NCBI RefSeq assembly: GCF_000732725.1
Contig: NZ_JPNB01000001.1
Location: 1,240,001-1,304,000 of the forward strand
Length of the DNA stretch: 64,000 bases
Direction of reading: 5' to 3'
DNA from: Kineothrix alysoides
GTDB taxonomy: Bacteria > Bacillota > Clostridia > Lachnospirales > Lachnospiraceae
Shown: positions 1 through 64,000 of the stretch, in pieces
How positions within the stretch are numbered: the first letter of the stretch is position 1
Layout: the number at the start of each line of letters is the position of its first letter
Notes under the pieces: model-generated
What the model saw: only the letters and a program-made list of their open reading frames with translations
Told to the model about the DNA's origin: nothing
Databases searched by the model: none
Made by a program: the position numbers and the translations under genes

Positions 1-119
1 CCATTGTCAAAGATGCCTTTTTTGGTCCGATTACGCCTAAGGTGCAGGCATCTGTACTGCAGCTTCATCCGAACGTTACTTTGGTTGCGGACGAGGCGGC
101 GTTGTCACTTATAAAATAG
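1..119 (+). CDS. nagB: Glucosamine-6-phosphate deaminase, C-terminal end (partial)
   Basis: The window opens inside a gene; codons run in frame from base 3 to the TAG at 117-119 and give about 38 residues. The fragment contains AFFGPITPKVQASVLQLH, which I recognise as the end of NagB, the enzyme that converts glucosamine-6-phosphate to fructose-6-phosphate and ammonia. It sits 29 bp before nagA, the enzyme of the preceding step, so the two probably form one amino-sugar operon. The rest of the gene and its promoter lie outside the window. The call rests on a short tail plus context. Confidence 0.85.
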   Translation, partial: IVKDAFFGPITPKVQASVLQLHPNVTLVADEAALSLIK

Positions 120-148
120 GAAGATGCGGAAAGGGGCTTGAGATACAT

Positions 149-1285
149 ATGATTATCAAAAATGCGAAGGTTTTTACTGAAGAAGGTAGATTTATAGAGC
201 AGGATATTTATATCAAAGATGGCCGGTTTGTAAAAAGTGAGGTGCAGGCTGGTGCGGATGAGGTGATAGATGCGCAAGGATGCTTTGCTGTCCCGGGACT
301 TACGGATATTCATTTCCACGGCTGCGTGGGCTATGATTTCTGTGACGGAACGGAGGAAGCGATTACGAAGATTGCGGAATATCAGGCATCCATAGGTGTT
401 ACTTCCATCGTTCCGGCGACCATGACCTTGGGAGAGGAAATATTGACAGGCATCTGCAAGACGGCGGCAGAATACAGAAAGAACAATAAAAACGACAGGG
501 CTGCAGATTTGTGCGGAATCAATATGGAAGGGCCCTTCCTCGCGGAGAGCAAGAAGGGAGCGCAGAACAGCGCTTATCTCCACACGCCGGATGCAGGAAT
601 GTATGATCGTTTGAACGAAGCGGCTGACCATATGGTGAAGCTGGTGGCTATCGCTCCTGAAATAGAGGGTGCGATGGAATTCATCCAGTCGAAAAAGGGC
701 CAGGTGGTGCTTTCTACAGCCCATACTGCCGCGGATTACGATACCGCTTTAGAAGCTTTTGAAAAAGGAGCAACCCATGTGACTCATTTGTATAATGCGA
801 TGAATCCATATACTCATAGGGCACCGGGATTGATCGGCGCAGCTACGGATGCGGGAGCTGAGGTCGAGCTGATCTGCGACGGAGTGCACGTTCACCCTGC
901 CGTTGTCCGCAACACCTTTAAGATGTTCGGCGAGGATAAAGTAATCTTGATCAGCGACAGCATGATGGCTACCGGTCTGGATGACGGTGATTACAGCCTC
1001 GGAGGGCAGGCGGTAAAGGTCGTAGGTAATCTTGCGACCTTAGCAGACGGTACTATCGCCGGTTCCGCTACCAATTTAATGGACTGCGTGAGAACAGCGG
1101 TTCTCAAGATGCGCATTCCGTTAGAGACGGCGATTAAATGTGCGGCGGCCAACTCTGCCAAGAGTGTGGGAATATACGATGAATACGGCAGCATAACGCC
1201 TGGAAAGGTTGCCAATGTAGTTTTGCTTAAGAAGGAGGACCTTACTTTGGACTCCGTGATTTTGCGAGGAAACAAATTATCATAA
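149..1285 (+). CDS. nagA: N-acetylglucosamine-6-phosphate deacetylase
   Basis: This 378-residue cytosolic amidohydrolase removes acetate from GlcNAc-6-phosphate and supplies NagB with glucosamine-6-phosphate. Visible family marks are DIHFHGCVGYDF near residue 53 (substrate/metal region of the TIM barrel), the metal-ligand glutamate in NMEGPF near 125, the HTAAD and HLYNAMN histidine segments near 190 and 213, and the catalytic aspartate in LISDSMM near 270. The length is normal for the family. The start is the ATG at 149 after nagB. A hairpin terminator follows directly, so the nag operon ends here. Confidence 0.95.
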   Translation: MIIKNAKVFTEEGRFIEQDIYIKDGRFVKSEVQAGADEVIDAQGCFAVPGLTDIHFHGCVGYDFCDGTEEAITKIAEYQASIGVTSIVPATMTLGEEILTGICKTAAEYRKNNKNDRAADLCGINMEGPFLAESKKGAQNSAYLHTPDAGMYDRLNEAADHMVKLVAIAPEIEGAMEFIQSKKGQVVLSTAHTAADYDTALEAFEKGATHVTHLYNAMNPYTHRAPGLIGAATDAGAEVELICDGVHVHPAVVRNTFKMFGEDKVILISDSMMATGLDDGDYSLGGQAVKVVGNLATLADGTIAGSATNLMDCVRTAVLKMRIPLETAIKCAAANSAKSVGIYDEYGSITPGKVANVVLLKKEDLTLDSVILRGNKLS

Positions 1286-1299
1286 GATGCAGCAATGTT

Positions 1300-1337
1300 G
1301 GATGCGGAACGGATAAAACCGTCCGCATCCTTTTTAA
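1300..1337 (+). terminator. Rho-independent terminator after nagA
   Basis: GGATGCGGA (1300-1308) pairs with TCCGCATCC (1322-1330), and the stem is extended by CGG/CCG inside the loop. A run of five T follows. It lies 15 bp after the nagA stop. Confidence 0.9.
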
Positions 1338-1477
1338 ATTAATTTATTCGGAGCACTTTTAAAATCCTTTATTTTAGTGTATAGTACATTATGTATGAAT
1401 ATATTGTGGGAAAATATATCATATGTAGTATACGGCGCGCAGTTGCACGGCACAAAATAGAACTATGAGGAATAGGC

Positions 1478-1801
1478 ATGAATTGTAAGGATATAGATAA
1501 AATGATACCGGCCTTTTTAAATAAGGAATTGAGCGGCAGAGAACTGAACGATTTTATGGAGCACATTTCAGGATGTCCTGAATGCAAGGAGGAACTCAGC
1601 ATACAGTTTCTCGTATTGGAGGGTATGGCCAGCCTCCAGGATGGAAGCACTTTCGATTTGCAGAAGAAGTTGGACAAGCAGCTGGAGGAAGCGAGAAGGA
1701 AGCTTAAGATAAGAAAAGGCATACATTTTTTGGTATACGGTCTGGAGATTCTGGCGATTATAACCATGATAACGATTATTGTACTGATAATGATATTATA
1801 A
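1478..1801 (+). CDS. Small zinc-finger (zf-HC2) membrane protein, anti-sigma-factor-like
   Basis: This 107-residue protein starts with MNCKDIDKMIPAFLNKEL and carries the HxxxCxxC zinc motif as HISGCPEC (about residues 29-36), which is typical of the anti-sigma/zf-HC2 family. A charged, possibly coiled stretch (60-80) follows, then one transmembrane helix rich in Ile at 84-106. In the family the cytosolic zinc domain binds an ECF sigma factor and the helix anchors it. No sigma-factor gene is adjacent here, unlike the pair at 55.4-56.4 kb. The true partner, if any, is unknown. The gene stands alone between the nag terminator and polA. Confidence 0.75.
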   Translation: MNCKDIDKMIPAFLNKELSGRELNDFMEHISGCPECKEELSIQFLVLEGMASLQDGSTFDLQKKLDKQLEEARRKLKIRKGIHFLVYGLEILAIITMITIIVLIMIL

Positions 1802-1834
1802 ATAGTTTAGGGATACCGGGGAGATAGAAAGAAC

Positions 1835-4483
1835 ATGAGCAAGATAGTTTTGATAGACGGACATAGTATTCTGAACCGGGCATTTTACGGAGTGCCTGAC
1901 TTGAGCAATGCGGAGGGCCTGCATACGAATGCAGTTTACGGCTTCCTCAATATCATGTTCAAGATTCTGGAGGAGGAGAATCCACAGTATCTGGCTGTGG
2001 CCTTCGACGTCAAAGAGCCAACCTTCCGTCATGAAATATATAAGGAATATAAAGGGACGAGAAAACCGATGCCGGCAGAATTGCATGAACAGGTGCCGAT
2101 GCTTAAGGATGTACTTAAGGCGATGGGAATTAAGATATTGGAGAAGCCGGGATTAGAGGCAGACGATATTTTAGGAACTCTGGCCAAGCGTTCGGAGAAG
2201 GAGGGCATCGAAGTCGCTCTTATTTCCGGAGACAGGGACTTACTTCAAATAGCATCCGAGCATATCAAAATCAGGATTCCCAAGACAAAGGGAGGAAAGA
2301 CGGAAATAGAGGATTACTATGCAGCGGACGTAGAGGCCAAATATCAGGTAAACCCTTTGCAGTTCATCGATTTAAAGGCACTGATGGGGGATGCTTCCGA
2401 TAACATACCGGGAGTCCCGAAGGTAGGAGAAAAAACAGCTACGGAGCTGATGGTGCAGTTTGGTTCTTTGGAAGGAATCTACGAGCACATCGAAGAAGTG
2501 ACAAAGAAGGCAGTCAAGGAATCGCTTATAAATAATAGGGAGCTTGCTGATTTGAGCAGGATTCTGGCGGCGATTAACGTGAATGGCGATGTGGAATTTT
2601 CTTATGAGGATGCCGAGGTTCATGACTTTTATACGGAAGAGGCATATAAGCAGTTCAAACGGCTGGAGTTCAAGAATCTGCTCGGTCGTTTCGAAAAAGG
2701 CCCCCTCGATAACAAGCAGACGGATTACTTTAAGGAAATCACGGATCTTGCTCAGGCAGAGGATGTTTTTGAAAAGGCGCTTAGGCTGGGAGAAGGAAGG
2801 CATGTGGCCTTCGATATCGTGGAGGATAGTTGCGAAGAGGAAGATTTCGTAGGACTTTCCTTTGCGCTGGATGAAAAGGAGGTCTTTTTCATAAAGGCGG
2901 AGGGCTTCCTTACGAAAAAGTATTTGATGGACAAGCTGTCCGGTCTTGCGGGCAAGGTGAAGCTTGTTACTTATAATATAAAAAATAAATATGATTATCT
3001 TGGAACGGATAGAACAGAGGTGTTGTTCGATATATTGATAGCCGCTTATTTGCTGAACCCCCTGAAAAACGATTACGATCCTGAGGATATTGCCAATGAG
3101 CATCTGGGACTTATGATTCCTTCCAAAGCCCAGTTGTTTGGAAAAGAACGCCTTAAGAAGGCGGCGCAGGACAGAGCGAAAGAGCTTGTGGAGTATGCTT
3201 GCTTCCTTGCCTATGTGGAATACATGGCGGCGCCTGTATTGGAGAAGAAGCTGGCTGAGACTGGAATGGATAAGCTGATGCACGAGATAGAGATGCCCTT
3301 GTCCTATGTGCTCTATGATATGGAGAAAGAGGGCATTCAGGTAATGCCTGAGGAATTGAAGCGATACGGAGATGCGCTGAACGGGCGTATCGAAGAGCTG
3401 GAAGCGGATATTCACGAGCAGGCGGGGAGCGATTTCAATATTAATTCACCCAAGCAGCTCGGAGAGATATTATTTGAAAAGCTGGGAATGTCCGGCGGGA
3501 AAAAGACGAAAACGGGATATTCCACGGCGGCGGATGTGCTCGACAAGCTTGCGCCGGATTATCCCATTGTAGCAGATATACTGGAATACAGAGGTTTGAC
3601 GAAATTAAAGTCTACCTATGCGGATGGTTTGGCGGTATATATCGGAGAGGACAATCGGATACACAGTACCTTTAACCAGACGATTACCGCTACCGGACGA
3701 ATCAGCTCCACAGAGCCGAATTTGCAGAATATACCGATGCGCATGGAGCTGGGAAGACTGATAAGGAAGGTGTTCGTTCCCAAAAAGGGCTTTGTGTTTA
3801 CCGATGCGGATTACTCCCAGATAGAGCTTCGTGTGCTGGCCCATATGTCGGGGGACGAACAGTTGATAGAAGCTTATCGCATGGATGAGGATATTCATAG
3901 AATTACGGCGTCGAAAGTATTCCATACCCCCTTCGAGGCGGTAACAGACTTACAGAGGCGCAACGCCAAGGCGGTAAATTTTGGAATCGTATACGGCATC
4001 AGCTCCTTCGGTCTTAGTCAGGGCCTTAGTATTTCCAGGAAAGAAGCGGCGGAATATATCGAACAGTACTTCGCCACCTATCCGGGCGTGAAGAATTTTC
4101 TTGATAAGCTGGTAGAGGATGCGAAAAAGAACGGCTACGTAACCACGATGTTCGGTCGAAGGAGGCCGGTACCGGAGCTTTCCTCCAGCAATTTCATGCA
4201 ACGTTCCTTTGGAGAAAGAGTAGCTATGAATTCCCCTATACAAGGAACCGCAGCGGATATCATTAAAGTGGCGATGATCCGGGTGTGGAAACGGCTGAAG
4301 GAGGAGGACCTGCAATCGAAGCTTATTTTGCAGGTGCATGACGAGTTGTTAGTGGAGACTGCCTCTGAGGAGCTTTCGCAAGTGGAGCGTATCCTGAAGG
4401 AAGAAATGTGTGCGGCCGCAGATTTGGAGGTCGTACTGGAAACGGATATGCACACGGGAGACAATTGGTATGAAGCCAAATAA
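1835..4483 (+). CDS. polA: DNA polymerase I
   Basis: This 882-residue polymerase performs repair and Okazaki-fragment processing. Residues 1-290 form the 5'-nuclease domain (DGHSILNRAFYG near 8, GDRDLLQ, GDASDNIPGVPKVGEKTA). Family A polymerase motifs are complete: motif A DYSQIELR near 658, motif B RRNAKAVNFGIVYG near 707, motif C QVHDELLVE near 832. The middle 3'-5' exonuclease-type domain (about 300-470) is degenerate: the D-x-E of motif I reads FDIVED near 325 and the later Asp ligands are not evident, so proofreading is probably absent, as in many Gram-positive Pol I. It overlaps coaE by 14 nt, which implies translational coupling. Confidence 0.97.
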   Translation: MSKIVLIDGHSILNRAFYGVPDLSNAEGLHTNAVYGFLNIMFKILEEENPQYLAVAFDVKEPTFRHEIYKEYKGTRKPMPAELHEQVPMLKDVLKAMGIKILEKPGLEADDILGTLAKRSEKEGIEVALISGDRDLLQIASEHIKIRIPKTKGGKTEIEDYYAADVEAKYQVNPLQFIDLKALMGDASDNIPGVPKVGEKTATELMVQFGSLEGIYEHIEEVTKKAVKESLINNRELADLSRILAAINVNGDVEFSYEDAEVHDFYTEEAYKQFKRLEFKNLLGRFEKGPLDNKQTDYFKEITDLAQAEDVFEKALRLGEGRHVAFDIVEDSCEEEDFVGLSFALDEKEVFFIKAEGFLTKKYLMDKLSGLAGKVKLVTYNIKNKYDYLGTDRTEVLFDILIAAYLLNPLKNDYDPEDIANEHLGLMIPSKAQLFGKERLKKAAQDRAKELVEYACFLAYVEYMAAPVLEKKLAETGMDKLMHEIEMPLSYVLYDMEKEGIQVMPEELKRYGDALNGRIEELEADIHEQAGSDFNINSPKQLGEILFEKLGMSGGKKTKTGYSTAADVLDKLAPDYPIVADILEYRGLTKLKSTYADGLAVYIGEDNRIHSTFNQTITATGRISSTEPNLQNIPMRMELGRLIRKVFVPKKGFVFTDADYSQIELRVLAHMSGDEQLIEAYRMDEDIHRITASKVFHTPFEAVTDLQRRNAKAVNFGIVYGISSFGLSQGLSISRKEAAEYIEQYFATYPGVKNFLDKLVEDAKKNGYVTTMFGRRRPVPELSSSNFMQRSFGERVAMNSPIQGTAADIIKVAMIRVWKRLKEEDLQSKLILQVHDELLVETASEELSQVERILKEEMCAAADLEVVLETDMHTGDNWYEAK

Positions 4484-5090
4484 GACTTGGATTATCGGCA
4501 TTACCGGAGGAGTGGGTTCCGGTAAAACGGAGGTTTTATCCTATATAAAAGATAAGTATAACTGTTCTGTTATTTTTGCAGACGAAGTAGCACATAAAGT
4601 GCAGGCGCCGGGACAGGGCTGCTATGGAGAGCTGGTAGCTCTTTTGGGAGAGGACATCTTAGCAGGGGACGGGCAAATCAATAGGGCTAAGATGGCAGGG
4701 AAAATTTTTGCTGACGGGGAACTTTTAAAAAGAGTGAACCAAATCGTACATCCGGCAGTAAAGAGATATATTTTAGATGAAATAGACAGAGAAAAAGAAG
4801 AAGGAAAAATAGACTTCCTATTCATAGAAGCCGCGCTGTTGATCGAGGACGGCTATGTGAATATCGCGGACGAGCTATGGTATATCTTCGCATCAGAGGA
4901 TGTTCGAAGAGAACGCCTTAAAAGCTCCCGTTCCTACAGCGATGCGAAAATAGACGGAATTCTTGGAAGTCAGCTTTCGGAAGAAGAATATAAGAAGCAT
5001 TGCAAGGTATGGATCGATAACGGTGGCAGTAAACAGAAGACCTATGAGCAGATCGATAAGAAATTGGAGGAATACCTGTGGCAGAAATGA
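4470..5090 (+). CDS. coaE: Dephospho-CoA kinase
   Basis: CoaE phosphorylates the 3' hydroxyl of dephospho-CoA, the last step of CoA synthesis, in the cytosol. The protein (206 residues from ATG 4470) shows the P-loop GITGGVGSGKTEV near residue 10, DEVAHKV near 33 and the IVHPAVK segment near 90, with the family's usual length. An in-frame upstream start at 4410 lies inside polA and would add 20 residues of polA-overlapping sequence; MKPNKTWIIGITGG is the normal start. It overlaps polA upstream and the FtsA-like gene downstream (13 nt), so the three are probably one translational unit. Confidence 0.95.
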   Translation: MKPNKTWIIGITGGVGSGKTEVLSYIKDKYNCSVIFADEVAHKVQAPGQGCYGELVALLGEDILAGDGQINRAKMAGKIFADGELLKRVNQIVHPAVKRYILDEIDREKEEGKIDFLFIEAALLIEDGYVNIADELWYIFASEDVRRERLKSSRSYSDAKIDGILGSQLSEEEYKKHCKVWIDNGGSKQKTYEQIDKKLEEYLWQK

Positions 5091-7258
5091 GTAAAGAGCA
5101 CTCAATGAAAAAGTATCCGGGACAAATGGTTTTTGGTTTGGATATCGGAACGAGAAGTATTGTCGGTACGGTAGGATATCGCAATAATGATCGTTTTTAT
5201 GTTGTGGCACAGCGCATGAAAGAGCATGAGACTCGGGCTATGATAGACGGGCAGATTCATGATATACATAAGGTAGGGGAGACGATCAAGGCCGTAAAGG
5301 AAGAGCTGGAGGAAGTTACCGGCCGTAAGCTTGCGGAGACGTGTATCGCAGCGGCGGGCCGTGTGCTCCGTACGGTGAACGTAACGGCAGATTGTGAATT
5401 TGGCAGCGACAAGGAAATTACAAGGGAGGACATTTATGCTCTTTCCACTATGGGAGTGGAAAAGGCATACGGGGAATTCCAGACCTTAAACGATACGGAT
5501 ATGAAATTCTACTGCGTAGGATATTCAGTAGTTCGCTATTACATTAACCATTATCCGATTTCTAATCCGGAGGGGCATAAGGCGAAGGTAATCAGTGCGG
5601 ATATGATTGCAACATTTCTGCCGGACGATGTGGTGGATGGCCTTTATAAAGCGGTGGGAATCGCAGGGCTGAATGTGGCGAATATGACCTTGGAGCCCAT
5701 CGCGGCAATTCAGGTGGCTATTCCTGAGATGTATCGGATGCTTAATATCGCCTTGGTGGATGTGGGCGCCGGAACGTCGGATATTTCCATCACGAAGGAT
5801 GGAAGTATTACTGCCTTCGGTATGATTCCCATGGCAGGTGATGCTTTGACGGAAACAATAGCGCGCCATTGCCTGGTAGATTTCGGAACGGCTGAGCAGA
5901 TAAAGCGGAATGCGGGAGAGCTTGAAATCATTACTTATAAGGACATTATGGGCCTTGAGCAGACAATTTCTAAAGCCGAGGTTTTAGAGGTAGCGAATCC
6001 CGTCATTAAAGAAATGGCGATGCAGATATCTGAAAAGATTAAGGAGTTAAACGGCGGAAAGGCTGTCAGCGCAGTATTCGTTGTAGGCGGCGGCGGAAAG
6101 ATGGAAGGGTATACGGATACCCTTGCCGAGGATTTGGGCATACAGAAGGAAAGAGTTGCCGTGCGTGGAGAGGAAGTCATGCAGAAGATAGAGTTTCTGG
6201 AGGAGAATGTGAAGAAGGATTCCCTTCTGGTAACTCCTATCGGTATCTGCTTAAGTTTTTATGAGCAGAGCAATAACTTTATCTTCGTGGATTTCAACGG
6301 AGAGAGAGTAAAGCTGTACGATAACAATATGCTGTCGGTGGCGGATGCCGCCATTCAGGCAGAGTTTCCCAACGAAGGTCTTTTCCCGAGGAGGGGGAAG
6401 GAGCTGAACTTTACAGTTGGCGGAAAGGCGAGAATCGTCAGAGGACAGTTGGGAGAAGCGGCAGTAATAAGGGTGAACGGCGAGGCGGCGGACATCCATA
6501 CGCCCATTCACGGCGGAGATAAGATCGAAGTGATCGCATCTACTGCGGGCGAACCGGCGGCTATGGAATTGGGGGCGCTGAATGAGTTTGGCGATGTTAT
6601 AAATGTGATTGTCAATGAGAAAAAAATTGAGCTTCCTAAATTTGCCAGTGTAAACGGCGAACTTCAGTCGAAGTTCTACGACGTTAAGGAAAACGATGCT
6701 ATCGAGCTGCTGAATTATTATACAGTGAGACAGATTTCAGATTTTATGGATGTCATCATCGACAAGAAGATGAATTTGTATGTAAACAATAAACTGGCAG
6801 ATATGGACACTTTCGTATATGAGAATTTCTCAGTTATATGGACGATGGAGACGCTTAAGCTTTCGGATGTGGAGAGAGACATGGAAGAAGGCGGAGAAGA
6901 AGGATATGACGAGGAGAATGCCGTAGAGGGAGCATATGTGAGTGATCCATATGAAGACGCAGAAGCTGCAGGGGAAGAGCAGGCAGAGGAGAAAGTGTCT
7001 GGTCAGGGACCTCTAAGCTCTGAAAACGCGCCGATGCAGGCGGCAGAAAGTACGGTAATTGCCGTAATTGTAAACGGCAAGCCCGTAGCGTTGGCGGGAA
7101 AAAGCGCCTATGTATATGTGGATGTATTTTCCTATATCGATTTCGACTTGTCCAAACCTCAAGGCTCAGCAGTGATTACTATGCTGAACGGGCGGGAGGC
7201 CAAGTACATGGAACCGTTGCAAAACGGGGACACGGTGGAGATATATTGGAAGAAGTAG
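5078..7258 (+). CDS. FtsA-like actin-fold protein with long C-terminal extension
   Basis: The protein has 726 residues and starts at GTG 5078, with GGAGG at 5066-5070 fixing the start. The N-terminal ~400 residues are an actin/Hsp70-fold ATPase of the FtsA/PilM type: phosphate-1 motif VFGLDIGTRSIVGTV, phosphate-2 LVDVGAGTSDISI, and the adenosine-binding VFVVGGGGKMEGY. FtsA proper is about 420 residues and tethers FtsZ to the membrane by a C-terminal amphipathic helix. Here a further ~330 residues follow, including FTVGGKARIV-type beta-rich modules and an acidic Glu/Ala-rich linker (about 600-655). I see no terminal amphipathic helix. Division or cell-envelope scaffolding is the family inference; the extension is unexplained. 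Confidence 0.75.
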   Translation: MAEMSKEHSMKKYPGQMVFGLDIGTRSIVGTVGYRNNDRFYVVAQRMKEHETRAMIDGQIHDIHKVGETIKAVKEELEEVTGRKLAETCIAAAGRVLRTVNVTADCEFGSDKEITREDIYALSTMGVEKAYGEFQTLNDTDMKFYCVGYSVVRYYINHYPISNPEGHKAKVISADMIATFLPDDVVDGLYKAVGIAGLNVANMTLEPIAAIQVAIPEMYRMLNIALVDVGAGTSDISITKDGSITAFGMIPMAGDALTETIARHCLVDFGTAEQIKRNAGELEIITYKDIMGLEQTISKAEVLEVANPVIKEMAMQISEKIKELNGGKAVSAVFVVGGGGKMEGYTDTLAEDLGIQKERVAVRGEEVMQKIEFLEENVKKDSLLVTPIGICLSFYEQSNNFIFVDFNGERVKLYDNNMLSVADAAIQAEFPNEGLFPRRGKELNFTVGGKARIVRGQLGEAAVIRVNGEAADIHTPIHGGDKIEVIASTAGEPAAMELGALNEFGDVINVIVNEKKIELPKFASVNGELQSKFYDVKENDAIELLNYYTVRQISDFMDVIIDKKMNLYVNNKLADMDTFVYENFSVIWTMETLKLSDVERDMEEGGEEGYDEENAVEGAYVSDPYEDAEAAGEEQAEEKVSGQGPLSSENAPMQAAESTVIAVIVNGKPVALAGKSAYVYVDVFSYIDFDLSKPQGSAVITMLNGREAKYMEPLQNGDTVEIYWKK

Positions 7259-7329
7259 CAATATTTTGAATGAAAATATTGTGCCTGCGGTTCAAAGCCT
7301 GCAGGCATTGGAAAGGCGTGGAGACTAAT

Positions 7330-8130
7330 ATGCGGTTATGCAGTATAGCCAGTGGAAGCAGCGGGAACTGTATCTATGTGGGTTCCGATACGACTCATCT
7401 GCTGGTGGATGTGGGAATCAGCGGTAAAAGGACAAAAGAAGGGCTGGAAAAGCTGGGAGTGAAACCGGAGGAATTAGACGGAATATTCATTACCCATGAG
7501 CACAACGACCATATTAACGGCTTAGGCGTAATGGCGAGAAAATATGGAATTCCCGTTTACGGAACGAGGGGAACGCTTCAGGCGATAAAGGAGACGTCGT
7601 CGGTAGGACAAATTGATGAGTCACTTTTTCAGGAGATTGAGGCGGATACCAAGATTACGGTAAAGGATATGGTATTGAATCCCATGCGGATTTCTCATGA
7701 TGCGGCGGAGCCGGTGGCGTATCGTATCTGCCACGGAAAGCAGAAGCTCGGTATCATTACCGACTTAGGCTGCTATAATGACTATACGGTGGAATGTTTA
7801 AAGGGAATGAACGCCCTCCTGATGGAGGCGAATCATGACGTGAACATGCTTCAGGTAGGCCCTTATCCGTACTATCTGAAAAAGAGAATATTGGGAGACA
7901 GAGGCCATTTGTCCAACGAGCTTTGCGGCAGACTTCTTTCCCGGATATTGAACGATAATCTGCAAACGATTATTTTAGGCCATTTGAGTAAGGAAAATAA
8001 TTTGCCGGAGCTGGCATATGAAGCCGTAAGGGTGGAAATTGCCATGGCAGATAACGAGTACAAGATCAATGATTTTCCGATTCGCGTGGCTAGCAGGAGT
8101 GAGGTATCGGAAATGGTAGTAATCGCATAA
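7330..8130 (+). CDS. MBL-fold metallohydrolase, YycJ/WalJ type
   Basis: This 266-residue protein (from ATG 7330) begins MRLCSIASGSSGNCIYVGSD, a signature of the YycJ/WalJ single-domain metallo-beta-lactamase family. The metal-binding motif THEHNDHI is near residue 57, with later ligands in RISHDAAEP and LGHLSKENN. In Bacillus the homologue is a 5'-3' exonuclease linked to DNA repair. An in-frame start at 7270 would add 20 residues but crosses a hairpin (TGCCTGC/GCAGGCA) and gives a non-family N-terminus, so I prefer 7330. It follows the FtsA-like gene and precedes the ACT gene. Confidence 0.88.
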   Translation: MRLCSIASGSSGNCIYVGSDTTHLLVDVGISGKRTKEGLEKLGVKPEELDGIFITHEHNDHINGLGVMARKYGIPVYGTRGTLQAIKETSSVGQIDESLFQEIEADTKITVKDMVLNPMRISHDAAEPVAYRICHGKQKLGIITDLGCYNDYTVECLKGMNALLMEANHDVNMLQVGPYPYYLKKRILGDRGHLSNELCGRLLSRILNDNLQTIILGHLSKENNLPELAYEAVRVEIAMADNEYKINDFPIRVASRSEVSEMVVIA

Positions 8131-8191
8131 TAATGAGCAAAAAATGCCCATAATGAGTAAAGAATGCGCATAGGGAATGAGGAGGAAAATT

Positions 8192-8464
8192 ATGAAGAGG
8201 ACAATTATTACGGTAGTAGGTAAGGACACAGTGGGTATCATAGCGAAAGTATGTACATATCTTGCGAAGAACGATATTAATATATTGGATATTTCCCAGA
8301 CGATCGTTCAGGGCTATTTCAATATGATGATGATCGTTGATACCAATCAGACAAGCAGGCACTTTGGGGATATCGTGGATGAGCTGTCCGCTCTCGGAGA
8401 GGAAATTGGCGTTATCATCAAATGCCAGAAGGAAGAAATCTTCGACACCATGCACAGAATATAG
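8192..8464 (+). CDS. ACT-domain protein, UPF0237 type
   Basis: This 90-residue single ACT domain begins [20 protein letters not shown], with the DxVGI loop typical of ligand-sensing ACT domains. The start is ATG 8192, placed by the GAGGAGG ribosome site just upstream. It is followed 19 bp later by the UPF0210 gene; this pairing is recurrent in Firmicutes, and the ACT protein is presumed to regulate or bind its partner. The ligand is unknown. Confidence 0.88.
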
Positions 8465-8483
8465 AGGAAAGAGGGACAGACCC

Positions 8484-9848
8484 ATGATTAATATATTTGA
8501 AGTCGCGGAAACGAACCAGATGATAGAAAAAGAGAATCTGGATGTTAGGACAATTACCCTCGGTATCAGCCTATTGGACTGTATCGATTCCGATCTAAAC
8601 AAGCTTAATGACAAAATATACCATAAAATTTATGATGCAGCGAAGGATTTGGTAAAAACCGGCGAAGAAATCTCCAGAGAATTCGGAATCCCCATTGTAA
8701 ATAAGAGAATATCCGTAACGCCTATCGCGCTAATCGGCGGTGCAGCGTGTCAGACGACAGAGGACTTCGCTTCCATAGCGAGAACCTTGGATAAGGTGGC
8801 TCATGAGGTGGGAGTGAACTTTATCGGAGGCTATTCTGCGCAGGTTTCTAAGGGAATGACTCCGGCGGACAGGCTTTTGATCGAATCCATTCCGCTGGCG
8901 CTTTCCACCACGGAGAGAGTGTGCAGCTCCGTCAACCTGGGTTCCACCAAGACCGGAATCAATATGGATGCGGTGAAGCTGATGGGCGAAATCATATTGC
9001 AGACTGCGGAATACACGAAGGAGGACGACTCCTTGGGCTGTGCGAAGCTTGTAGTATTTTGCAATGCGCCGGATGACAATCCGTTCATGGCGGGTGCCTT
9101 CCACGGCGTGACAGAGGAAGATAAGATCATTAACGTAGGTGTCAGCGGGCCGGGAGTTGTGAAGACGGCATTGAGTAAAGTACGGGGAGAGAATTTCGAA
9201 GTGCTGTGCGAGACGATTAAAAAGACTGCTTTCAAGGTGACGAGAGTGGGACAGTTAGTAGCGCAGGAGGCATCCAAACGGTTGAACGTTCCTTTTGGTA
9301 TCGTGGACTTGTCTTTAGCGCCTACCCCTGCGGTAGGAGACAGCGTAGCAGAGATTCTGTGCGAGATAGGGCTGGAATATGCAGGTGCGCCGGGAACCAC
9401 GGCTGCATTGGCACTTTTGAACGATCAGGTGAAGAAGGGCGGCGTCATGGCATCTTCCTATGTAGGCGGTTTAAGCGGTGCGTTTATTCCGGTCAGTGAG
9501 GATCAGGGAATGATTGACGCAGTGATAGCGGGAGCACTTTCCTTAGAGAAGCTTGAGGCTATGACTTGTGTATGCTCCGTAGGTTTGGATATGATAGCCA
9601 TTCCCGGTGATACGAAGGCGACGACTATTTCCGGCATTATTGCCGATGAGATGGCTATCGGTATGATTAACCAGAAAACCACGGCAGTGCGTCTTATCCC
9701 GGTTATCGGAAAAGGGGTGGGCGAGACGGTGGAATTCGGCGGTTTATTAGGATATGCACCGATCATGCCGGTCAATAATTTTTCCTGCGCCGATTTTATT
9801 AACCGGGGCGGAAGGATACCGGCTCCCATTCATAGCTTTAAAAATTAG
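8484..9848 (+). CDS. PFL-family protein, UPF0210 (DUF711)
   Basis: The protein has 454 residues from ATG 8484 ([18 protein letters not shown]). Family marks are the [12 protein letters not shown] segment, the glycine-rich [13 protein letters not shown] near 115, the [10 protein letters not shown] segment and the C-terminal [19 protein letters not shown]. The fold is related to pyruvate formate-lyase, but I see no glycyl-radical motif (RVxGY), so PFL-type chemistry is not supported. Its length is normal for UPF0210. It is presumably cotranscribed with the ACT gene, and a terminator follows. Function is not established for the family. Confidence 0.88.
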
Positions 9849-9863
9849 CAGTCGAATTAATGG

Positions 9864-9896
9864 TCTGACGGGTTAATCTGCCCGTCAGATTTTCTA
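9864..9896 (+). terminator. Rho-independent terminator after the UPF0210 gene
   Basis: TCTGACGGG (9864-9872) pairs with CCCGTCAGA (9881-9889) around an 8-nt loop and is followed by TTTTCT. Confidence 0.88.
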
Positions 9897-10277
9897 TGCA
9901 CGGTGCCATGATTGCCAGCAACGATATTTTTATATTCTTTCAGAACCCGTTCCAGCGCAGCAATATTCCTGATAAGTATATCCTCGCCGGCGATAAGATG
10001 AACATTATATAGTACGATTATTAATTATTAAAATGTCTCTTTCGGTATTTTTCTTTCAAAAAATAAAGCGCTTATGCCTTGGATTGTAAAATTTATATTT
10101 GATGAGGAGTTATTGCAAAGCATCGAGATGATTGACGTCTTTGCAGAGTAAACTTAGAGATATGTTTACCATATTTATAGGATTTTTGGTGAAAGAAATC
10201 AATTGCTGTTGTAGTTGGTTTCTTTTGTTTTTATATGATAGAATAAATTGTAAACTATGCTATAAGGTGGTGCAGAA
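9897..10277. other. Gene-poor stretch with possible gene remnants
   Basis: No complete gene is visible. Read on the minus strand, about 9860-10018 stays open and encodes ALERVLKEYKNIVAGNHG, which resembles the helix-plus-GNHG end of an MBL-fold hydrolase; it has no start region and may be a decayed C-terminus. On the plus strand, 10074-10151 encodes 25 residues (MPWIVKFIFDEELLQSIEMI...) ending in TAA, which looks like another gene tail. The DNA is more AT-rich than its flanks. Both identifications are weak. Confidence 0.35.
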
Positions 10278-10512
10278 ATGAATTATAGAAAAGCTGAAGT
10301 AAAAGATGTTCCACGACTTATCGAATTACGAAAAAGCAATATATGAATTAAAGGTTAGAAAATTCATTGCGCATTGTGATAGTGAGAATATTAGTTCATA
10401 TAGAGTGATGGAGAAGTTAGGCATGTTTTTAACAAGTAAAACAAAGGGGCGTAGAAATAAATTCTCTGATGAGGACAGAGAAGAATTAATGTATTCACTT
10501 GAAATTGAATAA
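10278..10512 (+). pseudogene. GNAT acetyltransferase remnant with internal deletion
   Basis: ATG 10278 opens MNYRKAEVKDVPRLIELRK, a typical first strand/helix of a GNAT N-acetyltransferase, and stops at TGA 10344. In another frame, from about 10350 to the TAA at 10510-10512, the sequence reads FIAHCDSENISSYRVMEKLGM, which matches the late GNAT segment (NxxSxxVMEKLGM) normally near residue 120-135. The acetyl-CoA loop (R/QxxGxG/A) between them is missing. I infer a deletion of roughly 100 codons plus a frame change. The remaining C-terminal frame could be translated as 68 residues from 10306, but it could not be an active enzyme. Confidence 0.75.
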
Positions 10513-10598
10513 AACAAGCTGGAATTTGCGTAGGTACCAACATGAGATTACTAAGGTTGCTCAGCAAGTAGTGATGTATAGAGGGGTTTAATAAAAAG

Positions 10599-11081
10599 AT
10601 GATAAAGCCAAATGGAAAACAAAGGATTACTAAAATTAATACATACTTAAACGTAGCTGAAACATTTGCATATAGAAGTACATGCATAAAAAGAAAATAT
10701 GGAGCAGTTATCGTGAAGGATGACACAGTAATTTCAACAGGATATAACGGCTCTCCCAGAGGGTTTGATAATTGCTGCGATATTGGGATATGCCCTAGAA
10801 TAGAGCTGGATATGCATCAGGGAGAGGGATACGGGATATGCAGAGCTATCCATGCAGAACAAAATGCTTTACTCAACTGTTCCAAGGAGCAGGCAATGGG
10901 AGCGGATTTATATCTTGCAGGTGTAAATCCTGAAGATAATACCGTTCATAAGGCGAAACCGTGTCCATTATGTGCCAGATTGATTATTCAAGCAGGCATT
11001 GAGAATGTCATTATGCGTATAGGCGAAAAGGAAGATGAATATGTGATTATTTTGGCTAAGGAACTGATATGGCATAATTAG
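10599..11081 (+). CDS. Deoxycytidylate deaminase-family protein
   Basis: This 160-residue zinc deaminase has the cytidine-deaminase signature: HAEQNALL near residue 88 (zinc His and catalytic Glu) and PCPLCARLI near 123 (two zinc Cys). The GAVIVKDDTVISTGYNGSPRG segment is typical of dCMP deaminase/ComE-type proteins, which convert dCMP to dUMP for thymidylate synthesis. Length matches the family. Base composition is AT-richer than the housekeeping genes nearby, and it lies in the remnant-rich patch, which suggests acquisition. It could instead be a deaminase acting on another nucleotide. Confidence 0.85.
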   Translation: MIKPNGKQRITKINTYLNVAETFAYRSTCIKRKYGAVIVKDDTVISTGYNGSPRGFDNCCDIGICPRIELDMHQGEGYGICRAIHAEQNALLNCSKEQAMGADLYLAGVNPEDNTVHKAKPCPLCARLIIQAGIENVIMRIGEKEDEYVIILAKELIWHN

Positions 11082-11129
11082 CGGAAACACTGCCGGCTGA
11101 TAAACAAGAAGTTATAGAGGAGAACGTGA

Positions 11130-11501
11130 ATGAAAAGAAGAGTAATTGAGATTTGCAGTGTATGTATAATTGCTATTATTATTGTTGGTGCAATAATAAT
11201 GAGACCAAAGGCCCTGGGAAATATAAATGATGTTTTTGCGGAACCTGCAACTAGCCGTTCAGAGATATCTTTTACTGCGGAAGCAGGTGATAAAATTAAA
11301 TTCTCTTTTTCCTCAAAAATAGATGGAGGGACACTGGATATCATTTTGTATGATTCTAAAAGAAATGTGGTAAAAGAGTTGGATCGTGCAAAAGAATTAG
11401 AAACATTTGCGATATTGGATAAAGATGATGAATACACCTTGGTGGCTGAATACAGTGATTTTGTAGGTAAATTTAAAGTTGCAGTATATGATATGAAGTA
11501 G
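11130..11501 (+). CDS. Small membrane-anchored exported protein, unknown function
   Basis: This 123-residue protein is preceded by a GAGGAG ribosome site. Residues 8-25 are a hydrophobic helix (VCIIAIIIVGAIIM), an uncleaved anchor or signal peptide with no lipobox Cys. The remainder is a short beta-rich extracytoplasmic domain (FTAEAGDKIKFSFSSKIDGG) that ends in FKVAVYDMK. The pattern resembles small carbohydrate-binding or pre-peptidase-type beta sandwiches, but I cannot place it in a family. It follows the deaminase gene by 48 bp. Confidence 0.6.
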   Translation: MKRRVIEICSVCIIAIIIVGAIIMRPKALGNINDVFAEPATSRSEISFTAEAGDKIKFSFSSKIDGGTLDIILYDSKRNVVKELDRAKELETFAILDKDDEYTLVAEYSDFVGKFKVAVYDMK

Positions 11502-11685
11502 TATATATACGAATTCCAATTTATTTTTATGTTGTCTGGATAAGCGCTATATTTTATTGTCCATTCATATATGTTGCATATGTTGTCCTTGCCAGGATTA
11601 TATCTCCGGTTGTTGTCAGCAGCCCGTTTCACGGTCTGTATGCAGTTCTTTAAAGGCGACCTAAATATCAATATAAATACGAGAG

Positions 11686-11728
11686 GCTGTGCTTGCGGAA
11701 TAAAAGGGTCCGTGAGCACAGCTTTTTT
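11686..11728 (+). terminator. Rho-independent terminator before the GH13 gene
   Basis: GCTGTGCTTGCGGA pairs with TCCGTGAGCACAGC, with mismatches, around a short loop and is followed by TTTTTT at 11723-11728. It lies 185 bp after the small exported protein. The stretch 11502-11685 holds no recognisable plus-strand gene. Confidence 0.8.
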
Positions 11729-11806
11729 AAAATGAGAAAAGTATGCAATGTGCAATTTTCCTGATTTGATGGATTCTTGTCTGTTGTTTGCGCCTTTTCG
11801 TTTGGA

Positions 11807-11835
11807 TTGACAATTTGCTTTTCTGATAGTATTAT
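11807..11835 (+). promoter_or_regulatory. Sigma-A promoter of the GH13 gene
   Basis: TTGACA (11807-11812), a 17-bp spacer and TATTAT (11830-11835) form a near-consensus promoter. The predicted transcript start is near 11842, just before the palindromic operator and about 50 bp before the GH13 start codon. Confidence 0.85.
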
Positions 11836-11846
11836 CATATCAGGCG

Positions 11847-11862
11847 TGGAAAACGTTTTCCA
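11847..11862. promoter_or_regulatory. LacI-family operator (perfect 16-bp palindrome)
   Basis: TGGAAAACGTTTTCCA is a perfect palindrome with the central CG typical of LacI/GalR/CcpA-family sites. It is centred about 12 bp after the predicted transcript start of the GH13 gene, a position where a bound repressor blocks transcription. A maltose-type LacI regulator or CcpA could bind it; no LacI gene is in the window. Confidence 0.8.
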
Positions 11863-11892
11863 AAAGGCTTATAAATGCAGGAGGATAATAAA

Positions 11893-13653
11893 ATGGACTT
11901 TAATGCGGTATATCATAGGGCTAACGACAACTATTGCTATCCCTTGAATGAGAATCAGCTCATCATAAATATTAAGACCGGATATGATGTGAAATATGTA
12001 AATATCGTGCAGGGGGATCCTTTTAAATCGGGGATACTTGGCGGCGGAGAAAATTGGACGGGGGAGTCAGTGAACATTCCCTATAAAAAGAGACTGAAGA
12101 ATCAGCTTTGGTGGACAACGACGGTTGAGCCTGAGTACAAACGGCTGAAATATTACTTTGAACTGATAACGGAAAAGGAGAAGTGGTACTATTTTGAGGA
12201 TGGCTTCGTGAGCGAAGAGCAGATGAACCTGGAAGGAAGGAGCAGACAATGCTTTGTTTTTCCGTGGATGAATCCGGGAGATATTCCGGTAACGCCTGCT
12301 TGGGTTAACGATACTATCTGGTATCAGATTTTTCCGGAGCGCTTTTGTAACGGGGACGTATCTCTGAATACGGAGGAAATGCTGTCTTGGAGGGATAAGG
12401 GAAGCGTGAGAAACGACGAATTTTTCGGAGGGGACATTCAAGGGATTATCGATAAGCTGGATTATTTGAAAGAGCTTGGAATTTCCGGGCTATATCTCAC
12501 GCCCATTAATGAATCCCCTTCTTCTCATAAATATGACACTACCGATTATAAGCGGATAGACCCTCATTTCGGTACGGAGGAGACCTTTATGCGTCTGGTG
12601 AAGGAGGCGCATGAAAGGGGAATACGAATTATGCTGGATGGTGTATTCAACCACTGCGGGAAATATTTTGCTCCGTGGAAGGATGTTGTTAAGAGGGGAA
12701 AGGAATCGGAATATTATGATTGGTTCATGATTAACGAATGGCCCTTCGAGCATAGCAAGGGAGCAGCAGCGTCGGGGCAATATTACAGCTTTGCTTTTTT
12801 CGATGACATGCCTAAGCTCAATACCAATAATGTTAAGGTAAGGGAATATCTGTTGGAGGTATGTGAAATGTGGGTGAAAAAATATCATGTAGACGGCATT
12901 AGACTGGACGTAGCCAATGAAATATCTCATGTGTTCTGCAAGGAACTGCGGACTCGGATGAAGGCGATAAAACCGGACATCTATATTTTGGGTGAAATAT
13001 GGCATGACGCCATGCCTTGGCTTAGAGGTGATGAATTCGATGCGGTGATGAATTATCCGCTGGGAGAGAGCATCAAGGACTTTTGGGTAGATAAGGGGCT
13101 TACTAAGGAAGACTTCGAATATACGATTAACAGATGCTACACGGGATACATGCAGCAGACCAACGACGTGCTCTTTAACTTGCTTGATTCTCACGATACG
13201 AAGCGGCTTCGCTCAGAAGTTAAGAATCTGGATGAATATTTCCAGCAGCTTGCGGTACTCTTCACCATGCCGGGAAGTCCGTGCATCTATTATGGAACGG
13301 AAATAGCCATGGAGGGAGGACACGATCCGGATTGCAGAAGATGTATGCCTTGGGAGAGCATTGAGGCGGAGGAATTTAAGGATAGGATGGAAATCATAAG
13401 ACAACTCATCCATTTACGAAAGGAGGAGCCTTTATTGAGAAATAGAAATTTCCACTTTCCCAATAAAATATCGAGCCCCCGTATTATTGAATTCTTAAAA
13501 ATAGAGTGGGAGGATAAATATGTGGAGGTCATCATTAATTGTGAAGAGGAAGACATCGAGATTTCGAGAAAGGGAAGAGTGCTTTTTGAGAGACATTATA
13601 TCGATAATATACTATTAAAAAATGGCATTTTGATTCGAAAAATAGAAAATTGA
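11893..13653 (+). CDS. Glycoside hydrolase family 13 (neopullulanase/cyclomaltodextrinase-like)
   Basis: The 586-residue protein starts at ATG 11893; AGGAGG at 11879-11884 fixes the start, and the in-frame codon at 11875 would overlap it. Residues 1-125 look like an N-terminal beta-sandwich (CBM34-type), followed by the catalytic barrel from WVNDTIWYQIFPERFCNGD. All GH13 regions are visible: DGVFNHCG near 250, nucleophile Asp 339 in GIRLDVAN, acid/base Glu 368 in GEIWHD, and Asp 435 in LDSHD. There is no signal peptide, so it is cytosolic and should act on imported maltodextrins or cyclodextrins. Regulation by the operator upstream suggests induction by alpha-glucans. Confidence 0.92.
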   Translation: MDFNAVYHRANDNYCYPLNENQLIINIKTGYDVKYVNIVQGDPFKSGILGGGENWTGESVNIPYKKRLKNQLWWTTTVEPEYKRLKYYFELITEKEKWYYFEDGFVSEEQMNLEGRSRQCFVFPWMNPGDIPVTPAWVNDTIWYQIFPERFCNGDVSLNTEEMLSWRDKGSVRNDEFFGGDIQGIIDKLDYLKELGISGLYLTPINESPSSHKYDTTDYKRIDPHFGTEETFMRLVKEAHERGIRIMLDGVFNHCGKYFAPWKDVVKRGKESEYYDWFMINEWPFEHSKGAAASGQYYSFAFFDDMPKLNTNNVKVREYLLEVCEMWVKKYHVDGIRLDVANEISHVFCKELRTRMKAIKPDIYILGEIWHDAMPWLRGDEFDAVMNYPLGESIKDFWVDKGLTKEDFEYTINRCYTGYMQQTNDVLFNLLDSHDTKRLRSEVKNLDEYFQQLAVLFTMPGSPCIYYGTEIAMEGGHDPDCRRCMPWESIEAEEFKDRMEIIRQLIHLRKEEPLLRNRNFHFPNKISSPRIIEFLKIEWEDKYVEVIINCEEEDIEISRKGRVLFERHYIDNILLKNGILIRKIEN

Positions 13654-13950
13654 ATATTTTTGCTCTTTTTTGTTTTTTCTTGCTTGCAATTCCTTCTGGT
13701 GTCAGAATATAGCTGAGGCTTCAGAAATTATTAAGAAGTGTCAGGTTGTACCGACGTGGATACTATGATATTCTATCTATAGTGTATTTCTCATATACAA
13801 TTATATTAGTTGTGGTTTGTTCGTAAAGAACGAGGGAGAATGGTGTGAAAAATAGTCTTTACACCGCACGGTATTTTAAGTACAGATGATGTGTTTAAGA
13901 TGTGCGGCTGCATATCTGGCACGAGGTTTTAAAAATGGGGAAAGGGTCTG
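13654..13950 (+). promoter_or_regulatory. Intergenic region upstream of the solute-binding cluster, candidate promoter
   Basis: No gene is visible here. TTGTAC (13746-13751), 17 bp and TATTCT (13769-13774) form a possible promoter, leaving a leader of about 170 nt before the first lipoprotein gene. The first part is T-rich without a clear hairpin, so termination after GH13 is uncertain. I see no cre-like or LacI-type palindrome here, unlike at GH13. Confidence 0.4.
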
Positions 13951-16356
13951 GTGAGTATTATGAAGGGTGTAAACAATTGTAGGGGTAAGAGGATAAGGGC
14001 AGCGGCAGCGATGTTTTTTGCCTGTCTTTATCTGGCAGGCTGCGGAGGGAGCGCAGAGAATACTACGGCGCAGAAGGAATTCGTATATGTACCGGAATAT
14101 CAAGAAGTAAACAATGGAGAAAACAATGCGGAGAGCATAACGGTCATTGGCGATACCATTTATTATCTTGGAACTGAATATGACGATAAAACGCAGAAAT
14201 CTAAGTCATACTTGTATGAACTCAAGCTGGGGACAGAGGAACCTGTGAAAAAGCCGCTGGATCTAAGTGTGGATTCGAGTATTTCGCGGATGAGTGCAGA
14301 TGCGGAGGGCGGCTTGCAGGCGCTCGTAGTTACCTATCTGTATGACGAGGAAGGAATGCCTCAGGAAGAGGTGGCGGATGCTGAAGCTGCAGAGGGAGAA
14401 TCCGAAGAGGATAGCAACGCTGCGGCAAGCGATACGGATGAAAATACAGAAGACAGTGAGGCTGTCTCCGCGACAGAGTCTGCTACCACAGCACCGATAG
14501 GAGATTATCAGGTACCCGTTTCTCAGAAGGCGGAAGTTTGCAAATTTTCTGTGGACGGTACTGTTATCTCATCTGTGGATGTGAGCAGCGTATTTGAGGA
14601 TGAAAATACATACATACAATATTTGGAGACGGATAAAGCAGGAAATATATATCTGGCTTATGACCAAGGAGTCTTTGTGTTAGACAAGGACGGCAAGGAG
14701 CTGTTTACAGTAGAGGTAGAAAACTGGATCAACAATATGTTTTCCACCAAGGATGGAACCGTGATGATAGTATATTACGGGCAGACAGGTACGGAGGTTC
14801 ACCCGATCGATCTGGCGAAGGAAGGCTTAGGAGATGCCCAGAACAATATAACGACGTCACCTTACAGCAATTATGTGTTTACCAAAGGGGTGCAGGATGA
14901 CCTTTTGTTCAGTTCGGGCAATTTCCTGTATTCCTATAATATAGGGGATGAGGCGCCGAAGGAAATACTCAATTGGGTAGATTGTGATATCAACAGCAAC
15001 GATTTGATCTCTTTTGCGATGTTAGAGGATGGAAGAGTGCTGGCAGTTACTTCTTACTGGACGGATGACGCGAATACGATCGAACTGGCTTTCCTGACGA
15101 AGAAAAAGGGCAGCGAAGTGCCGGAGAAGAAGATTATTACCTACAGTACTATGTTCCTTAACTATGACACGCGTAAACTGGTTATTGATTTCAACAAGAA
15201 AAATCAGGAGTACCGGGTCGAAGTAAAGGAATATATGTATGAGACTGAAGATTATGAAGCCGCCCTTACGCAGATGAAATCGGATATTGTCGGCGGGAAT
15301 ATGCCCGATATTATAGACATTTCCGGAACTATGCAGCAATATGCGTCGAAGGGACTTTTGGAAGATTTATATCCTTATCTCGACAGCGATCCCGAACTGA
15401 AAAGGGATGATTATTTACCGAACATATTGAAGGCATACGAGCTGGATGGAAAGCTTTATTCGATTTCGCCGTTTTTTGTCATAAATACGGTAATGGCAAA
15501 GACGTCGACAGTGGGAGAGAGAACCAGCATCACGTTGGATGAACTTATGAATATGGCGAATGAGCTGCCCGATAATGTGGAGTTGTATGATGCCGGAACA
15601 AAGAGTATGGCACTTATATACAACATTATGATGAATATAGATCAATATGTGGATTGGAATACGGGAGAGTGTAAATTTAATGGAGAGGATTTCATAAAGA
15701 CACTTGAATTTGCCAATTATTTTGACTTGGAATATGATTACAGCAAAGAGAGAGAACCAATCGTACAAAGGCTGCAAAGCGGAGAGGTGCTCATGGTAAA
15801 TACATACATCAGCGGGATGACAGACTATCAGATGTACGAAGCGATGTTCGGAGAACCGGTGTCGTTTATCGGGTACCCTACAAATAAGGACTCCGGTTCT
15901 TTTATCTCCGGCCCGGGAGCTTCTCTGGCAATGAGCTCCAAATCAAAAAACAAGGACGGCGTATGGCAGTTTATCCGTACAATGATTACGAAGGAAGCGC
16001 AGGAGCAAAAGAACGGTTTCGGTTTCCCGATCATGAAGTCTGCGTTAGAGAAGCGGTTCGAGGATGCGATGACTAAGGAATATTACGAAGATGCCAACGG
16101 TAATCAAGTGGAACAGATGAAGACGTCAAGTGGGTATGAAGATTTTAGTGCGGATATTTATGCCGCTACGCAAGAGCAGGTGGATACGGTAAAAGGCCTG
16201 ATAGAAAGTGTAGATAGCTTGTTCCAATATAACGAGCAGATTATTGCAATTGTAGATGAAGAGTCGGCGCCTTTTTTTGAGGGACAGAAGACTGCGAAAG
16301 AGGTAGCGGATATCATCCAGAGCAGGGTGCAGATTTACGTCAATGAGAACAGATAA
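13951..16356 (+). CDS. Large lipoprotein solute-binding protein 1
   Basis: This protein has about 801 residues from GTG 13951 (or 798 from ATG 13960; GGGGAAAGGG at 13937-13946 suits the GTG better). The lipoprotein signal ends CLYLAGC, with Cys lipidation near residue 32. Residues ~45-390 form an extra N-terminal domain of repeated strands (IYYLGTEY, IYLAYDQGVFVLDKDG, DGRVLAVTSY), probably propeller-like, with an acidic Glu/Ser/Ala-rich insertion near 145-185. From about 394 (IITYSTMFLNYDTRKLVIDF) a type-1 ABC solute-binding domain follows, with SSKSKNKDGVWQFIRTM near 670. Typical sugar binders are 420-550 residues. Two paralogues follow in the same cluster. The ligand is unknown. Confidence 0.85.
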   Translation: MSIMKGVNNCRGKRIRAAAAMFFACLYLAGCGGSAENTTAQKEFVYVPEYQEVNNGENNAESITVIGDTIYYLGTEYDDKTQKSKSYLYELKLGTEEPVKKPLDLSVDSSISRMSADAEGGLQALVVTYLYDEEGMPQEEVADAEAAEGESEEDSNAAASDTDENTEDSEAVSATESATTAPIGDYQVPVSQKAEVCKFSVDGTVISSVDVSSVFEDENTYIQYLETDKAGNIYLAYDQGVFVLDKDGKELFTVEVENWINNMFSTKDGTVMIVYYGQTGTEVHPIDLAKEGLGDAQNNITTSPYSNYVFTKGVQDDLLFSSGNFLYSYNIGDEAPKEILNWVDCDINSNDLISFAMLEDGRVLAVTSYWTDDANTIELAFLTKKKGSEVPEKKIITYSTMFLNYDTRKLVIDFNKKNQEYRVEVKEYMYETEDYEAALTQMKSDIVGGNMPDIIDISGTMQQYASKGLLEDLYPYLDSDPELKRDDYLPNILKAYELDGKLYSISPFFVINTVMAKTSTVGERTSITLDELMNMANELPDNVELYDAGTKSMALIYNIMMNIDQYVDWNTGECKFNGEDFIKTLEFANYFDLEYDYSKEREPIVQRLQSGEVLMVNTYISGMTDYQMYEAMFGEPVSFIGYPTNKDSGSFISGPGASLAMSSKSKNKDGVWQFIRTMITKEAQEQKNGFGFPIMKSALEKRFEDAMTKEYYEDANGNQVEQMKTSSGYEDFSADIYAATQEQVDTVKGLIESVDSLFQYNEQIIAIVDEESAPFFEGQKTAKEVADIIQSRVQIYVNENR

Positions 16357-16387
16357 TGAAAGAGGTTTGAAAGGGGAAATAATTAAA

Positions 16388-18697
16388 TTGAGTAGGGTTA
16401 GAAAAGCAGGGATATTAGGTTTGGCAGCAATGCTGGCTTTGCAGTTTACAGGCTGTGGTAAGACAGATGAGGTTCAGGAGACCGCAGGGACTCAGGATAA
16501 GGACTACATATACGCAGCGGATTACCAGGACTTGGAGGCGGATGGCTATACGACAGGAAGTATGATATTCGGTGAAGATGAAAAGGTTTATTTTGCCGGA
16601 AGCAGCGAGGAGGGTATCAAACAGTTATTTTCTATGGATATCGGGGCGGGGGAGAGCACGGCCTCCCCGGTGCCTGTTGAGCTTGAAGCGGATGCTTACA
16701 TCTCCGCTATTGGTACCGACAGCGAAGGTAATCTGCTGTTGGGAATTGTAAAATATGCGGATACGGCAGTGAATATAGCTGCGGATAATGTAAACGCGGC
16801 AGAGGATGATAACGTTTCGGCAGAAGATGCCGGCAGCGGAATCGGAGGCGTAGAAATAAGAAAAATTTCTTTGGACGGGCAGACGCTGGAATCGGTGGAT
16901 GTCATGAATGTCCTTGGAAAAGTTAAGGATTTGTATATCCAGAACGTATTGGCAGACAAAGACGGTAATTATTATGTGAATGCCAATCAGAGTGTATACG
17001 TATTAAAGCCTTCCGGGGAGATGCTGTGCGAGCTTCAGGCGGGTACTTATATTCAGAGTCTCTTTCGTATGAAGGATGGCACGGTAGTAGTGGGTTTCTA
17101 CGGAGATACCGGCTGGCGGCTTCAGTCAGTGGATCTTTCGGGAAAGGCACTTAAGGATTTAAACAGCAGTATATCCTTTGGCTACGGCACCTATCAGGCA
17201 GGTGTGGATGCGGATATTCTCTATACGCAGGACACGAAGCTGTACACTTGTAACCTCAGCGATACGGAGCCGACGGAGGTTCTGGATTGGCTGGAGAGCG
17301 ATATTAACAGTACCAGCCTGCAAAGTGTGAAACTTCTTAAAGATGGCAGAATTGCGGCTTTGTCTATGGACTTCATGTCCGAGCAGAGCAAGCCGGAGCT
17401 GATTGTTCTCACGAAAAAAGATCGCTCCGAGGTTTCTGGAAAGACGACACTAACCTATGGAACAGTTATAGTGCCCTATTACCTCTCCAACGACATTGCC
17501 GCATTCAATAAACAAAGTGACAAATACCGAATCGAAGTGAAGCAATACGGAGACGACAGCATGGACGATGATGCGAGGGTGGCCCTTCTGGCAGCGGATT
17601 TGGCAGGTGGTAAGGGACCGGATTTAATCGATATGGTCTTTAATTTCACTTCTTTAGATAAATTTATTTCCATGGGAGCGCTGGAGGATCTTACGCCTTA
17701 TTTGGAAAATGATGCGGTGATAAAAAGAGAGGATTACTTTGAAAATGTACTGAACACTTATGCGAGGGACGGGAAATTATATGCGATCATTCCCTGCTTC
17801 GGAATCTCTACGATTGTCGGTAAGGTTTCTGATGTAGGCGATAAGAAATCGTGGACTATGGATGATACGATAAATCTAATGGATTCCAAGCCCGAAGATA
17901 CGCAGATACTGGATTATAACACGAAGAATTCCATATTGCAGCTTTTATGCTCCATGAATATGGGAGAATTCGTAGATGCGGAAACAGGAACCTGCGACTT
18001 TACCGGAGGAGAATTTAAACGGATTCTGGAATTTTCCAACCAGTTCCCGAAAGAAGTGAGCAATGATTCGGATTCCGGCTTCGTAGACAGAATAAGAAAT
18101 GGCCAGTTGATTTTGATGCAAGGAAATATCACCTCTGTTCAGCAATTCCAAATGTATGAATATATATTTAAAGAAGAAATCAACTTCATCGGTTATCCTA
18201 CAATAGGTGAAAGCGGCTCCGTAATAAGATCCAACGGAACTACGGCGGGAATGAATGTGAATTCCAAGAACAAAGAGGGCGCATGGGAATTTCTTAAGTT
18301 TAACCTGACCAAAGACAGGCAGGAGAACTTACAGTTGGCAAACGGCGGTTTCCCTACCATGAAGGAGGCTCTTGAAAAACAGTTTGCAAAAGACGTGGAA
18401 GCGGAATATTATGAAGATACGGACGGCACGCAGAAGGAGAAATCCAAATCAACGTGGACCTATGGATCTGGCACAGATAATATCACGATGGATGTATACT
18501 CGGCTACCCAGGAGCAGGTCGCCAGGGTGCGGGAAATCATAGAACAATCCGTTGGATTGGACGGGACGGAAAGCGAGGAAATGCTTTCGATCATAAGCGA
18601 GGAAGCACAGTCCTATTTTGAAGGGCAGAAGAGTGCGGATGATGTGGCCGCTTTGGTTCAGAACCGTTTACAGACATACATCAATGAGACGAGATAG
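16388..18697 (+). CDS. Large lipoprotein solute-binding protein 2
   Basis: A paralogue of the preceding gene, 769 residues from TTG 16388. I chose that start because AAAGGGGA precedes it and the product then begins with a clean lipoprotein signal (AAMLALQFTGC); an ATG at 16343 inside the upstream gene would add 15 residues. The N-terminal strand-repeat domain (~30-345) shares the line EVLDWLESDINSTSLQSV with paralogues 1 and 3, and the solute-binding domain starts near 353 (TLTYGTVIVPYY). The tail QNRLQTYINETR is a divergent version of the tail shared by 1 and 3. Ligand unknown; presumably delivers to the permeases immediately downstream. Confidence 0.85.
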   Translation: MSRVRKAGILGLAAMLALQFTGCGKTDEVQETAGTQDKDYIYAADYQDLEADGYTTGSMIFGEDEKVYFAGSSEEGIKQLFSMDIGAGESTASPVPVELEADAYISAIGTDSEGNLLLGIVKYADTAVNIAADNVNAAEDDNVSAEDAGSGIGGVEIRKISLDGQTLESVDVMNVLGKVKDLYIQNVLADKDGNYYVNANQSVYVLKPSGEMLCELQAGTYIQSLFRMKDGTVVVGFYGDTGWRLQSVDLSGKALKDLNSSISFGYGTYQAGVDADILYTQDTKLYTCNLSDTEPTEVLDWLESDINSTSLQSVKLLKDGRIAALSMDFMSEQSKPELIVLTKKDRSEVSGKTTLTYGTVIVPYYLSNDIAAFNKQSDKYRIEVKQYGDDSMDDDARVALLAADLAGGKGPDLIDMVFNFTSLDKFISMGALEDLTPYLENDAVIKREDYFENVLNTYARDGKLYAIIPCFGISTIVGKVSDVGDKKSWTMDDTINLMDSKPEDTQILDYNTKNSILQLLCSMNMGEFVDAETGTCDFTGGEFKRILEFSNQFPKEVSNDSDSGFVDRIRNGQLILMQGNITSVQQFQMYEYIFKEEINFIGYPTIGESGSVIRSNGTTAGMNVNSKNKEGAWEFLKFNLTKDRQENLQLANGGFPTMKEALEKQFAKDVEAEYYEDTDGTQKEKSKSTWTYGSGTDNITMDVYSATQEQVARVREIIEQSVGLDGTESEEMLSIISEEAQSYFEGQKSADDVAALVQNRLQTYINETR

Positions 18698-18711
18698 AAG
18701 GTAGTTAGATT

Positions 18712-19635
18712 GTGAAAAAGGAACTAAAAACTCCTAAAAAGGAAAAAATAAAAAGTGCAAATAGCCTGCGTAAAAAGGGCGAAAGAGGAAAACGCATATC
18801 CTGCGTTTTCCTATCTCCAAGCATATTAGGTGTATTGGTGTTTTTTGTTGTACCCTTTTTAGTGGTTATTTATTATTCTGTGGTAGACAATCCGATCAAT
18901 CACAGTTTTGTATTTCTGGATAATTTTAGGAATGTATTTAATAATGGGGCGTTTCGGCAGGCTGCTTTCAACACGATGAAATTTTCGTTGATCGCTGTTC
19001 CGCTGGCTGTTGTGCTGGCGCTTGGACTGGCATTGCTTCTCGACAGCAAGATACCATTTCGGAGTCAATTTCGAACGTTTTTCTTAACGCCGATGATGGT
19101 GCCCATCGCATCCATCGTTTTAATTTGGCAGGTGCTGTTTCACTATAACGGCATGGTGAACGACGTCATAGGCCTATTCGGAGCGGGTAAAATTGACTGG
19201 CTGAAATCGGATTATGCTCAGATTGTTATTATTGTTTTATTTCTATGGAAGAACCTGGGATATAATATGATTTTGTTTATGGCGGCGCTAAGCAGCATAC
19301 CAAAGGATATTCTCGAGGTAGCGGTATTGGAAAGCGCTAAGCCGAGACAGATCTTCTTTTATATTAAGCTGAGATATTTATCTTCAACGCTATTATTCGT
19401 GACCATTATGTCGCTCATCAATTCCTTTAAGGTATTCAGGGAAATCTATCTCTTGACGGGCAGTTATCCTTATAATACGTTATATATGATGCAGCATTTT
19501 ATGAATAATACGTTCGGGTCGTTAGACTATCAGAAATTGTCGGCAGCGGCTATTATGATGTCCATTGTAATGGTAATTTTGATTGGAATTCTCTTCCTTA
19601 CGGAAAATTATTTCGGAAAGGATGTGGAAGGATGA
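18712..19635 (+). CDS. Sugar-type ABC transporter permease (MalF/UgpA-like)
   Basis: This 307-residue membrane protein starts at GTG 18712, 14 bp after the previous gene. It has a basic Lys-rich N-terminus, then six predicted helices starting with VFLSPSILGVLVFFVVPFLV. The cytoplasmic coupling (EAA) loop is ILEVAVLESAKPRQIFFYIK near 200-220, somewhat off the EAAxxDGA consensus. It ends overlapping the next permease by 4 nt. The pair would form the channel for one or more of the three binding proteins. No ATPase is encoded nearby, so a shared MsmX-type ATPase elsewhere must be assumed. Confidence 0.9.
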   Translation: MKKELKTPKKEKIKSANSLRKKGERGKRISCVFLSPSILGVLVFFVVPFLVVIYYSVVDNPINHSFVFLDNFRNVFNNGAFRQAAFNTMKFSLIAVPLAVVLALGLALLLDSKIPFRSQFRTFFLTPMMVPIASIVLIWQVLFHYNGMVNDVIGLFGAGKIDWLKSDYAQIVIIVLFLWKNLGYNMILFMAALSSIPKDILEVAVLESAKPRQIFFYIKLRYLSSTLLFVTIMSLINSFKVFREIYLLTGSYPYNTLYMMQHFMNNTFGSLDYQKLSAAAIMMSIVMVILIGILFLTENYFGKDVEG

Positions 19636-20594
19636 CGTTTAGAAAAAGTGTGCTGAAGGGGACAGGAACGGCCTTAAGTGACCGCGTATTCATTAAAAAG
19701 AAGAAAAAGAGAGATCGAAGGACATTTGAAAAGAGAGCGCTGGCAACGATAATCGCCGCTTTCTTCGCAGTACTTTTTCTTATGCCGATCATACTTACAG
19801 TAACGAATTCCTTCATGTCGGCGTCGGAAATATCCTCTAATTACGGACAGGTATTTTCTACCACAGATACCGGAGGAAAGACTTATATTTCAGAAAAGGT
19901 AAATTTGAAGTTCATTCCGGACATCGTATCCTTCAGCCAGTATATCACGGTGCTTCTTAAGAGTCCGGATTATTTATTTAAGTTTTGGAATTCCGTCATT
20001 TTGGTAGTTCCTATCGTTGGTTTCCAATTGCTGGTGGCAGCCTTGGCTTCGTATGGTTTTACCAGATACAGGAGCAGAATAAAAGAAATAATATTTTTTG
20101 TTTATATCATATTGATGCTGATGCCCTATCAGGTTACCCTCGTGCCTAACTATTTGGTGTCAGGCTGGCTGAATATCATTGATACGAGATGGGCGATATG
20201 GCTGCCGGGTATTTTTTCTCCATTTGCTGTATATCTGCTGACCAAATTCATGCGCAGGATTCCTACGTCAGTAATAGAAGCGGCGCAGATTGACGGAGCC
20301 GGGGAATGGCAGATATTCAGGAGGATATGTATGCCTCTTTGCAAAGGCTGTATGTGCTCTATTGCAATTTTGATTTTTATAGATTATTGGAATATGGTGG
20401 AACAACCCCTCATATTGCTTTCGGACGAGGCGATGCACCCGTTATCCGTATTTCTTTCAAAAATCAATGCGGGAGAAATAGGACTGGCATTTGCCGTCGC
20501 TACGATATACATGGTACCTACGCTTTTGGTGTTCCTATACGGAGAGGATTATCTGGTAGAGGGGATTACTTATCAGGGCGGAATTAAGGGATAG
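19632..20594 (+). CDS. Sugar-type ABC transporter permease (MalG-like)
   Basis: This 320-residue partner of the preceding permease overlaps it by 4 nt. After a long basic N-terminus (KKKKRDRR) come a helix at ~38-60 and a periplasm-facing loop of ~70 residues, then the MalG-type core with LMPYQVTLVPNYLV near 160. The coupling loop is canonical: VIEAAQIDGAGEWQIFRRI near 215-233. It ends just before the membrane fusion protein gene (14 bp). It should form a heterodimer with the upstream permease. Confidence 0.92.
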   Translation: MTFRKSVLKGTGTALSDRVFIKKKKKRDRRTFEKRALATIIAAFFAVLFLMPIILTVTNSFMSASEISSNYGQVFSTTDTGGKTYISEKVNLKFIPDIVSFSQYITVLLKSPDYLFKFWNSVILVVPIVGFQLLVAALASYGFTRYRSRIKEIIFFVYIILMLMPYQVTLVPNYLVSGWLNIIDTRWAIWLPGIFSPFAVYLLTKFMRRIPTSVIEAAQIDGAGEWQIFRRICMPLCKGCMCSIAILIFIDYWNMVEQPLILLSDEAMHPLSVFLSKINAGEIGLAFAVATIYMVPTLLVFLYGEDYLVEGITYQGGIKG

Positions 20595-20608
20595 GAGGAA
20601 ATATTTTA

Positions 20609-22555
20609 ATGAATGAGAAGTCGAATGCTACAAAAAGAAGGGAATGGGTGAAGAATGCGGCAATTATATTTTTGTCCGTAATGCTTGTGCTGACATTCTT
20701 TTCCAATACAATTATGAACTATTCCCTGCCTGAGGTAGCCACGGAGTATGTACAGAGCGGAACGATTACTGCGAAGGTGAGGGGGACGGGAAATTTGGAG
20801 GCTACCGATCCCTATAACGTAGTAATTAGTGAAAGCAGGAAAATTGAAAGCGTAAATGTGAAAAATGGAGATACGGTGGAGAAGGATTCCGTGCTCTTTT
20901 ATTTGGAGGATGTGGACAGCGAGGAGCTGAAAACGGCGCAAAAGGAACTGGATGATTTGCGGCTTGCTTATTTGACCGGTTTGTTTACCGGAGATATAAC
21001 CAGCGATGTAATAAATAAGGTTGAAAATGGAAAAACAGGAACTTTAGCTTCCTATCAGGCACGGCTGGCAGAAGTTGACAGCAGGCTGACTGCGGCGAAG
21101 AATAGACTGACGGCTGCTACAGCGAACCAGCAGAGTGTACAGAGCACCTTAGATAATTTAAATGGGCAAAAGAACTTAAACGAAGCGGTAACGGTGGATA
21201 CCAGCAACGAAGAAAAGGCGGTGAACTCAGCTCAGACCAATGTAACCAACGCGACGGCGGAGGTAACGCGGATTAAAAATGAGATAACTGAAACACAGGC
21301 CAAAATCGATGCTGCCACAGCGCTGCTTGGGACGCTTACTACATCGACAGGTGGGAACGTCAGTCTTCAAGGAGGAATCAAGACTTATCAGGATGCGAAG
21401 GATAAGGCAGAGAACGATTTGAAGGCGGCAACCACTCAGCTGCAAAATGCAAAGGCGGTGCTGGATACGGCGATTGCGTCAGGCATTGTGGCCGACATTG
21501 AAGCAGCCCAGAAGGCGTATGACGAAATAAAGCTGTATATTTACGATGTTGCCGACAGCCAGTTAAAAGTGGCAACGAGCGAATTGGAAAGTGCAACTGC
21601 GACATTAAAGGATTATGATAGTAATAATCAATTGCTGGCATCCCTAAAGTCCTCCTTGGAAGGTGCTCAGAGTGCTTTGAACAGTGCGAATTCCGCATTG
21701 GTATCTGCACAGAACGCACTGAACAACAAGAAGTTAGATTCCACGAATACCAGCGCGAAAAACGATTTGAATACACAGCTTGCGACAGCTACCAATAGCA
21801 AGACGAAAACAGACACTGAAATAACTAATATCACAGCGGAAATAACTAAGATTCAGGAGGAAAAAAGCACGCTCATCAAAACGTTGACAGCAGAGCTGAA
21901 TCTCAGTGCGCAAAATACGCAGATAGCTCAGAAGGAAGCCGCAATAGAAAAATTGAAAGAAGAGTCAGTTGGAGCAAATGTAACGGCTCCCGTAGCGGGA
22001 ACTATTACGTCCGTGAGCCATGTGGCCGGAGAATCAACAAAGCCGGATGAGGTGCTGGCGGTTATTCAGCCTACAGGCAAAGGCTTCACTCTTTCCTTCT
22101 CCGCCACTACAGAGCAGGCCAAGAAGCTTTCTGTCGGTGATATTGCGGAGGTACAGAATTCCTGGTACTATGAAGATGTAAAAGCGACGCTGGTATCGAT
22201 AAAACCGGATCAGACCGATCCGGCGCAGAAGAAGCAGTTAACATTCAATATAGAGGGCGATGTACAGGCTGGTCAGGCATTGAGCCTGGCGGTGGGGCAA
22301 AAGAGTGCTAATTATGAACTGGTGGTGCCCAATAGTGCGATTAGGGAGGACAAGAACGGCAAGTTCATCCTAATCGTGGAATCGAAGAGCAGTCCTCTTG
22401 GCAACCGTTATATTGCCACGAGAATTGATGTGGAGGTACAGGCTTCCGATGATACGCATACGGCGATTTCTGCAGGGCTTTATGGCTATGAATATGTAAT
22501 AACGACAGCGACGAAGCCGGTAGAAGCAGGAAAACAGGTTCGCCTGACGGATTAA
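20609..22555 (+). CDS. HlyD/MacA-type membrane fusion protein with long coiled coil
   Basis: The 648-residue protein has an N-terminal anchor helix (~12-35), then half of a lipoyl domain (VISESRKIESVNVKNGDTVEKDSVLFYLEDV). A very long Ala/Thr/Asn-rich coiled-coil hairpin runs from ~100 to ~455. The other lipoyl half follows (VTAPVAGTITSVSHVAGEST), then a beta-barrel domain to the end. In Gram-positives such adaptors work with MacB-type exporters at the membrane surface. Here the next gene carries only the MacB-like outer domain, and no exporter ATPase is near. Typical MacA is ~400 residues; the coiled coil accounts for the excess. Confidence 0.88.
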   Translation: MNEKSNATKRREWVKNAAIIFLSVMLVLTFFSNTIMNYSLPEVATEYVQSGTITAKVRGTGNLEATDPYNVVISESRKIESVNVKNGDTVEKDSVLFYLEDVDSEELKTAQKELDDLRLAYLTGLFTGDITSDVINKVENGKTGTLASYQARLAEVDSRLTAAKNRLTAATANQQSVQSTLDNLNGQKNLNEAVTVDTSNEEKAVNSAQTNVTNATAEVTRIKNEITETQAKIDAATALLGTLTTSTGGNVSLQGGIKTYQDAKDKAENDLKAATTQLQNAKAVLDTAIASGIVADIEAAQKAYDEIKLYIYDVADSQLKVATSELESATATLKDYDSNNQLLASLKSSLEGAQSALNSANSALVSAQNALNNKKLDSTNTSAKNDLNTQLATATNSKTKTDTEITNITAEITKIQEEKSTLIKTLTAELNLSAQNTQIAQKEAAIEKLKEESVGANVTAPVAGTITSVSHVAGESTKPDEVLAVIQPTGKGFTLSFSATTEQAKKLSVGDIAEVQNSWYYEDVKATLVSIKPDQTDPAQKKQLTFNIEGDVQAGQALSLAVGQKSANYELVVPNSAIREDKNGKFILIVESKSSPLGNRYIATRIDVEVQASDDTHTAISAGLYGYEYVITTATKPVEAGKQVRLTD

Positions 22556-22591
22556 GTTAACGGAGAGCGCGTAATAACGCGTTGATGGAAT

Positions 22592-23671
22592 ATGAAAAAA
22601 ATCTTGAGAAATTTTACAGTAAAACAAATAATTGTGGTTTCATCTGTGGTACTGTGCCTGCTCATATGGGCGGGCATCAGTATCTTTGCCACGGTGAAAA
22701 AGCAGGAGCTTCCAGATCAGAATGCAGCGGCGAGATGGTCGTCACAGAGCGATTCGGCACAGATAAGCTGCTTTTTTACCGCAGGGACAAATGTGGATAA
22801 GAACAGCGTCATGAACTTCGAACATTCGCTGGATGGTGTGCTCAAGGAGGCTTCCATAACGGCACCCAGCGAGAATGCAAGGCTGTGGGCGGATGCTTAC
22901 AGCGCACAGGGCAAGACGACTCTTGTTAATGGGAAAACATCATTAGAGGCAAATGCAGTGGGCATCGGTGGAGATTTCTTTCTGTTTCATCCGGTGCAGC
23001 TTATTAACGGTTCATACTTCTCGGGAAGCGATTTAATGCACGATAGGATACTTATCGACGAGGATGCGGCGTGGCAGCTGTTCGGTTCCAACGATGTGAC
23101 CGGAATGGAGGTAAGGATTGGCGGAACTCCTCACTACGTTGCCGGCGTAATCAAAAGGGCGCAGGGCAGGCTGAACGAAGCGGCGGGACTGGATAAAACT
23201 TTAGTTTATATCTCCTATGAAACTATGGAGGAGCAAGGGAGTGTAACGGGAATCGGTACGTATGAAATAGTAATGCCCGACCCGGTCAGCGGATTCGCTT
23301 ACGCCAAAGTGAAAGAGAAGTTCGGCATTGACGAGGTAGGCATGCAGGTAGTGGAGAATTCGGCGAGATACGGATTCAAATCGTTGTTTACGATAATTGC
23401 AGAATTCGGCACGCGTTCCATGAATTCATACGCTATCGGATATCCTTACTGGGAAAATGTGGCTCGCGGCTTGGAGGATATTTTGGCCGTTCTTTTAGTC
23501 TTACAGATATTGTTTCTTTTGATTCCGGCTTGTATAATAATTGTAATTATCATTATACTTTGGAAGAGAAAAGAATGGACATGGAGAGACGTATGGCGTG
23601 TTCTTACGGATTGGAAGGACAAAATAGCGGAGCGGTTTCGTAAAGAAAAAAGTAAATGGAAATATTTTTAG
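22592..23671 (+). CDS. MacB periplasmic-core-like membrane protein without FtsX permease or ATPase
   Basis: This 359-residue protein has one N-terminal helix (IIVVSSVVLCLLIWAGISIF) and an extracytoplasmic domain (~40-290) with MacB-core traits: GIGGDFFLFHPVQLINGSYF, DRILIDEDAAWQLFGS, and GGTPHYVAGVIKR. A C-terminal hydrophobic segment follows (~295-322, LAVLLVLQILFLLIPACIII), then a basic cytoplasmic tail. MacB has four helices with the core between the first two; helices 3-4 are missing here. A short hairpin (CGCGT/ACGCG) lies just before the start. It is probably the partner of the upstream fusion protein, but transport by it alone cannot be claimed. Confidence 0.7.
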   Translation: MKKILRNFTVKQIIVVSSVVLCLLIWAGISIFATVKKQELPDQNAAARWSSQSDSAQISCFFTAGTNVDKNSVMNFEHSLDGVLKEASITAPSENARLWADAYSAQGKTTLVNGKTSLEANAVGIGGDFFLFHPVQLINGSYFSGSDLMHDRILIDEDAAWQLFGSNDVTGMEVRIGGTPHYVAGVIKRAQGRLNEAAGLDKTLVYISYETMEEQGSVTGIGTYEIVMPDPVSGFAYAKVKEKFGIDEVGMQVVENSARYGFKSLFTIIAEFGTRSMNSYAIGYPYWENVARGLEDILAVLLVLQILFLLIPACIIIVIIIILWKRKEWTWRDVWRVLTDWKDKIAERFRKEKSKWKYF

Positions 23672-23707
23672 GAATATGCAATACCATTAATTAAGGAGGA
23701 GACGGTT

Positions 23708-25957
23708 ATGAAGAAAATAATCATAGGTTTATTGGCAGGTATAATGGTATTGTCGCTTGCAGCCTGCGGAGGAAGTACGCAGGAGGAAAAGAATTCCAAG
23801 GAGCACGTGTATAAGGCGGAAGAGGTTGCCCTGAATGACATAGAGGATAAGAATTCTATCAGTAGTTTTTTCCTGAGGGGAGATAGGCTGTATGTAATCG
23901 GATATAACTGGCTGGAAAATGGGAGGGAGACCTATATTGTAAGCCAAAATCTGGATGGCTCCGATCCCGTAATGACAACGATATCCCTTACGGAGAACCA
24001 ATCCCTGAATTACCTGACGGTAGATGAATCGGGGAATTTCTACGGGGTTATGGATGAATATTTTGAGGATTCCAGCGACCCGGATAATTATGTATTGCAG
24101 GATAATTATTATCTGGTCAGGCTGGACACAGAAGGAAAAGAACTGTGGAGACAGCCCTTGCAGGGAGATTCGCAGGATGATTACTATTATGTGAGCTGGA
24201 TGAAGCTTTTAAATGACGGCCGCATTGCGATTATGGATAGTGCCAGCAGGATTACTCTGTACGATACACAGGGACAGCAGCAAAAGAGCGTAGATATGAA
24301 GGAAGAGGAAGGTATGGGAGACGCGATACAGATGGCGGACGGTAATCTCCTGATTCTTTCCTATAGTTCGCAGAATAATAAGTATGGGCTGAGAAGACTT
24401 GATGTGGACGCCGGCAAGCTTTCACAGGAAGAGTATTTCCTTCCGGGTCTTTCCTCGTCATACAGCTATTATCCGGGTATAGGCTATGACCTTATGCTCG
24501 TGGATAACTATGGTGTCAGTGGGTACAATCTGGGCGACGAGAACGTGACGGAGCTGATGAATTTCATCGATTCCGACATAAACACCTCCTATATTTATAG
24601 TTTGGTGGCAGTAAGCGATAAGGAATTTTACGGTACGATAAACGACAACCTTACGGGAAGTACTATGTTGATGAAGTTCACTAAGGTGGACCCTAAGGAT
24701 GTGATGGATAAAAAGGTTCTGACGTTAGCCTGCAACGGTCTTAATTGGGATGTCCGCAATCAGATTGTGCAGTTCAATAAAACGAACCAACAGTATCGCA
24801 TTCGGATAACGGATTATACCCAGTATAATACGGACGAGGACTACACCAGAGGCGTTACCAAGCTAAATACCGATATCGCCTCCGGCAATGTGCCGGATAT
24901 CCTCATACTGGATACGAACCTTCCGGTGGAAAGCTACATTTCTAAAGGACTGTTCGAAGATTTGTATCCGTATATTGATAAGGATGAGGAATTAAAACGC
25001 GACAATTATTTCCAGAACGTACTTACCGCATATGAAACAAATGGCAAGCTGTACCAGATGGTGCCGAGCTTCACGATTTTTACTGTGGTAGGAAAGACGG
25101 CGGATGTAGGAGCAGAACCGGGCTGGACCATGGAAGACTTGAATGCGCTTATGGCGACGAAGCCCGAAGGAACACAAGTGTTTGCCGGAGAGATTAGAGG
25201 AAGCGTGCTGAATTACAGCATTCAATTGGCAGGAGGTCAGTTCATCGACTGGAAGACCGGTGAGTGCAAGTTCAATTCTGATGCTTTTATTTCCTTACTG
25301 GAGTTCTTAAAGCAATTTCCCGAGCAATATGACGACTCCTATTACACGGACGAATATTGGAGAAGCTATGACAGCATGTGGAGAAACGGAGAGGTGCTGT
25401 TAAACGTTTCCTATATGGATGGATTTTCCAGTTACAATTATATGAAAAAAGGAACTTATGGAGAGGATATCACCCTTATAGGTTTCCCTTCAGCGGACGG
25501 GAAGGGCTCGGCAATCATGCCGAATATGGACATCGTCATGTCGTCGAAATCGAAGAACAAGGACGGCGTATGGCAGTTTATGAGATATTTCCTGACCGAT
25601 GACTATCAAAATACTATTGAATATGGCTGGCCGCTTAGCTTGAAGCGCATCGATGCGTTGTCCGAGAAGGCGAAGAAGAAGCAAAGCTATGAGGATGAAA
25701 ATGGAAAAATTGTGGAGTACGATCAGACCTATATCGTAGGAGGTATGGAAATGCCGATTACGCCTATGACGCAGGAAGAAATCGATGAAGTGCTGGCAGT
25801 TGTAAAGACGATAGATAAGCCATACTCCTACGATCAGAATCTTATCAACATTATTTCCGAGGAGACTGCTCCTTATTTTGCAGGGCAAAAGAACGCTAAG
25901 GAAGTAGCGGACATCATCCAAAGCAGAGTACAGATATATGTAAATGAAAATAGATAA
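23708..25957 (+). CDS. Large lipoprotein solute-binding protein 3
   Basis: The third paralogue has 749 residues and starts at ATG 23708 after AAGGAGGAG. Its lipoprotein signal is IMVLSLAACGG (Cys near 20). The N-terminal strand-repeat domain (~30-330) is followed by the solute-binding domain from ~336 (VLTLACNGLNWDVRN). It shares SSKSKNKDGVWQF and the last 16 residues (ADIIQSRVQIYVNENR) exactly with paralogue 1, while paralogue 2 differs. This suggests recent duplication or gene conversion. It closes the cluster, 33 bp before the methyltransferase gene. Confidence 0.85.
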   Translation: MKKIIIGLLAGIMVLSLAACGGSTQEEKNSKEHVYKAEEVALNDIEDKNSISSFFLRGDRLYVIGYNWLENGRETYIVSQNLDGSDPVMTTISLTENQSLNYLTVDESGNFYGVMDEYFEDSSDPDNYVLQDNYYLVRLDTEGKELWRQPLQGDSQDDYYYVSWMKLLNDGRIAIMDSASRITLYDTQGQQQKSVDMKEEEGMGDAIQMADGNLLILSYSSQNNKYGLRRLDVDAGKLSQEEYFLPGLSSSYSYYPGIGYDLMLVDNYGVSGYNLGDENVTELMNFIDSDINTSYIYSLVAVSDKEFYGTINDNLTGSTMLMKFTKVDPKDVMDKKVLTLACNGLNWDVRNQIVQFNKTNQQYRIRITDYTQYNTDEDYTRGVTKLNTDIASGNVPDILILDTNLPVESYISKGLFEDLYPYIDKDEELKRDNYFQNVLTAYETNGKLYQMVPSFTIFTVVGKTADVGAEPGWTMEDLNALMATKPEGTQVFAGEIRGSVLNYSIQLAGGQFIDWKTGECKFNSDAFISLLEFLKQFPEQYDDSYYTDEYWRSYDSMWRNGEVLLNVSYMDGFSSYNYMKKGTYGEDITLIGFPSADGKGSAIMPNMDIVMSSKSKNKDGVWQFMRYFLTDDYQNTIEYGWPLSLKRIDALSEKAKKKQSYEDENGKIVEYDQTYIVGGMEMPITPMTQEEIDEVLAVVKTIDKPYSYDQNLINIISEETAPYFAGQKNAKEVADIIQSRVQIYVNENR

Positions 25958-25990
25958 TCGATTATTATAAATATACCGCGGAGAAAAGAC

Positions 25991-27772
25991 ATGAAGATTC
26001 AACAATACTTGCAGAATGAGAAAATAATATGCGATGGGGCTTTCGGGACCTATTTCTCGGCCATTACGGAGGAGGAGATGCTTCCGGAGAAGGCTAATAT
26101 AATGCGTCCTGAGCTTGTAAAAAGGATACACGCAAGCTATTTGGAGGCAGGAGCAGTCCTTATCAGGACCAATACCTTCGCCTCCAATAGAGTTAGTCTT
26201 CAGTGCGGCGAATCAGACGTGAAGGAAAATATTCGCTGCGCTTGGAGAAATGCTTTAGAGGCTGTTTCTGTGAGCGGAAGGACGCTGGGAGAAGATTGCT
26301 TTCTGGCGGGCGACATCGGCCCCATTCCTATGGATTCAGGGACTCCGGAGGAGGATATTTTCCGGGAATACAAGCTTATTTGTGACACATTTTTATCCGA
26401 GGGTGCGGATATTCTTTTATTTGAGACCTTTTCAGATTTGGATCGGATACTTCCCGTTATCGAGGCGGTAAAGAAGGAACGGGAGGTATTCGTTATCGTG
26501 CAGTTCTGCGTGAATCAGCACGGCTACAGCAACGCGGGAATCAGCGCAGGAAGATTGCTGCGGGAAGCAGGAGAAGCGGTACAAATAGACGCAGTAGGAC
26601 TCAACTGCGGCGTCGGTCCTGGACACCTGTATACGATTTTGGATAAAATAGAGTTTCCCGAAGGCAAATATATTACGGCATTGCCCAACGCAGGCTATCC
26701 TAAGCTCATAAAGAATCGTATGATATTCAGGGATAATGCGGAATATTTCTCCCGTAAGATGAAGGATGTTTCTCTAAGAGGTGTGGATATTCTGGGGGGC
26801 TGCTGCGGTACGACTCCGGAATATATAAGCCTGTTAAAGGAAGCTGTGGACCTTCGTCAGGTGAAAAAGGAAGCGGCGGGTCATAGAGCGGAAGAAGTGA
26901 AAATACAGCCGGGGAACAGCAGCTTCTGGAAAGAGAAAGGAAAAGGGGAAAAACTAATTGCGGTAGAGATTTCTCCCCCGCCGGGAGCAGACGATGAAAA
27001 GGTGATGGAGGCTGCCTTTTTCTTGAAAGAGCATAAGGTGGATGTGATTACGTTTCCTGACTCTCCATCCGGCAGAACCCGTGCGGATTCCATACTCATG
27101 AGTATGAAGGTGGCGCAGGAAACAGGACTTTGCGTGATGCCCCATATATGCTGCAGGGATAAGAATGCAATTGCTATGCGCTCACAGCTTCTTGGCGCTT
27201 ATATAAATGGAATAAGGAACATGCTAGTGATTACAGGGGATCCGGTGCCGACCTTAATCCGGCAGGAGGTAAAGAGTGTGTTCAATTTTGATTCCGTAGG
27301 GCTTATGAAAATTGTCAGCGAGTTGAATCAGGAGGAATTTGCGAAGGACCCGGTGACATTTGGAGGGGCATTGAATCACAATAGGCCGAATCTGGAAGTG
27401 GAAGTAGGAAGGGTGAAAAAGAAGATGGCGCAGGGAGCCGGATTCTTTCTGACCCAACCCGTATTTACCCTTGAGGAAGCGAAGAAGCTCCGCTATGTTA
27501 AGGAGCAGACAGAAGCAAAGATTCTTTGCGGTATCATGCCTTTGGTAAGTCTTAGAAATGCCCAGTTCATCAAAAACGAGATGGCAGGAATCAATGTGAC
27601 GGAGGAGGTCATTGCCCGCTTCCTTCCGGAAATGACAAGAGAAGAAGGGGAGAGGACCGGCGTGGAAATAGCGAAAGAGGTTATCGGTTTTACGGAGGAT
27701 TTCGTAGACGGATATTATTTTTCCATACCCTTTAACAGAGTATATCTGGTAGAAAAGATTTTTCAAAAATAG
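25991..27772 (+). CDS. Bifunctional homocysteine S-methyltransferase / methylenetetrahydrofolate reductase
   Basis: This 593-residue fusion resembles B. subtilis YitJ. Residues 1-285 form the methyltransferase barrel with its zinc cysteines (GLNCGVG near 208 and GGCCGTTPE near 272). Residues ~305-593 form a MTHFR flavin barrel (AVEISPPPGADDEKV, DVITFPDSPSGRTRADS, LVITGDPVP, GAGFFLTQPVF). Together they reduce methylene-THF and pass methyl groups to homocysteine to make methionine. No S-box fits the 33-bp gap upstream, so control must come from the cluster transcript or elsewhere. Confidence 0.93.
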   Translation: MKIQQYLQNEKIICDGAFGTYFSAITEEEMLPEKANIMRPELVKRIHASYLEAGAVLIRTNTFASNRVSLQCGESDVKENIRCAWRNALEAVSVSGRTLGEDCFLAGDIGPIPMDSGTPEEDIFREYKLICDTFLSEGADILLFETFSDLDRILPVIEAVKKEREVFVIVQFCVNQHGYSNAGISAGRLLREAGEAVQIDAVGLNCGVGPGHLYTILDKIEFPEGKYITALPNAGYPKLIKNRMIFRDNAEYFSRKMKDVSLRGVDILGGCCGTTPEYISLLKEAVDLRQVKKEAAGHRAEEVKIQPGNSSFWKEKGKGEKLIAVEISPPPGADDEKVMEAAFFLKEHKVDVITFPDSPSGRTRADSILMSMKVAQETGLCVMPHICCRDKNAIAMRSQLLGAYINGIRNMLVITGDPVPTLIRQEVKSVFNFDSVGLMKIVSELNQEEFAKDPVTFGGALNHNRPNLEVEVGRVKKKMAQGAGFFLTQPVFTLEEAKKLRYVKEQTEAKILCGIMPLVSLRNAQFIKNEMAGINVTEEVIARFLPEMTREEGERTGVEIAKEVIGFTEDFVDGYYFSIPFNRVYLVEKIFQK

Positions 27773-27854
27773 GGCTGTACAAAATGTATTTTGGCGAGTA
27801 CAATAGTACTGTTGTAGGAAGTGAAAGAATAGGATTAGAAGAGAGGTCGTTTGG

Positions 27855-28094
27855 ATGAAAAGCTTTAAGATCAGACTGCAGTCCATCGAAGAGGTTAAGA
27901 AGTTTGTCAGCATTATGGCGCAGTTTAACGGCTATTTCGATCTGGTTTCCGGGAAATATATCGTGGATGCGAAGTCGGTGATGGGAATCTTCAGTATGGA
28001 TTTGTCCAAGGCCTTGGAGCTTCGTATACTGGAGACGAACGAGCAGGAAAGTGCGATTCAGGATGCGCTGAAACATTATATAGTGAATGAGTGA
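27855..28094 (+). CDS. HPr-like protein lacking the phosphorylatable histidine
   Basis: This 79-residue protein has HPr size and pattern. The regulatory-serine segment of HPr (KSIMGVMSLG) is recognisable as AKSVMGIFSMDLSKALEL, with Ser 41 at the Ser46 position. The active-site segment with His15 (GIHARPA) is replaced by SIEEVKKFV, so it cannot carry the PEP-derived phosphate. This mirrors Crh of Bacillus, a His-less HPr that acts as a CcpA co-effector when Ser46 is phosphorylated. It lies alone between the methyltransferase gene and tRNA-Gly. A role in catabolite control is inferred; it could also be a non-signalling paralogue. Confidence 0.75.
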   Translation: MKSFKIRLQSIEEVKKFVSIMAQFNGYFDLVSGKYIVDAKSVMGIFSMDLSKALELRILETNEQESAIQDALKHYIVNE

Positions 28095-28115
28095 ACAACG
28101 CTCATGTAATGCTTT

Positions 28116-28185
28116 GCAGATATGGTTCATCGGTAGAACGCCGGCTTCCCAAGCCGGAGAGACGGGTTCGACTCCCGCTATCTGC
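28116..28185 (+). tRNA. tRNA-Gly (anticodon CCC)
   Basis: The 70-nt cloverleaf has acceptor arm GCAGATA/TATCTGC, D stem GTTC/GAAC, anticodon stem CCGGC/GCCGG with loop TTCCCAA (anticodon CCC at 28148-28150), and T arm with TTCGACT. The CCA end is not encoded. A T-run follows directly and may end the transcript. Confidence 0.95.
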
Positions 28186-28227
28186 TTTTTTATTATCCAA
28201 AGATAAAAGCGCTTGCGGAGAAGAATT

Positions 28228-29517
28228 ATGGGGAAAAAAAGTGTATATGTTTCGATGTTAGGTATATCGGCATTGCCTTTATTGATTTTAGGCGTGTTGG
28301 TGTCTGTGTTTAGTTCTTTGCGAATCGTTTCCACGATACATAGCGAGGAGGGAAATGAGCTTCGGGGTCTGGGAGTTTCTATTGTCACGATGTACGATGA
28401 ACTTTATCCCGGCGATTACCGTTTTTCGAATGAGGAAAACGGTTTTTTGATGAAAGGGAACCATCCGGTTAATGGAGACTATGAGATTATCTACAGACTG
28501 AAAGAAGAGCTTGGTGTGGATATTACCCTTTTTTATATGGATACGAGGATTGTTACGACGATAAAGGATAGGGACGGGAATTCTATCGTTGGGACAAAAG
28601 CAGATGAAAGAGTAGTGGAGGACGTCCTCAAGAAAGGCAAGGAGCAATTTTATACGGGCATAGAAATCGGAGGCACTCCTTATTTTGCCTATTATGCGCC
28701 GATTTATAATAAAAGCGGCGGACCGGTCGGAATGATATTCGTGGCAAAGTCTCTGAGGGAAATCCGCAATCACATAATGGAAATGGTAACGCCCATCGTA
28801 CTTCTTACGGCAGTCTTTATGATAGTCATGGGCTATGTGAGCATTAGCTATTCCGGCAAGATGGTGAGAGGCTTCCGGAAAATAGAGAACTTTCTTTACA
28901 GGGTATCCGAAGGCGATTTAATGTCTTCCATGGATGCCTCCATTCTCGTAAGAAGAGATGAGATGGGAGAGATGGCGAGGCATATCGTAGCCATGCAGAA
29001 ATCCTTCAAAGATCTGGTGGAGAAGGACATCCTGACGGGACTCGATAACAGAAGATGCGGAGAGAAGGCGTTAGAGCGACTTCATAGGAGCGCATTAGAG
29101 GAAAACGGTAAATTTGTAGTGGTATTAGGCGATATAGACCTTTTTAAGAAGATGAACGATCAGCACGGACATCCCGGCGGCGATGCGGTGCTAAAGGCGA
29201 TAGCATGCCTGCTCCAAAAAAATGTGGAAGGAAAAGGAAGCGTTGCAAGATGGGGCGGCGAAGAATTTTTGCTGTTATATGAGAATATGGATTTGCCATC
29301 GGCCTTGAAAGCGCTGGAATGTTTGCTTAAGGAGATTAGGGAAACAATGGTGAATTACAAGGGAAATGAGATTCACGTAACGATGACCTTTGGTGTGGTG
29401 GAAGGAAGCACAGAGGAGATACATACGCTGCTTAAGGCTGCGGACGACAGACTTTATTTCGGGAAGGAGCACGGAAGGAACTGTATTATTTACGATATGG
29501 GGGAAGAGAATGAATAA
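28228..29517 (+). CDS. Membrane-bound diguanylate cyclase
   Basis: The 429-residue protein starts at ATG 28228 (ribosome site CGGAGAAG); a TTG at 28213 is in frame but less likely. It has a first helix at ~8-30 and an extracytoplasmic sensor domain of single-Cache type (~32-185, including LGVDITLFYMDTRIVTTI). A second helix lies at ~190-212, then a HAMP-like linker and a GGDEF domain from ~265. The active-site motif is GGEEF (RWGGEEFLLLYE), a competent variant that makes cyclic di-GMP. The RxxD inhibitory site five residues upstream is absent (NVEG there), so product inhibition is probably lost. Confidence 0.92.
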   Translation: MGKKSVYVSMLGISALPLLILGVLVSVFSSLRIVSTIHSEEGNELRGLGVSIVTMYDELYPGDYRFSNEENGFLMKGNHPVNGDYEIIYRLKEELGVDITLFYMDTRIVTTIKDRDGNSIVGTKADERVVEDVLKKGKEQFYTGIEIGGTPYFAYYAPIYNKSGGPVGMIFVAKSLREIRNHIMEMVTPIVLLTAVFMIVMGYVSISYSGKMVRGFRKIENFLYRVSEGDLMSSMDASILVRRDEMGEMARHIVAMQKSFKDLVEKDILTGLDNRRCGEKALERLHRSALEENGKFVVVLGDIDLFKKMNDQHGHPGGDAVLKAIACLLQKNVEGKGSVARWGGEEFLLLYENMDLPSALKALECLLKEIRETMVNYKGNEIHVTMTFGVVEGSTEEIHTLLKAADDRLYFGKEHGRNCIIYDMGEENE

Positions 29518-29576
29518 GGGTGTTCGGTTTTTGGAGGACACATGTCTATAAACATGATAAAAAGGTTGCTTACAGG

Positions 29577-29628
29577 GAAGGATATAAGAGCTTGAAAAAA
29601 CGGATGGCTCATATCCTTCTCTTTATTA
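29577..29628 (+). terminator. Possible terminator after the diguanylate cyclase
   Basis: GAAGGATAT plus GAGC pairs with GCTC plus ATATCCTTC (ending 29619) and is followed by the T-rich TCTTTATTATTTTC. The AA bulge and a ~15-nt loop make it weaker than others here. Confidence 0.5.
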
Positions 29629-29660
29629 TTTTCATTTATAATTATTTAATATTTTTTTTA

Positions 29661-29689
29661 TTGAATAGCATCGTAAATAATAGTATTAT
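29661..29689 (+). promoter_or_regulatory. Promoter of the marR-ABC operon with overlapping palindrome
   Basis: TTGAAT (29661-29666), 17 bp and TATTAT (29684-29689) form a promoter. The perfect palindrome ATAATA-G-TATTAT (29677-29689) covers its -10 box, as expected of a MarR autoregulatory operator. The palindrome is AT-only, so it could be fortuitous. Confidence 0.6.
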
Positions 29690-29796
29690 GTTAAATGCTA
29701 AATACATAACGAGGTTAAGAATTGCTTGTGTTAAGTATTTGCAGTTTATAGAGTGAGGGCAAGGTCTTCAGACTTTGAAAGGGGTGCAGTTATAAA

Positions 29797-30258
29797 ATGA
29801 ATCTGAATAAAATGCAGGAGGACTTATTAAAAACGGCGAATCGGTTTCGGAAGATGAAATACGAATTCCTTTTTCACGATATTTCCAAGAGAGAATTCGA
29901 AATGCTGATGGTGATGGAACACTTTTCGAGGGAAAATGATGACAGAAAAGGAATATACGTATGGGAGTTGGCAAAGGCTCTTCATATATCCTCTCCGGCA
30001 GTATCGAAAATGATAAGAGCGCTGGAGGAACGGGGATATGCAGGGCGCGATGTGGATAAGGCGGACAGAAGGAATACCTACGTATATGTGACCGATAAAG
30101 GAAAGGAAGCTCAAAGGAAGAGTAAGGAAAAGATGGACGAAGTCATGCGCAAAGTCGTGATACGTATGGGCGAAAAGAATATGAAAGAATTTATCGTATT
30201 ATGCAATTTGTTAGAGGATATTATGGAAGAGGAGTTAAAAGGAGACAGTCATGTTTAA
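29797..30258 (+). CDS. MarR-family transcriptional regulator
   Basis: This 153-residue winged-helix protein carries the MarR pattern: a helix-turn-helix with WELAKALHISSPAVSKMIRALEE (shown in part) near 53-76 and the wing DVDKADRRNTYVYVTDKGKEA near 82-103. It overlaps the first ABC gene by 8 nt, so it is translationally coupled to the exporter it most likely controls. A ligand of the exporter is the expected inducer. An AT-rich palindrome covers the promoter upstream and is the candidate operator. Confidence 0.92.
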   Translation: MNLNKMQEDLLKTANRFRKMKYEFLFHDISKREFEMLMVMEHFSRENDDRKGIYVWELAKALHISSPAVSKMIRALEERGYAGRDVDKADRRNTYVYVTDKGKEAQRKSKEKMDEVMRKVVIRMGEKNMKEFIVLCNLLEDIMEEELKGDSHV

Positions 30259-32401
30259 AATATTAAAATATTTAAGCGAGTCTAAAGCATCAGTAGCGGT
30301 AATTATAGCTCTTTTGGTGCTGCAGGCATACTGTGATCTGACCCTGCCCCAGTATACGGCGGATATCGTAGACGTGGGGATAAGCCAGGGAGGTATCGAT
30401 CATGTGGCGCCCGATGAAATAAGGGAAGAAACTTTGGAAAACATAAGTCTGTTCATGCCTGAGAACGAGGCAGAGTTCATGATGTCTTCCTACAGTGTGA
30501 AAGAAGATGGAAATTATGAGCTGAATACGGCGGATGTTCAGACGGTGGAGACGCTGGATGAGAGCATGGCGGTGCCGATGGCGATGTTAACGGCACTTTC
30601 CCAATCGAAAGAAATGGATATCGACACGCTGAAGACTATGATAGAAGGCGGCATGATGACGAAGGAGCAGGTACTGGATTACCGGAGCAAAGCAATGGAA
30701 GCCTATGAGGACATGGGAGATGCTGCCGTTTCACAGATGGCAGTGAATTTCGTGAAGGCGGAATATGAGGCCATGGGCTTGGACAGTGCTTCTATACAGA
30801 CACATTATCTGCTGAACAAGGGAGGAAGGATGCTCGGACTTTCCGTAGTGATGATGATTACGGCAATTTTATCCAGCCTTCTCGCATCCAGAGTCTCAGC
30901 GAAAATAGGAATGACGCTGAGAGGAAGAGTATTTCATAAAGTTGTTTCCTTCTCTAATACGGAAATGGAGAAGTTCTCTACGGCTTCCCTGATTACGAGA
31001 AGCACGAACGATATTCAACAGGTACAGATGGTTTCCGTCATGTTACTGCGTATGGTGATGTACGCTCCAATCATAGGAATCGGCGGCGTGATCAAGGTTG
31101 CGAGTACGAGAACCGGTATGGGCTGGATTATCGGAGCGGCGGTAGCGGCTATTACCGTGCTGGTGTCAGTACTTATGGTTGTGGCTATGCCTAAGTTCAA
31201 GATCATGCAGACACTTATTGATAGATTGAATCTCGTTTCCAGAGAAATACTTACAGGTATTCCGGTTATTCGCGCGTTCGGCAGGGAGGAGTTCGAGGAG
31301 GAGCGCTTCGATGAAGCTAATGTGAAGCTCATGAAAAACCAGTTGTTCACCAATCGGGTCATGACCTTTATGATGCCTCTTATGATGTTAATTATGAACG
31401 GAATTACTGTTACGATCGTCTGGTTCGGAGCACAGGGCATCGATATGGGCAACCTTCAGGTGGGTGATTTGCTCGCATTTATTACTTATACGATGCAGAT
31501 CGTTATGGCGTTTTTGATGATAACGATAATTTCTGTCATGCTTCCCCGTGCGGGAGTGGCTGCAGAGCGTATTGAAGAGGTTATTCATACGGAAGCGGCA
31601 ATTCACGATAAGGAAGAGGTGAAGGATGAGGAAACCGGAGAATTAAAGGGCAGGCTTTCCTTTGAAAATGTATCCTTTAAGTATCCGGGAGCGGATGAGG
31701 ATGCTCTTTCTAACATCGATTTTACGGCGGAACCGGGTAAAACTACTGCGATTATTGGAAGCACCGGCTGCGGCAAATCTACGCTGATCAATCTCGTTCC
31801 GCGGTTTTATGATGTGACGGAGGGAAGAATTACGATAGACGGTATAGACATCAGAGATTTATCCCAGCATAAACTAAGGAGTCAGCTAGGTTATGTTCCG
31901 CAAAGGGGTGTGCTTTTTTCTGGGGATATTGAATCAAATATTAAGTTTGCGGGAGATACCATAACCGACGAAGAAATGGTAGAAGCGGCCAGAATCTCAC
32001 AGGCCCAGGAGTTTATAGACAGTAAGCCGGAGACTTATAAGAGCGAGATTTCTCAAGGCGGAACTAACGTATCGGGAGGACAGAAGCAAAGATTGTCCAT
32101 TGCCAGAGCAATCGTAAAGCGCCCGAAAATTTGTCTTTTCGACGATAGTTTTTCGGCTCTGGATTATAAGACGGATGTGGTGCTTAGGAAGGCGCTGCAC
32201 GAGAAACTGACGGAGACGACAGTCATCATCGTGGCGCAGCGGATCAGTACAATACTGCATGCGGATCAGATTATCGTATTGGACGACGGAAAAATAGTGG
32301 GAATCGGGACCCATGAGAAATTACTGAATTCCTGCGAGACATATCGGGAAATCGCCAAGGCGCAGTTGTCCGAAGCAGAGTTGAGAGGAGGGGCCTTGTA
32401 A
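30251..32401 (+). CDS. ABC exporter half, degenerate ATP site, large outer loop
   Basis: This 716-residue TM-NBD half-transporter has about 130 more residues than usual; the surplus lies between helices 1 and 2 (~45-190), an outer insertion rich in Glu and Met. The nucleotide domain has Walker A GSTGCGKST, signature SGGQKQR and Walker B ICLFDDSFSALD. The catalytic Glu is replaced by Asp, and the switch His is Gln (IIVAQRIST). It should pair with the next gene as a heterodimer of the BmrC/BmrD kind. The stop codon overlaps the partner's ATG by one base. Confidence 0.92.
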   Translation: MFKILKYLSESKASVAVIIALLVLQAYCDLTLPQYTADIVDVGISQGGIDHVAPDEIREETLENISLFMPENEAEFMMSSYSVKEDGNYELNTADVQTVETLDESMAVPMAMLTALSQSKEMDIDTLKTMIEGGMMTKEQVLDYRSKAMEAYEDMGDAAVSQMAVNFVKAEYEAMGLDSASIQTHYLLNKGGRMLGLSVVMMITAILSSLLASRVSAKIGMTLRGRVFHKVVSFSNTEMEKFSTASLITRSTNDIQQVQMVSVMLLRMVMYAPIIGIGGVIKVASTRTGMGWIIGAAVAAITVLVSVLMVVAMPKFKIMQTLIDRLNLVSREILTGIPVIRAFGREEFEEERFDEANVKLMKNQLFTNRVMTFMMPLMMLIMNGITVTIVWFGAQGIDMGNLQVGDLLAFITYTMQIVMAFLMITIISVMLPRAGVAAERIEEVIHTEAAIHDKEEVKDEETGELKGRLSFENVSFKYPGADEDALSNIDFTAEPGKTTAIIGSTGCGKSTLINLVPRFYDVTEGRITIDGIDIRDLSQHKLRSQLGYVPQRGVLFSGDIESNIKFAGDTITDEEMVEAARISQAQEFIDSKPETYKSEISQGGTNVSGGQKQRLSIARAIVKRPKICLFDDSFSALDYKTDVVLRKALHEKLTETTVIIVAQRISTILHADQIIVLDDGKIVGIGTHEKLLNSCETYREIAKAQLSEAELRGGAL

Positions 32402-34245
32402 TGAGCGAGAATAATTCAAAACCTCAAAGAGGGATGCATGGTCCCGGCGGCGGGATGATGCCGGGAGAAAAGGCGAAGGACTTTAAAGGAACTACCCGGA
32501 AGATTTTGCAGTATATGGGAGCCTATAAATATGGATTGCTGGCAGTTATGATTTTCGCTATAGGAGGTACTGCATTCAATATTATAGGACCTAAAATAAC
32601 GAGTAAGGCGATAACGGAAATTTTTAACGGTGTAATGGCAAAGGTTGCAGGAACGGGAGGGATCGATTTCGAGAAAATTGCCCGTATTTTGCTTTTGTTA
32701 CTAGGGCTTTATGCGATCAGTGCATTGCTGTCGTTCATACAGGGGCTGATCATGACGGGGATTTCCCAGAAGCTGAGTTATCGGTTCCGAAAAGAAATTT
32801 CCCAGAAAATTGACCGTATGCCCATGGAATATTTCGAATCTAAGACAGTGGGAGAGGTATTATCGAGAATTACTAACGATGTGGATACCTTGGGACAGAG
32901 TTTGAACCAGAGCGTAACACAGCTCATTACCTCAGTAACGACGATTATCGGTATTCTCATTATGATGCTCAGCATCAGCCCTGTTATGACGTTGATTGCT
33001 TTTGTCATTCTTCCGGTGTCTGGAGCGTTCATCGGGGCAGTAGTGAAATTTTCGCAAAAATATTTTGTGGCGCAGCAGAAATACCTGGGCAAGATCAACG
33101 GGCAGGTGGAAGAAATATATAGCGGTCACAATATTGTGAAGGCCTTCAACCGGGAGGAACAGGCGCTGAAAGAATTCAATGAAACTAACACTGTTTTGTA
33201 TCAGTCAGCTTGGAAATCCCAGTTCTTTTCCGGTATGATGCAGCCTATTATGAATTTCGTGGGAAATCTGGGATACGTAGCGGTGGCAGTGAGCGGAAGC
33301 TTGCTGGTAGTAAAGGGAACCATTGAAATCGGAGATATTCAGGCGTTCATACAATATGTAAGGAATTTCACACAGCCGATTACGCAGGTGGCACAGGTAT
33401 CTAACATGCTTCAGTCTATGGCGGCGGCAGCGGAAAGGGTATTTGAGTTCTTAGGAGAAGAAGAGGAAGAGCAGCAAAAGGGAAATATTGCAAGCCTTGA
33501 GAACGTAGAGGGCAGCGTAAGCTTTGAGCATGTACGCTTTGGCTATAAGCCGGATAAAATCATTATCCATGATTTCAGCAGCGAGATAAAATCGGGGCAG
33601 AAGGTGGCGATTGTAGGGCCCACGGGAGCAGGGAAGACGACGATGGTTAAACTTCTGATGCGCTTTTATGATGTGAATGGCGGAAAGATACGCGTAGATG
33701 GTCAGGATATAAAGGAAATTGAAAGAAGCGAGCTGAGAAAAGCCTTTGGCATGGTACTTCAGGATACGTGGCTGTTTAAAGGAACGATTATGGAGAATAT
33801 CCGGTACGGCAGACTGGATGCTACGGACGAGGAGGTCATTGCGGCAGCGAAAGCAGCTCATGCTCATCATTTTGTCCAGACTTTGCCCGGTGGTTATGAT
33901 ATGGAACTTAACGAGGAAGCCAGCAACGTATCACAGGGACAAAAGCAGCTTCTTACGATTGCAAGAGCAATCCTTGCAAATAATAAAATTATGATTCTGG
34001 ATGAGGCCACAAGTTCTGTGGATATGAGAACGGAGGCGCGAATCCAGAAAGCGATGAACAACCTGATGAAGGGAAGAACCAGCTTTGTTATCGCTCACCG
34101 CTTATCGACAATACGGGATGCGGATGTGATATTGGTAATGAAGGACGGCGATATCGTCGAGCAGGGTAACCACGAGGAGCTATTGGAAAAGAACGGCTTT
34201 TATTCGGAATTGTATAAATCTCAGTTCGAGGAGATAACGGCATAA
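32401..34245 (+). CDS. ABC exporter half with competent ATP site
   Basis: This 614-residue TM-NBD protein starts with a Gly/Met-rich tail (RGMHGPGGGMMPGEKAKDF) before the first helix. The nucleotide domain has Walker A GPTGAGKTT, Walker B IMILDEATSSVD with the catalytic Glu, and the H-loop FVIAHRLST. Its signature is VSQGQKQL instead of LSGGQ. In a heterodimer this altered signature faces the degenerate Walker site of the upstream protein, so one site is degenerate and one is active. The substrate is unknown; drugs, lipids and peptides are all known for the family. Confidence 0.93.
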   Translation: MSENNSKPQRGMHGPGGGMMPGEKAKDFKGTTRKILQYMGAYKYGLLAVMIFAIGGTAFNIIGPKITSKAITEIFNGVMAKVAGTGGIDFEKIARILLLLLGLYAISALLSFIQGLIMTGISQKLSYRFRKEISQKIDRMPMEYFESKTVGEVLSRITNDVDTLGQSLNQSVTQLITSVTTIIGILIMMLSISPVMTLIAFVILPVSGAFIGAVVKFSQKYFVAQQKYLGKINGQVEEIYSGHNIVKAFNREEQALKEFNETNTVLYQSAWKSQFFSGMMQPIMNFVGNLGYVAVAVSGSLLVVKGTIEIGDIQAFIQYVRNFTQPITQVAQVSNMLQSMAAAAERVFEFLGEEEEEQQKGNIASLENVEGSVSFEHVRFGYKPDKIIIHDFSSEIKSGQKVAIVGPTGAGKTTMVKLLMRFYDVNGGKIRVDGQDIKEIERSELRKAFGMVLQDTWLFKGTIMENIRYGRLDATDEEVIAAAKAAHAHHFVQTLPGGYDMELNEEASNVSQGQKQLLTIARAILANNKIMILDEATSSVDMRTEARIQKAMNNLMKGRTSFVIAHRLSTIRDADVILVMKDGDIVEQGNHEELLEKNGFYSELYKSQFEEITA

Positions 34246-34252
34246 TAAATGA

Positions 34253-34285
34253 AACGGATGGTTAGAGGATAACCATCCGTTTTTC
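34253..34285. terminator. Terminator at the convergent end of the exporter operon and tmcAL
   Basis: AACGGATGGTTA (34253-34264) pairs with TAACCATCCGTT around GAGGA, followed by TTTTT on the plus strand. It overlaps the tmcAL stop region at 34262. Read on the minus strand it has only a weak T tract, so it works mainly for the exporter operon. Confidence 0.85.
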
Positions 34286-35515
34286 ATATTCGTTTACGAA
34301 GCCGGCGCCGAATTTACCGGAAGCTACCGAGTCGTAAATGTGGGATGCCTGGATGTCTTTTTGCAGCATGGCAAGACTGGGGCCAGTAAGCGAGGCGGCA
34401 GCATCAGCCAGCTTGGAAACGAGAGGAATGGAGGCGCAGATTTTCATTTCGTGCAAAAGCTCCGAGGCATCCTTTTTTAAGCCCAGGATTCTGGCATAAT
34501 GAATGTAGTCGGTTTCGACATAATGGGCGAACTCATCCTTTTTCATATCAAGAAGGATATGGAGAAGGCAGCGGCTTATACGGGAATAGGTCATGTCCTT
34601 GGACTTTAAAAGTTCGCAGAACTGTTCGAAGCATTCAAATCGATAGAGATTCTTTTTTATTTTATCCGATAAATCGGGAAGTACGTCCACGTACTGCGTA
34701 TATCCCCCATTTTCCTCTAAAAGAAGCTTGTATTTTAATAAAAGTGAAAAATCATTGCTCTTTATGGGAAAGCTTTTCAGATAGGAAGCGAGTAACAACT
34801 CGTATACCGATTCCGGAACATGTTCTCTGATGCGGGAGATTCCGCCCTCATTATCGATAGACTGTCGGATAGCGGAAGCGGAACTTTTCGGGGGGGAGTC
34901 CTCAAGTATATCTGTCAGGAGCATATCATCGTGATAGCCGGATCCTTCTCTTCGTATGGTATAAGGTTGAATGGAACTTGTACGTTTACCTATGGCTTTT
35001 ATATATTCGATGCCGAGAATATTGTTGGGTGAGATGATCGCTTCAGCGCAGGCAGAATCCGGAAGGCAGGCAGTAAGAGCAGCGCTTCGCGCCTTAGGAA
35101 AGGAAAGTCCTTTTTTAAGATTCTCTTGTAATATACTCCGGTAAAGGGCGGGCTCCTCCAAAAGGATGGAGGCGACTTCAGAAAGGACATGAATGTCTGC
35201 GCATTCGCTTCCGAAGCATAGGGAGTCCACAACTCCCAGCTTATCCAAAAGAGTAACGGCGCCCATGGCGAAATATTCAGCGCTTCCTGCGGCATAAAAA
35301 AGCGGAAGCTCCAAAACCAGATCCGCACCGTTTTCCAGGGCCATTTTTGTCCGGGTATATTTATCGATAACGGCAGGAACACCGCGCTGTGTATAGTTTC
35401 CGCTTATAACGGCCACGAGAAAATCGCAGCCTGTCAGTCCCCTTGTTTTTTCTATATGATATTTGTGACCGTTGTGAAACGGATTATATTCTACAATGAT
35501 GCCAGCAGTCTTCAT
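34262..35515 (-). CDS. tmcAL: tRNA(Met) cytidine acetate ligase
   Basis: This 417-residue protein begins MKTAGIIVEYNPFHNGHKYH; the HxGH-type nucleotidylyl motif (FHNGH) is that of the YlbM/TmcAL family, which activates acetate with ATP and forms N4-acetylcytidine at the wobble base of elongator tRNA-Met. Other marks are GADLVLELP and the FGSECAD segment. Length matches the family (~400). It is the only convincing minus-strand gene. It stands next to pta-ackA, whose product acetate is its substrate; this adjacency may be only positional. Confidence 0.9.
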   Translation of the reverse strand: MKTAGIIVEYNPFHNGHKYHIEKTRGLTGCDFLVAVISGNYTQRGVPAVIDKYTRTKMALENGADLVLELPLFYAAGSAEYFAMGAVTLLDKLGVVDSLCFGSECADIHVLSEVASILLEEPALYRSILQENLKKGLSFPKARSAALTACLPDSACAEAIISPNNILGIEYIKAIGKRTSSIQPYTIRREGSGYHDDMLLTDILEDSPPKSSASAIRQSIDNEGGISRIREHVPESVYELLLASYLKSFPIKSNDFSLLLKYKLLLEENGGYTQYVDVLPDLSDKIKKNLYRFECFEQFCELLKSKDMTYSRISRCLLHILLDMKKDEFAHYVETDYIHYARILGLKKDASELLHEMKICASIPLVSKLADAAASLTGPSLAMLQKDIQASHIYDSVASGKFGAGFVNEYEKRMVIL

Positions 35516-35638
35516 ATAGGCTCCTTAAAAATTTATAGATTTATTTATAAATAGTATCATGAATTGCCAATCAGTTCAATGGAAAGGCTTTGTACTCAAT
35601 TTAGCACAATATTTGCAAGGTTTCGGGTAATTTTTTGC

Positions 35639-35684
35639 TTGTATGGATTATATAAATCTTGTATAATTTTTTGTATACAAGATT
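35639..35684 (+). promoter_or_regulatory. pta promoter with overlapping inverted repeat
   Basis: TTGTAT (35639-35644), 17 bp and TATAAT (35662-35667) form the likely promoter of pta. Perfect 11-bp arms AATCTTGTATA (35655-35665) and TATACAAGATT (35674-35684) surround an 8-bp centre and cover the -10 box and start point. That is the arrangement of a repressor operator. No T-run follows it, so a terminator is unlikely. Confidence 0.65.
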
Positions 35685-35740
35685 AAGTGATAATGGGGGA
35701 GTTTGTTTTTATTACGTTACTCGAAAGGAGAAATAGGATT

Positions 35741-36742
35741 ATGGCCTATATTGACATTATTAAAGAAAAAGCGAGAAGCGACAGAAAGACGATCGTCCTG
35801 CCGGAGACTACGGATAAAAGGACCTTGATAGCCGCATCGCATATTATCTCTGAGGGAATTGCGAATATCATTATGATAGGTGACGAAGAGAAGATTATGG
35901 ACGGTGCCGGATGGCTGGAAGTAGAGCTGGGAGGTGCCAAGATCGTGAATCCGGAAAAGACGCCGAAGCTGGAAGAGTATATAGAGATGCTGTATGAACT
36001 AAGAAAATCCAAAGGAATGACGATGGAGAAGGCGAGAGAGCTTATTTTGAATGATTATCTGACCTTTGGAGTTATGATGGTAAAATCTAACGATGCAGAC
36101 GGCATGGTTGCCGGAGCATGTCATGCCACAGCGGATACTTTGCGACCCGCATTACAGATATTGAAAACGGCACCGGGAGTGAAGCTCGTATCGGGCTTCT
36201 TCATTCTGGATGTACCGGATTGTGAATACGGAGATAACGGAACCTTCCTTTTTGCCGATTGCGGGCTCAATCAGGACCCTACGTCGGAGGAGCTTGCCGC
36301 GATTGCGGATTCCAGTGCTACGAGCTTCAGGCAGCTTGTGGGAGCGGAGCCGGTAATCGCTATGTTGTCCCATTCTACAAAGGGAAGCGCAAAGCATCCT
36401 CTGGTGGATAAGGTGGAAGAGGCTACGAGAATTGCCAGAGAAAAATATCCGAGCCTCATATTGGACGGCGAATTGCAGGCGGATGCCGCATTGGTGCCTC
36501 AGGTAGCGAAGTCGAAAGCACCGGGCAGTCCGGTGGCAGGGAAAGCCAACGTCCTTATTTTCCCCAATCTGGACAGCGGAAATATCGGCTATAAGCTGGT
36601 ACAGAGGCTGGCAAAGGCAGAAGCCTACGGACCAATGCTTCAGGGAATCTCAAGGCCGGTAAACGATCTGTCCCGCGGATGCTCGTGGCAGGACATCGTG
36701 GGCGTTGTGGCGCTTACAGCAGTTCAGGCTCAGCTCGCATAA
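35741..36742 (+). CDS. pta: Phosphate acetyltransferase
   Basis: This 333-residue enzyme interconverts acetyl-CoA and acetyl phosphate. It starts at ATG 35741 after GAAAGGAG; an in-frame codon at 35687 would add non-family residues. Family marks are KTIVLPETTDKRTL near 16, GMVAGACHATADTLRPALQ near 128, and SGFFILDVP. It precedes ackA by 114 bp, and the two give ATP from acetyl-CoA with acetate as the product, as expected for a fermentative anaerobe. Confidence 0.95.
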   Translation: MAYIDIIKEKARSDRKTIVLPETTDKRTLIAASHIISEGIANIIMIGDEEKIMDGAGWLEVELGGAKIVNPEKTPKLEEYIEMLYELRKSKGMTMEKARELILNDYLTFGVMMVKSNDADGMVAGACHATADTLRPALQILKTAPGVKLVSGFFILDVPDCEYGDNGTFLFADCGLNQDPTSEELAAIADSSATSFRQLVGAEPVIAMLSHSTKGSAKHPLVDKVEEATRIAREKYPSLILDGELQADAALVPQVAKSKAPGSPVAGKANVLIFPNLDSGNIGYKLVQRLAKAEAYGPMLQGISRPVNDLSRGCSWQDIVGVVALTAVQAQLA

Positions 36743-36825
36743 TTTAGTGAATAAATTTAAATAAAAGATAAAATTTCAGGAGATATAAGGTTGAATAAAA
36801 ATGCGTATTCAACTATTGATTTGAG

Positions 36826-36843
36826 TGCGCGTCGCAACGCGCA
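36826..36843 (+). promoter_or_regulatory. Hairpin in the ackA leader
   Basis: TGCGCGT and ACGCGCA form a perfect 7-bp stem with a CGCA loop, 14 nt before the ackA ATG. Upstream, AGGAGA precedes TTG 36791 (in frame with ackA) and ATG 36801 (an 8-codon reading frame, MRIQLLI-stop). The hairpin may affect start-codon access; function is inferred. Confidence 0.45.
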
Positions 36844-36856
36844 AATGGGTATAAAA

Positions 36857-38053
36857 ATGAATATATTAGTAATAAACTGCGGCAGCTCTTCTCTTAAGTT
36901 TCAGTTAATAAACGCCGCGGATGAGAAGTTGATTGCAAAGGGACTTTGTGAAAGAATAGGAATCGAAGGAAGTCAGTTAGTGTATGCTCCTACCGGAGGA
37001 GAAAAAATAACAACGGTAACTCCGATGAAGGATCATACACAGGCGATAGGGCTTGTTCTGAATGCTCTAACGGATGAGAAGGCGGGTGTTGTAAAAAGCC
37101 TTCAGGAAATCAGCGCGGTGGGACACCGTATCGTGCACGGCGGAGAGAAGTTCGCCGCTTCCACCATTATCACCGATGAAGTGATTGAGGCAATCCAAGA
37201 GTGCAATGAGCTTGCGCCTCTGCACAATCCGGCAAATCTTGTGGGCATTGATGCATGCAGGGAGCTTATGCCGTCGACACCTATGGTAGCCGTATTCGAT
37301 ACCGCTTTCCATCAGACGATGCCGGAGGAAGCGTATATGTATGCGATTCCTTATGAGTATTATCAGAAATATAAGGTGAGAAGGTACGGCTTTCACGGCA
37401 CCAGCCATTCCTATGTATCCCACAGGGCGGCAAAGCTTCTAGGCAAAAACTATGAGGATTTGAAGATTATCGTATGTCATCTGGGAAACGGAGCCAGCGT
37501 GTCGGCGGTGAAGAACGGAAAATGCGTGGATACTTCTATGGGACTTACGCCCCTTGAAGGCCTGATCATGGGAACCCGTTCCGGCGATATCGATCCGGCA
37601 ATTATTGAATTTATCGCCCATAAAGAAGGAAAAAACATCGATCAGATTATGGATATTCTCAATAAGGAATCCGGAGTGTTAGGGCTTTCCGGCGGATTGT
37701 CCTCCGATTTCAGAGACTTGGTAGCAGGCTATGAAAAGGGTGACGCAGCTTCTGTTCGCACGATGAAGGCTTTCGCCTACAGAGTGGCTAAGTATATCGG
37801 TGCGTATACGGCAGCGATGAACGGTGTGGATGCCATTTGCTTTACAGCAGGATTTGGAGAAAACAGCGGATTTATCCGAAACCTCGTTTGCGACTATCTT
37901 GGCTTTCTGGGAATCGCTTTGGATGAGCAGGCGAATAAGGCACAAGGGGAAGAAACCGTGGTTTCTGCGGCAGGTTCCAGAACAAAGGTACTCGCCATTC
38001 CTACCAATGAGGAGCTGGCAATAGCAAGAGAAACGTTTGCACTGGTAAAATAA
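36857..38053 (+). CDS. ackA: Acetate kinase
   Basis: This 398-residue ASKHA-fold kinase converts acetyl phosphate and ADP to acetate and ATP. The canonical start MNILVINCGSSSLKFQL is at ATG 36857. Other marks are VGHRIVHGGEKF, VAVFDTAFHQTMPE, RRYGFHGTSH near 180 with the catalytic Arg/His neighbourhood, and LGNGASV. The Shine-Dalgarno before 36857 is weak, while a better one precedes an in-frame TTG at 36791; the latter would add 22 residues unlike any acetate kinase I know. Paired with pta. Confidence 0.95.
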   Translation: MNILVINCGSSSLKFQLINAADEKLIAKGLCERIGIEGSQLVYAPTGGEKITTVTPMKDHTQAIGLVLNALTDEKAGVVKSLQEISAVGHRIVHGGEKFAASTIITDEVIEAIQECNELAPLHNPANLVGIDACRELMPSTPMVAVFDTAFHQTMPEEAYMYAIPYEYYQKYKVRRYGFHGTSHSYVSHRAAKLLGKNYEDLKIIVCHLGNGASVSAVKNGKCVDTSMGLTPLEGLIMGTRSGDIDPAIIEFIAHKEGKNIDQIMDILNKESGVLGLSGGLSSDFRDLVAGYEKGDAASVRTMKAFAYRVAKYIGAYTAAMNGVDAICFTAGFGENSGFIRNLVCDYLGFLGIALDEQANKAQGEETVVSAAGSRTKVLAIPTNEELAIARETFALVK

Positions 38054-38080
38054 GTTACTGTTCACTCCGTTCACAGTAAC
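38054..38080. repeat. 27-bp palindromic repeat after ackA
   Basis: The unit begins GTTACTGT and ends ACAGTAAC, forming an 8-bp stem with an 11-nt loop, immediately after the ackA stop. Its exact reverse complement recurs at 61379-61405 after rplS. No T-run follows on the plus strand. It resembles REP-type extragenic palindromes. Confidence 0.8.
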
Positions 38081-38091
38081 AAAAATAACTA

Positions 38092-38120
38092 TTGACAAAA
38101 AAGTATACGATATGTATAAT
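38092..38120 (+). promoter_or_regulatory. Consensus sigma-A promoter of yceD-rpmF
   Basis: TTGACA (38092-38097), a 17-bp spacer and TATAAT (38115-38120) match the consensus exactly. It lies 42 bp before the DUF177 start codon and should be one of the strongest promoters in the window, fitting ribosomal protein expression. Confidence 0.9.
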
Positions 38121-38161
38121 TGACAAAGTGTGAAAATGATTATTTTCATAAGGAGTCAGCT

Positions 38162-38686
38162 ATGTTAATGAACCTAACTGATGTTTTAACATCCGAAGGA
38201 AAAGTGGTGGAGAAGCAGGTAGATGTGGATATAGCGGAGCTGAATTGCCGTTTAGGCGATTTTCCCGTAATCCAGAAGACACCCTTGACACTTACTTTAA
38301 CTAATCTTGGAACGAACAAAGCGTCTATTGAGGGGAAGATGGAACTCACATTTGCCATGAGCTGTGACAGATGTCTGAAGTCTGTCAATCAGAAGGTGAC
38401 ACTCGACTTTATGCGGACGGTGGAAGGACCGGACGAATATAAGGAAGACGCGCAGGATGATGAGCAGAATTTCATGGAAGGTTACCAGCTTAATGTAGAC
38501 GGCTTAATTAAGAATGAGTGTTTTATGGACTTGCCGATGAAGGTCTTGTGCAAGCCGGACTGCAAAGGAATTTGCATGAAGTGCGGAAAAGACCTGAATG
38601 CGGAAGCGTGCGATTGTGATACATTTGTACCCGATCCGAGAATGGCAAGGATAAAAGATATCTTTGATGCAAATAAGGAGGTGTAA
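38162..38686 (+). CDS. DUF177 (YceD-family) protein
   Basis: This 174-residue protein starts at ATG 38162 after AAGGAG; an in-frame ATG at 38120 lies in the promoter and cannot be used. It has the YceD/DUF177 pattern, including the CxxC pair CDRCL near 65 and the C-terminal CKPDCKGICMKCGKDL near 130-147. The family sits next to rpmF in most bacteria and is linked to 23S rRNA or L32 handling. It is two bases from rpmF. Confidence 0.9.
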   Translation: MLMNLTDVLTSEGKVVEKQVDVDIAELNCRLGDFPVIQKTPLTLTLTNLGTNKASIEGKMELTFAMSCDRCLKSVNQKVTLDFMRTVEGPDEYKEDAQDDEQNFMEGYQLNVDGLIKNECFMDLPMKVLCKPDCKGICMKCGKDLNAEACDCDTFVPDPRMARIKDIFDANKEV

Positions 38687-38688
38687 CA

Positions 38689-38868
38689 ATGTCTATTTGT
38701 CCCAAGAATAAATCTTCCAAAGGTAGAAGAGATAAGAGAAGAGCGAACTGGAAAATGAGCGCTCCTACATTGGTTAAATGCAGCAAATGCGGTGCTCTTA
38801 TGATGCCCCACAGAGTATGCAAAAAATGTGGCTCTTACAACAAAAAAGAAATTATCGCAGTAGATTAA
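38689..38868 (+). CDS. rpmF: 50S ribosomal protein L32
   Basis: This 59-residue protein starts MSICPKNKSSKGRRDKRR at ATG 38689 (AAGGAGGTG upstream) and ends ...IAVD at TAA 38866. The zinc-ribbon form with four cysteines is visible in CSKCGALMMPHRVCKKCG. Order yceD-rpmF-plsX is the classical one. Confidence 0.95.
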   Translation: MSICPKNKSSKGRRDKRRANWKMSAPTLVKCSKCGALMMPHRVCKKCGSYNKKEIIAVD

Positions 38869-38882
38869 TGATTGAAAAGCTG

Positions 38883-38916
38883 AGGTTTTCCTAATAAATT
38901 AGGAAGACCTTTTTTC
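38883..38916 (+). terminator. Terminator after rpmF
   Basis: AGGTTTTCCTAA pairs with TTAGGAAGACCT with one mismatch, followed by TTTTTT. The T-run also begins the left arm of the next inverted repeat. Confidence 0.88.
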
Positions 38917-39096
38917 ATGCAATAGGAAAGAGCCTCTATTGCATGAAAAATGAATGCGCAGCTACACGCGCGGAACAAAAAGTATGCTGCTAAAGTGTTT
39001 GGCGGTGGGAGTGTTTGAAGCATACCTTTATTCTATATTAGGAAGGTGCCCCCTATTGCATGAAAATGGATGCGCAGCTACGCGTGTGAAACAAAA
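38910..39096. repeat. Inverted and direct repeats between rpmF and plsX
   Basis: TTTTTCATGCAATAG (38911-38925) and CTATTGCATGAAAAA (38936-38950) are perfect 15-bp inverted arms. The right arm opens a ~45-bp unit (38936-38980) that recurs with few changes at 39053-39096: both read CTATTGCATGAAAA, then ATGCGCAGCTAC, then an imperfect GCGC pair, then AACAAAA. Between them, GTATGCT/AGCATAC forms another stem. No protein in this stretch is convincing. Confidence 0.75.
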
Positions 39097-39119
39097 TTTT
39101 TTTGTGTATGAAAAACAAC

Positions 39120-39148
39120 TTGATTTTTATATATGGGTTTAGTATATT
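39120..39148 (+). promoter_or_regulatory. Promoter of plsX
   Basis: TTGATT (39120-39125), 17 bp and TATATT (39143-39148), 26 bp before the plsX start codon. It follows directly after the second repeat copy. Confidence 0.65.
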
Positions 39149-39173
39149 AAAGAAAGATATTAGGAGGTTGCAT

Positions 39174-40187
39174 ATGTCAGAGTTGGTGAAAGTTGCTGTC
39201 GATGCGATGGGCGGAGACAATGCGCCGGAAGAAATCGTAAAGGGTGCGGTTGAAGCGGTAAAGGAGAGCAGTAAAGTTAAGATCTATCTGGTAGGAATTG
39301 AGGATAGGATCAAAGATGAGCTGAAAAAGTACAATTACCCTTCGCAGCAGGTGGAAATCGTAAATGCGGCGGAAGTTATCGAGACGGCAGAGCCTCCGGT
39401 CATGGCAATTCGCAAGAAGAAGGATTCCTCCATTGTGAAAGCTCTTCAGTTGGTGAAGGAAGGAACCTGCGATGCATATATATCTGCAGGGAGTACCGGG
39501 GCGACACTAGTCGGAGGACAGGTCATCGTAGGACGGTTAAACGGAGTGGAGAGACCGCCTTTAGCACCTCTTATACCGACGGAAAAGGGCGCTGCACTTT
39601 TGATCGACTGCGGAGCCAATGTGGATGCCAGGTCTTCCCATCTCGTACAATTTGCGAAAATGGGAAGCGTATATATGGAAAGCATTATGGGAATTAAGAA
39701 TCCCAAGGTTGCGATTGTTAATATCGGAGCCGAGGAGGATAAAGGGAACGCTCTTGTAAAAGAAACCTTTCCTTTGTTAAGGAACTGTCCGGACATCAAT
39801 TTTATCGGAAGCATCGAAGCGAGAGATATTCCGGCAGGCTATGCGGACGTCATTGTCTGCGAGGCATTCGTAGGAAATGTTATTTTGAAATTATACGAAG
39901 GAGTGGGAGGAACGCTCATTAAGAAGGTAAAAGCCGGAATGATGACTTCCCTCCGTAGTAAAATAGGTGCATTGTTAGTAAAGCCTGCCTTAAAGGAGAC
40001 TTTAAAGACTTTCGACTTGGAGCAATACGGCGGTGCGCCGCTTTTGGGGCTCAAGGGACTGGTAGTAAAGACACACGGCAGTTCAAAAGCAGTCGAAATC
40101 AAAAATTCTGTTCTTCAATGTATCACATTTAGCGAGCAGAAGATTAATGATAAAATAAAAGAAAAAATTACTCTTGAGAATGAATAA
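39174..40187 (+). CDS. plsX: Phosphate acyltransferase
   Basis: This 337-residue enzyme makes acyl phosphate from acyl-ACP for phospholipid synthesis. It starts at ATG 39174 after AGGAGG; MSELVKVAVDAMGGDNAPE is the family start. Other marks are SAGSTGATLVGGQVIVGR near 105 and LIDCGANVDARS. It precedes acpP by 15 bp, matching its acyl-ACP substrate. Confidence 0.95.
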   Translation: MSELVKVAVDAMGGDNAPEEIVKGAVEAVKESSKVKIYLVGIEDRIKDELKKYNYPSQQVEIVNAAEVIETAEPPVMAIRKKKDSSIVKALQLVKEGTCDAYISAGSTGATLVGGQVIVGRLNGVERPPLAPLIPTEKGAALLIDCGANVDARSSHLVQFAKMGSVYMESIMGIKNPKVAIVNIGAEEDKGNALVKETFPLLRNCPDINFIGSIEARDIPAGYADVIVCEAFVGNVILKLYEGVGGTLIKKVKAGMMTSLRSKIGALLVKPALKETLKTFDLEQYGGAPLLGLKGLVVKTHGSSKAVEIKNSVLQCITFSEQKINDKIKEKITLENE

Positions 40188-40202
40188 GAAAGGGCTATTA
40201 TC

Positions 40203-40433
40203 ATGGAATTCGAAAAATTAAAAAAAATCATTGCCGAGGTGCTCAACGTGGACCCGGAGGAAATTACGCTGGAAACTACTTTTGCGGATGATTTAGGAGC
40301 TGATTCCTTGGATGTATTTCAAATTGTTATGGGAATTGAGGAAGAATTTGACATTGAGATTCCTGCGGAAGAGGCTGAAAAGATTAGTACGGTTGAAGAG
40401 GCGGTTGAGTTAATCAAGAGCGCTATGAATTAG
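40203..40433 (+). CDS. acpP: Acyl carrier protein
   Basis: This 76-residue acidic four-helix protein has the phosphopantetheine serine in [14 protein letters not shown] (Ser 37). It carries acyl chains for fatty acid synthesis. It lies between plsX and rnc, as in many Firmicutes, and is followed by a terminator. Confidence 0.96.
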
Positions 40434-40451
40434 TAACTATGTAGAGTATCG

Positions 40452-40475
40452 AAAGCCCTATATCAAGGGCTTTTT
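40452..40475 (+). terminator. Terminator or attenuator between acpP and rnc
   Basis: AAAGCCCT pairs with AGGGCTTT (perfect, loop ATATCA or similar), followed by T-rich sequence. It lies only 22 bp before rnc, so some read-through is expected. Confidence 0.8.
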
Positions 40476-40496
40476 CGATGTTTATGGGGGAATGTG

Positions 40497-41186
40497 ATGT
40501 TAACGGAAAATGATTTGAATGAGTTGGAAGGCAAAATAGAGTATTGTTTTAAGGATAAGGAGTTATTAAAACAGGCACTTACCCATAGTTCCTTTGCCAA
40601 CGAACAGAAGATTAAAAGAGCGAAGGATTATGAACGTCTGGAATTTTTGGGGGATGCGGTGCTTGAGCTGGTAACCAGCGACTTTTTGTATCAAAGGCAC
40701 CCGACAATGCCGGAAGGGCAGCTTACGAAAAAGCGTTCTGCGCTTGTATGCGGGCCGGCTTTGGCCTTTTGTGCGGCTGATATTGAAATCGGCAGTTACA
40801 TACAGCTTGGCAGAGGAGAAGAATCCACAGGCGGCAGAGGACGCGATTCCATTACTGCGGATGTTATGGAGGCTATTATCGGCGCTATATATTTGGATGG
40901 AGGATACGAAGCATCCAGCGTTTTCATCCACCGTTTTATATTGTCTGATTTGGAAAATAAAGAACTATTTTATGACAGCAAGACGTTGCTTCAGGAGGAA
41001 GTGCAAAAGGACAGCAAGGGAACTCTGCGCTATGAGCTCGTCAGCGAGACGGGACCGGATCATAACAAGAGATTCGTCATTGAAGCGAGGGTGAACGGAA
41101 AGATTTTGGGAAGAGGTGTCGGAAAAACGAAAAAGGCGGCAGAACAGCAGGCGGCTTATGAAGCCCTTCTGGCATGCAAAGCCTAA
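40497..41186 (+). CDS. rnc: Ribonuclease III
   Basis: This 229-residue dsRNA endonuclease has the signature ERLEFLGDAVLELV near residue 42, the second acidic cluster DVMEAIIGAIYLDGG near 123, and a C-terminal dsRNA-binding domain with GRGVGKTKKAAEQQAA near 205. ATG 40497 follows GGGGGA; a GTG one codon earlier is also possible. It processes rRNA precursors. smc follows within 22 bp. Confidence 0.95.
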   Translation: MLTENDLNELEGKIEYCFKDKELLKQALTHSSFANEQKIKRAKDYERLEFLGDAVLELVTSDFLYQRHPTMPEGQLTKKRSALVCGPALAFCAADIEIGSYIQLGRGEESTGGRGRDSITADVMEAIIGAIYLDGGYEASSVFIHRFILSDLENKELFYDSKTLLQEEVQKDSKGTLRYELVSETGPDHNKRFVIEARVNGKILGRGVGKTKKAAEQQAAYEALLACKA

Positions 41187-41207
41187 AAAGGGGTAATGGG
41201 AGTAACT

Positions 41208-44200
41208 ATGTATTTAAAAAGTATTGAGATACAAGGGTTTAAATCATTTGCAAATAAAATTAATTTTAAGTTTCATAATGGAATCACCGGAATCGTAGGT
41301 CCGAACGGAAGCGGAAAGAGTAATGTAGCTGACGCAGTGCGCTGGGTATTAGGAGAACAGCGCATTAAACAGCTTCGCGGGCCTCTATGCAGGACGTCAT
41401 TTTTTCGGGGACGGAGCTTAGAAAGCCGTTAGGATACGCTTATGTGGCCATTACGCTGGATAATTCGGATCATCAGCTTGCAGTGGACTACGATGAGGTA
41501 ACGGTAGCCAGAAGAATATACCGCTCGGGAGAGAGCGAATACATGTTAAACGGCACACCCTGCCGTTTAAAAGACGTGAATGAATTATTTTACGATACCG
41601 GTATCGGTAAAGAGGGCTATTCCATCATCGGGCAGGGGCAGATCGATAAGATTCTGAGCGGAAAGCCGGAAGATCGAAGAGAGCTTTTCGACGAAGCGGC
41701 AGGCATTGTAAAATTTAAACGCCGCAAATTTGCGGCGCAGAAGAAGCTGGAGGATGAAAAGCAGAACCTGCTTCGTGTGAAAGACATTCTGTCAGAGCTT
41801 GAAAAGCAGACAGGACCGCTCGAAAAGCAGTCTGAAATTGCAAAAATTTATTTAAAGAAAAAAGAAGAATTGAAGACGTTAGACGTGAATGTGTTCCTCT
41901 TGGAAAATAACCGCATCAAAGAGCAGCTTCTGGCCGTAGAGCAAAAATATGGTATTGCAGGCAGCGATTTGCAGGAGACCACGGAGAGGTATGAGGGCAT
42001 CAAGGCGGAGTATGAGCAGATTCAGGGAGAGATTGAGATGCTGGACGAGTCCATCGAGTCGGCGCGCACGCAGCTTACGGATACCGGACTTTTGCGAGGT
42101 AAACTGGAGGGCGAAATCAATGTCTTAAAGGAGCAGATCAATTCTGCCAAAGGAAACGAGAGTCATTTTCGTTCCCGTCTGGAAACGGTGCAGAAGGAAA
42201 TCGACGCAAAAAACATAGACAAAGAAGATATCTTAAAAAATAAAAGCGAAATCGATGGGAAGCTGGCTGAAATAGAAGGTATAAGGGATGAAGCGAGGCG
42301 TTTACTGAACGAAGTTCAGGGTAAGATCGAGGAGCTGAATAACCATATCGAGGCCGGAAAGAATACGATTATCGATGCGCTGAACGGCAGGGCCACCATT
42401 AAGTCTAAAATCGGCCGCTACGATACGATGCTGGAGCAGGCTAATATACGTAAGGCCGAGCTGAATTCCAGATTGCTGCGGGCAAAATCGGACGAGGAGA
42501 AGCAGGAAGAGACCATTAAGCAGCTTCAGGAGGAGTTTGAGAACATTAACGGAGAAATTCGCCGGCTGAACGATTCTCAGACAGTTATCGAAGAGCGCCT
42601 TAGCGGCATGCATAACGAGCTTTCCACCAAGGATCAGAAACTTCGGGATACGCAGGTGGTCTATCACCAAGAGAAATCCAAAATGGAAGCGTTGATTAAT
42701 CTAACGGAGAGATATGACGGTTATGGCGGCAGCGTAAAGCGTGTCATGGAATGCAAGGACGAAGAAAAAGGTATTATCGGCGTGGTAGCCGATATAATCA
42801 AAGTGGATAAGAAGTATGAAACCGCGATAGAGACCGCTTTGGGCGGCAATATTCAGAATATTGTCACGGAGGATGAGGAGACTGCAAAACGGATGATTGC
42901 CATGTTGAAGGCACACAAAGCCGGGAGGGCAACTTTCTTACCTCTTACGAGCATCAAGGATCCGCAGGAATTCAAGAACCTGGAGGCGCTGAAGGAGAAA
43001 GGTGTCATCGGCATGGCGGACGAACTGGTGCAGATGGACAAGAAATATAAGGATGTGGCAAAGTCCATGCTTGGGCGCATCGTGGTAGTAGATCATGTGG
43101 ATAACGCCGTTAAAATAGCGAGAAAGTATAGTTACGGCATCCGAATGGTTACAATAGAGGGCGAGCTTCTTGTGCCGGGCGGTGCTATCAGCGGCGGAGC
43201 ATTTAAAAACAGCAGTAATCTTCTCGGACGCAGGCGTGAGATGGAGGAATTGAACGCCAAGGTTAAAAAGTATCTGGAAGAAATTGATTTGCTGCTGGAG
43301 GATATCGAGGAGACGAAAACGCTTAGAAATAAGCTTCGCATGGAATTGGAGGATACCAAATCCAGACTGCAGGAGGAATTCATCAAGCAGAATACGGCGC
43401 GGATGAACGTTATAAAGGCGCAGGAGAGAAAAAGCGAGGCGGAGGAAGGCTTCGGAGAGCTGAAAACTGAGGAGAAGGAAATCGAGACCCAGATAGTGGA
43501 GATCAAATCCAGCAAAGAGGGTATTCAGAAGGAGTTGGAAGAATCAGAAAACCTGGAAAAACAAGTGGAGCTTCAGATCAACGAGTTCCAGAAGGAACTG
43601 GAGGAGCAGAGGCTGAAGGAGTCCGAGCAGTCTAAGGTAGTGGCAGAGCACGACGTGGGAGTGGAAAAGATGCTCCAGCAGCAAGGCTTCCATAAACAGA
43701 ACGTGGATCGTATCGACAACGAAATCGCCCGCTTCATGTCCGAGCTTATGGAAATCAAGGAGGGCCTTGAAAGAAATGAGGAAGACATAGAGAGAAAGGC
43801 GCAGAACATTGTTGAAATCGAAAAGACAATCGTGTCCTCTAATACCTCAAGAAGTGATGCGGAAGTGAAGATGAAAGAAGACATCACGAAGAAGGAAGAG
43901 CTATCTGCAAAGCAGAAAAACTTTTTCGCTACGAGAGAAGAGCTTTCTGAGAGAATGTCTGCTCTGGATAAAGAGGTATACCGCTTAAGTTCCCAGAAGG
44001 AGAAGCTGGAGGAATCCATCGAAAGCCAGATCAACTATATGTGGGATGAATATGAAATCACCCTTTCGGACGCAGCCTCCCTTAGAGATGAAGAAATGAC
44101 GGACCTTTCGTCGATGAAGAAGGAAATCGCATCGTTAAAGGATGGAATCCGCAAGCTGGGTGATGTTAATGTCAACGCTATCGAGGATTATAAGAATTTG

Positions 44201-44767
44201 ATGGAGCGTTATCTGTTTTTAAAGACCCAGCACGATGATTTGGTGGAGGCGGAGAAAACCTTGACACACATTATCGAGGAGTTGGATACTGCCATGCGTA
44301 AACAGTTCAACGAGAAGTTTACCGAAATAGCCAAGGAGTTCGATAAAGTATTCAAGGAGCTTTTCGGAGGCGGAAAGGGAACGCTGGAGCTGATGGAGGA
44401 CGAAGATATTCTGGAGGCAGGAGTACGTATTATTGCCCAGCCCCCCGGAAAGAAGCTGCAGAATATGATGCAGCTTTCGGGAGGAGAAAAGGCGCTGACA
44501 GCAATCGCATTGCTTTTCGCCATTCAGAATTTAAAGCCGTCACCGTTTTGTCTGTTGGATGAAATAGAAGCGGCTCTGGACGAAAATAACGTAGGCAGGT
44601 TTGCTAAGTATTTACATAAATTAACAAAATACACACAATTTATTGTAATTACCCATAGGCGTGGTACAATGGAAAAGGCGGACCGACTGTATGGTATTAC
44701 GATGCAGGAAAAGGGTGTGTCAACGCTTGTAAGCGTTAATTTAATCGATAAGGACCTTGACGATTAA
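41208..44767 (+). pseudogene. smc: Chromosome segregation protein SMC, interrupted by a -1 frameshift
   Basis: Two reading frames together make a normal ~1186-residue SMC. The first (ATG 41208) carries the start [14 protein letters not shown], Walker [10 protein letters not shown] and WVLGEQ. It goes off frame in the G-run at 41379-41381. The second frame continues at once with [10 protein letters not shown] and runs to 44767 with coiled coils, the hinge (GYGGSVKRVMEC), signature LSGGEKAL and Walker B FCLLDEIEAALDE. One extra G would restore [12 protein letters not shown]. The rest is intact, so a sequencing/assembly error or a very recent mutation is likelier than decay. SMC condenses and segregates chromosomes with ScpAB. 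Confidence 0.93.
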
Positions 44768-44796
44768 ACTATTTAACAACTCATAGAGGAGGGCAC

Positions 44797-45744
44797 ATGG
44801 GCGAGGAAAAGAAAGGCTTTTTTGGAAGGCTTAAGGACGGACTTACCAAGACCAGAGATAATATTGTAAATGGAATCGACTCCGTTTTTAACGGCTTCTC
44901 CGCGATTGATGAAGATTTTTACGAGGAATTGGAAGAAATTCTGATTATGGGAGACATCGGTGTTAACGCTACGAATGCCATTATCGAAAAGCTTCGCGGA
45001 CAAGTAAAGGAAAATCATATCAAACAGCCGTCAGAGTGTAAGGAAATCTTGATTCAAAGCATCAAGGAGCAGATGAAGGTGGGAGAGACGGCATATGACT
45101 TCGAGCAGGAGCAGTCCGTTATTCTTGTAATTGGTGTGAACGGTGTTGGAAAGACCACCTCTGTAGGAAAGCTGGCAGGTATATTGAAGGATCAGGGAAG
45201 GAAGGTACTTCTTGCAGCGGCAGATACTTTCCGTGCGGCGGCAGGAGAACAGCTTACGGAATGGGCGAACCGTGCCGGAGTGGATATTATCGGAGGTTCG
45301 GAGGGATCGGATCCCGCCAGCGTGATTTTCGACGCGGTGAACGCGGCCAAGGCCAGACATGTAGACGTGCTTTTATGCGACACAGCAGGGCGTCTTCACA
45401 ATAAAAAGAATTTGATGGAAGAGCTGAAAAAAATCAACCGGATAATCGATAAGGAATTTCCCGGAGTTCATAGGGAGAATCTGGTCGTGCTTGACGGAAC
45501 CACCGGACAGAACGCTCTTCAACAGGCGAGGGACTTTGGCGAGGTGGCCGATCTGACGGGCATCATTCTCACTAAAATGGATGGGACGGCAAAAGGTGGA
45601 ATCGCAGTAGCTATTCAGTCGGAACTGAATATTCCGGTGAAGTATATCGGAGTGGGCGAGACCCTAGAGGATTTGCAAAAGTTCGATTCCGACCAGTTTG
45701 TAAACGCACTCTTCGATATAAAAGTATCGGGAGAAGAAGAGTAG
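44797..45744 (+). CDS. ftsY: Signal recognition particle receptor
   Basis: This 315-residue SRP GTPase guides Ffh-ribosome complexes to the membrane. It has an NG domain with G1 GVNGVGKTTSVGKLAG near 112, DTFRAAAGEQL, G3 DTAGRLHN and TKMDGTAKGG near 262. The N-terminal acidic A-domain is very short, as in many Clostridia. It starts 29 bp after smc with AGAGGAGGG. Confidence 0.95.
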   Translation: MGEEKKGFFGRLKDGLTKTRDNIVNGIDSVFNGFSAIDEDFYEELEEILIMGDIGVNATNAIIEKLRGQVKENHIKQPSECKEILIQSIKEQMKVGETAYDFEQEQSVILVIGVNGVGKTTSVGKLAGILKDQGRKVLLAAADTFRAAAGEQLTEWANRAGVDIIGGSEGSDPASVIFDAVNAAKARHVDVLLCDTAGRLHNKKNLMEELKKINRIIDKEFPGVHRENLVVLDGTTGQNALQQARDFGEVADLTGIILTKMDGTAKGGIAVAIQSELNIPVKYIGVGETLEDLQKFDSDQFVNALFDIKVSGEEE

Positions 45745-45760
45745 TCCAAGACACTTGCAA

Positions 45761-45818
45761 CAGGTAGAACGCTCGTAACGAGCGGAGAACACCTGAAGCG
45801 AGTACGGAACGCTCGTAA
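45761..45818. repeat. Hairpin with 12-bp direct repeat after ftsY
   Basis: CGCTCG-TAA-CGAGCG (45770-45784) is nested within CAGGT/ACCTG (45761/45795). GAACGCTCGTAA occurs at 45767-45778 and again at 45807-45818. No T-run follows, so it is not an obvious terminator. A TATAAT follows at 45822-45827 without a clear -35 box. Confidence 0.6.
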
Positions 45819-45859
45819 TAGTATAATGAAACAGTAAGACGGATGGAGGATGAGGTAAG

Positions 45860-47083
45860 TTGGACGAGAAGATGCTGACACTTGACAGGTTTGAAGAAGC
45901 TTCCGAGGTAGTGAAAAGGGTGACGCAGGAAACGAAGCTGGTTTACAGCGATTACCTGAGCACTCAGACAGAAAATAAAGTGTACTTAAAGCCGGAAAAC
46001 ATGCAGTTTACCGGGGCATATAAGGTACGAGGTGCCTATTACAAAATAAGCACCTTATCCAAAGAAGAACGGAGCAGGGGATTGATTACCGCTTCCGCGG
46101 GCAATCACGCCCAGGGAGTTGCTTATGCGGCAAAATGCAACGACGTGAGGGCTGTTATCGTCATGCCAACCACCACACCTCTTATTAAGGTAAATAGAAC
46201 GAAGAGCTATGGCGCAGAGGTAATTCTTTACGGAGATGTTTATGATGAGTCTTGTGCCCGCGCTTATGAGCTGGCAGAGGAAAAAGGATATACCTTTATT
46301 CATCCTTTCGACGATCTGGCGGTAGCGACGGGGCAGGGTACGGTGGCGATGGAAATCTTCAAGGAGCTTCCATTAGTGGATTATATCCTGGTTCCTATCG
46401 GCGGAGGCGGACTGGCTACCGGCGTATCCACTCTCGCCAAGCTTCTCAATCCGAAAATCAAGGTAATCGGAGTGGAGCCGGCAGGAGCTAATTGTATGCA
46501 GGCGTCCTTGAGGGAGGGAAAGGTTGTTACCTTAGATCACGTGAATACGATTGCGGACGGAACGGCGGTGAAGACGCCGGGAAGCAAGATTTTCCCTTAT
46601 CTTTCTGAAAATCTGGATGATGTTATTGCGGTGGAGGACGAGGAGCTGGTAGTCGCTTTTCTCGATATGGTGGAAAATCATAAGATGATCGTGGAGAATT
46701 CGGGACTTCTTACCGTAGCGGCGCTGAAGCATCTGCCGGTAAAAAATATGAGAATCGTTTCTATCTTAAGCGGCGGAAATATGGACGTGATTACGATGTC
46801 CTCGGTAGTACAGCAGGGCTTGATACTTCGGGACAGAATCTTTACCGTATCGGTACTGCTTCCCGATAAGCCGGGAGAGCTTAGCCGCGTATCGGATGTG
46901 ATCGCGAAGCAAAACGGTAATGTTATCAAGCTGGAGCACAACCAGTTTGTTTCCATTAACAGAAATGCTGCAGTAGAGCTTAGAATTACGCTGGAGGCAT
47001 TCGGGCCGGAGCACAAGAAACAGATTATAGTGGCACTTCATCAAAACGGTTATAAACCGAAGGCAGTTCGCACGATTATGTAA
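45860..47083 (+). CDS. ilvA: Threonine ammonia-lyase with ACT domain
   Basis: This 407-residue PLP enzyme deaminates threonine to 2-oxobutanoate. Visible are MQFTGAYKVRGAYYK (PLP lysine near 57), SAGNHAQGVAYAA, the phosphate loop GGGGLATG near 176, and a C-terminal ACT domain (RIFTVSVLLPDKPGELSRV from ~325). The length and single ACT domain fit the catabolic/TdcB-like or clostridial type. The start is TTG 45860 with GAGG close upstream; ATG 45872 is an alternative. It is the first gene of an insertion into the ftsY-ylxM neighbourhood. Confidence 0.9.
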   Translation: MDEKMLTLDRFEEASEVVKRVTQETKLVYSDYLSTQTENKVYLKPENMQFTGAYKVRGAYYKISTLSKEERSRGLITASAGNHAQGVAYAAKCNDVRAVIVMPTTTPLIKVNRTKSYGAEVILYGDVYDESCARAYELAEEKGYTFIHPFDDLAVATGQGTVAMEIFKELPLVDYILVPIGGGGLATGVSTLAKLLNPKIKVIGVEPAGANCMQASLREGKVVTLDHVNTIADGTAVKTPGSKIFPYLSENLDDVIAVEDEELVVAFLDMVENHKMIVENSGLLTVAALKHLPVKNMRIVSILSGGNMDVITMSSVVQQGLILRDRIFTVSVLLPDKPGELSRVSDVIAKQNGNVIKLEHNQFVSINRNAAVELRITLEAFGPEHKKQIIVALHQNGYKPKAVRTIM

Positions 47084-47100
47084 ATATAAATAAAATAGTC

Positions 47101-47134
47101 AGAGCGCATCATAGATATTTGGTGCGTTCTTTTT
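47101..47134 (+). terminator. Terminator after ilvA
   Basis: AGAGCGCATC (47101-47110) pairs with GGTGCGTTCT (47121-47130) with G-T wobbles, followed by TTTT. Confidence 0.75.
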
Positions 47135-47281
47135 CGTCTGGTGATTGGAATCAGAGGCTTAATAAATTAAGTAAGGCTCGAAAGAAGAGGTCCGGTATGG
47201 TAGAATAGAAATCGGAGTAATGGAAATATTTATCAAAGAGAAGGGATACGATGATTGGCGTGGAGAGGCAGGAAGAAGTTC

Positions 47282-48343
47282 ATGGATAAGAAGGAAAATG
47301 ATATAAAAAGAGAGCCGGAAATAAAGAAAGAAAATGAAAATATACAACTTGAAAAAATAGAAGAGGAAAAGAAGAGGAAGACCATGGAAAAAGAAAAGGA
47401 GGAAAAAAGAGAGAAGGAAAGGGAGGAGGAAGATAAGTATATTTTGGAGATAGAGCAAGAATATGAGAAGAAGCGGGAAGAAGAGAAGACGGTGAAACAG
47501 CGCATTCTGGATTATATTATTATCACGCTGGCCTCAGTGGTGTATGCGGTAGGAGTCAGTCAGTTTATCGATCCGAACAATCTGGCTCCCGGAGGGGTGA
47601 CAGGTGTTGCTATTATTTTGAACCGCATCGTACCGGTGGAGACGGGGACTCTCATTTTGATTATTAATATACCGATTATCTTATTGGGAATGTGGAAGTT
47701 CGGAGTGAGATTCATTATTTCGACCTTTTATGCAATTGCGGCCACCTCTCTTTTTACAAATCTTCTGGCACCTTTGGGAGCGGCGACGGATGACCTTTTG
47801 TTAGCGGCACTTGCAGGAAGCGTTCTGATTGCAGTTTCCATGGGTATTATTTTTAAAAGAGGAGCAACTACCGGAGGAACGGACATCATCATTAAGTGTT
47901 TAAGGCTAAGGTATCCTCATTTGAAGATGGGAATGCTGTTCTTCCTGACAGATGTGGGTGTGGTGGTGGCTTCCGCCTTCGTGTTTCAGGATATCGATTC
48001 CGCACTGTATGCCGGAATTGCCGTAGTTGTTACATCGATGATGCTGGATGTGGTTCTTTACGGAAGGGATGAGGCGAAATTGATTTATGTCATCAGCGAT
48101 TTTTCTTCTGGGATTACGGACAGGCTTTTGGAGGATCTAGGCATCGGCGTCACCCATTTGAATGGGCAGGGGGCATACAGCGGGAAGGATAAACAGGTAA
48201 TTATGTGCGTGTCGAAGAAAACGCTGGCTCCGAGAATTGAGGAAATCGTAAGGGAAGAGGATCCGGACGCATTTATGATTGTGACCAGTGCGACGGAAAT
48301 ATTTGGAGAAGGATATAAGAGTTATTTCAGCGAAAAGATTTGA
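47282..48343 (+). CDS. YitT-family membrane protein with charged coiled-coil N-terminus
   Basis: This protein has about 353 residues from ATG 47282 (GGAAGAAG upstream); a TTG at 47255 is also in frame. Residues 1-75 are almost entirely Lys/Glu/Arg, a single long helix or coiled coil. The YitT core of about five helices follows (DYIIITLASVVYAVGVSQF, LAPGGVTGVAIILN, GATTGGTDIIIK), then the cytoplasmic DUF2179 domain (~275-353) with HLNGQGAYSGKDKQV. The family has no assigned function. Usual YitT proteins are ~280-300 residues and lack the charged extension. Confidence 0.85.
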   Translation: MDKKENDIKREPEIKKENENIQLEKIEEEKKRKTMEKEKEEKREKEREEEDKYILEIEQEYEKKREEEKTVKQRILDYIIITLASVVYAVGVSQFIDPNNLAPGGVTGVAIILNRIVPVETGTLILIINIPIILLGMWKFGVRFIISTFYAIAATSLFTNLLAPLGAATDDLLLAALAGSVLIAVSMGIIFKRGATTGGTDIIIKCLRLRYPHLKMGMLFFLTDVGVVVASAFVFQDIDSALYAGIAVVVTSMMLDVVLYGRDEAKLIYVISDFSSGITDRLLEDLGIGVTHLNGQGAYSGKDKQVIMCVSKKTLAPRIEEIVREEDPDAFMIVTSATEIFGEGYKSYFSEKI

Positions 48344-48403
48344 ACAGTATTTATCATGTATGATAGAATATAGAAATAAGATACTAATGAAATCTATCAT
48401 TTA

Positions 48404-48421
48404 CAGTCAGTAATCTGACTG
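48404..48421. repeat. Short perfect hairpin upstream of the GH25 gene
   Basis: CAGTCAG-TAAT-CTGACTG, 37 bp before the GH25 start. There is no T-run. A possible promoter (TTGAAC 48340-48345, 18 bp, TAGAAT 48364-48369) precedes it, so it would lie in the leader. Confidence 0.45.
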
Positions 48422-48457
48422 GTAAAGGCCAGATAGGAGAAACGGGGAACGGATAAT

Positions 48458-49555
48458 TTGGATACGGGAATGGGAAGCAGAAGGAGACAGGGGAAAAAGA
48501 AGAGAAGAAATAGTGGCATGTGGCTGTCTGTAATTTTATGTGTTATTGCTCTGGGAGCCTTGACTGGATGTCTTTACCTTTTGGTAAAAAACCGCAGTCT
48601 TGAGGGGGACGTCAGCGAGGCGCTGGCTTATATAGAGGAGGTCAATTCCATTACCACCTATACGGAGGAGGAATTGAAGGAGAAGAAGGAGGAGGCCGCT
48701 TCACAGGCATCATCGGAAAAGGAAGAGGAAATTCTGAATGAAATGAAGGAAAGAATGGAAAGTGGGGACGGTACCACCGCTATGCTTAAGTATTTTTATC
48801 CGGAAGAAATCGTAGTGGCTTCGGACGGCAGATACTATTTCTTCCCTATTTTGGATACGATAAAGCATCATGCGTATAACGAGGAACAGTTCGTTATGAA
48901 TGAGGATGAGACGCTTCAATATCTCGAAAACGGTGAAGTGGTTTCGCACAAGGGAATCGATGTTTCCAAATACCAGGCCTCTATCGATTGGGAGAAGGTG
49001 GCGGGGGACGATGTGAAATATGCATTCATTCGTCTCGGGATAAGAGGTTCCACGGAAGGAAAGCTGGTTTTGGACGATACCTTTGAAGACAACGTGGAAG
49101 CGGCATTGAAAAATAAAATCGATGTAGGCGTATACTTCTTTACGCAGGCGCTTAACGAGGCGGAAGCGGTGGAGGAAGCGGAGTTCGTATTGGAAAATAT
49201 CGCAGATTATGATATATCATATCCTATTGTACTGGATGTGGAGGATATCGAGGTGAAGAATCCAAGAACGAAGGATATGACAATGCAGGATTGGACGAAC
49301 GTATGCATCGCTTTTTGCGAGAGGATCAAAGAGGCAGGATACACGCCGATGATATATGGCAACCTGAAAACGTTCATGCTCATGGTTGATTTGACCCAAC
49401 TGGAGGAGTACGATAAATGGTTCGCATATTACAGCACTCCGTTGTATTTTCCTTATGAATTTTCCATGTGGCAATATACCTCTACAGGCAGGGTAGACGG
49501 AATTAAGGGCGACGTAGACGTGAATATAAGTATGAAGGATTGGAAACATGAGTGA
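48458..49555 (+). CDS. Membrane-anchored GH25 lysozyme (N-acetylmuramidase)
   Basis: The protein has 365 residues from TTG 48458 (361 from ATG 48470; the upstream GGGGA favours TTG). A basic N-terminus (RRRQGKKKRRN) is followed by one helix (~22-44), and then a Glu-rich stalk. The GH25 domain runs from ~165: GIDVSKYQASIDWEKV near 167, YAFIRLGIRG, VGVYFFTQA, and the catalytic pair in PIVLDVEDIE near 256. It would cleave peptidoglycan at the cell surface. It overlaps the AraC-type gene by 8 nt. Confidence 0.9.
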   Translation: MDTGMGSRRRQGKKKRRNSGMWLSVILCVIALGALTGCLYLLVKNRSLEGDVSEALAYIEEVNSITTYTEEELKEKKEEAASQASSEKEEEILNEMKERMESGDGTTAMLKYFYPEEIVVASDGRYYFFPILDTIKHHAYNEEQFVMNEDETLQYLENGEVVSHKGIDVSKYQASIDWEKVAGDDVKYAFIRLGIRGSTEGKLVLDDTFEDNVEAALKNKIDVGVYFFTQALNEAEAVEEAEFVLENIADYDISYPIVLDVEDIEVKNPRTKDMTMQDWTNVCIAFCERIKEAGYTPMIYGNLKTFMLMVDLTQLEEYDKWFAYYSTPLYFPYEFSMWQYTSTGRVDGIKGDVDVNISMKDWKHE

Positions 49556-50396
49556 CATAGCAGGAGCATATGAAAAAACAGGGTATCTGAATAAGCACTA
49601 CAAGTTCTTTCATTTGAAGGATTCCGACAGCAGGAAATTCGATTACCATTATCATGATTTTGATAAAATAATATATTTATTGAACGGCAGAGCGGATTAT
49701 ATGATAGAGGGTAAGAAATATCTGTTAGAGCCTCACGATTTCATCTTTGTCAATCGAAACGAGATACATAAACCTATAGTGGATTTTTCTATACCCTATG
49801 AGCGCATGATATTATATATCGACCATAGCTTTATCGAAGGGTATGCGAAAGACGATTATGATCTGAGTGAATGCTTCGGCCGAACCTTTAAGGAAAAGAC
49901 CAACGTAGTCCGCTTTCCGGCAGTGGTTACCAGAGAACTTTATGAGACGCTCCGCAGAATGGAGGAGAACGATAAAACTTCCGGCTATGCGGGAGAGCTA
50001 TATGGCGAACTGCTTTTTCTGGAGTTCATGGTTCAGATGAACAGAGCCTGTCTGGAAAATGAATTTGCTTATCATCATACGGCGAAATATAATAAGAAAA
50101 TAATTGATATCATTCAGTATATCAATGAGAACTTATCGGAGGAGTTGTCTATTGATGACTTATCGGAGAATTTTTATATGAGCAAGTATCATATGATGCG
50201 CCAGTTCAAGGAGGAAACGGGATATTCCATTCACCAGTACACCCTGGAGAAGCGCATCGTGACGGCGCGTTCCATGCTTTTGAATGGAGTTCCGGCAATG
50301 GTTGCAGCCATGGAATGCGGATTCAAGGATTATTCCACCTTCGCACGCGCTTTCAAGAAAAAGTTGGGCAGTATGCCATCGAAAATAAAGGGATGA
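49548..50396 (+). CDS. AraC-family regulator with cupin domain
   Basis: This 282-residue protein has an N-terminal cupin-type sensor (~20-110, including KFDYHYHDFDKIIYLLNG with conserved His) and a C-terminal double helix-turn-helix (~180-282: LSIDDLSENFYMSKYHMMRQFK and VAAMECGFKDYSTFARAFKK, each shown in part). The DNA-binding repeats match AraC/XylS. It overlaps the lysozyme gene, so they are coupled. Its target and ligand cannot be read from the sequence. Confidence 0.92.
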   Translation: MSDIAGAYEKTGYLNKHYKFFHLKDSDSRKFDYHYHDFDKIIYLLNGRADYMIEGKKYLLEPHDFIFVNRNEIHKPIVDFSIPYERMILYIDHSFIEGYAKDDYDLSECFGRTFKEKTNVVRFPAVVTRELYETLRRMEENDKTSGYAGELYGELLFLEFMVQMNRACLENEFAYHHTAKYNKKIIDIIQYINENLSEELSIDDLSENFYMSKYHMMRQFKEETGYSIHQYTLEKRIVTARSMLLNGVPAMVAAMECGFKDYSTFARAFKKKLGSMPSKIKG

Positions 50397-50428
50397 AGGT
50401 GTCAAGAAAAAACACTTGACACCTTTAC
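50396..50428 (+). terminator. Terminator after the araC-type gene
   Basis: AAGGTGTCAAG (50396-50406) pairs perfectly with CTTGACACCTT, loop AAAAAACA, followed by TACTTCTTT. Its right arm contains the -35 box of the ylxM promoter. Confidence 0.8.
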
Positions 50429-50444
50429 TTCTTTATAGTATGAT
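50416..50444 (+). promoter_or_regulatory. Promoter of ylxM-ffh, sharing bases with the terminator
   Basis: TTGACA (50416-50421), 17 bp and TATGAT (50439-50444). The -35 lies within the right arm of the preceding terminator. It drives the SRP/ribosomal operon that follows. Confidence 0.85.
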
Positions 50445-50494
50445 ATGCAATGTGTTCGAGAAAGGAATTTCTTCGTATACATGGGAGAACCGTT

Positions 50495-50836
50495 ATGGAA
50501 AAAATTGTAGCACAAGGTTTGTTATATGATTTTTATGGAGAATTATTGACGGAGCATCAGCGTAAGATTTATGAGGCTGCGGTATATAATGACCTGTCTC
50601 TCAGCGAGATCGCGCAGGAGCAGGGAATCAGCAGGCAGGGAGTGCACGATTTGATCAAAAGGTGCGATAACCTTTTAGAAGGATACGAAAGTAAGCTCCA
50701 TCTTGTGGAACGCTTTAACCGAATCAAAGATAAAGTGCAGTGCATCGATGTGCTCACAGAGAATGAGCAGATAAGCCACGAACAGCTTAGAAGAGAAATC
50801 AAGAAGTTATCGGATGAGATACTGGAAGCCTTGTAA
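50495..50836 (+). CDS. ylxM: YlxM-family DNA-binding protein
   Basis: This 113-residue protein (ATG 50495 after GGGAGA) has a sigma-70 region-4-like helix-turn-helix: SEIAQEQGISRQGVHDLIKR near 38-57. The YlxM/p13 family is encoded next to ffh throughout Firmicutes and is thought to act in the SRP pathway. An upstream in-frame start at 50450 falls just after the promoter and gives a non-family N-terminus. Confidence 0.92.
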   Translation: MEKIVAQGLLYDFYGELLTEHQRKIYEAAVYNDLSLSEIAQEQGISRQGVHDLIKRCDNLLEGYESKLHLVERFNRIKDKVQCIDVLTENEQISHEQLRREIKKLSDEILEAL

Positions 50837-50877
50837 TTTATAAAAGGCGTAATTATAGATAGAATAAGAGGTAGCCT

Positions 50878-52236
50878 ATGGCATTTGAAAGTTTGACGGA
50901 CAAATTGCAGAATGTATTTAAAAATTTAAGAAGCAAAGGCCGTTTGACTGAGGAGGATGTGAAAGCCGCCTTAAAAGAAGTAAAGATGGCATTGCTGGAA
51001 GCGGATGTTAACTTCAAGGTAGTGAAGCAATTCGTAAAAGCGGTGGAAGAACGAGCGGTCGGCGTTGACGTAATGAATGGTCTCAATCCCGGTCAAATGG
51101 TGATAAAGATAGTAAACGAGGAAATGGTGACGCTGATGGGCTCCGAGACGACGGAGATCCAGATGCAGCCCGGTAAATCGATAACCGTAATTATGATGTG
51201 CGGTCTTCAGGGTGCCGGTAAGACCACTACTACAGCCAAGATTGCCGGTAAATTGAAACTGAAGGGCAAGAAGCCTCTGTTGGTAGCCTGCGATATTTAT
51301 CGTCCGGCAGCAATCAAGCAGTTACAGATAAACGGTGAAAAGCAGGAAGTGGATGTTTTTTCCATGGGTGAGCACCACAATCCTGTTGATATTGCCAAGG
51401 CGTCCATGGAGCACGCAGGTAAAAACGGACACAATGTAGTAATTCTCGATACGGCAGGGCGCCTTCACATCGATGAAGATATGATGATGGAGCTTCAAAA
51501 TATAAAGGCTAATGTAGAAGTTCATCAGACGCTTCTCGTAGTGGATGCCATGACCGGACAGGATGCCGTGAATGTGGCAAAGGAATTCGATGAAAAAGTC
51601 GGTATTGACGGCGTTGTTTTGTCGAAGATGGACGGTGATACGCGAGGCGGTGCCGCACTTTCTGTAAAGGCGGTGACGGGTAAGCCGATTCTCTATGTAG
51701 GTATGGGAGAAAAGCTTTCGGATTTGGAGCAGTTCTATCCTGACCGAATGGCCAGCCGTATTTTAGGAATGGGCGATGTGCTTACTCTTATCGACAAGGT
51801 TCAGGCTAACTTGGATATCGATGAAGGTAAAGAAAAAGAAATGGCTGCCCGGATGAAAAAGGGCAAGTTCGATTTCAATGACTATCTGGAAAGTATGAAG
51901 CAGATGAAAAAGATGGGCGGTCTTTCCAGTATCATGGGGATGATGCCGGGGATGGGAAAACAGCTTGGCGACATGGAGTCTATGGTGGATGAAAAGCAGC
52001 TTTCGAGAATGGAAGCGATCGTGCTCAGCATGACACTGGCGGAGAGGGAGAACCCGAAACTTTTGAATCTGAGCAGAAAGAGCCGGATTGCAAGAGGCGC
52101 AGGCGTAGACATTGCGGTAGTAAACCGTTTTGTAAAGCAGTTTGAGCAGTCACAGAAAATGATGAAACAGTTGCCCGGCATGATGGGCGGCAAAAAAGGA
52201 CGAGGTATGTTCGGCGGTATGAAATTTCCGTTTTAA
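50878..52236 (+). CDS. ffh: Signal recognition particle protein
   Basis: This 452-residue SRP54 GTPase has an N domain, G1 GLQGAGKTTTTAKIAG near 106, DIYRPAAIKQL, DTAGRLHID, and a Met-rich M domain (~300-430) with SSIMGMMPGMGKQ and RIARGAG for signal-peptide and 4.5S RNA binding. It ends in the usual GGMKFPF. It is in operon with ylxM upstream and rpsP downstream. Confidence 0.96.
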   Translation: MAFESLTDKLQNVFKNLRSKGRLTEEDVKAALKEVKMALLEADVNFKVVKQFVKAVEERAVGVDVMNGLNPGQMVIKIVNEEMVTLMGSETTEIQMQPGKSITVIMMCGLQGAGKTTTTAKIAGKLKLKGKKPLLVACDIYRPAAIKQLQINGEKQEVDVFSMGEHHNPVDIAKASMEHAGKNGHNVVILDTAGRLHIDEDMMMELQNIKANVEVHQTLLVVDAMTGQDAVNVAKEFDEKVGIDGVVLSKMDGDTRGGAALSVKAVTGKPILYVGMGEKLSDLEQFYPDRMASRILGMGDVLTLIDKVQANLDIDEGKEKEMAARMKKGKFDFNDYLESMKQMKKMGGLSSIMGMMPGMGKQLGDMESMVDEKQLSRMEAIVLSMTLAERENPKLLNLSRKSRIARGAGVDIAVVNRFVKQFEQSQKMMKQLPGMMGGKKGRGMFGGMKFPF

Positions 52237-52270
52237 CATATAAAAAATTAATTTTGCGGAGGTGAAAAAC

Positions 52271-52516
52271 ATGGCAGTTAAAATCAGATTAAGAAGAATG
52301 GGTCAGAAGAAAGCTCCTTTCTATAGAATCATCGTAGCAGATTCCAGATCTCCCAGAGATGGAAGATTTATCGAGGAAATCGGAACGTATGATCCTAGCA
52401 CAGATCCGAGCACATTCAAGGTAAACGAGGAGTTGGCTAAGAAATGGCTTGCAAACGGAGCTCAGCCCACAGAAGTTGTTAACAAGATTTTCAAATTGGC
52501 AGGTATTGCGAAATAG
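52271..52516 (+). CDS. rpsP: 30S ribosomal protein S16
   Basis: This 81-residue protein starts [20 protein letters not shown] at ATG 52271 after GGAGGTG, with [11 protein letters not shown]-type core ([18 protein letters not shown]). A GTG at 52262 is in frame but overlaps the ribosome site. Confidence 0.96.
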
Positions 52517-52541
52517 GACCGGTCGCTTTTGGAGGTGGACT

Positions 52542-52769
52542 ATGAAGGAATTAGTTGAAGTAATTGCAAAAGCACTTGTTGACAATCCGGATGAGGTTGT
52601 GGTAACGGAGAAGGTAGAAGGCAAGAATGTAGTTGTCGAGCTTCACGTTGCCCAGTCCGATATGGGAAAAATAATCGGCAAACAAGGCAGAATTGCGAAA
52701 GCGATTCGTTCTGTTGTGAAGGCAGCGTCATCCAAAGACAATAAGAGAGTGGATGTAGAAATCGTTTAA
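52542..52769 (+). CDS. khpA: KH-domain RNA-binding protein
   Basis: This 75-residue single KH domain has the GxxG loop in MGKIIGKQGRIAKAIR (near 48). The start ATG 52542 follows GGAGGTG. KhpA (YlqC) sits between rpsP and rimM in Firmicutes and partners KhpB in RNA binding. A terminator follows within 15 bp, which is unusual because rimM normally continues the operon. Confidence 0.93.
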   Translation: MKELVEVIAKALVDNPDEVVVTEKVEGKNVVVELHVAQSDMGKIIGKQGRIAKAIRSVVKAASSKDNKRVDVEIV

Positions 52770-52781
52770 ACCGATTGGGAG

Positions 52782-52818
52782 AATGAGGATGGAGAGGTAT
52801 GGGCCATCCTCATTTTTG
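52782..52818 (+). terminator. Terminator after khpA
   Basis: AATGAGGATGG (52782-52792) pairs with CCATCCTCATT (52804-52814), followed by TTT. It separates rpsP-khpA from rimM-trmD. Confidence 0.85.
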
Positions 52819-52829
52819 GTATGATGGGG

Positions 52830-53090
52830 ATTTGGTTGGGTGGCGAGAGCCTTTCTTCGGCAGCTTTGGGTTCGTTTCCGACGCGCGGGGCCTTGGTTTT
52901 CTAAATGAAACCGGTAGGTGGTGGCGACGGTCGGGTCGGCAGCAAAGCACATCCGTGTGCTGTGCTGCCTAAACGCCGCGTCCTTGCGGCGTTTGCCCTC
53001 GTTTTTGTGGTTTCATTAAGAAAACCAGGGCCCGTGCTGACGGAAACGAACCCAAACTGCCGAAGAAAGGCTCCCACTACGTAACGAAAT
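52830..53090. repeat. 261-bp element with ~83-bp imperfect inverted arms and two inner hairpins
   Basis: Left arm 52830-52912 and right arm 53009-53090 are imperfect reverse complements. The best blocks are GAGCCTTTCTTCGGCAG, GGGTTCGTTTCCG, TTGGTTTTCT and AATGAAACC; the outer 16-20 bp are weaker. The 96-bp centre holds two further stems: GGCAGCA/TGCTGCC plus AGCACA/TGTGCT capped by TCCG (52938-52969), and AAACGCCGC/GCGGCGTTT (52971-52994). There is no open reading frame of note. It could be a MITE-like element or a structured RNA. It is GC-richer than the DNA that follows. Confidence 0.85.
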
Positions 53091-53301
53091 GGAGTAGGAT
53101 GGAAGGTTATTGGCGGCGGAAGCTGAGGGATGGCGTGGATGTGGTGAGAGTTGATAGGCGGGAAGTTGTGGGAATGGGATGAATAGGTGCTAGTTGAGAA
53201 GGAATGCTTTTGTTGGGGGTTGAGAGGGTGACTTGGAGGGGCAGGACTTTGTCGGGATGGAGTGGGGAGTTAAGATTGAGTGGATGGAGAGAGGAATTGG
53301 T
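53091..53301 (+). other. G-rich, C-poor leader of rimM
   Basis: No gene is recognised. A 27-codon frame (53099-53182, starting MEGYWRRKLRDG) is open but unlike anything I know. Five G-tracts (53215-53219, 53226-53228, 53238-53241, 53254-53256, 53264-53267) with loops of 6-12 nt could form a G-quadruplex. GAGAGAGGA before 53302 is the rimM ribosome site. Confidence 0.5.
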
Positions 53302-53814
53302 ATGGAAGAGAAGTTGAGAGTTGGGGTTATTGCTTCGACGCATGGGATTAAGGGAGAAGTTAAGGTTTTTCCTACTACGGATGATTTGGAGAGGTTTAAG
53401 TCGCTGAAGCAGGTTGTTTTGGATACGGGGAAGGAAGAAGTGGAGCTGGAGATTGAAGGGGTTAAATTTTTTAAGAAGTTTGCGATTGTGAAATTTAAGG
53501 GGATTGATAATATTAATGATATTGAGAAGTATAAGGGGAAGGAGCTTTATGTGACGAGGGAGAATGCGCAGAGGCTTCGTAGGAATGAGTATTATATTGC
53601 GGATTTGATTGGGATGAAGGTGGCTGAAGATAGCGGAAGGTACCTCGGGGTTCTTTCTAATGTGATTAAGACGGGGGCGAATGATGTTTATGTGGTGGAG
53701 ATGGAGGATGGAAAAGAGCTTTTGATTCCGGCGATTAAGCAATGCATATTGGATGTGGATATGGAGAAGGGGGAGATGAAGGTGCATTTGCTGGAGGGGC
53801 TTTTGGAAGAATAG
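53302..53814 (+). CDS. rimM: Ribosome maturation factor RimM
   Basis: This 170-residue protein has an N-terminal beta-barrel ([20 protein letters not shown] from residue 4), a linker and a PRC-barrel ([17 protein letters not shown] near 97 and ending [14 protein letters not shown]). It assists 30S maturation and binds S19. The start ATG 53302 is set by GAGAGAGGA; an earlier in-frame codon at 53233 gives a non-family leader. Codons strongly avoid C on the coding strand (about 7% C by hand count over 53101-53820), unlike neighbouring genes, yet the protein is intact. Confidence 0.95.
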
Positions 53815-53888
53815 ATTTTGTGTGCATACATGTTGCAGCTTAGCCGAAGGCTGAACTTTAACGAATAGAGGAAGGGATGGAAGATGTC

Positions 53889-55310
53889 ATGAATTTTCAT
53901 GTTTTGACGCTATTTCCGGAGATGATATCGCAGGGGGGGCAGGCCAGTATTTTGGGGCGTGCTTTGAAGAATGGATGTATTTCTTTGCATCCGGTGGATA
54001 TTAGGGATTATACGGAAAACAAGCATAAGAAGGTGGATGATTATCCATATGGAGGCGGTGCAGGTATGCTTATGCAGGCACAGCCTGTTTATGATACGTA
54101 TTTGTCGGTGAAGGAAGGGATTGAAGCGGAGAAGGTCAGGGTGATTTATTTGACGCCGCAGGGAAGGCGGTTCGACCAGAAGATGGCGAAGGAGCTTTCC
54201 AGGGAGCAGGATCTGATATTTCTTTGCGGGCATTATGAGGGAATCGATGAGCGGGTTCTGGAGGAGATTGTTACAGATTATGTGTCTGTAGGCGATTATG
54301 TGTTGACGGGAGGGGAACTTCCGGCGATGGTGATGATCGATGCGATAGCCAGACTTGTTCCCGGGGTGTTGAATAATGAGACTTCGGCGGATTTCGAGTC
54401 TTTTCATAATGACTTGTTGGAATATCCTCAATATTCCAGGCCGGAGGAATGGAAGGGGAAGCGTGTGCCGTCTGTGCTTTTGTCAGGGAATCATGCGAAA
54501 ATTGAGGCATGGAGGCAGGAGCAGTCTATACTCAGAACGAAGGGAAGGCGGCCGGATCTGTATGAGAAATATGAGGAGAAACGTCGTGTTATCGAACGGC
54601 TGTTAAAGAAGAATAAGTTTTTATATATGGATATGATAGAAAGCCTGCGGCGGGGCAGGGGTGAGCTTGTATATAATGAAACGGGAGGCGTGACGGTATG
54701 GGATGCGGATGCCGATGTTTATATGCTGGCGGCATTTGGAGAGGCTTCGGCAGAAGAAATGGTAAAGGAGTTGCCTTATGAAAGGGGAATGAATCAAATT
54801 GTTGTCCATCAGGAATATTTGCTTAGGAAGGTTGAAGAACGATTTCAGATAGAAGAAATAATTCCTGTCAGGCATGCGGTCTATACGCAGAAGGTTCCTC
54901 TTTTCGTTTCGAAAGAGATAGAGATCAGGCCGCTTGGAATAGAATATTTGGAGGAAGTCATCGAGCATTATCATATGGTTTCTGAGGATTATATAAGGGA
55001 ACAGCTTCTTGGAGGGAAACTGGCAGGGGCTTTTGTAGAAGGAAGGCTGGCAGGGTTTGCAGGAGAGCATAAGGAAGGAAGCTTAGGAATACTGGAGATT
55101 TATGAAGAATATCGACGAAGGGGCTTGGCTGCCTCCTTGGAAGCGTATATGATAAACCGTCATTTGGCAAATGGCTTTACTCCTTATGGGGATGTTTTGA
55201 CAGAGAATGAGGCATCGCTGCGTCTTCAGGAGAAATTAGGGCTTTGCATATCTAAGGATGAGCTGTATTGGGTAATCGTTAATAAAAAATGTAACGAAAA
55301 CCGCGATTGA
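53889..55310 (+). CDS. trmD: tRNA (guanine-37-N1)-methyltransferase fused to a GNAT acetyltransferase domain
   Basis: This protein has 473 residues versus ~240 for normal TrmD. Residues 1-235 form a complete SPOUT methyltransferase: MNFHVLTLFPEM, the PYGGGAGMLMQ loop near 56, and the trefoil knot FLCGHYEGIDERV through SVGDYVLTGGELPA near 115-145. It makes m1G37 in tRNAs. Residues ~250-473 form a GNAT module with IEIRPLGIEYLEEVIEHY near 348 and an acetyl-CoA loop EEYRRRGLAASLEAYM near 400-415. The reading frame is continuous with no stop between them. ATG 53889 is preferred to 53877, which abuts the ribosome site. Substrate of the GNAT part is unknown. Confidence 0.92.
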   Translation: MNFHVLTLFPEMISQGGQASILGRALKNGCISLHPVDIRDYTENKHKKVDDYPYGGGAGMLMQAQPVYDTYLSVKEGIEAEKVRVIYLTPQGRRFDQKMAKELSREQDLIFLCGHYEGIDERVLEEIVTDYVSVGDYVLTGGELPAMVMIDAIARLVPGVLNNETSADFESFHNDLLEYPQYSRPEEWKGKRVPSVLLSGNHAKIEAWRQEQSILRTKGRRPDLYEKYEEKRRVIERLLKKNKFLYMDMIESLRRGRGELVYNETGGVTVWDADADVYMLAAFGEASAEEMVKELPYERGMNQIVVHQEYLLRKVEERFQIEEIIPVRHAVYTQKVPLFVSKEIEIRPLGIEYLEEVIEHYHMVSEDYIREQLLGGKLAGAFVEGRLAGFAGEHKEGSLGILEIYEEYRRRGLAASLEAYMINRHLANGFTPYGDVLTENEASLRLQEKLGLCISKDELYWVIVNKKCNENRD

Positions 55311-55318
55311 GCTGTCTA
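55290..55318 (+). promoter_or_regulatory. Candidate ECF-sigma promoter of the sigma/anti-sigma pair
   Basis: TGTAAC (55290-55295), 17 bp and TGTCTA (55313-55318) resemble ECF promoters of the SigX/SigM kind (TGtAAC-N16/17-CGTC). It lies across the trmD stop and ~60 bp before the sigma gene, so autoregulation is plausible. Confidence 0.5.
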
Positions 55319-55379
55319 ATTATGTAAGAACATATAAACAGTGATTCCGTACCGGGATAAAGTTGAGCAGGATTATGAG

Positions 55380-55895
55380 ATGGAAAACGATATAAGTATT
55401 TTATACAAGGAATATTATAAAGATTTATACGGATATATTTACATGATAACTTTAAATTCCTTTGATACGGAAGACGTTTTACATAATGTGTTTCTAAAGG
55501 CGATGAAGGGGTTGGCAACCTTTAGAGGGGACAGCTCGCTGAAGACATGGCTTTTTACGATTGCCCGAAACGAATGTCTGAGCTATATGGAGAAGAACAA
55601 GAGAGAAGTACAAACGGAAGATATCGATATTTCAATCGGAGTAGGTAATTTTGAGGATAAGCTGGTGCAAAGAGAGTCTGTTCATCGTATCCTTCAGTAT
55701 ATTAGGTCCAAAGAGGAGCCGATCAGGAGCTTGTTGATTTTACGCCTGATTGAAGAACGGTCATTTGTAGAAATCGGCAGGATTCTTGGCAAGACGGATG
55801 TATGGTGCCGGATAAATTTTTTCCGAACAAAGAAGATACTTATAGATTTGCTGGAAAATGATGAAGAAGCGGAGGGTAAGCGGGATGAAGGATGA
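55380..55895 (+). CDS. ECF-type RNA polymerase sigma factor
   Basis: The protein has 171 residues from ATG 55380 (MENDISILYKEYYKDLYGYI); GTG 55341 is an in-frame alternative. Region 2 includes YGYIYMITLNSFDTEDVLHN and FRGDSSLKTWLFTIARN; region 4 includes RLIEERSFVEIGRILGKTDV. The final 11 nt overlap the zinc-finger protein gene, the usual layout of a sigma/anti-sigma pair. Its regulon, beyond possible autoregulation, cannot be read here. Confidence 0.9.
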   Translation: MENDISILYKEYYKDLYGYIYMITLNSFDTEDVLHNVFLKAMKGLATFRGDSSLKTWLFTIARNECLSYMEKNKREVQTEDIDISIGVGNFEDKLVQRESVHRILQYIRSKEEPIRSLLILRLIEERSFVEIGRILGKTDVWCRINFFRTKKILIDLLENDEEAEGKRDEG

Positions 55896-56397
55896 AAAAT
55901 GCGCAATTGTGGAAGAATTGCTTCCGGCGTATATAGAGGCCTTGACTAGTGCACAGGTCAATGATTTTGTAGAGGAGCATTTAAGCACTTGTCAGGCATG
56001 CGGTGAAGTTTACCGGAAGATGCAGGCGGATATTCGAATTGTTCCCGCTTCACATAAACCGGATAAAAAAATTCTGTGGTACTTAAACGGCGCCAGAGTA
56101 TGGTATTTGCTCTGTCCGCTGCTCGCGTTTATCTTTACTTTTTATGGGTGGAAAACGGCTTTTCATATATATGAAGGGCTGTTAGGGCTGATTTGTGCTG
56201 TTTTTTTCGCTTCTGAATTTTTTCATAGAGGCACGTGGTGGGATGAGGAATGTGTGGATTTGCAGGAGGAAGCAAGAGAAGGTGCGAAAAAGAAATGGGG
56301 AGGTTTTTATGTAAGGCCTCTTTTTTGGGGAATTCCTGCACTTTTTGTAATCGTAGTGGCACAGTTACCGCTAATCGTTGAATATATTATGGGATAA
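55885..56397 (+). CDS. Anti-sigma factor, zf-HC2 membrane protein
   Basis: This 170-residue protein starts at ATG 55885 after GGAGGG. The zinc motif is HLSTCQAC (about 32-39) in the HxxxCxxC form. Two or three hydrophobic segments follow (~76-96, ~100-118, ~148-168). It should hold the upstream sigma factor at the membrane until a signal arrives. It is the same type as the orphan at 1478-1801 but larger. Confidence 0.85.
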   Translation: MKDEKCAIVEELLPAYIEALTSAQVNDFVEEHLSTCQACGEVYRKMQADIRIVPASHKPDKKILWYLNGARVWYLLCPLLAFIFTFYGWKTAFHIYEGLLGLICAVFFASEFFHRGTWWDEECVDLQEEAREGAKKKWGGFYVRPLFWGIPALFVIVVAQLPLIVEYIMG

Positions 56398-56428
56398 CGA
56401 TAACAAAAAGACTTTTGCTTTTACATAT

Positions 56429-56516
56429 TTGAGTAGAAATAAAGGGATATATATGTTAAAATAAAAACACTGTAAGATTTTAGTGCTCTACAACAGTAAA
56501 AGAGAGTAGAACACGC
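56429..56516 (+). promoter_or_regulatory. Candidate promoter and leader hairpin of iorA
   Basis: TTGAGT (56429-56434), 17 bp and TATGTT (56452-56457) form a possible promoter. GTGCTCTAC and GTAGAACAC form an imperfect stem at about 56484-56516 in the leader. I see no T-box or riboswitch core. Confidence 0.4.
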
Positions 56517-56573
56517 AGTCTATGACGAATAGGGGAAGAAAAGATAAGAGAAGCGAGGAAGGAAGAACAGCAA

Positions 56574-58313
56574 ATGGCAGAGAAAAAAATCATGTTAGGA
56601 AATGAGGCAATTGCCAGAGGAGCATATGAGGCGGGTGTGAAGGTGTCTGCAGCTTATCCGGGAACGCCGAGTACGGAAATCAGTGAGAACATCGTGAACT
56701 ACGATGAAATATATGCTGAATGGTCTCCGAACGAGAAAGTCGCGATGGAGGTGGCAATAGGAGCTTCTATCAGCGGCGTGCGCGCCATGGCATCTATGAA
56801 GCACGTAGGTGTGAACGTAGCCAGCGACCCGCTGTATACTGCTGCTTACAGCGGCGTGAACGGAGGTCTCGTTCTCGTAGCCGCCGACGATCCGGGACTA
56901 TATAGTTCGCAGAACGAACAGGATACGCGATGCGTGGCGAGAGCTGCGCAAGTGCCGGTGCTGGAGCCTTCCGACAGCCAGGAAGCGAAGGATTTCGTGA
57001 AATTCGCTTTTGAAATGAGTGAAAAATATGATACGCCGGTAATTGTAAGAACAACGACCAGATTAGCTCATTCTCAGGGAATGGTTACCCTGGAGGAGAG
57101 AAGCGATGTGCCGGATAAAGAATATGAAAGAAATATAAGCAAGTTCGTCATGATGCCCGGAATGGCAAAAGCAAGACACATCATCGTGGAACAGCGTATG
57201 GACGCTATCGCGGAGGAGGGCTGTACCTTTCCGATAAACAGCGTGGAAATGGGGGACACCTCCGTAGGTTTCATTACCAGCGGCATTCCTTATCAATACG
57301 TAAAGGAAGTGTGTCCCGAAGCCTCCGTACTAAAGCTGGGCTTAGTGCATCCCCTTCCCCGTAAATTGATTGAAGAGTTCGCCTCTAAGGTGGATAAATT
57401 ATACATATTTGAAGAACTGGAGCCGGTCATTGAGGAACAGGTAAAATCATGGGGAATCGAGGCCATAGGCAAGGAAGTCTTCACCAAGCAGGGCGAATAT
57501 AGCTCGAATATGCTGCGTCGTGTTGTTCTTTCAAATAAAGGGGAAGAAATGAAGCCGGAGCAGGTTCCGGCGCGTCCTCCTATTCTCTGTCCGGGCTGCC
57601 CGCACAGAAGTGTATTTTCCGTTATGAAGAAATTAAAGCTTCACGGAGCGGGAGACATCGGATGCTATACCCTTGGAGCAGTGGCTCCTCTTAGTGTTAT
57701 CGACACGACGATTTGTATGGGGGCGAGCATTTCCTCCCTTCATGGAATGGAAAAGGCGAGAGGCAAAGACTATGTGAAGAATTGGGTAGCAGTTATCGGA
57801 GATTCCACCTTTATGCACACCGGAATCAATTCCCTGATGAACATGGTTTATAATCAGGGTACGGGAACGGTTTTGATCCTGGACAATTCCACCACCGGAA
57901 TGACAGGACATCAGGACCATGCGGCTACCGGTAAGACATTGAAGGGCGAGACAGTTTCTTCTATTAATATCTATCATTTGTGCAAGGCCATGGGAATCGA
58001 ACATGTGAGAGAAATCAACGCCTTCGATCTTCCCGGCCTGGAAAAGACTCTTAAGGAAGAGACTGCAAGGGATGAAATCTCGGTGATCATAACCAAGTCC
58101 CCCTGTGTGCTGTTAAAGGGCAATGTATTTCCTGATAAATGTGTGCCTTTGCCGGAGAAATGTAAAAAATGCGGAGCATGCCTGAAACCGGGCTGCCCGG
58201 CTCTTACGAAAAATGAAGACGGCACCATTTCCATCGATGCAACGATGTGCAACGGCTGTGGCTTATGTATGCAGCTTTGCCCCTTCGGAGCAATTGAGAA
58301 GCAGGCGAAATAG
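56574..58313 (+). CDS. iorA: Indolepyruvate:ferredoxin oxidoreductase, alpha subunit
   Basis: This 579-residue thiamine-diphosphate enzyme oxidatively decarboxylates aryl pyruvates to aryl-acetyl-CoA with ferredoxin. It has an N-terminal pyrimidine-type domain (GNEAIARGAYEAGV, AAYPGTPSTEISEN), the CPGCPHRSVF motif near 342, the TPP segment GDSTFMHTGINSL near 413, and two C-terminal 4Fe-4S clusters (CKKCGACLKPGCP and CNGCGLCMQLCP). iorB and a phenylacetate-CoA-ligase gene follow, a common set for aromatic amino acid fermentation. Confidence 0.95.
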   Translation: MAEKKIMLGNEAIARGAYEAGVKVSAAYPGTPSTEISENIVNYDEIYAEWSPNEKVAMEVAIGASISGVRAMASMKHVGVNVASDPLYTAAYSGVNGGLVLVAADDPGLYSSQNEQDTRCVARAAQVPVLEPSDSQEAKDFVKFAFEMSEKYDTPVIVRTTTRLAHSQGMVTLEERSDVPDKEYERNISKFVMMPGMAKARHIIVEQRMDAIAEEGCTFPINSVEMGDTSVGFITSGIPYQYVKEVCPEASVLKLGLVHPLPRKLIEEFASKVDKLYIFEELEPVIEEQVKSWGIEAIGKEVFTKQGEYSSNMLRRVVLSNKGEEMKPEQVPARPPILCPGCPHRSVFSVMKKLKLHGAGDIGCYTLGAVAPLSVIDTTICMGASISSLHGMEKARGKDYVKNWVAVIGDSTFMHTGINSLMNMVYNQGTGTVLILDNSTTGMTGHQDHAATGKTLKGETVSSINIYHLCKAMGIEHVREINAFDLPGLEKTLKEETARDEISVIITKSPCVLLKGNVFPDKCVPLPEKCKKCGACLKPGCPALTKNEDGTISIDATMCNGCGLCMQLCPFGAIEKQAK

Positions 58314-58329
58314 AGAGGAGAGGACTAAA

Positions 58330-58899
58330 ATGATGACAAAAAGTATTATGATAGTAGGTGTAGGCGGACAAGGGACTCTTCTGACCAGCCGTATTCTCGG
58401 AGGAATTATTCAGGAAGCGGGATATGATGTAAAGTTATCGGAGGTACACGGAATGGCGCAGAGAGGCGGCAGCGTTGTAACCTTTGTAAGATATGGGGAA
58501 AAGGTGTGGGAGCCTATCGTAGAGGAAGGACAGGCGGATGTCCTGATCGCGTTTGAACGCCTGGAAGCTCTTCGGTATGTACACTTTTTAAAAAAGGACG
58601 GAGTGTTGATTGTCAACGACTGGAGAATCGATCCGATCACTGTCGTTACAGGAGCGGCTCAGTATCCGAAAGATATTATTGAAAACTTGAGCAAGGACCA
58701 CAAGGTGTATACGGTAAACGCGATGGAGGAAGCGATAAAGCTGGGTAATTCTAAAGCTTTTAACGTAATTGTGCTGGGACTTGCGGCAAAGCATATGGAA
58801 TTCGCGATGGAGGACTGGCTTAAGGTAATTGAGAGAACAGTGCCGCCTAAGACGGTGGAAATTAACGAAAAGGCGTTTTTGATCGGATACGAAGGGTAG
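58330..58899 (+). CDS. iorB: Indolepyruvate:ferredoxin oxidoreductase, beta subunit
   Basis: The protein has 189 residues from ATG 58330 (GAGAGGAG upstream). It is the gamma-type domain of 2-oxoacid oxidoreductases: [20 protein letters not shown] near 6 and [20 protein letters not shown] near 40. It completes IorA. It lies 16 bp after iorA. Confidence 0.95.
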
Positions 58900-58933
58900 C
58901 ATAATAAATATACGATGGGAGAGGGCGGACAAG

Positions 58934-60232
58934 ATGATTTGGAATGAAGCGAAAGAATGTATGAGCAGGGATGAAAAAATCGTTCTTCAGGGGGCGAGGC
59001 TGGTAAAGACGGTAGACAGGGTATATCACAGCGTGCCGTTTTACAGGAGAAAGATGCAGAATATCGGCATTGAACCGGGAGATATCAGGGGAATTGAGGA
59101 CTTGGAGAGGCTTCCGTTTACGACGAAGGCGGACTTGCGGGAGAATTATCCCTTCGGGCTGTTTGCGGTTCCTCAGTCAGAAATTATCAGAATTCATGCG
59201 TCCAGCGGAACCACTGGAAAAGCAACAGTAGTAGGGTATACGAGAAAGGACTTGGATATTTGGAGCGAATGCGTGGCGAGGGCGTTTACGATGGCGGGAG
59301 TATCTAAGGATGACATTATTCAGGTGGCTTACGGCTACGGACTTTTTACAGGCGGATTGGGTGCTCATAACGGTGCTGAAAAATTGGGAGCCACGGTAGT
59401 TCCAATGTCCACCGGCAATACGAAGAAGCTGACGACGATGATGGTCGACTTCGGCGCTACGGCAATCGCCTGCACCCCCTCTTATCTTCTCCATATCGCG
59501 GAGACGCTGGAGGAGAACGGCGAAATCGATATGATCAAGCTAAAGGTTGCCATCTGCGGTGCAGAGCCGTGGACGGAAAATATGCGTAAGCAGATAGAAG
59601 CGAAGCTGAATATCCACGCGCACGACATTTATGGGTTGTCGGAAATCATGGGGCCGGGAGTGGCTTGTGACTGTGAATACCATAAAGGCCTCCACGTATA
59701 TGATGATCATTTTCTTCCCGAGGTCATTGATCCGGATACGCTTTCGGCCGTAGCGGAGGACGAGCTGGGAGAGCTGGTGTTTACTACGATTACGAAGGAA
59801 GGAATTCCTCTTTTAAGATATCGGACCAGAGATTTGACGAGCATAAGCTATGAAACCTGCGAATGCGGAAGAACACTGCCGCGCATCAGCCGGTTCAAAG
59901 GACGCTCCGACGATATGCTGATCATCCGCGGAGTGAACGTTTTCCCCTCTCAGGTAGAAGCGGCTCTTTTAGAGATGGGAGAGACCAGCCCGCACTATAT
60001 GATGATTGTGGACAGGGCGAACAATCTGGATACTTTAGAGGTTCAGGTAGAGGTAAACGAAAGATTCTTCTCGGATGAAATCAAGGAGCTTGAGAAGCTG
60101 ACGAAGAGGATAGAGCATTCACTTCAGCAGGCGCTTGGTATCGCAGCAAAAGTGAAACTGGTGGAGCCTAAGAGCATCGAAAGAAGTATGGGAAAAGCAG
60201 TACGTGTCATAGATAAAAGGAAGCTGGTATAA
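58934..60232 (+). CDS. paaK: Phenylacetate-CoA ligase-like AMP-forming enzyme
   Basis: This 432-residue adenylate-forming ligase has the P-loop [16 protein letters not shown] near 92, a [18 protein letters not shown] motif near 236, and [18 protein letters not shown] near 322. It joins CoA to aryl acetates; beside iorAB it may run in reverse to make ATP from aryl-acetyl-CoA, an inference from context. Length is normal for PaaK. Confidence 0.9.
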
Positions 60233-60271
60233 AGTTTTTCAGGCGGCATGGACGCAGATTGGAGGGGTTTT

Positions 60272-60706
60272 ATGTTTATTAAGCAATTGTCGGTTTTTTT
60301 GGAAAACAGAGAGGGGCGTCTGGAGGATGTGCTTCAAGTGCTCAGGGACAATGAAGTGAATATTGTATCCTTAAGCCTTGCGGATACGGAAAAGTTCGGT
60401 ATGCTCCGTCTGTTGGTGAGCAATCCGGAGGCAGCCCACAATGCCTTGAAGAGGAACGGTTTTTCCTCCAAGCTTACGGATGTGCTGGCTATCAGGATTT
60501 CTCATCGCATAGGCATGCTTCAGGAGTTGTTAGAGCCTATTTGCGATGCGCATATCAATATCGAATACATGTATGCGTTGTCCACGGGGAATGATGATGC
60601 ATCTATGGTTCTAAAGACCTCGGACCTGGAGTTCGCAGAAAAAACTTTGCGCGCGAAAGGGGTAGAAATCATAGCTCCGGAAGAAATTATTGATATGCAG
60701 TCGTGA
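60272..60706 (+). CDS. Tandem ACT-domain protein
   Basis: The protein has 144 residues from ATG 60272 (GGAGGGG upstream; an in-frame ATG at 60248 precedes the ribosome site). Two ACT repeats: LSVFLENREGRLEDVLQVL at ~5-24 and AIRISHRIGMLQELLEPI at ~75-93. Such proteins accompany iorAB-paaK in many anaerobes and probably sense an aromatic amino acid. No enzyme or DNA-binding domain is present. Confidence 0.88.
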   Translation: MFIKQLSVFLENREGRLEDVLQVLRDNEVNIVSLSLADTEKFGMLRLLVSNPEAAHNALKRNGFSSKLTDVLAIRISHRIGMLQELLEPICDAHINIEYMYALSTGNDDASMVLKTSDLEFAEKTLRAKGVEIIAPEEIIDMQS

Positions 60707-60923
60707 AATGTTCCTATTCACTACGTTCTCAGTAGCGTATATATATAGTAACTCTTGGTTGGAAAATAGGGAAAAAATAGCTTGCATTTTATATGTGGTT
60801 ATGCTAAAGTATTCATGTTGCGAAAATGGGATGGTCCTCTGTTATCATAGCCGCTTGAATTGTGGCTTTGCAAAGCACAGCTTTGTGTGTATTAAGAACA
60901 TCTAAATAATAAGGAGGCACACG
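60707..60923 (+). promoter_or_regulatory. rplS leader region, possible L19 leader
   Basis: There is no convincing gene. A degenerate copy of the 38054/61379 palindrome (CTATTCACTACG ... CAGTAG) lies at about 60714-60735. A weak promoter TTGCAT (60782-60787), 17 bp, TAAAGT is possible. GCTTTGCAAAGC with a following CACAGCTTTGTG forms small stems near 60867-60892, which could be an L19 autoregulatory leader; the match is not proven. Confidence 0.35.
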
Positions 60924-61271
60924 ATGAGTAATATTATTAGAGAAATCGAAGCGGAACAGTTAAAAGAATCCGTATCAAAGTTTAACGTAGGCGATACGGT
61001 AAAAGTATACGGTAAAATCAAAGAGGGTAACCGTGAGAGAATTCAGATTTTCGAAGGTACCGTTTTGAAGATGCAGGGTGGAAGCAACAGAGCTACCTTC
61101 ACAGTAAGAAAAAATTCCAACGGTATCGGCGTTGAGAAGACTTGGCCTTTACATTCTCCTAACGTAGAAAAGGTAGAAGTAGTAAGAAGAGGTAAAGTAA
61201 GAAGAGCAAAACTGAACTACTTGAGAGACCGAGTAGGTAAGAAAGCAAAAGTAAAAGAATTAGTAAAATAA
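60924..61271 (+). CDS. rplS: 50S ribosomal protein L19
   Basis: This 115-residue protein has the L19 marks [20 protein letters not shown] near 20 and [10 protein letters not shown], and ends in [18 protein letters not shown]. Codon choice differs from neighbours (AGA, GTA, AAA), as usual for abundant proteins. Classical order places it right after trmD; here 5.6 kb intervene. Confidence 0.96.
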
Positions 61272-61272
61272 T

Positions 61273-61405
61273 GTGACTGTTCACACAGTAGCTTAACACT
61301 TGCTGTTAAGCTGCGTAAGAACGTGATGCAAGAGATGGTTTCTGCTTCGCGAAGCGAATTTAAATGCAGAAATCATGCGTTACTGTGAACGGAGTGAACA
61401 GTAAC
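61273..61405. repeat. Composite palindromic element after rplS
   Basis: The outer arms GTGACTGTTCAC (61273-61284) and GTGAACAGTAAC (61394-61405) match in 11 of 12 pairs. Inside are AGCTTAACA/TGTTAAGCT (61290-61312) and GATGGTTTCTGC (61334-61345) pairing with GCAGAAATCAT, with CTTCGCGAAG at its tip. The last 27 bp (61379-61405) are the exact reverse complement of the repeat after ackA. Confidence 0.75.
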
Positions 61406-61424
61406 AAAATAATGACGATGTAAT

Positions 61425-61467
61425 AAAGAGCAATTATCAGCGTGTAATTGCTCTTTGTTGTTTTTTA
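61425..61467 (+). terminator. Terminator after rplS
   Basis: AAAGAGCAATTA (61425-61436) pairs with TAATTGCTCTTT (61445-61456), followed by GTTGTTTTTT. Its right arm overlaps the -35 of the next promoter. Confidence 0.88.
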
Positions 61468-61476
61468 TTGTATACT
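61448..61476 (+). promoter_or_regulatory. Promoter of the first lepB gene, overlapping the terminator
   Basis: TTGCTC (61448-61453), 17 bp and TATACT (61471-61476). The -35 lies in the right arm of the rplS terminator, as at 50396-50444. Confidence 0.6.
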
Positions 61477-61537
61477 AATCATAGGTATTACAATTAGCGA
61501 AGCGTTTTATTTTGACATAATGAACGGGAACAAGAAG

Positions 61538-62119
61538 ATGAGAAGAAGCAAGGGTCTTAGCTTTTATGAGAAAAAGAAGCGGATAAGCCTCCATGTAGTG
61601 AGGGAAATTTTCGGCATGGTGTTCGGCACCTTTGCCGCTATTTTGCTTGCCGCCGTTTTTGTGTTCAGCGTGGGAATGAGGACCAATGTCATCGGAGTAT
61701 CTATGGAGCCGACGTTGTATAACGGACAGCAGATACTGATTAACCGCTTCGGTTATAAACTGACCTCTCCGAAGAAGGGAGATGTCATCGTGTTCCTTCC
61801 CAACGGCAATCAAAACGCCCATTATTACATAAAGCGTGTAGTAGCGCTGCCGGGTGAGACGGTTCAGATCATCGACGGACAGCTTTATGTGGACGGAGTT
61901 CCCGAGGACAACGAGACATACGATAAAATGGAGGATGCGGGGATTGCGGAAAATGAAATCATTTTAAAAAATGATGAATACTTCGTTTTGGGCGATAACA
62001 GAAATATAAGCGAGGACAGCCGTTCGGGCAATATAGGCCCGGTGAATAGAGATACCATCTATGGGAAAGCATGGTTTCATATGAGGGCAGAGAACGATGG
62101 AATGGGGCTTATACAATAA
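61538..62119 (+). CDS. lepB: Signal peptidase I (first copy)
   Basis: The protein has 193 residues from ATG 61538 (GGGAA upstream); ATG 61520 is possible but lacks a ribosome site. A basic start is followed by one helix (~25-45), then the catalytic Ser in GVSMEPTL near 55 and the Lys in YYIKRVVALPGE near 96, with GDNRNISEDSRSGNIG near 150. It cleaves signal peptides at the outer membrane face. It lies in the rplS-rbgA position typical of lepB. Confidence 0.92.
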   Translation: MRRSKGLSFYEKKKRISLHVVREIFGMVFGTFAAILLAAVFVFSVGMRTNVIGVSMEPTLYNGQQILINRFGYKLTSPKKGDVIVFLPNGNQNAHYYIKRVVALPGETVQIIDGQLYVDGVPEDNETYDKMEDAGIAENEIILKNDEYFVLGDNRNISEDSRSGNIGPVNRDTIYGKAWFHMRAENDGMGLIQ

Positions 62120-62150
62120 TAGTTTAAAATAAAATTAGGAGTTATAGAAT

Positions 62151-62993
62151 ATGAATTATCAGTGGTACCCAGGGCATATGACTAAGGCAAAGCGGATGAT
62201 GCAAGAGGACATCAAGCTGATAGATTTGGTAATCGAGCTAGTCGATGCCAGAATTCCTCTCAGCAGCCGCAATCCCGATATCGACGAATTGGGAAAAAAT
62301 AAAGCAAGATTGATTCTCCTTAACAAATCGGATTTGGCGGACCCCAAATATAATAAGCTTTGGGCGGAATATTTTAAGAAAAAGGACTTCTATGTGCTGG
62401 AGATAAACTCAAAAAACGGTACGGGAATAAAAGCGATACAAGGTGTCGTACAAGAGGCTTGTAAGGAAAAAATAGAAAGAGACAGAAGAAGAGGTATCAT
62501 CAACAGACCTGTTCGGGCTATGGTTGTAGGAATACCAAATGTGGGGAAATCGACATTCATCAATACGTTTGCGGGAAAGGCATGTACAAAGACGGGAAAC
62601 AAGCCGGGTGTTACGAAGGGGAAGCAATGGATCCGCTTGAACAAAGGAATCGAACTTTTGGACACGCCAGGCATCTTATGGCCCAGATTCGAAGATCAGG
62701 CGGTAGGGATGAAGCTCGCGTTCATCGGTTCTATGAACGATGAGATTCTTCATATCGATGAATTGTCCTTGGATTTGATACATTTTTTGCAGGAGAAGTA
62801 TGACGGGGCATTGGAAAAACGCTACGAGGTGGAGCCAGGCGGAAACACTTCTGATATGCTTCGCAAGATATGTATTGCAAGACACTGCTATTTGAAGGGC
62901 GAGGAGCCGGATTTGCAAAGAGCCGCTGCCAGTGTAGTGGAAGATTTCAGGAGCGGAAAGCTGGGAAGAATTACGCTGGAATTTCCGGAATGA
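62151..62993 (+). CDS. rbgA: Ribosome biogenesis GTPase RbgA (YlqF)
   Basis: This 280-residue circularly permuted GTPase has the order G4-G1-G3: NKSDLAD near 62, GIPNVGKSTFIN near 126, DTPGILWPRF near 173. The family start MNYQWYPGHMTKAKRMM is present. It acts late in 50S assembly. It stands between two signal peptidase genes, 31 bp after the first. Confidence 0.95.
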   Translation: MNYQWYPGHMTKAKRMMQEDIKLIDLVIELVDARIPLSSRNPDIDELGKNKARLILLNKSDLADPKYNKLWAEYFKKKDFYVLEINSKNGTGIKAIQGVVQEACKEKIERDRRRGIINRPVRAMVVGIPNVGKSTFINTFAGKACTKTGNKPGVTKGKQWIRLNKGIELLDTPGILWPRFEDQAVGMKLAFIGSMNDEILHIDELSLDLIHFLQEKYDGALEKRYEVEPGGNTSDMLRKICIARHCYLKGEEPDLQRAAASVVEDFRSGKLGRITLEFPE

Positions 62994-63056
62994 TTTGAGA
63001 TATACTATTAAAATAAGCTGACATAATATGCCGGTTTGGAAGGGCATGGTTCAAGA

Positions 63057-63596
63057 ATGAAGAAAATGTTAAAAGAAATATTGAGTACCAGCGTATATCT
63101 GCTTGTGGTGCTTTGTTTGACCTATGTGGTTATTCATTTTATCGGTCAGCGGACGCAGGTGATTGGAAGCTCCATGGAGACGACCCTTAGCGATAACGAT
63201 AATTTGATCGTGGATAAGATCACTTACCGTTTTAATGACCCTAAGAGATTCGATATTGTGGTATTTCCGTTTCAATATGCGAAAGATACCTTCTATATTA
63301 AGAGAATTATCGGTTTGCCGGGAGAAAGTGTTTATATCGATGAAGACGGTGTTATTTATATCGACGGAGAGGCCCTTGAAGAGCATTACGGAAAAGAGGT
63401 CATTTTGGATGCCGGGCGGGCGAAGGAACCGGTCACCTTGGGAGAGAACGAGTATTTCGTGATGGGCGATAACCGAAACAACAGCTCTGACAGCAGAGAC
63501 CCTGCAGTGGGCAATGTTTCCAGAGATAACATTATAGGAAGAGCATGGATTCGTATTTGGCCTTTGGAGGATTTCGGCATCTTAAAACACCAGTAG
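63057..63596 (+). CDS. lepB: Signal peptidase I (second copy)
   Basis: This 179-residue paralogue of the gene at 61538 has one helix (~9-29), then the Ser in GSSMETTL near 41 and the Lys in [12 protein letters not shown] near 82, plus [16 protein letters not shown] near 142. The start is ATG 63057; GGAAGGG lies about 12 bp upstream. Two copies in 2 kb imply division of substrates or a local duplication. rnhB follows within 16 bp. Confidence 0.92.
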
Positions 63597-63612
63597 GGAC
63601 GGAGACAAAACA

Positions 63613-64000
63613 GTGGAAGTAAAAACAATCGATATAAAGAAGATTTTTCAGGCAGCCGACATCGAAAAGCTGCCTGAATTAATAGAAAGTTATTCTGCCG
63701 ATGAGAGAAAAGCGGTACAGGTAATCATCCTTTCTGCAAAAAAGAAGTTGGAAGCTTTACATAAGGAAAGAGAAAGAATGGAGCAAATGTTCCGGTATGA
63801 GAGAGAATACTGCGATTTTGCTTATATCTGCGGCATCGACGAGGTGGGGCGGGGGCCTTTAGCGGGGCCGGTAGTGGCAGGAGCAGTAATTTTGCCAAAA
63901 GATTGTGACATTTTGTATCTTAATGATTCCAAACAATTGTCCGAAAAAAAGAGAGAAGAGTTATATGACGTTATTATGAAGGAAGCGGTCGCCACGGGAC
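63613..64000 (+). CDS. rnhB: Ribonuclease HII (partial, runs off the window)
   Basis: GTG 63613 after GGGACGGAGAC opens a frame that continues to the window end (129 codons). The catalytic Asp-Glu motif [20 protein letters not shown] begins near residue 74, and [14 protein letters not shown] follows. RNase HII removes ribonucleotides from DNA. An ~70-residue N-terminal helical extension precedes the catalytic core, as in Gram-positive RnhB. It closes the classical rplS-rbgA-rnhB order. Confidence 0.94.

Follow-up and report, generated by a model that had tools for sequence, protein, structure and literature searches.

A MalFG-type permease cluster that carries an HlyD-type adaptor and a MacB-like core domain protein in Kineothrix alysoides and other Bacillota

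Introduction

Seven adjacent genes of Kineothrix alysoides raise the question why the parts of a sugar importer should stand together with the parts of an exporter, and which ATPase could drive them. It is chiefly from export systems that HlyD-type adaptors and MacB core domains are known, a use covered by the accessible text of PMC5768738 and PMC10094684. Here, these export-type parts have been inherited alongside an importer across 18 of the phylum's families, and as the usual annotation splits the genes into a "sugar transporter" and an "efflux adaptor", the system has been hidden. Its parts are ordinary, and comparison of the sequences shows that their combination is well conserved.

Results

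The locus lies in a 64,000-nucleotide stretch of the K. alysoides genome (the window), where positions 13951-25957 hold seven tightly packed open reading frames on the same strand, spaced between a 14-base overlap and a 36-base gap and encoding, in gene order, proteins of 801, 784, 307, 320, 648, 359 and 749 residues. Two upstream-type lipoproteins, SBP1 (13951..16356, + strand, GTG start, lipobox LAGC) and SBP2 (16343..18697, +, lipobox FTGC), are followed by the MalF/UgpA-type permease MF (18712..19635, +), the MalG-type permease MG (19632..20594, +), the HlyD/MacA-family adaptor HLYD (20609..22555, +), the protein PCD (22592..23671, +), in which a MacB-like periplasmic core domain is flanked by one membrane segment on either side, and the downstream-type lipoprotein SBP3 (23708..25957, +). 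In Pfam, the three lipoproteins match SBP_bac_8/SBP_bac_1 in their C-terminal halves only (E 8e-20, 6e-14 and 4e-18), BPD_transp_1 matches both permeases (E 1e-13 and 1e-12), HLYD matches HlyD_3 (E 5e-8) as well as lipoyl families, and PCD matches MacB_PCD (E 2.5e-10). Together, Pfam and NCBIfam label three SBPs, a UgpA/MalF-type and a GlcU/MalG-type permease, an HlyD/RND-type adaptor and a MacB_PCD protein, with zero matches to ATPase families and zero to MCE families in all seven. The first-pass annotation, which had described seven close genes in one direction with uptake-type and export-type parts and no encoded nucleotide-binding domain, is borne out by the reading frames and by these family assignments.

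The lipoproteins owe their large size to a beta-propeller ahead of the binding domain, an assignment based on a sequence profile and on a strand-only region of the SBP3 model, the structural alignment rows having spanned the binding domain only. SBP1 combines an N-terminal propeller-type region with a C-terminal solute-binding domain, and SBP3 a beta-propeller with a CbpC-like binding domain; the binding domains are sugar-SBP-like, and CbpC is their best solved relative. In a tree built from the last 420 residues of every second sequence per set (77 tips), upstream-type and downstream-type lipoproteins part with one label change, and the best reading of these sequences is that the two types are position-locked. 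Three oversized lipoproteins are present as first annotated, but as two types rather than as three equals. PCD and the downstream binding protein form a single fused protein in two genomes (L072 and L075).

HLYD has one hydrophobic region, a membrane segment near its N-terminus, and by profile it is similar to MFP/HlyD chains and to coiled coils. The insert between its lipoyl halves measures 199-401 residues across 45 members and 347 residues here. In the accessible text of PMC5768738, Spr0693 is a hexameric tube with a 56 Å helical barrel, and the modelled pump extends about 154 Å from the membrane; by analogy, we infer that HLYD may reach farther. PCD has only two hydrophobic segments (residues 7-37 and 290-328), as mostly do its family relatives; by Pfam and by this segment count it does not possess an FtsX-type four-helix membrane domain. 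Of 20 distant relatives examined, 15 have four to six hydrophobic segments, two have three, and L171-L173 have one or two. One PCD (L043:12090-13760) ends in a hydrolase domain of the haloacid-dehalogenase type (Hydrolase, E 1.8e-14), expected on the cytoplasmic side.

With PCD as query, 38 of 299 genomes of the family matched at E <= 1e-5 and 29, K. alysoides included, below 1e-20; nine matches at E 1e-6 to 1e-5 were left out, and the surroundings of the 28 others below 1e-20 were read. HLYD precedes PCD in 28/28 of these loci, and MF and MG precede HLYD in 26/28, the contigs of the remaining two (L037 and L041) starting within HLYD. Since these first loci had been picked by PCD, we took MG as an independent probe, scanned the genome contigs and used the best 80 of at least 587 relatives. 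Among these best 80, HLYD is present in all and MF in 77; a separate PCD match occurs in 75, and the count for PCD becomes 77 once the two SBP fusions are included. The contigs of the three remaining loci without PCD stop after HLYD; of the three without MF, two have contigs that start at MG, and L094 has no MF match. Where MG is labelled in the near loci (105 of 108), HLYD comes directly next in 104, and an unlabelled reading frame intervenes in one. On the point of gene order, which the first-pass annotation had left to a comparison with other genomes of the family, Lachnospiraceae-type loci preserve it, and the association of the genes is far beyond chance. Pairwise distances of MF, MG, HLYD and PCD over 97 loci correlate with rho 0.78-0.89, highest for MG-PCD, with 0 of 500 permutations as high, a co-divergence that would also be expected from vertical descent alone.

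Outside the family, a threshold of E <= 1e-60 yields MG-type permeases in 45 of 391 genomes of a class sample and in 7 of 348 of a phylum sample, two samples with members in common; we read 28 class-sample loci (of 50 match places; four of the loci are from family f1) and six phylum-sample loci. All six of the latter contain HLYD and PCD. HLYD stands beside MG in 25 of the 28 class-sample loci, is missing from L190 and L194, and in L187 the sequence ends too early. PCD is found in 22 of the 28, in L197 via Pfam only and weakly (21-26 bits) in L181, L188, L189, L195 and L198; it is missing from L190, L191, L193 and L194, and the contigs of L184 and L187 end too early. L191 and L193 thus have HLYD without PCD, and L190 and L194 have neither. 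Overall, PCD accompanies the permease in 18 families, of which f82 is counted by a 21-bit match alone. In L177 and L189 the order is permuted, with HLYD and PCD upstream of the permeases, and the linkage therefore exceeds a frozen gene order. Gene content across these genomes shows that the permease pair, the two lipoprotein types, the adaptor and PCD have, as far as sequences can tell, been inherited as one unit in many families. One of the loci mentioned, L191, is a second, partial cluster in the K. alysoides genome itself (contig C3, about 407-413 kb), of the form SBP-MF-MG-HLYD-like and without PCD; Pfam gives no HlyD match for its HLYD-like protein, which is not among the genome's HLYD profile-search matches either.

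Around the family-type loci there is no recurrent partner or regulator, no Pfam family exceeding 3 of 66 upstream-side or 2 of 53 downstream-side genes among the selected neighbours, and the families shown are mostly housekeeping. Near the distant loci, no Pfam family exceeds 7 of 70 selected genes, a set that included two MalK-type cluster genes. The system looks self-contained, and a specific catabolic partner was rejected, as the neighbouring genes are unrelated across loci. In the distant set (L172-L198, L241-L246), HATPase_c histidine-kinase domains occur in 7 of the 70 selected neighbours and D-Ala-D-Ala carboxypeptidase in two.

Both permeases are MalF/MalG-type, which is a CUT1 trait. 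MG is the most conserved part of the system (mean column identity 63%) and has a canonical EAA loop, whose DGA core is retained in 105 of 106 family-type members; the EAA loop of MF is divergent in the family, 101 of 103 members being without this core. In two sets of distant MF proteins, 19 of 27 and 4 of 6 have a canonical loop. Loss of the core in MF and its retention in MG suggest an asymmetric coupling to the ATPase.

The K. alysoides genome has 41 MalG-profile places at E <= 1e-5 (36 at >= 48 bits), some of which may be partner permeases or fragments, against one OB_MalK place. Its sole MsmX-type ATPase, with ABC_tran, OB_MalK and TOBE domains, is a stand-alone gene, with no cluster genes within the roughly 10 kb read on each side. 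A profile screen of the 108 annotated family-type loci found no MalK-type ATPase (>250 bits). Non-MalK ABC ATPases lie within 6 kb of some of these loci, one of them (L034, 151 bits) beyond PCD and inside the drawn span. In-cluster MalK-type ATPases were found in all six phylum-sample loci, adjoining PCD, and in 4 of the 28 class-sample loci, namely L178 and L180 (adjoining PCD), L181 (one reading frame further) and L190, which has the ATPase even though HLYD and PCD are absent; those of L241 and L242 were seen by the profile screen and missed by a Walker/signature pattern screen. Six of them (L178, L180, L243-L246) are 54-62% identical to the MsmX-type protein of K. alysoides over 364-369 aligned positions, and in the loci read, a cluster ATPase that directly follows PCD proved by its sequence match to be MalK/MsmX-type. 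The L178 protein has its best match in 7x0q, which, judging from a neighbouring entry number, we take to be the shared ATPase of Clostridium thermocellum, and its next in MsmX (6yir). Importers of C. thermocellum and A. bescii share a distantly encoded ATPase, according to the accessible text of PMC9601137 and PMC12838199. Presence of MsmX was rejected as a discriminator, the gene occurring in 27 of 28 genomes with the cluster and 36 of 40 without.

Given the MalK/MsmX-type ATPases inside the cluster in several other families and one stand-alone homologue here, the missing ATPase is no puzzle, and the system probably borrows its ATP motor from elsewhere in the genome. The first-pass annotation had named an ATPase normally present and lost only here as the case that would count against it; one is indeed present elsewhere, but none in the 108 annotated family-type loci.

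Discussion

One member of this system has very probably been studied under another name. Genome G637, which we take to come from C. thermocellum or from a strain very close to it, encodes a protein that matches CbpC with 100% identity across 392 residues, in a cluster (L179) of CbpC, an AAA_3 reading frame, MF, MG, HLYD and a PCD with five hydrophobic segments. As this genome combines an identical CbpC with the same cluster, and the window's binding domains have their best solved relative in CbpC, transporter C of C. thermocellum (CbpC, msdC1 and msdC2; Cthe_2125-2128, clo1313_2783-6) is, by this comparison, very probably a member. The likeness lies in the joint presence of a CbpC-like SBP, MF, MG, HLYD and PCD; in contrast to the K. 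alysoides cluster, CbpC has no propeller, the PCD has five membrane segments rather than two, HLYD is split over two overlapping reading frames (L179:8634-9987), and the AAA_3 frame stands between CbpC and MF. In the accessible text of PMC9601137, the transporter C mutant grows normally on glucose, cellobiose and Avicel, CbpC bound no tested sugar by ITC or NMR, and an extra loop blocks its expected pocket; earlier, contrary affinities are tabulated in the part of PMC11212667 that was available. Expression of genes from this operon is reported to rise on monosaccharides (accessible text of PMC8303734 and PMC7471329). The same available text of PMC9601137 describes transporter C as a putative sugar importer only, and its Fig 1 legend mentions an "acra" gene, which may be part of this or of another transporter, the adaptor being otherwise undiscussed there. 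Full-text searches, with supplements, figures and most subscription papers out of reach, yielded no account that we recognised of an HlyD/PCD-importer unit. The system was first annotated as a candidate undescribed one, and this stands for the unit in the literature so searched, but not for its very probable member, transporter C, which has been inactivated, its SBP crystallised, and which that source reads as a putative sugar transporter.

With the CUT1 importers that share MsmX/MsmK, such as C. thermocellum transporter B and the A. bescii cello-oligosaccharide transporter, the cluster has in common MalFG-type permeases, a lipoprotein SBP and an ATPase encoded elsewhere; the accessible text on them (PMC9601137, PMC12838199) mentions no HlyD adaptor, whereas HLYD and PCD are constant here. 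With MacAB-like Gram-positive exporters (Spr0693-0694-0695, YknWXYZ; accessible text of PMC5768738) it shares an HlyD/MacA-type adaptor and a MacB-type core domain, yet here PCD has no FtsX match, the locus has no MacB/YknY-type ATPase, and the parts are linked to an importer. MCE/Mla lipid systems offer an analogy only, MlaD being a single-TM hexameric ring protein on an ABC permease (accessible text of PMC10094684), but the families are unrelated.

We propose, at about an even chance of being right, that the cluster encodes an MsmX-powered type I (CUT1, MalFG-like) ABC importer with a dedicated extracytoplasmic envelope module of HlyD and PCD, built as in MacA/MacB exporters. The lone MsmX-type ATPase would bind the MF/MG pair, mainly via the intact EAA loop of MG, and power uptake. 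On the outer face of the membrane, HLYD subunits would build up on PCD in the manner of MacA on MacB, and by this analogy might form a collar or tube across the inner wall zone, above the permease. Ligand would be captured by the upstream-type lipoproteins, and the downstream-type lipoprotein, tied to PCD, would link adaptor and permease; instead of a common food sugar, the ligand may be a glycan or a piece derived from the wall. The importer with its module is favoured by HLYD in 80/80 and PCD in 77/80 of the best 80 of at least 587 MG-picked loci, and by HLYD in 25/28 and 6/6 of the more distant ones; by the in-cluster MalK-type ATPases, the single OB_MalK place against 41 MalG places and the MG core kept in 105/106; and by the PCD-SBP fusions, the split of the lipoprotein tree and the sugar-SBP-like binding domain with CbpC as best relative. 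Against it speak the MF core lost in 101/103, the MsmX-type ATPase in 36/40 genomes without the cluster versus 27/28 with it, the loci with HLYD but no PCD or with neither, and the missing growth phenotype of the transporter C mutant on glucose, cellobiose or Avicel, together with the seemingly blocked pocket of CbpC and its failure to bind the tested sugars (accessible text of PMC9601137), for which older data reported binding (available part of PMC11212667). The genes behave as a unit in kept order, occurrence in 18 families, permuted loci, PCD-SBP fusions and co-divergence, and that the seven parts may also make up one joint surface complex, as first suggested, is a reasonable assumption. 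If it exists, one can test how such cells carry ligands through the wall to their importers, and transporter C, with a mutant unaffected on tested sugars and a CbpC that bound none of them, would gain a new reading. A bolder version, which we consider rather doubtful, is a wall-crossing importer of Gram-positive-type bacteria, in which an HlyD-family tube, normally an exit duct, would stand on a MalFG-type importer via PCD adaptors. The propeller lipoproteins would catch bulky ligands or pieces of the wall, which could then enter through or around the tube; such a system would be a functional counterpart, made from unrelated parts, of tube-on-importer systems such as MCE.

One can ask whether the operon instead holds two machines, an ordinary MsmX-dependent importer and an HLYD/PCD pair that works for an exporter with its ATPase/FtsX partner encoded at another place. 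HLYD and PCD do match exporter families, the genome has further HlyD-like genes, two of which (contig C2, about 11 and 1510 kb) lie about 1 kb or less from an ABC ATPase place, and the ABC ATPase beyond PCD in L034 has a non-MalK score. We nevertheless regard this as unlikely, in view of the linkage in 18 families with permuted order included, the fusion of PCD to a binding protein, the MalK type of ATPases directly after PCD in the loci read, and the two membrane segments of the PCD here, without an FtsX match. A sensor or envelope regulator, in which ligand binding and ATP turnover would shift PCD/HLYD so as to send a signal or govern wall enzymes and little would be transported, would suit a CbpC with a blocked pocket that bound no tested sugar and the mutant without a growth phenotype (accessible text of PMC9601137), the HATPase_c domains in 7 of the 70 neighbours selected around distant loci and the divergent EAA loop of MF; the strong conservation of the permeases, 63% mean column identity in MG, and the lack of a recurrent regulator adjoining family-type loci make it quite improbable.

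Very unlikely, finally, is a maltodextrin uptake operon formed together with the upstream GH13 enzyme. The gene of this enzyme, with an Alpha-amylase_N domain, ends 297 bases upstream of the cluster, but it is followed by a T-rich stretch, elsewhere the clusters stand among unrelated genes, and Alpha-amylase occurs in 1 of the 66 upstream-side genes scanned, the window's own, for which reason the GH13 enzyme was rejected as a partner. On the other side, a two-domain gene (S-methyl_trans and MTHFR; window 25991-27772) begins 33 bases past SBP3, with no S-methyl_trans elsewhere among the 53 downstream-side genes scanned. Farther on, at 28116-28186, lies an ordinary tRNA gene (RF00005), the only Rfam match.
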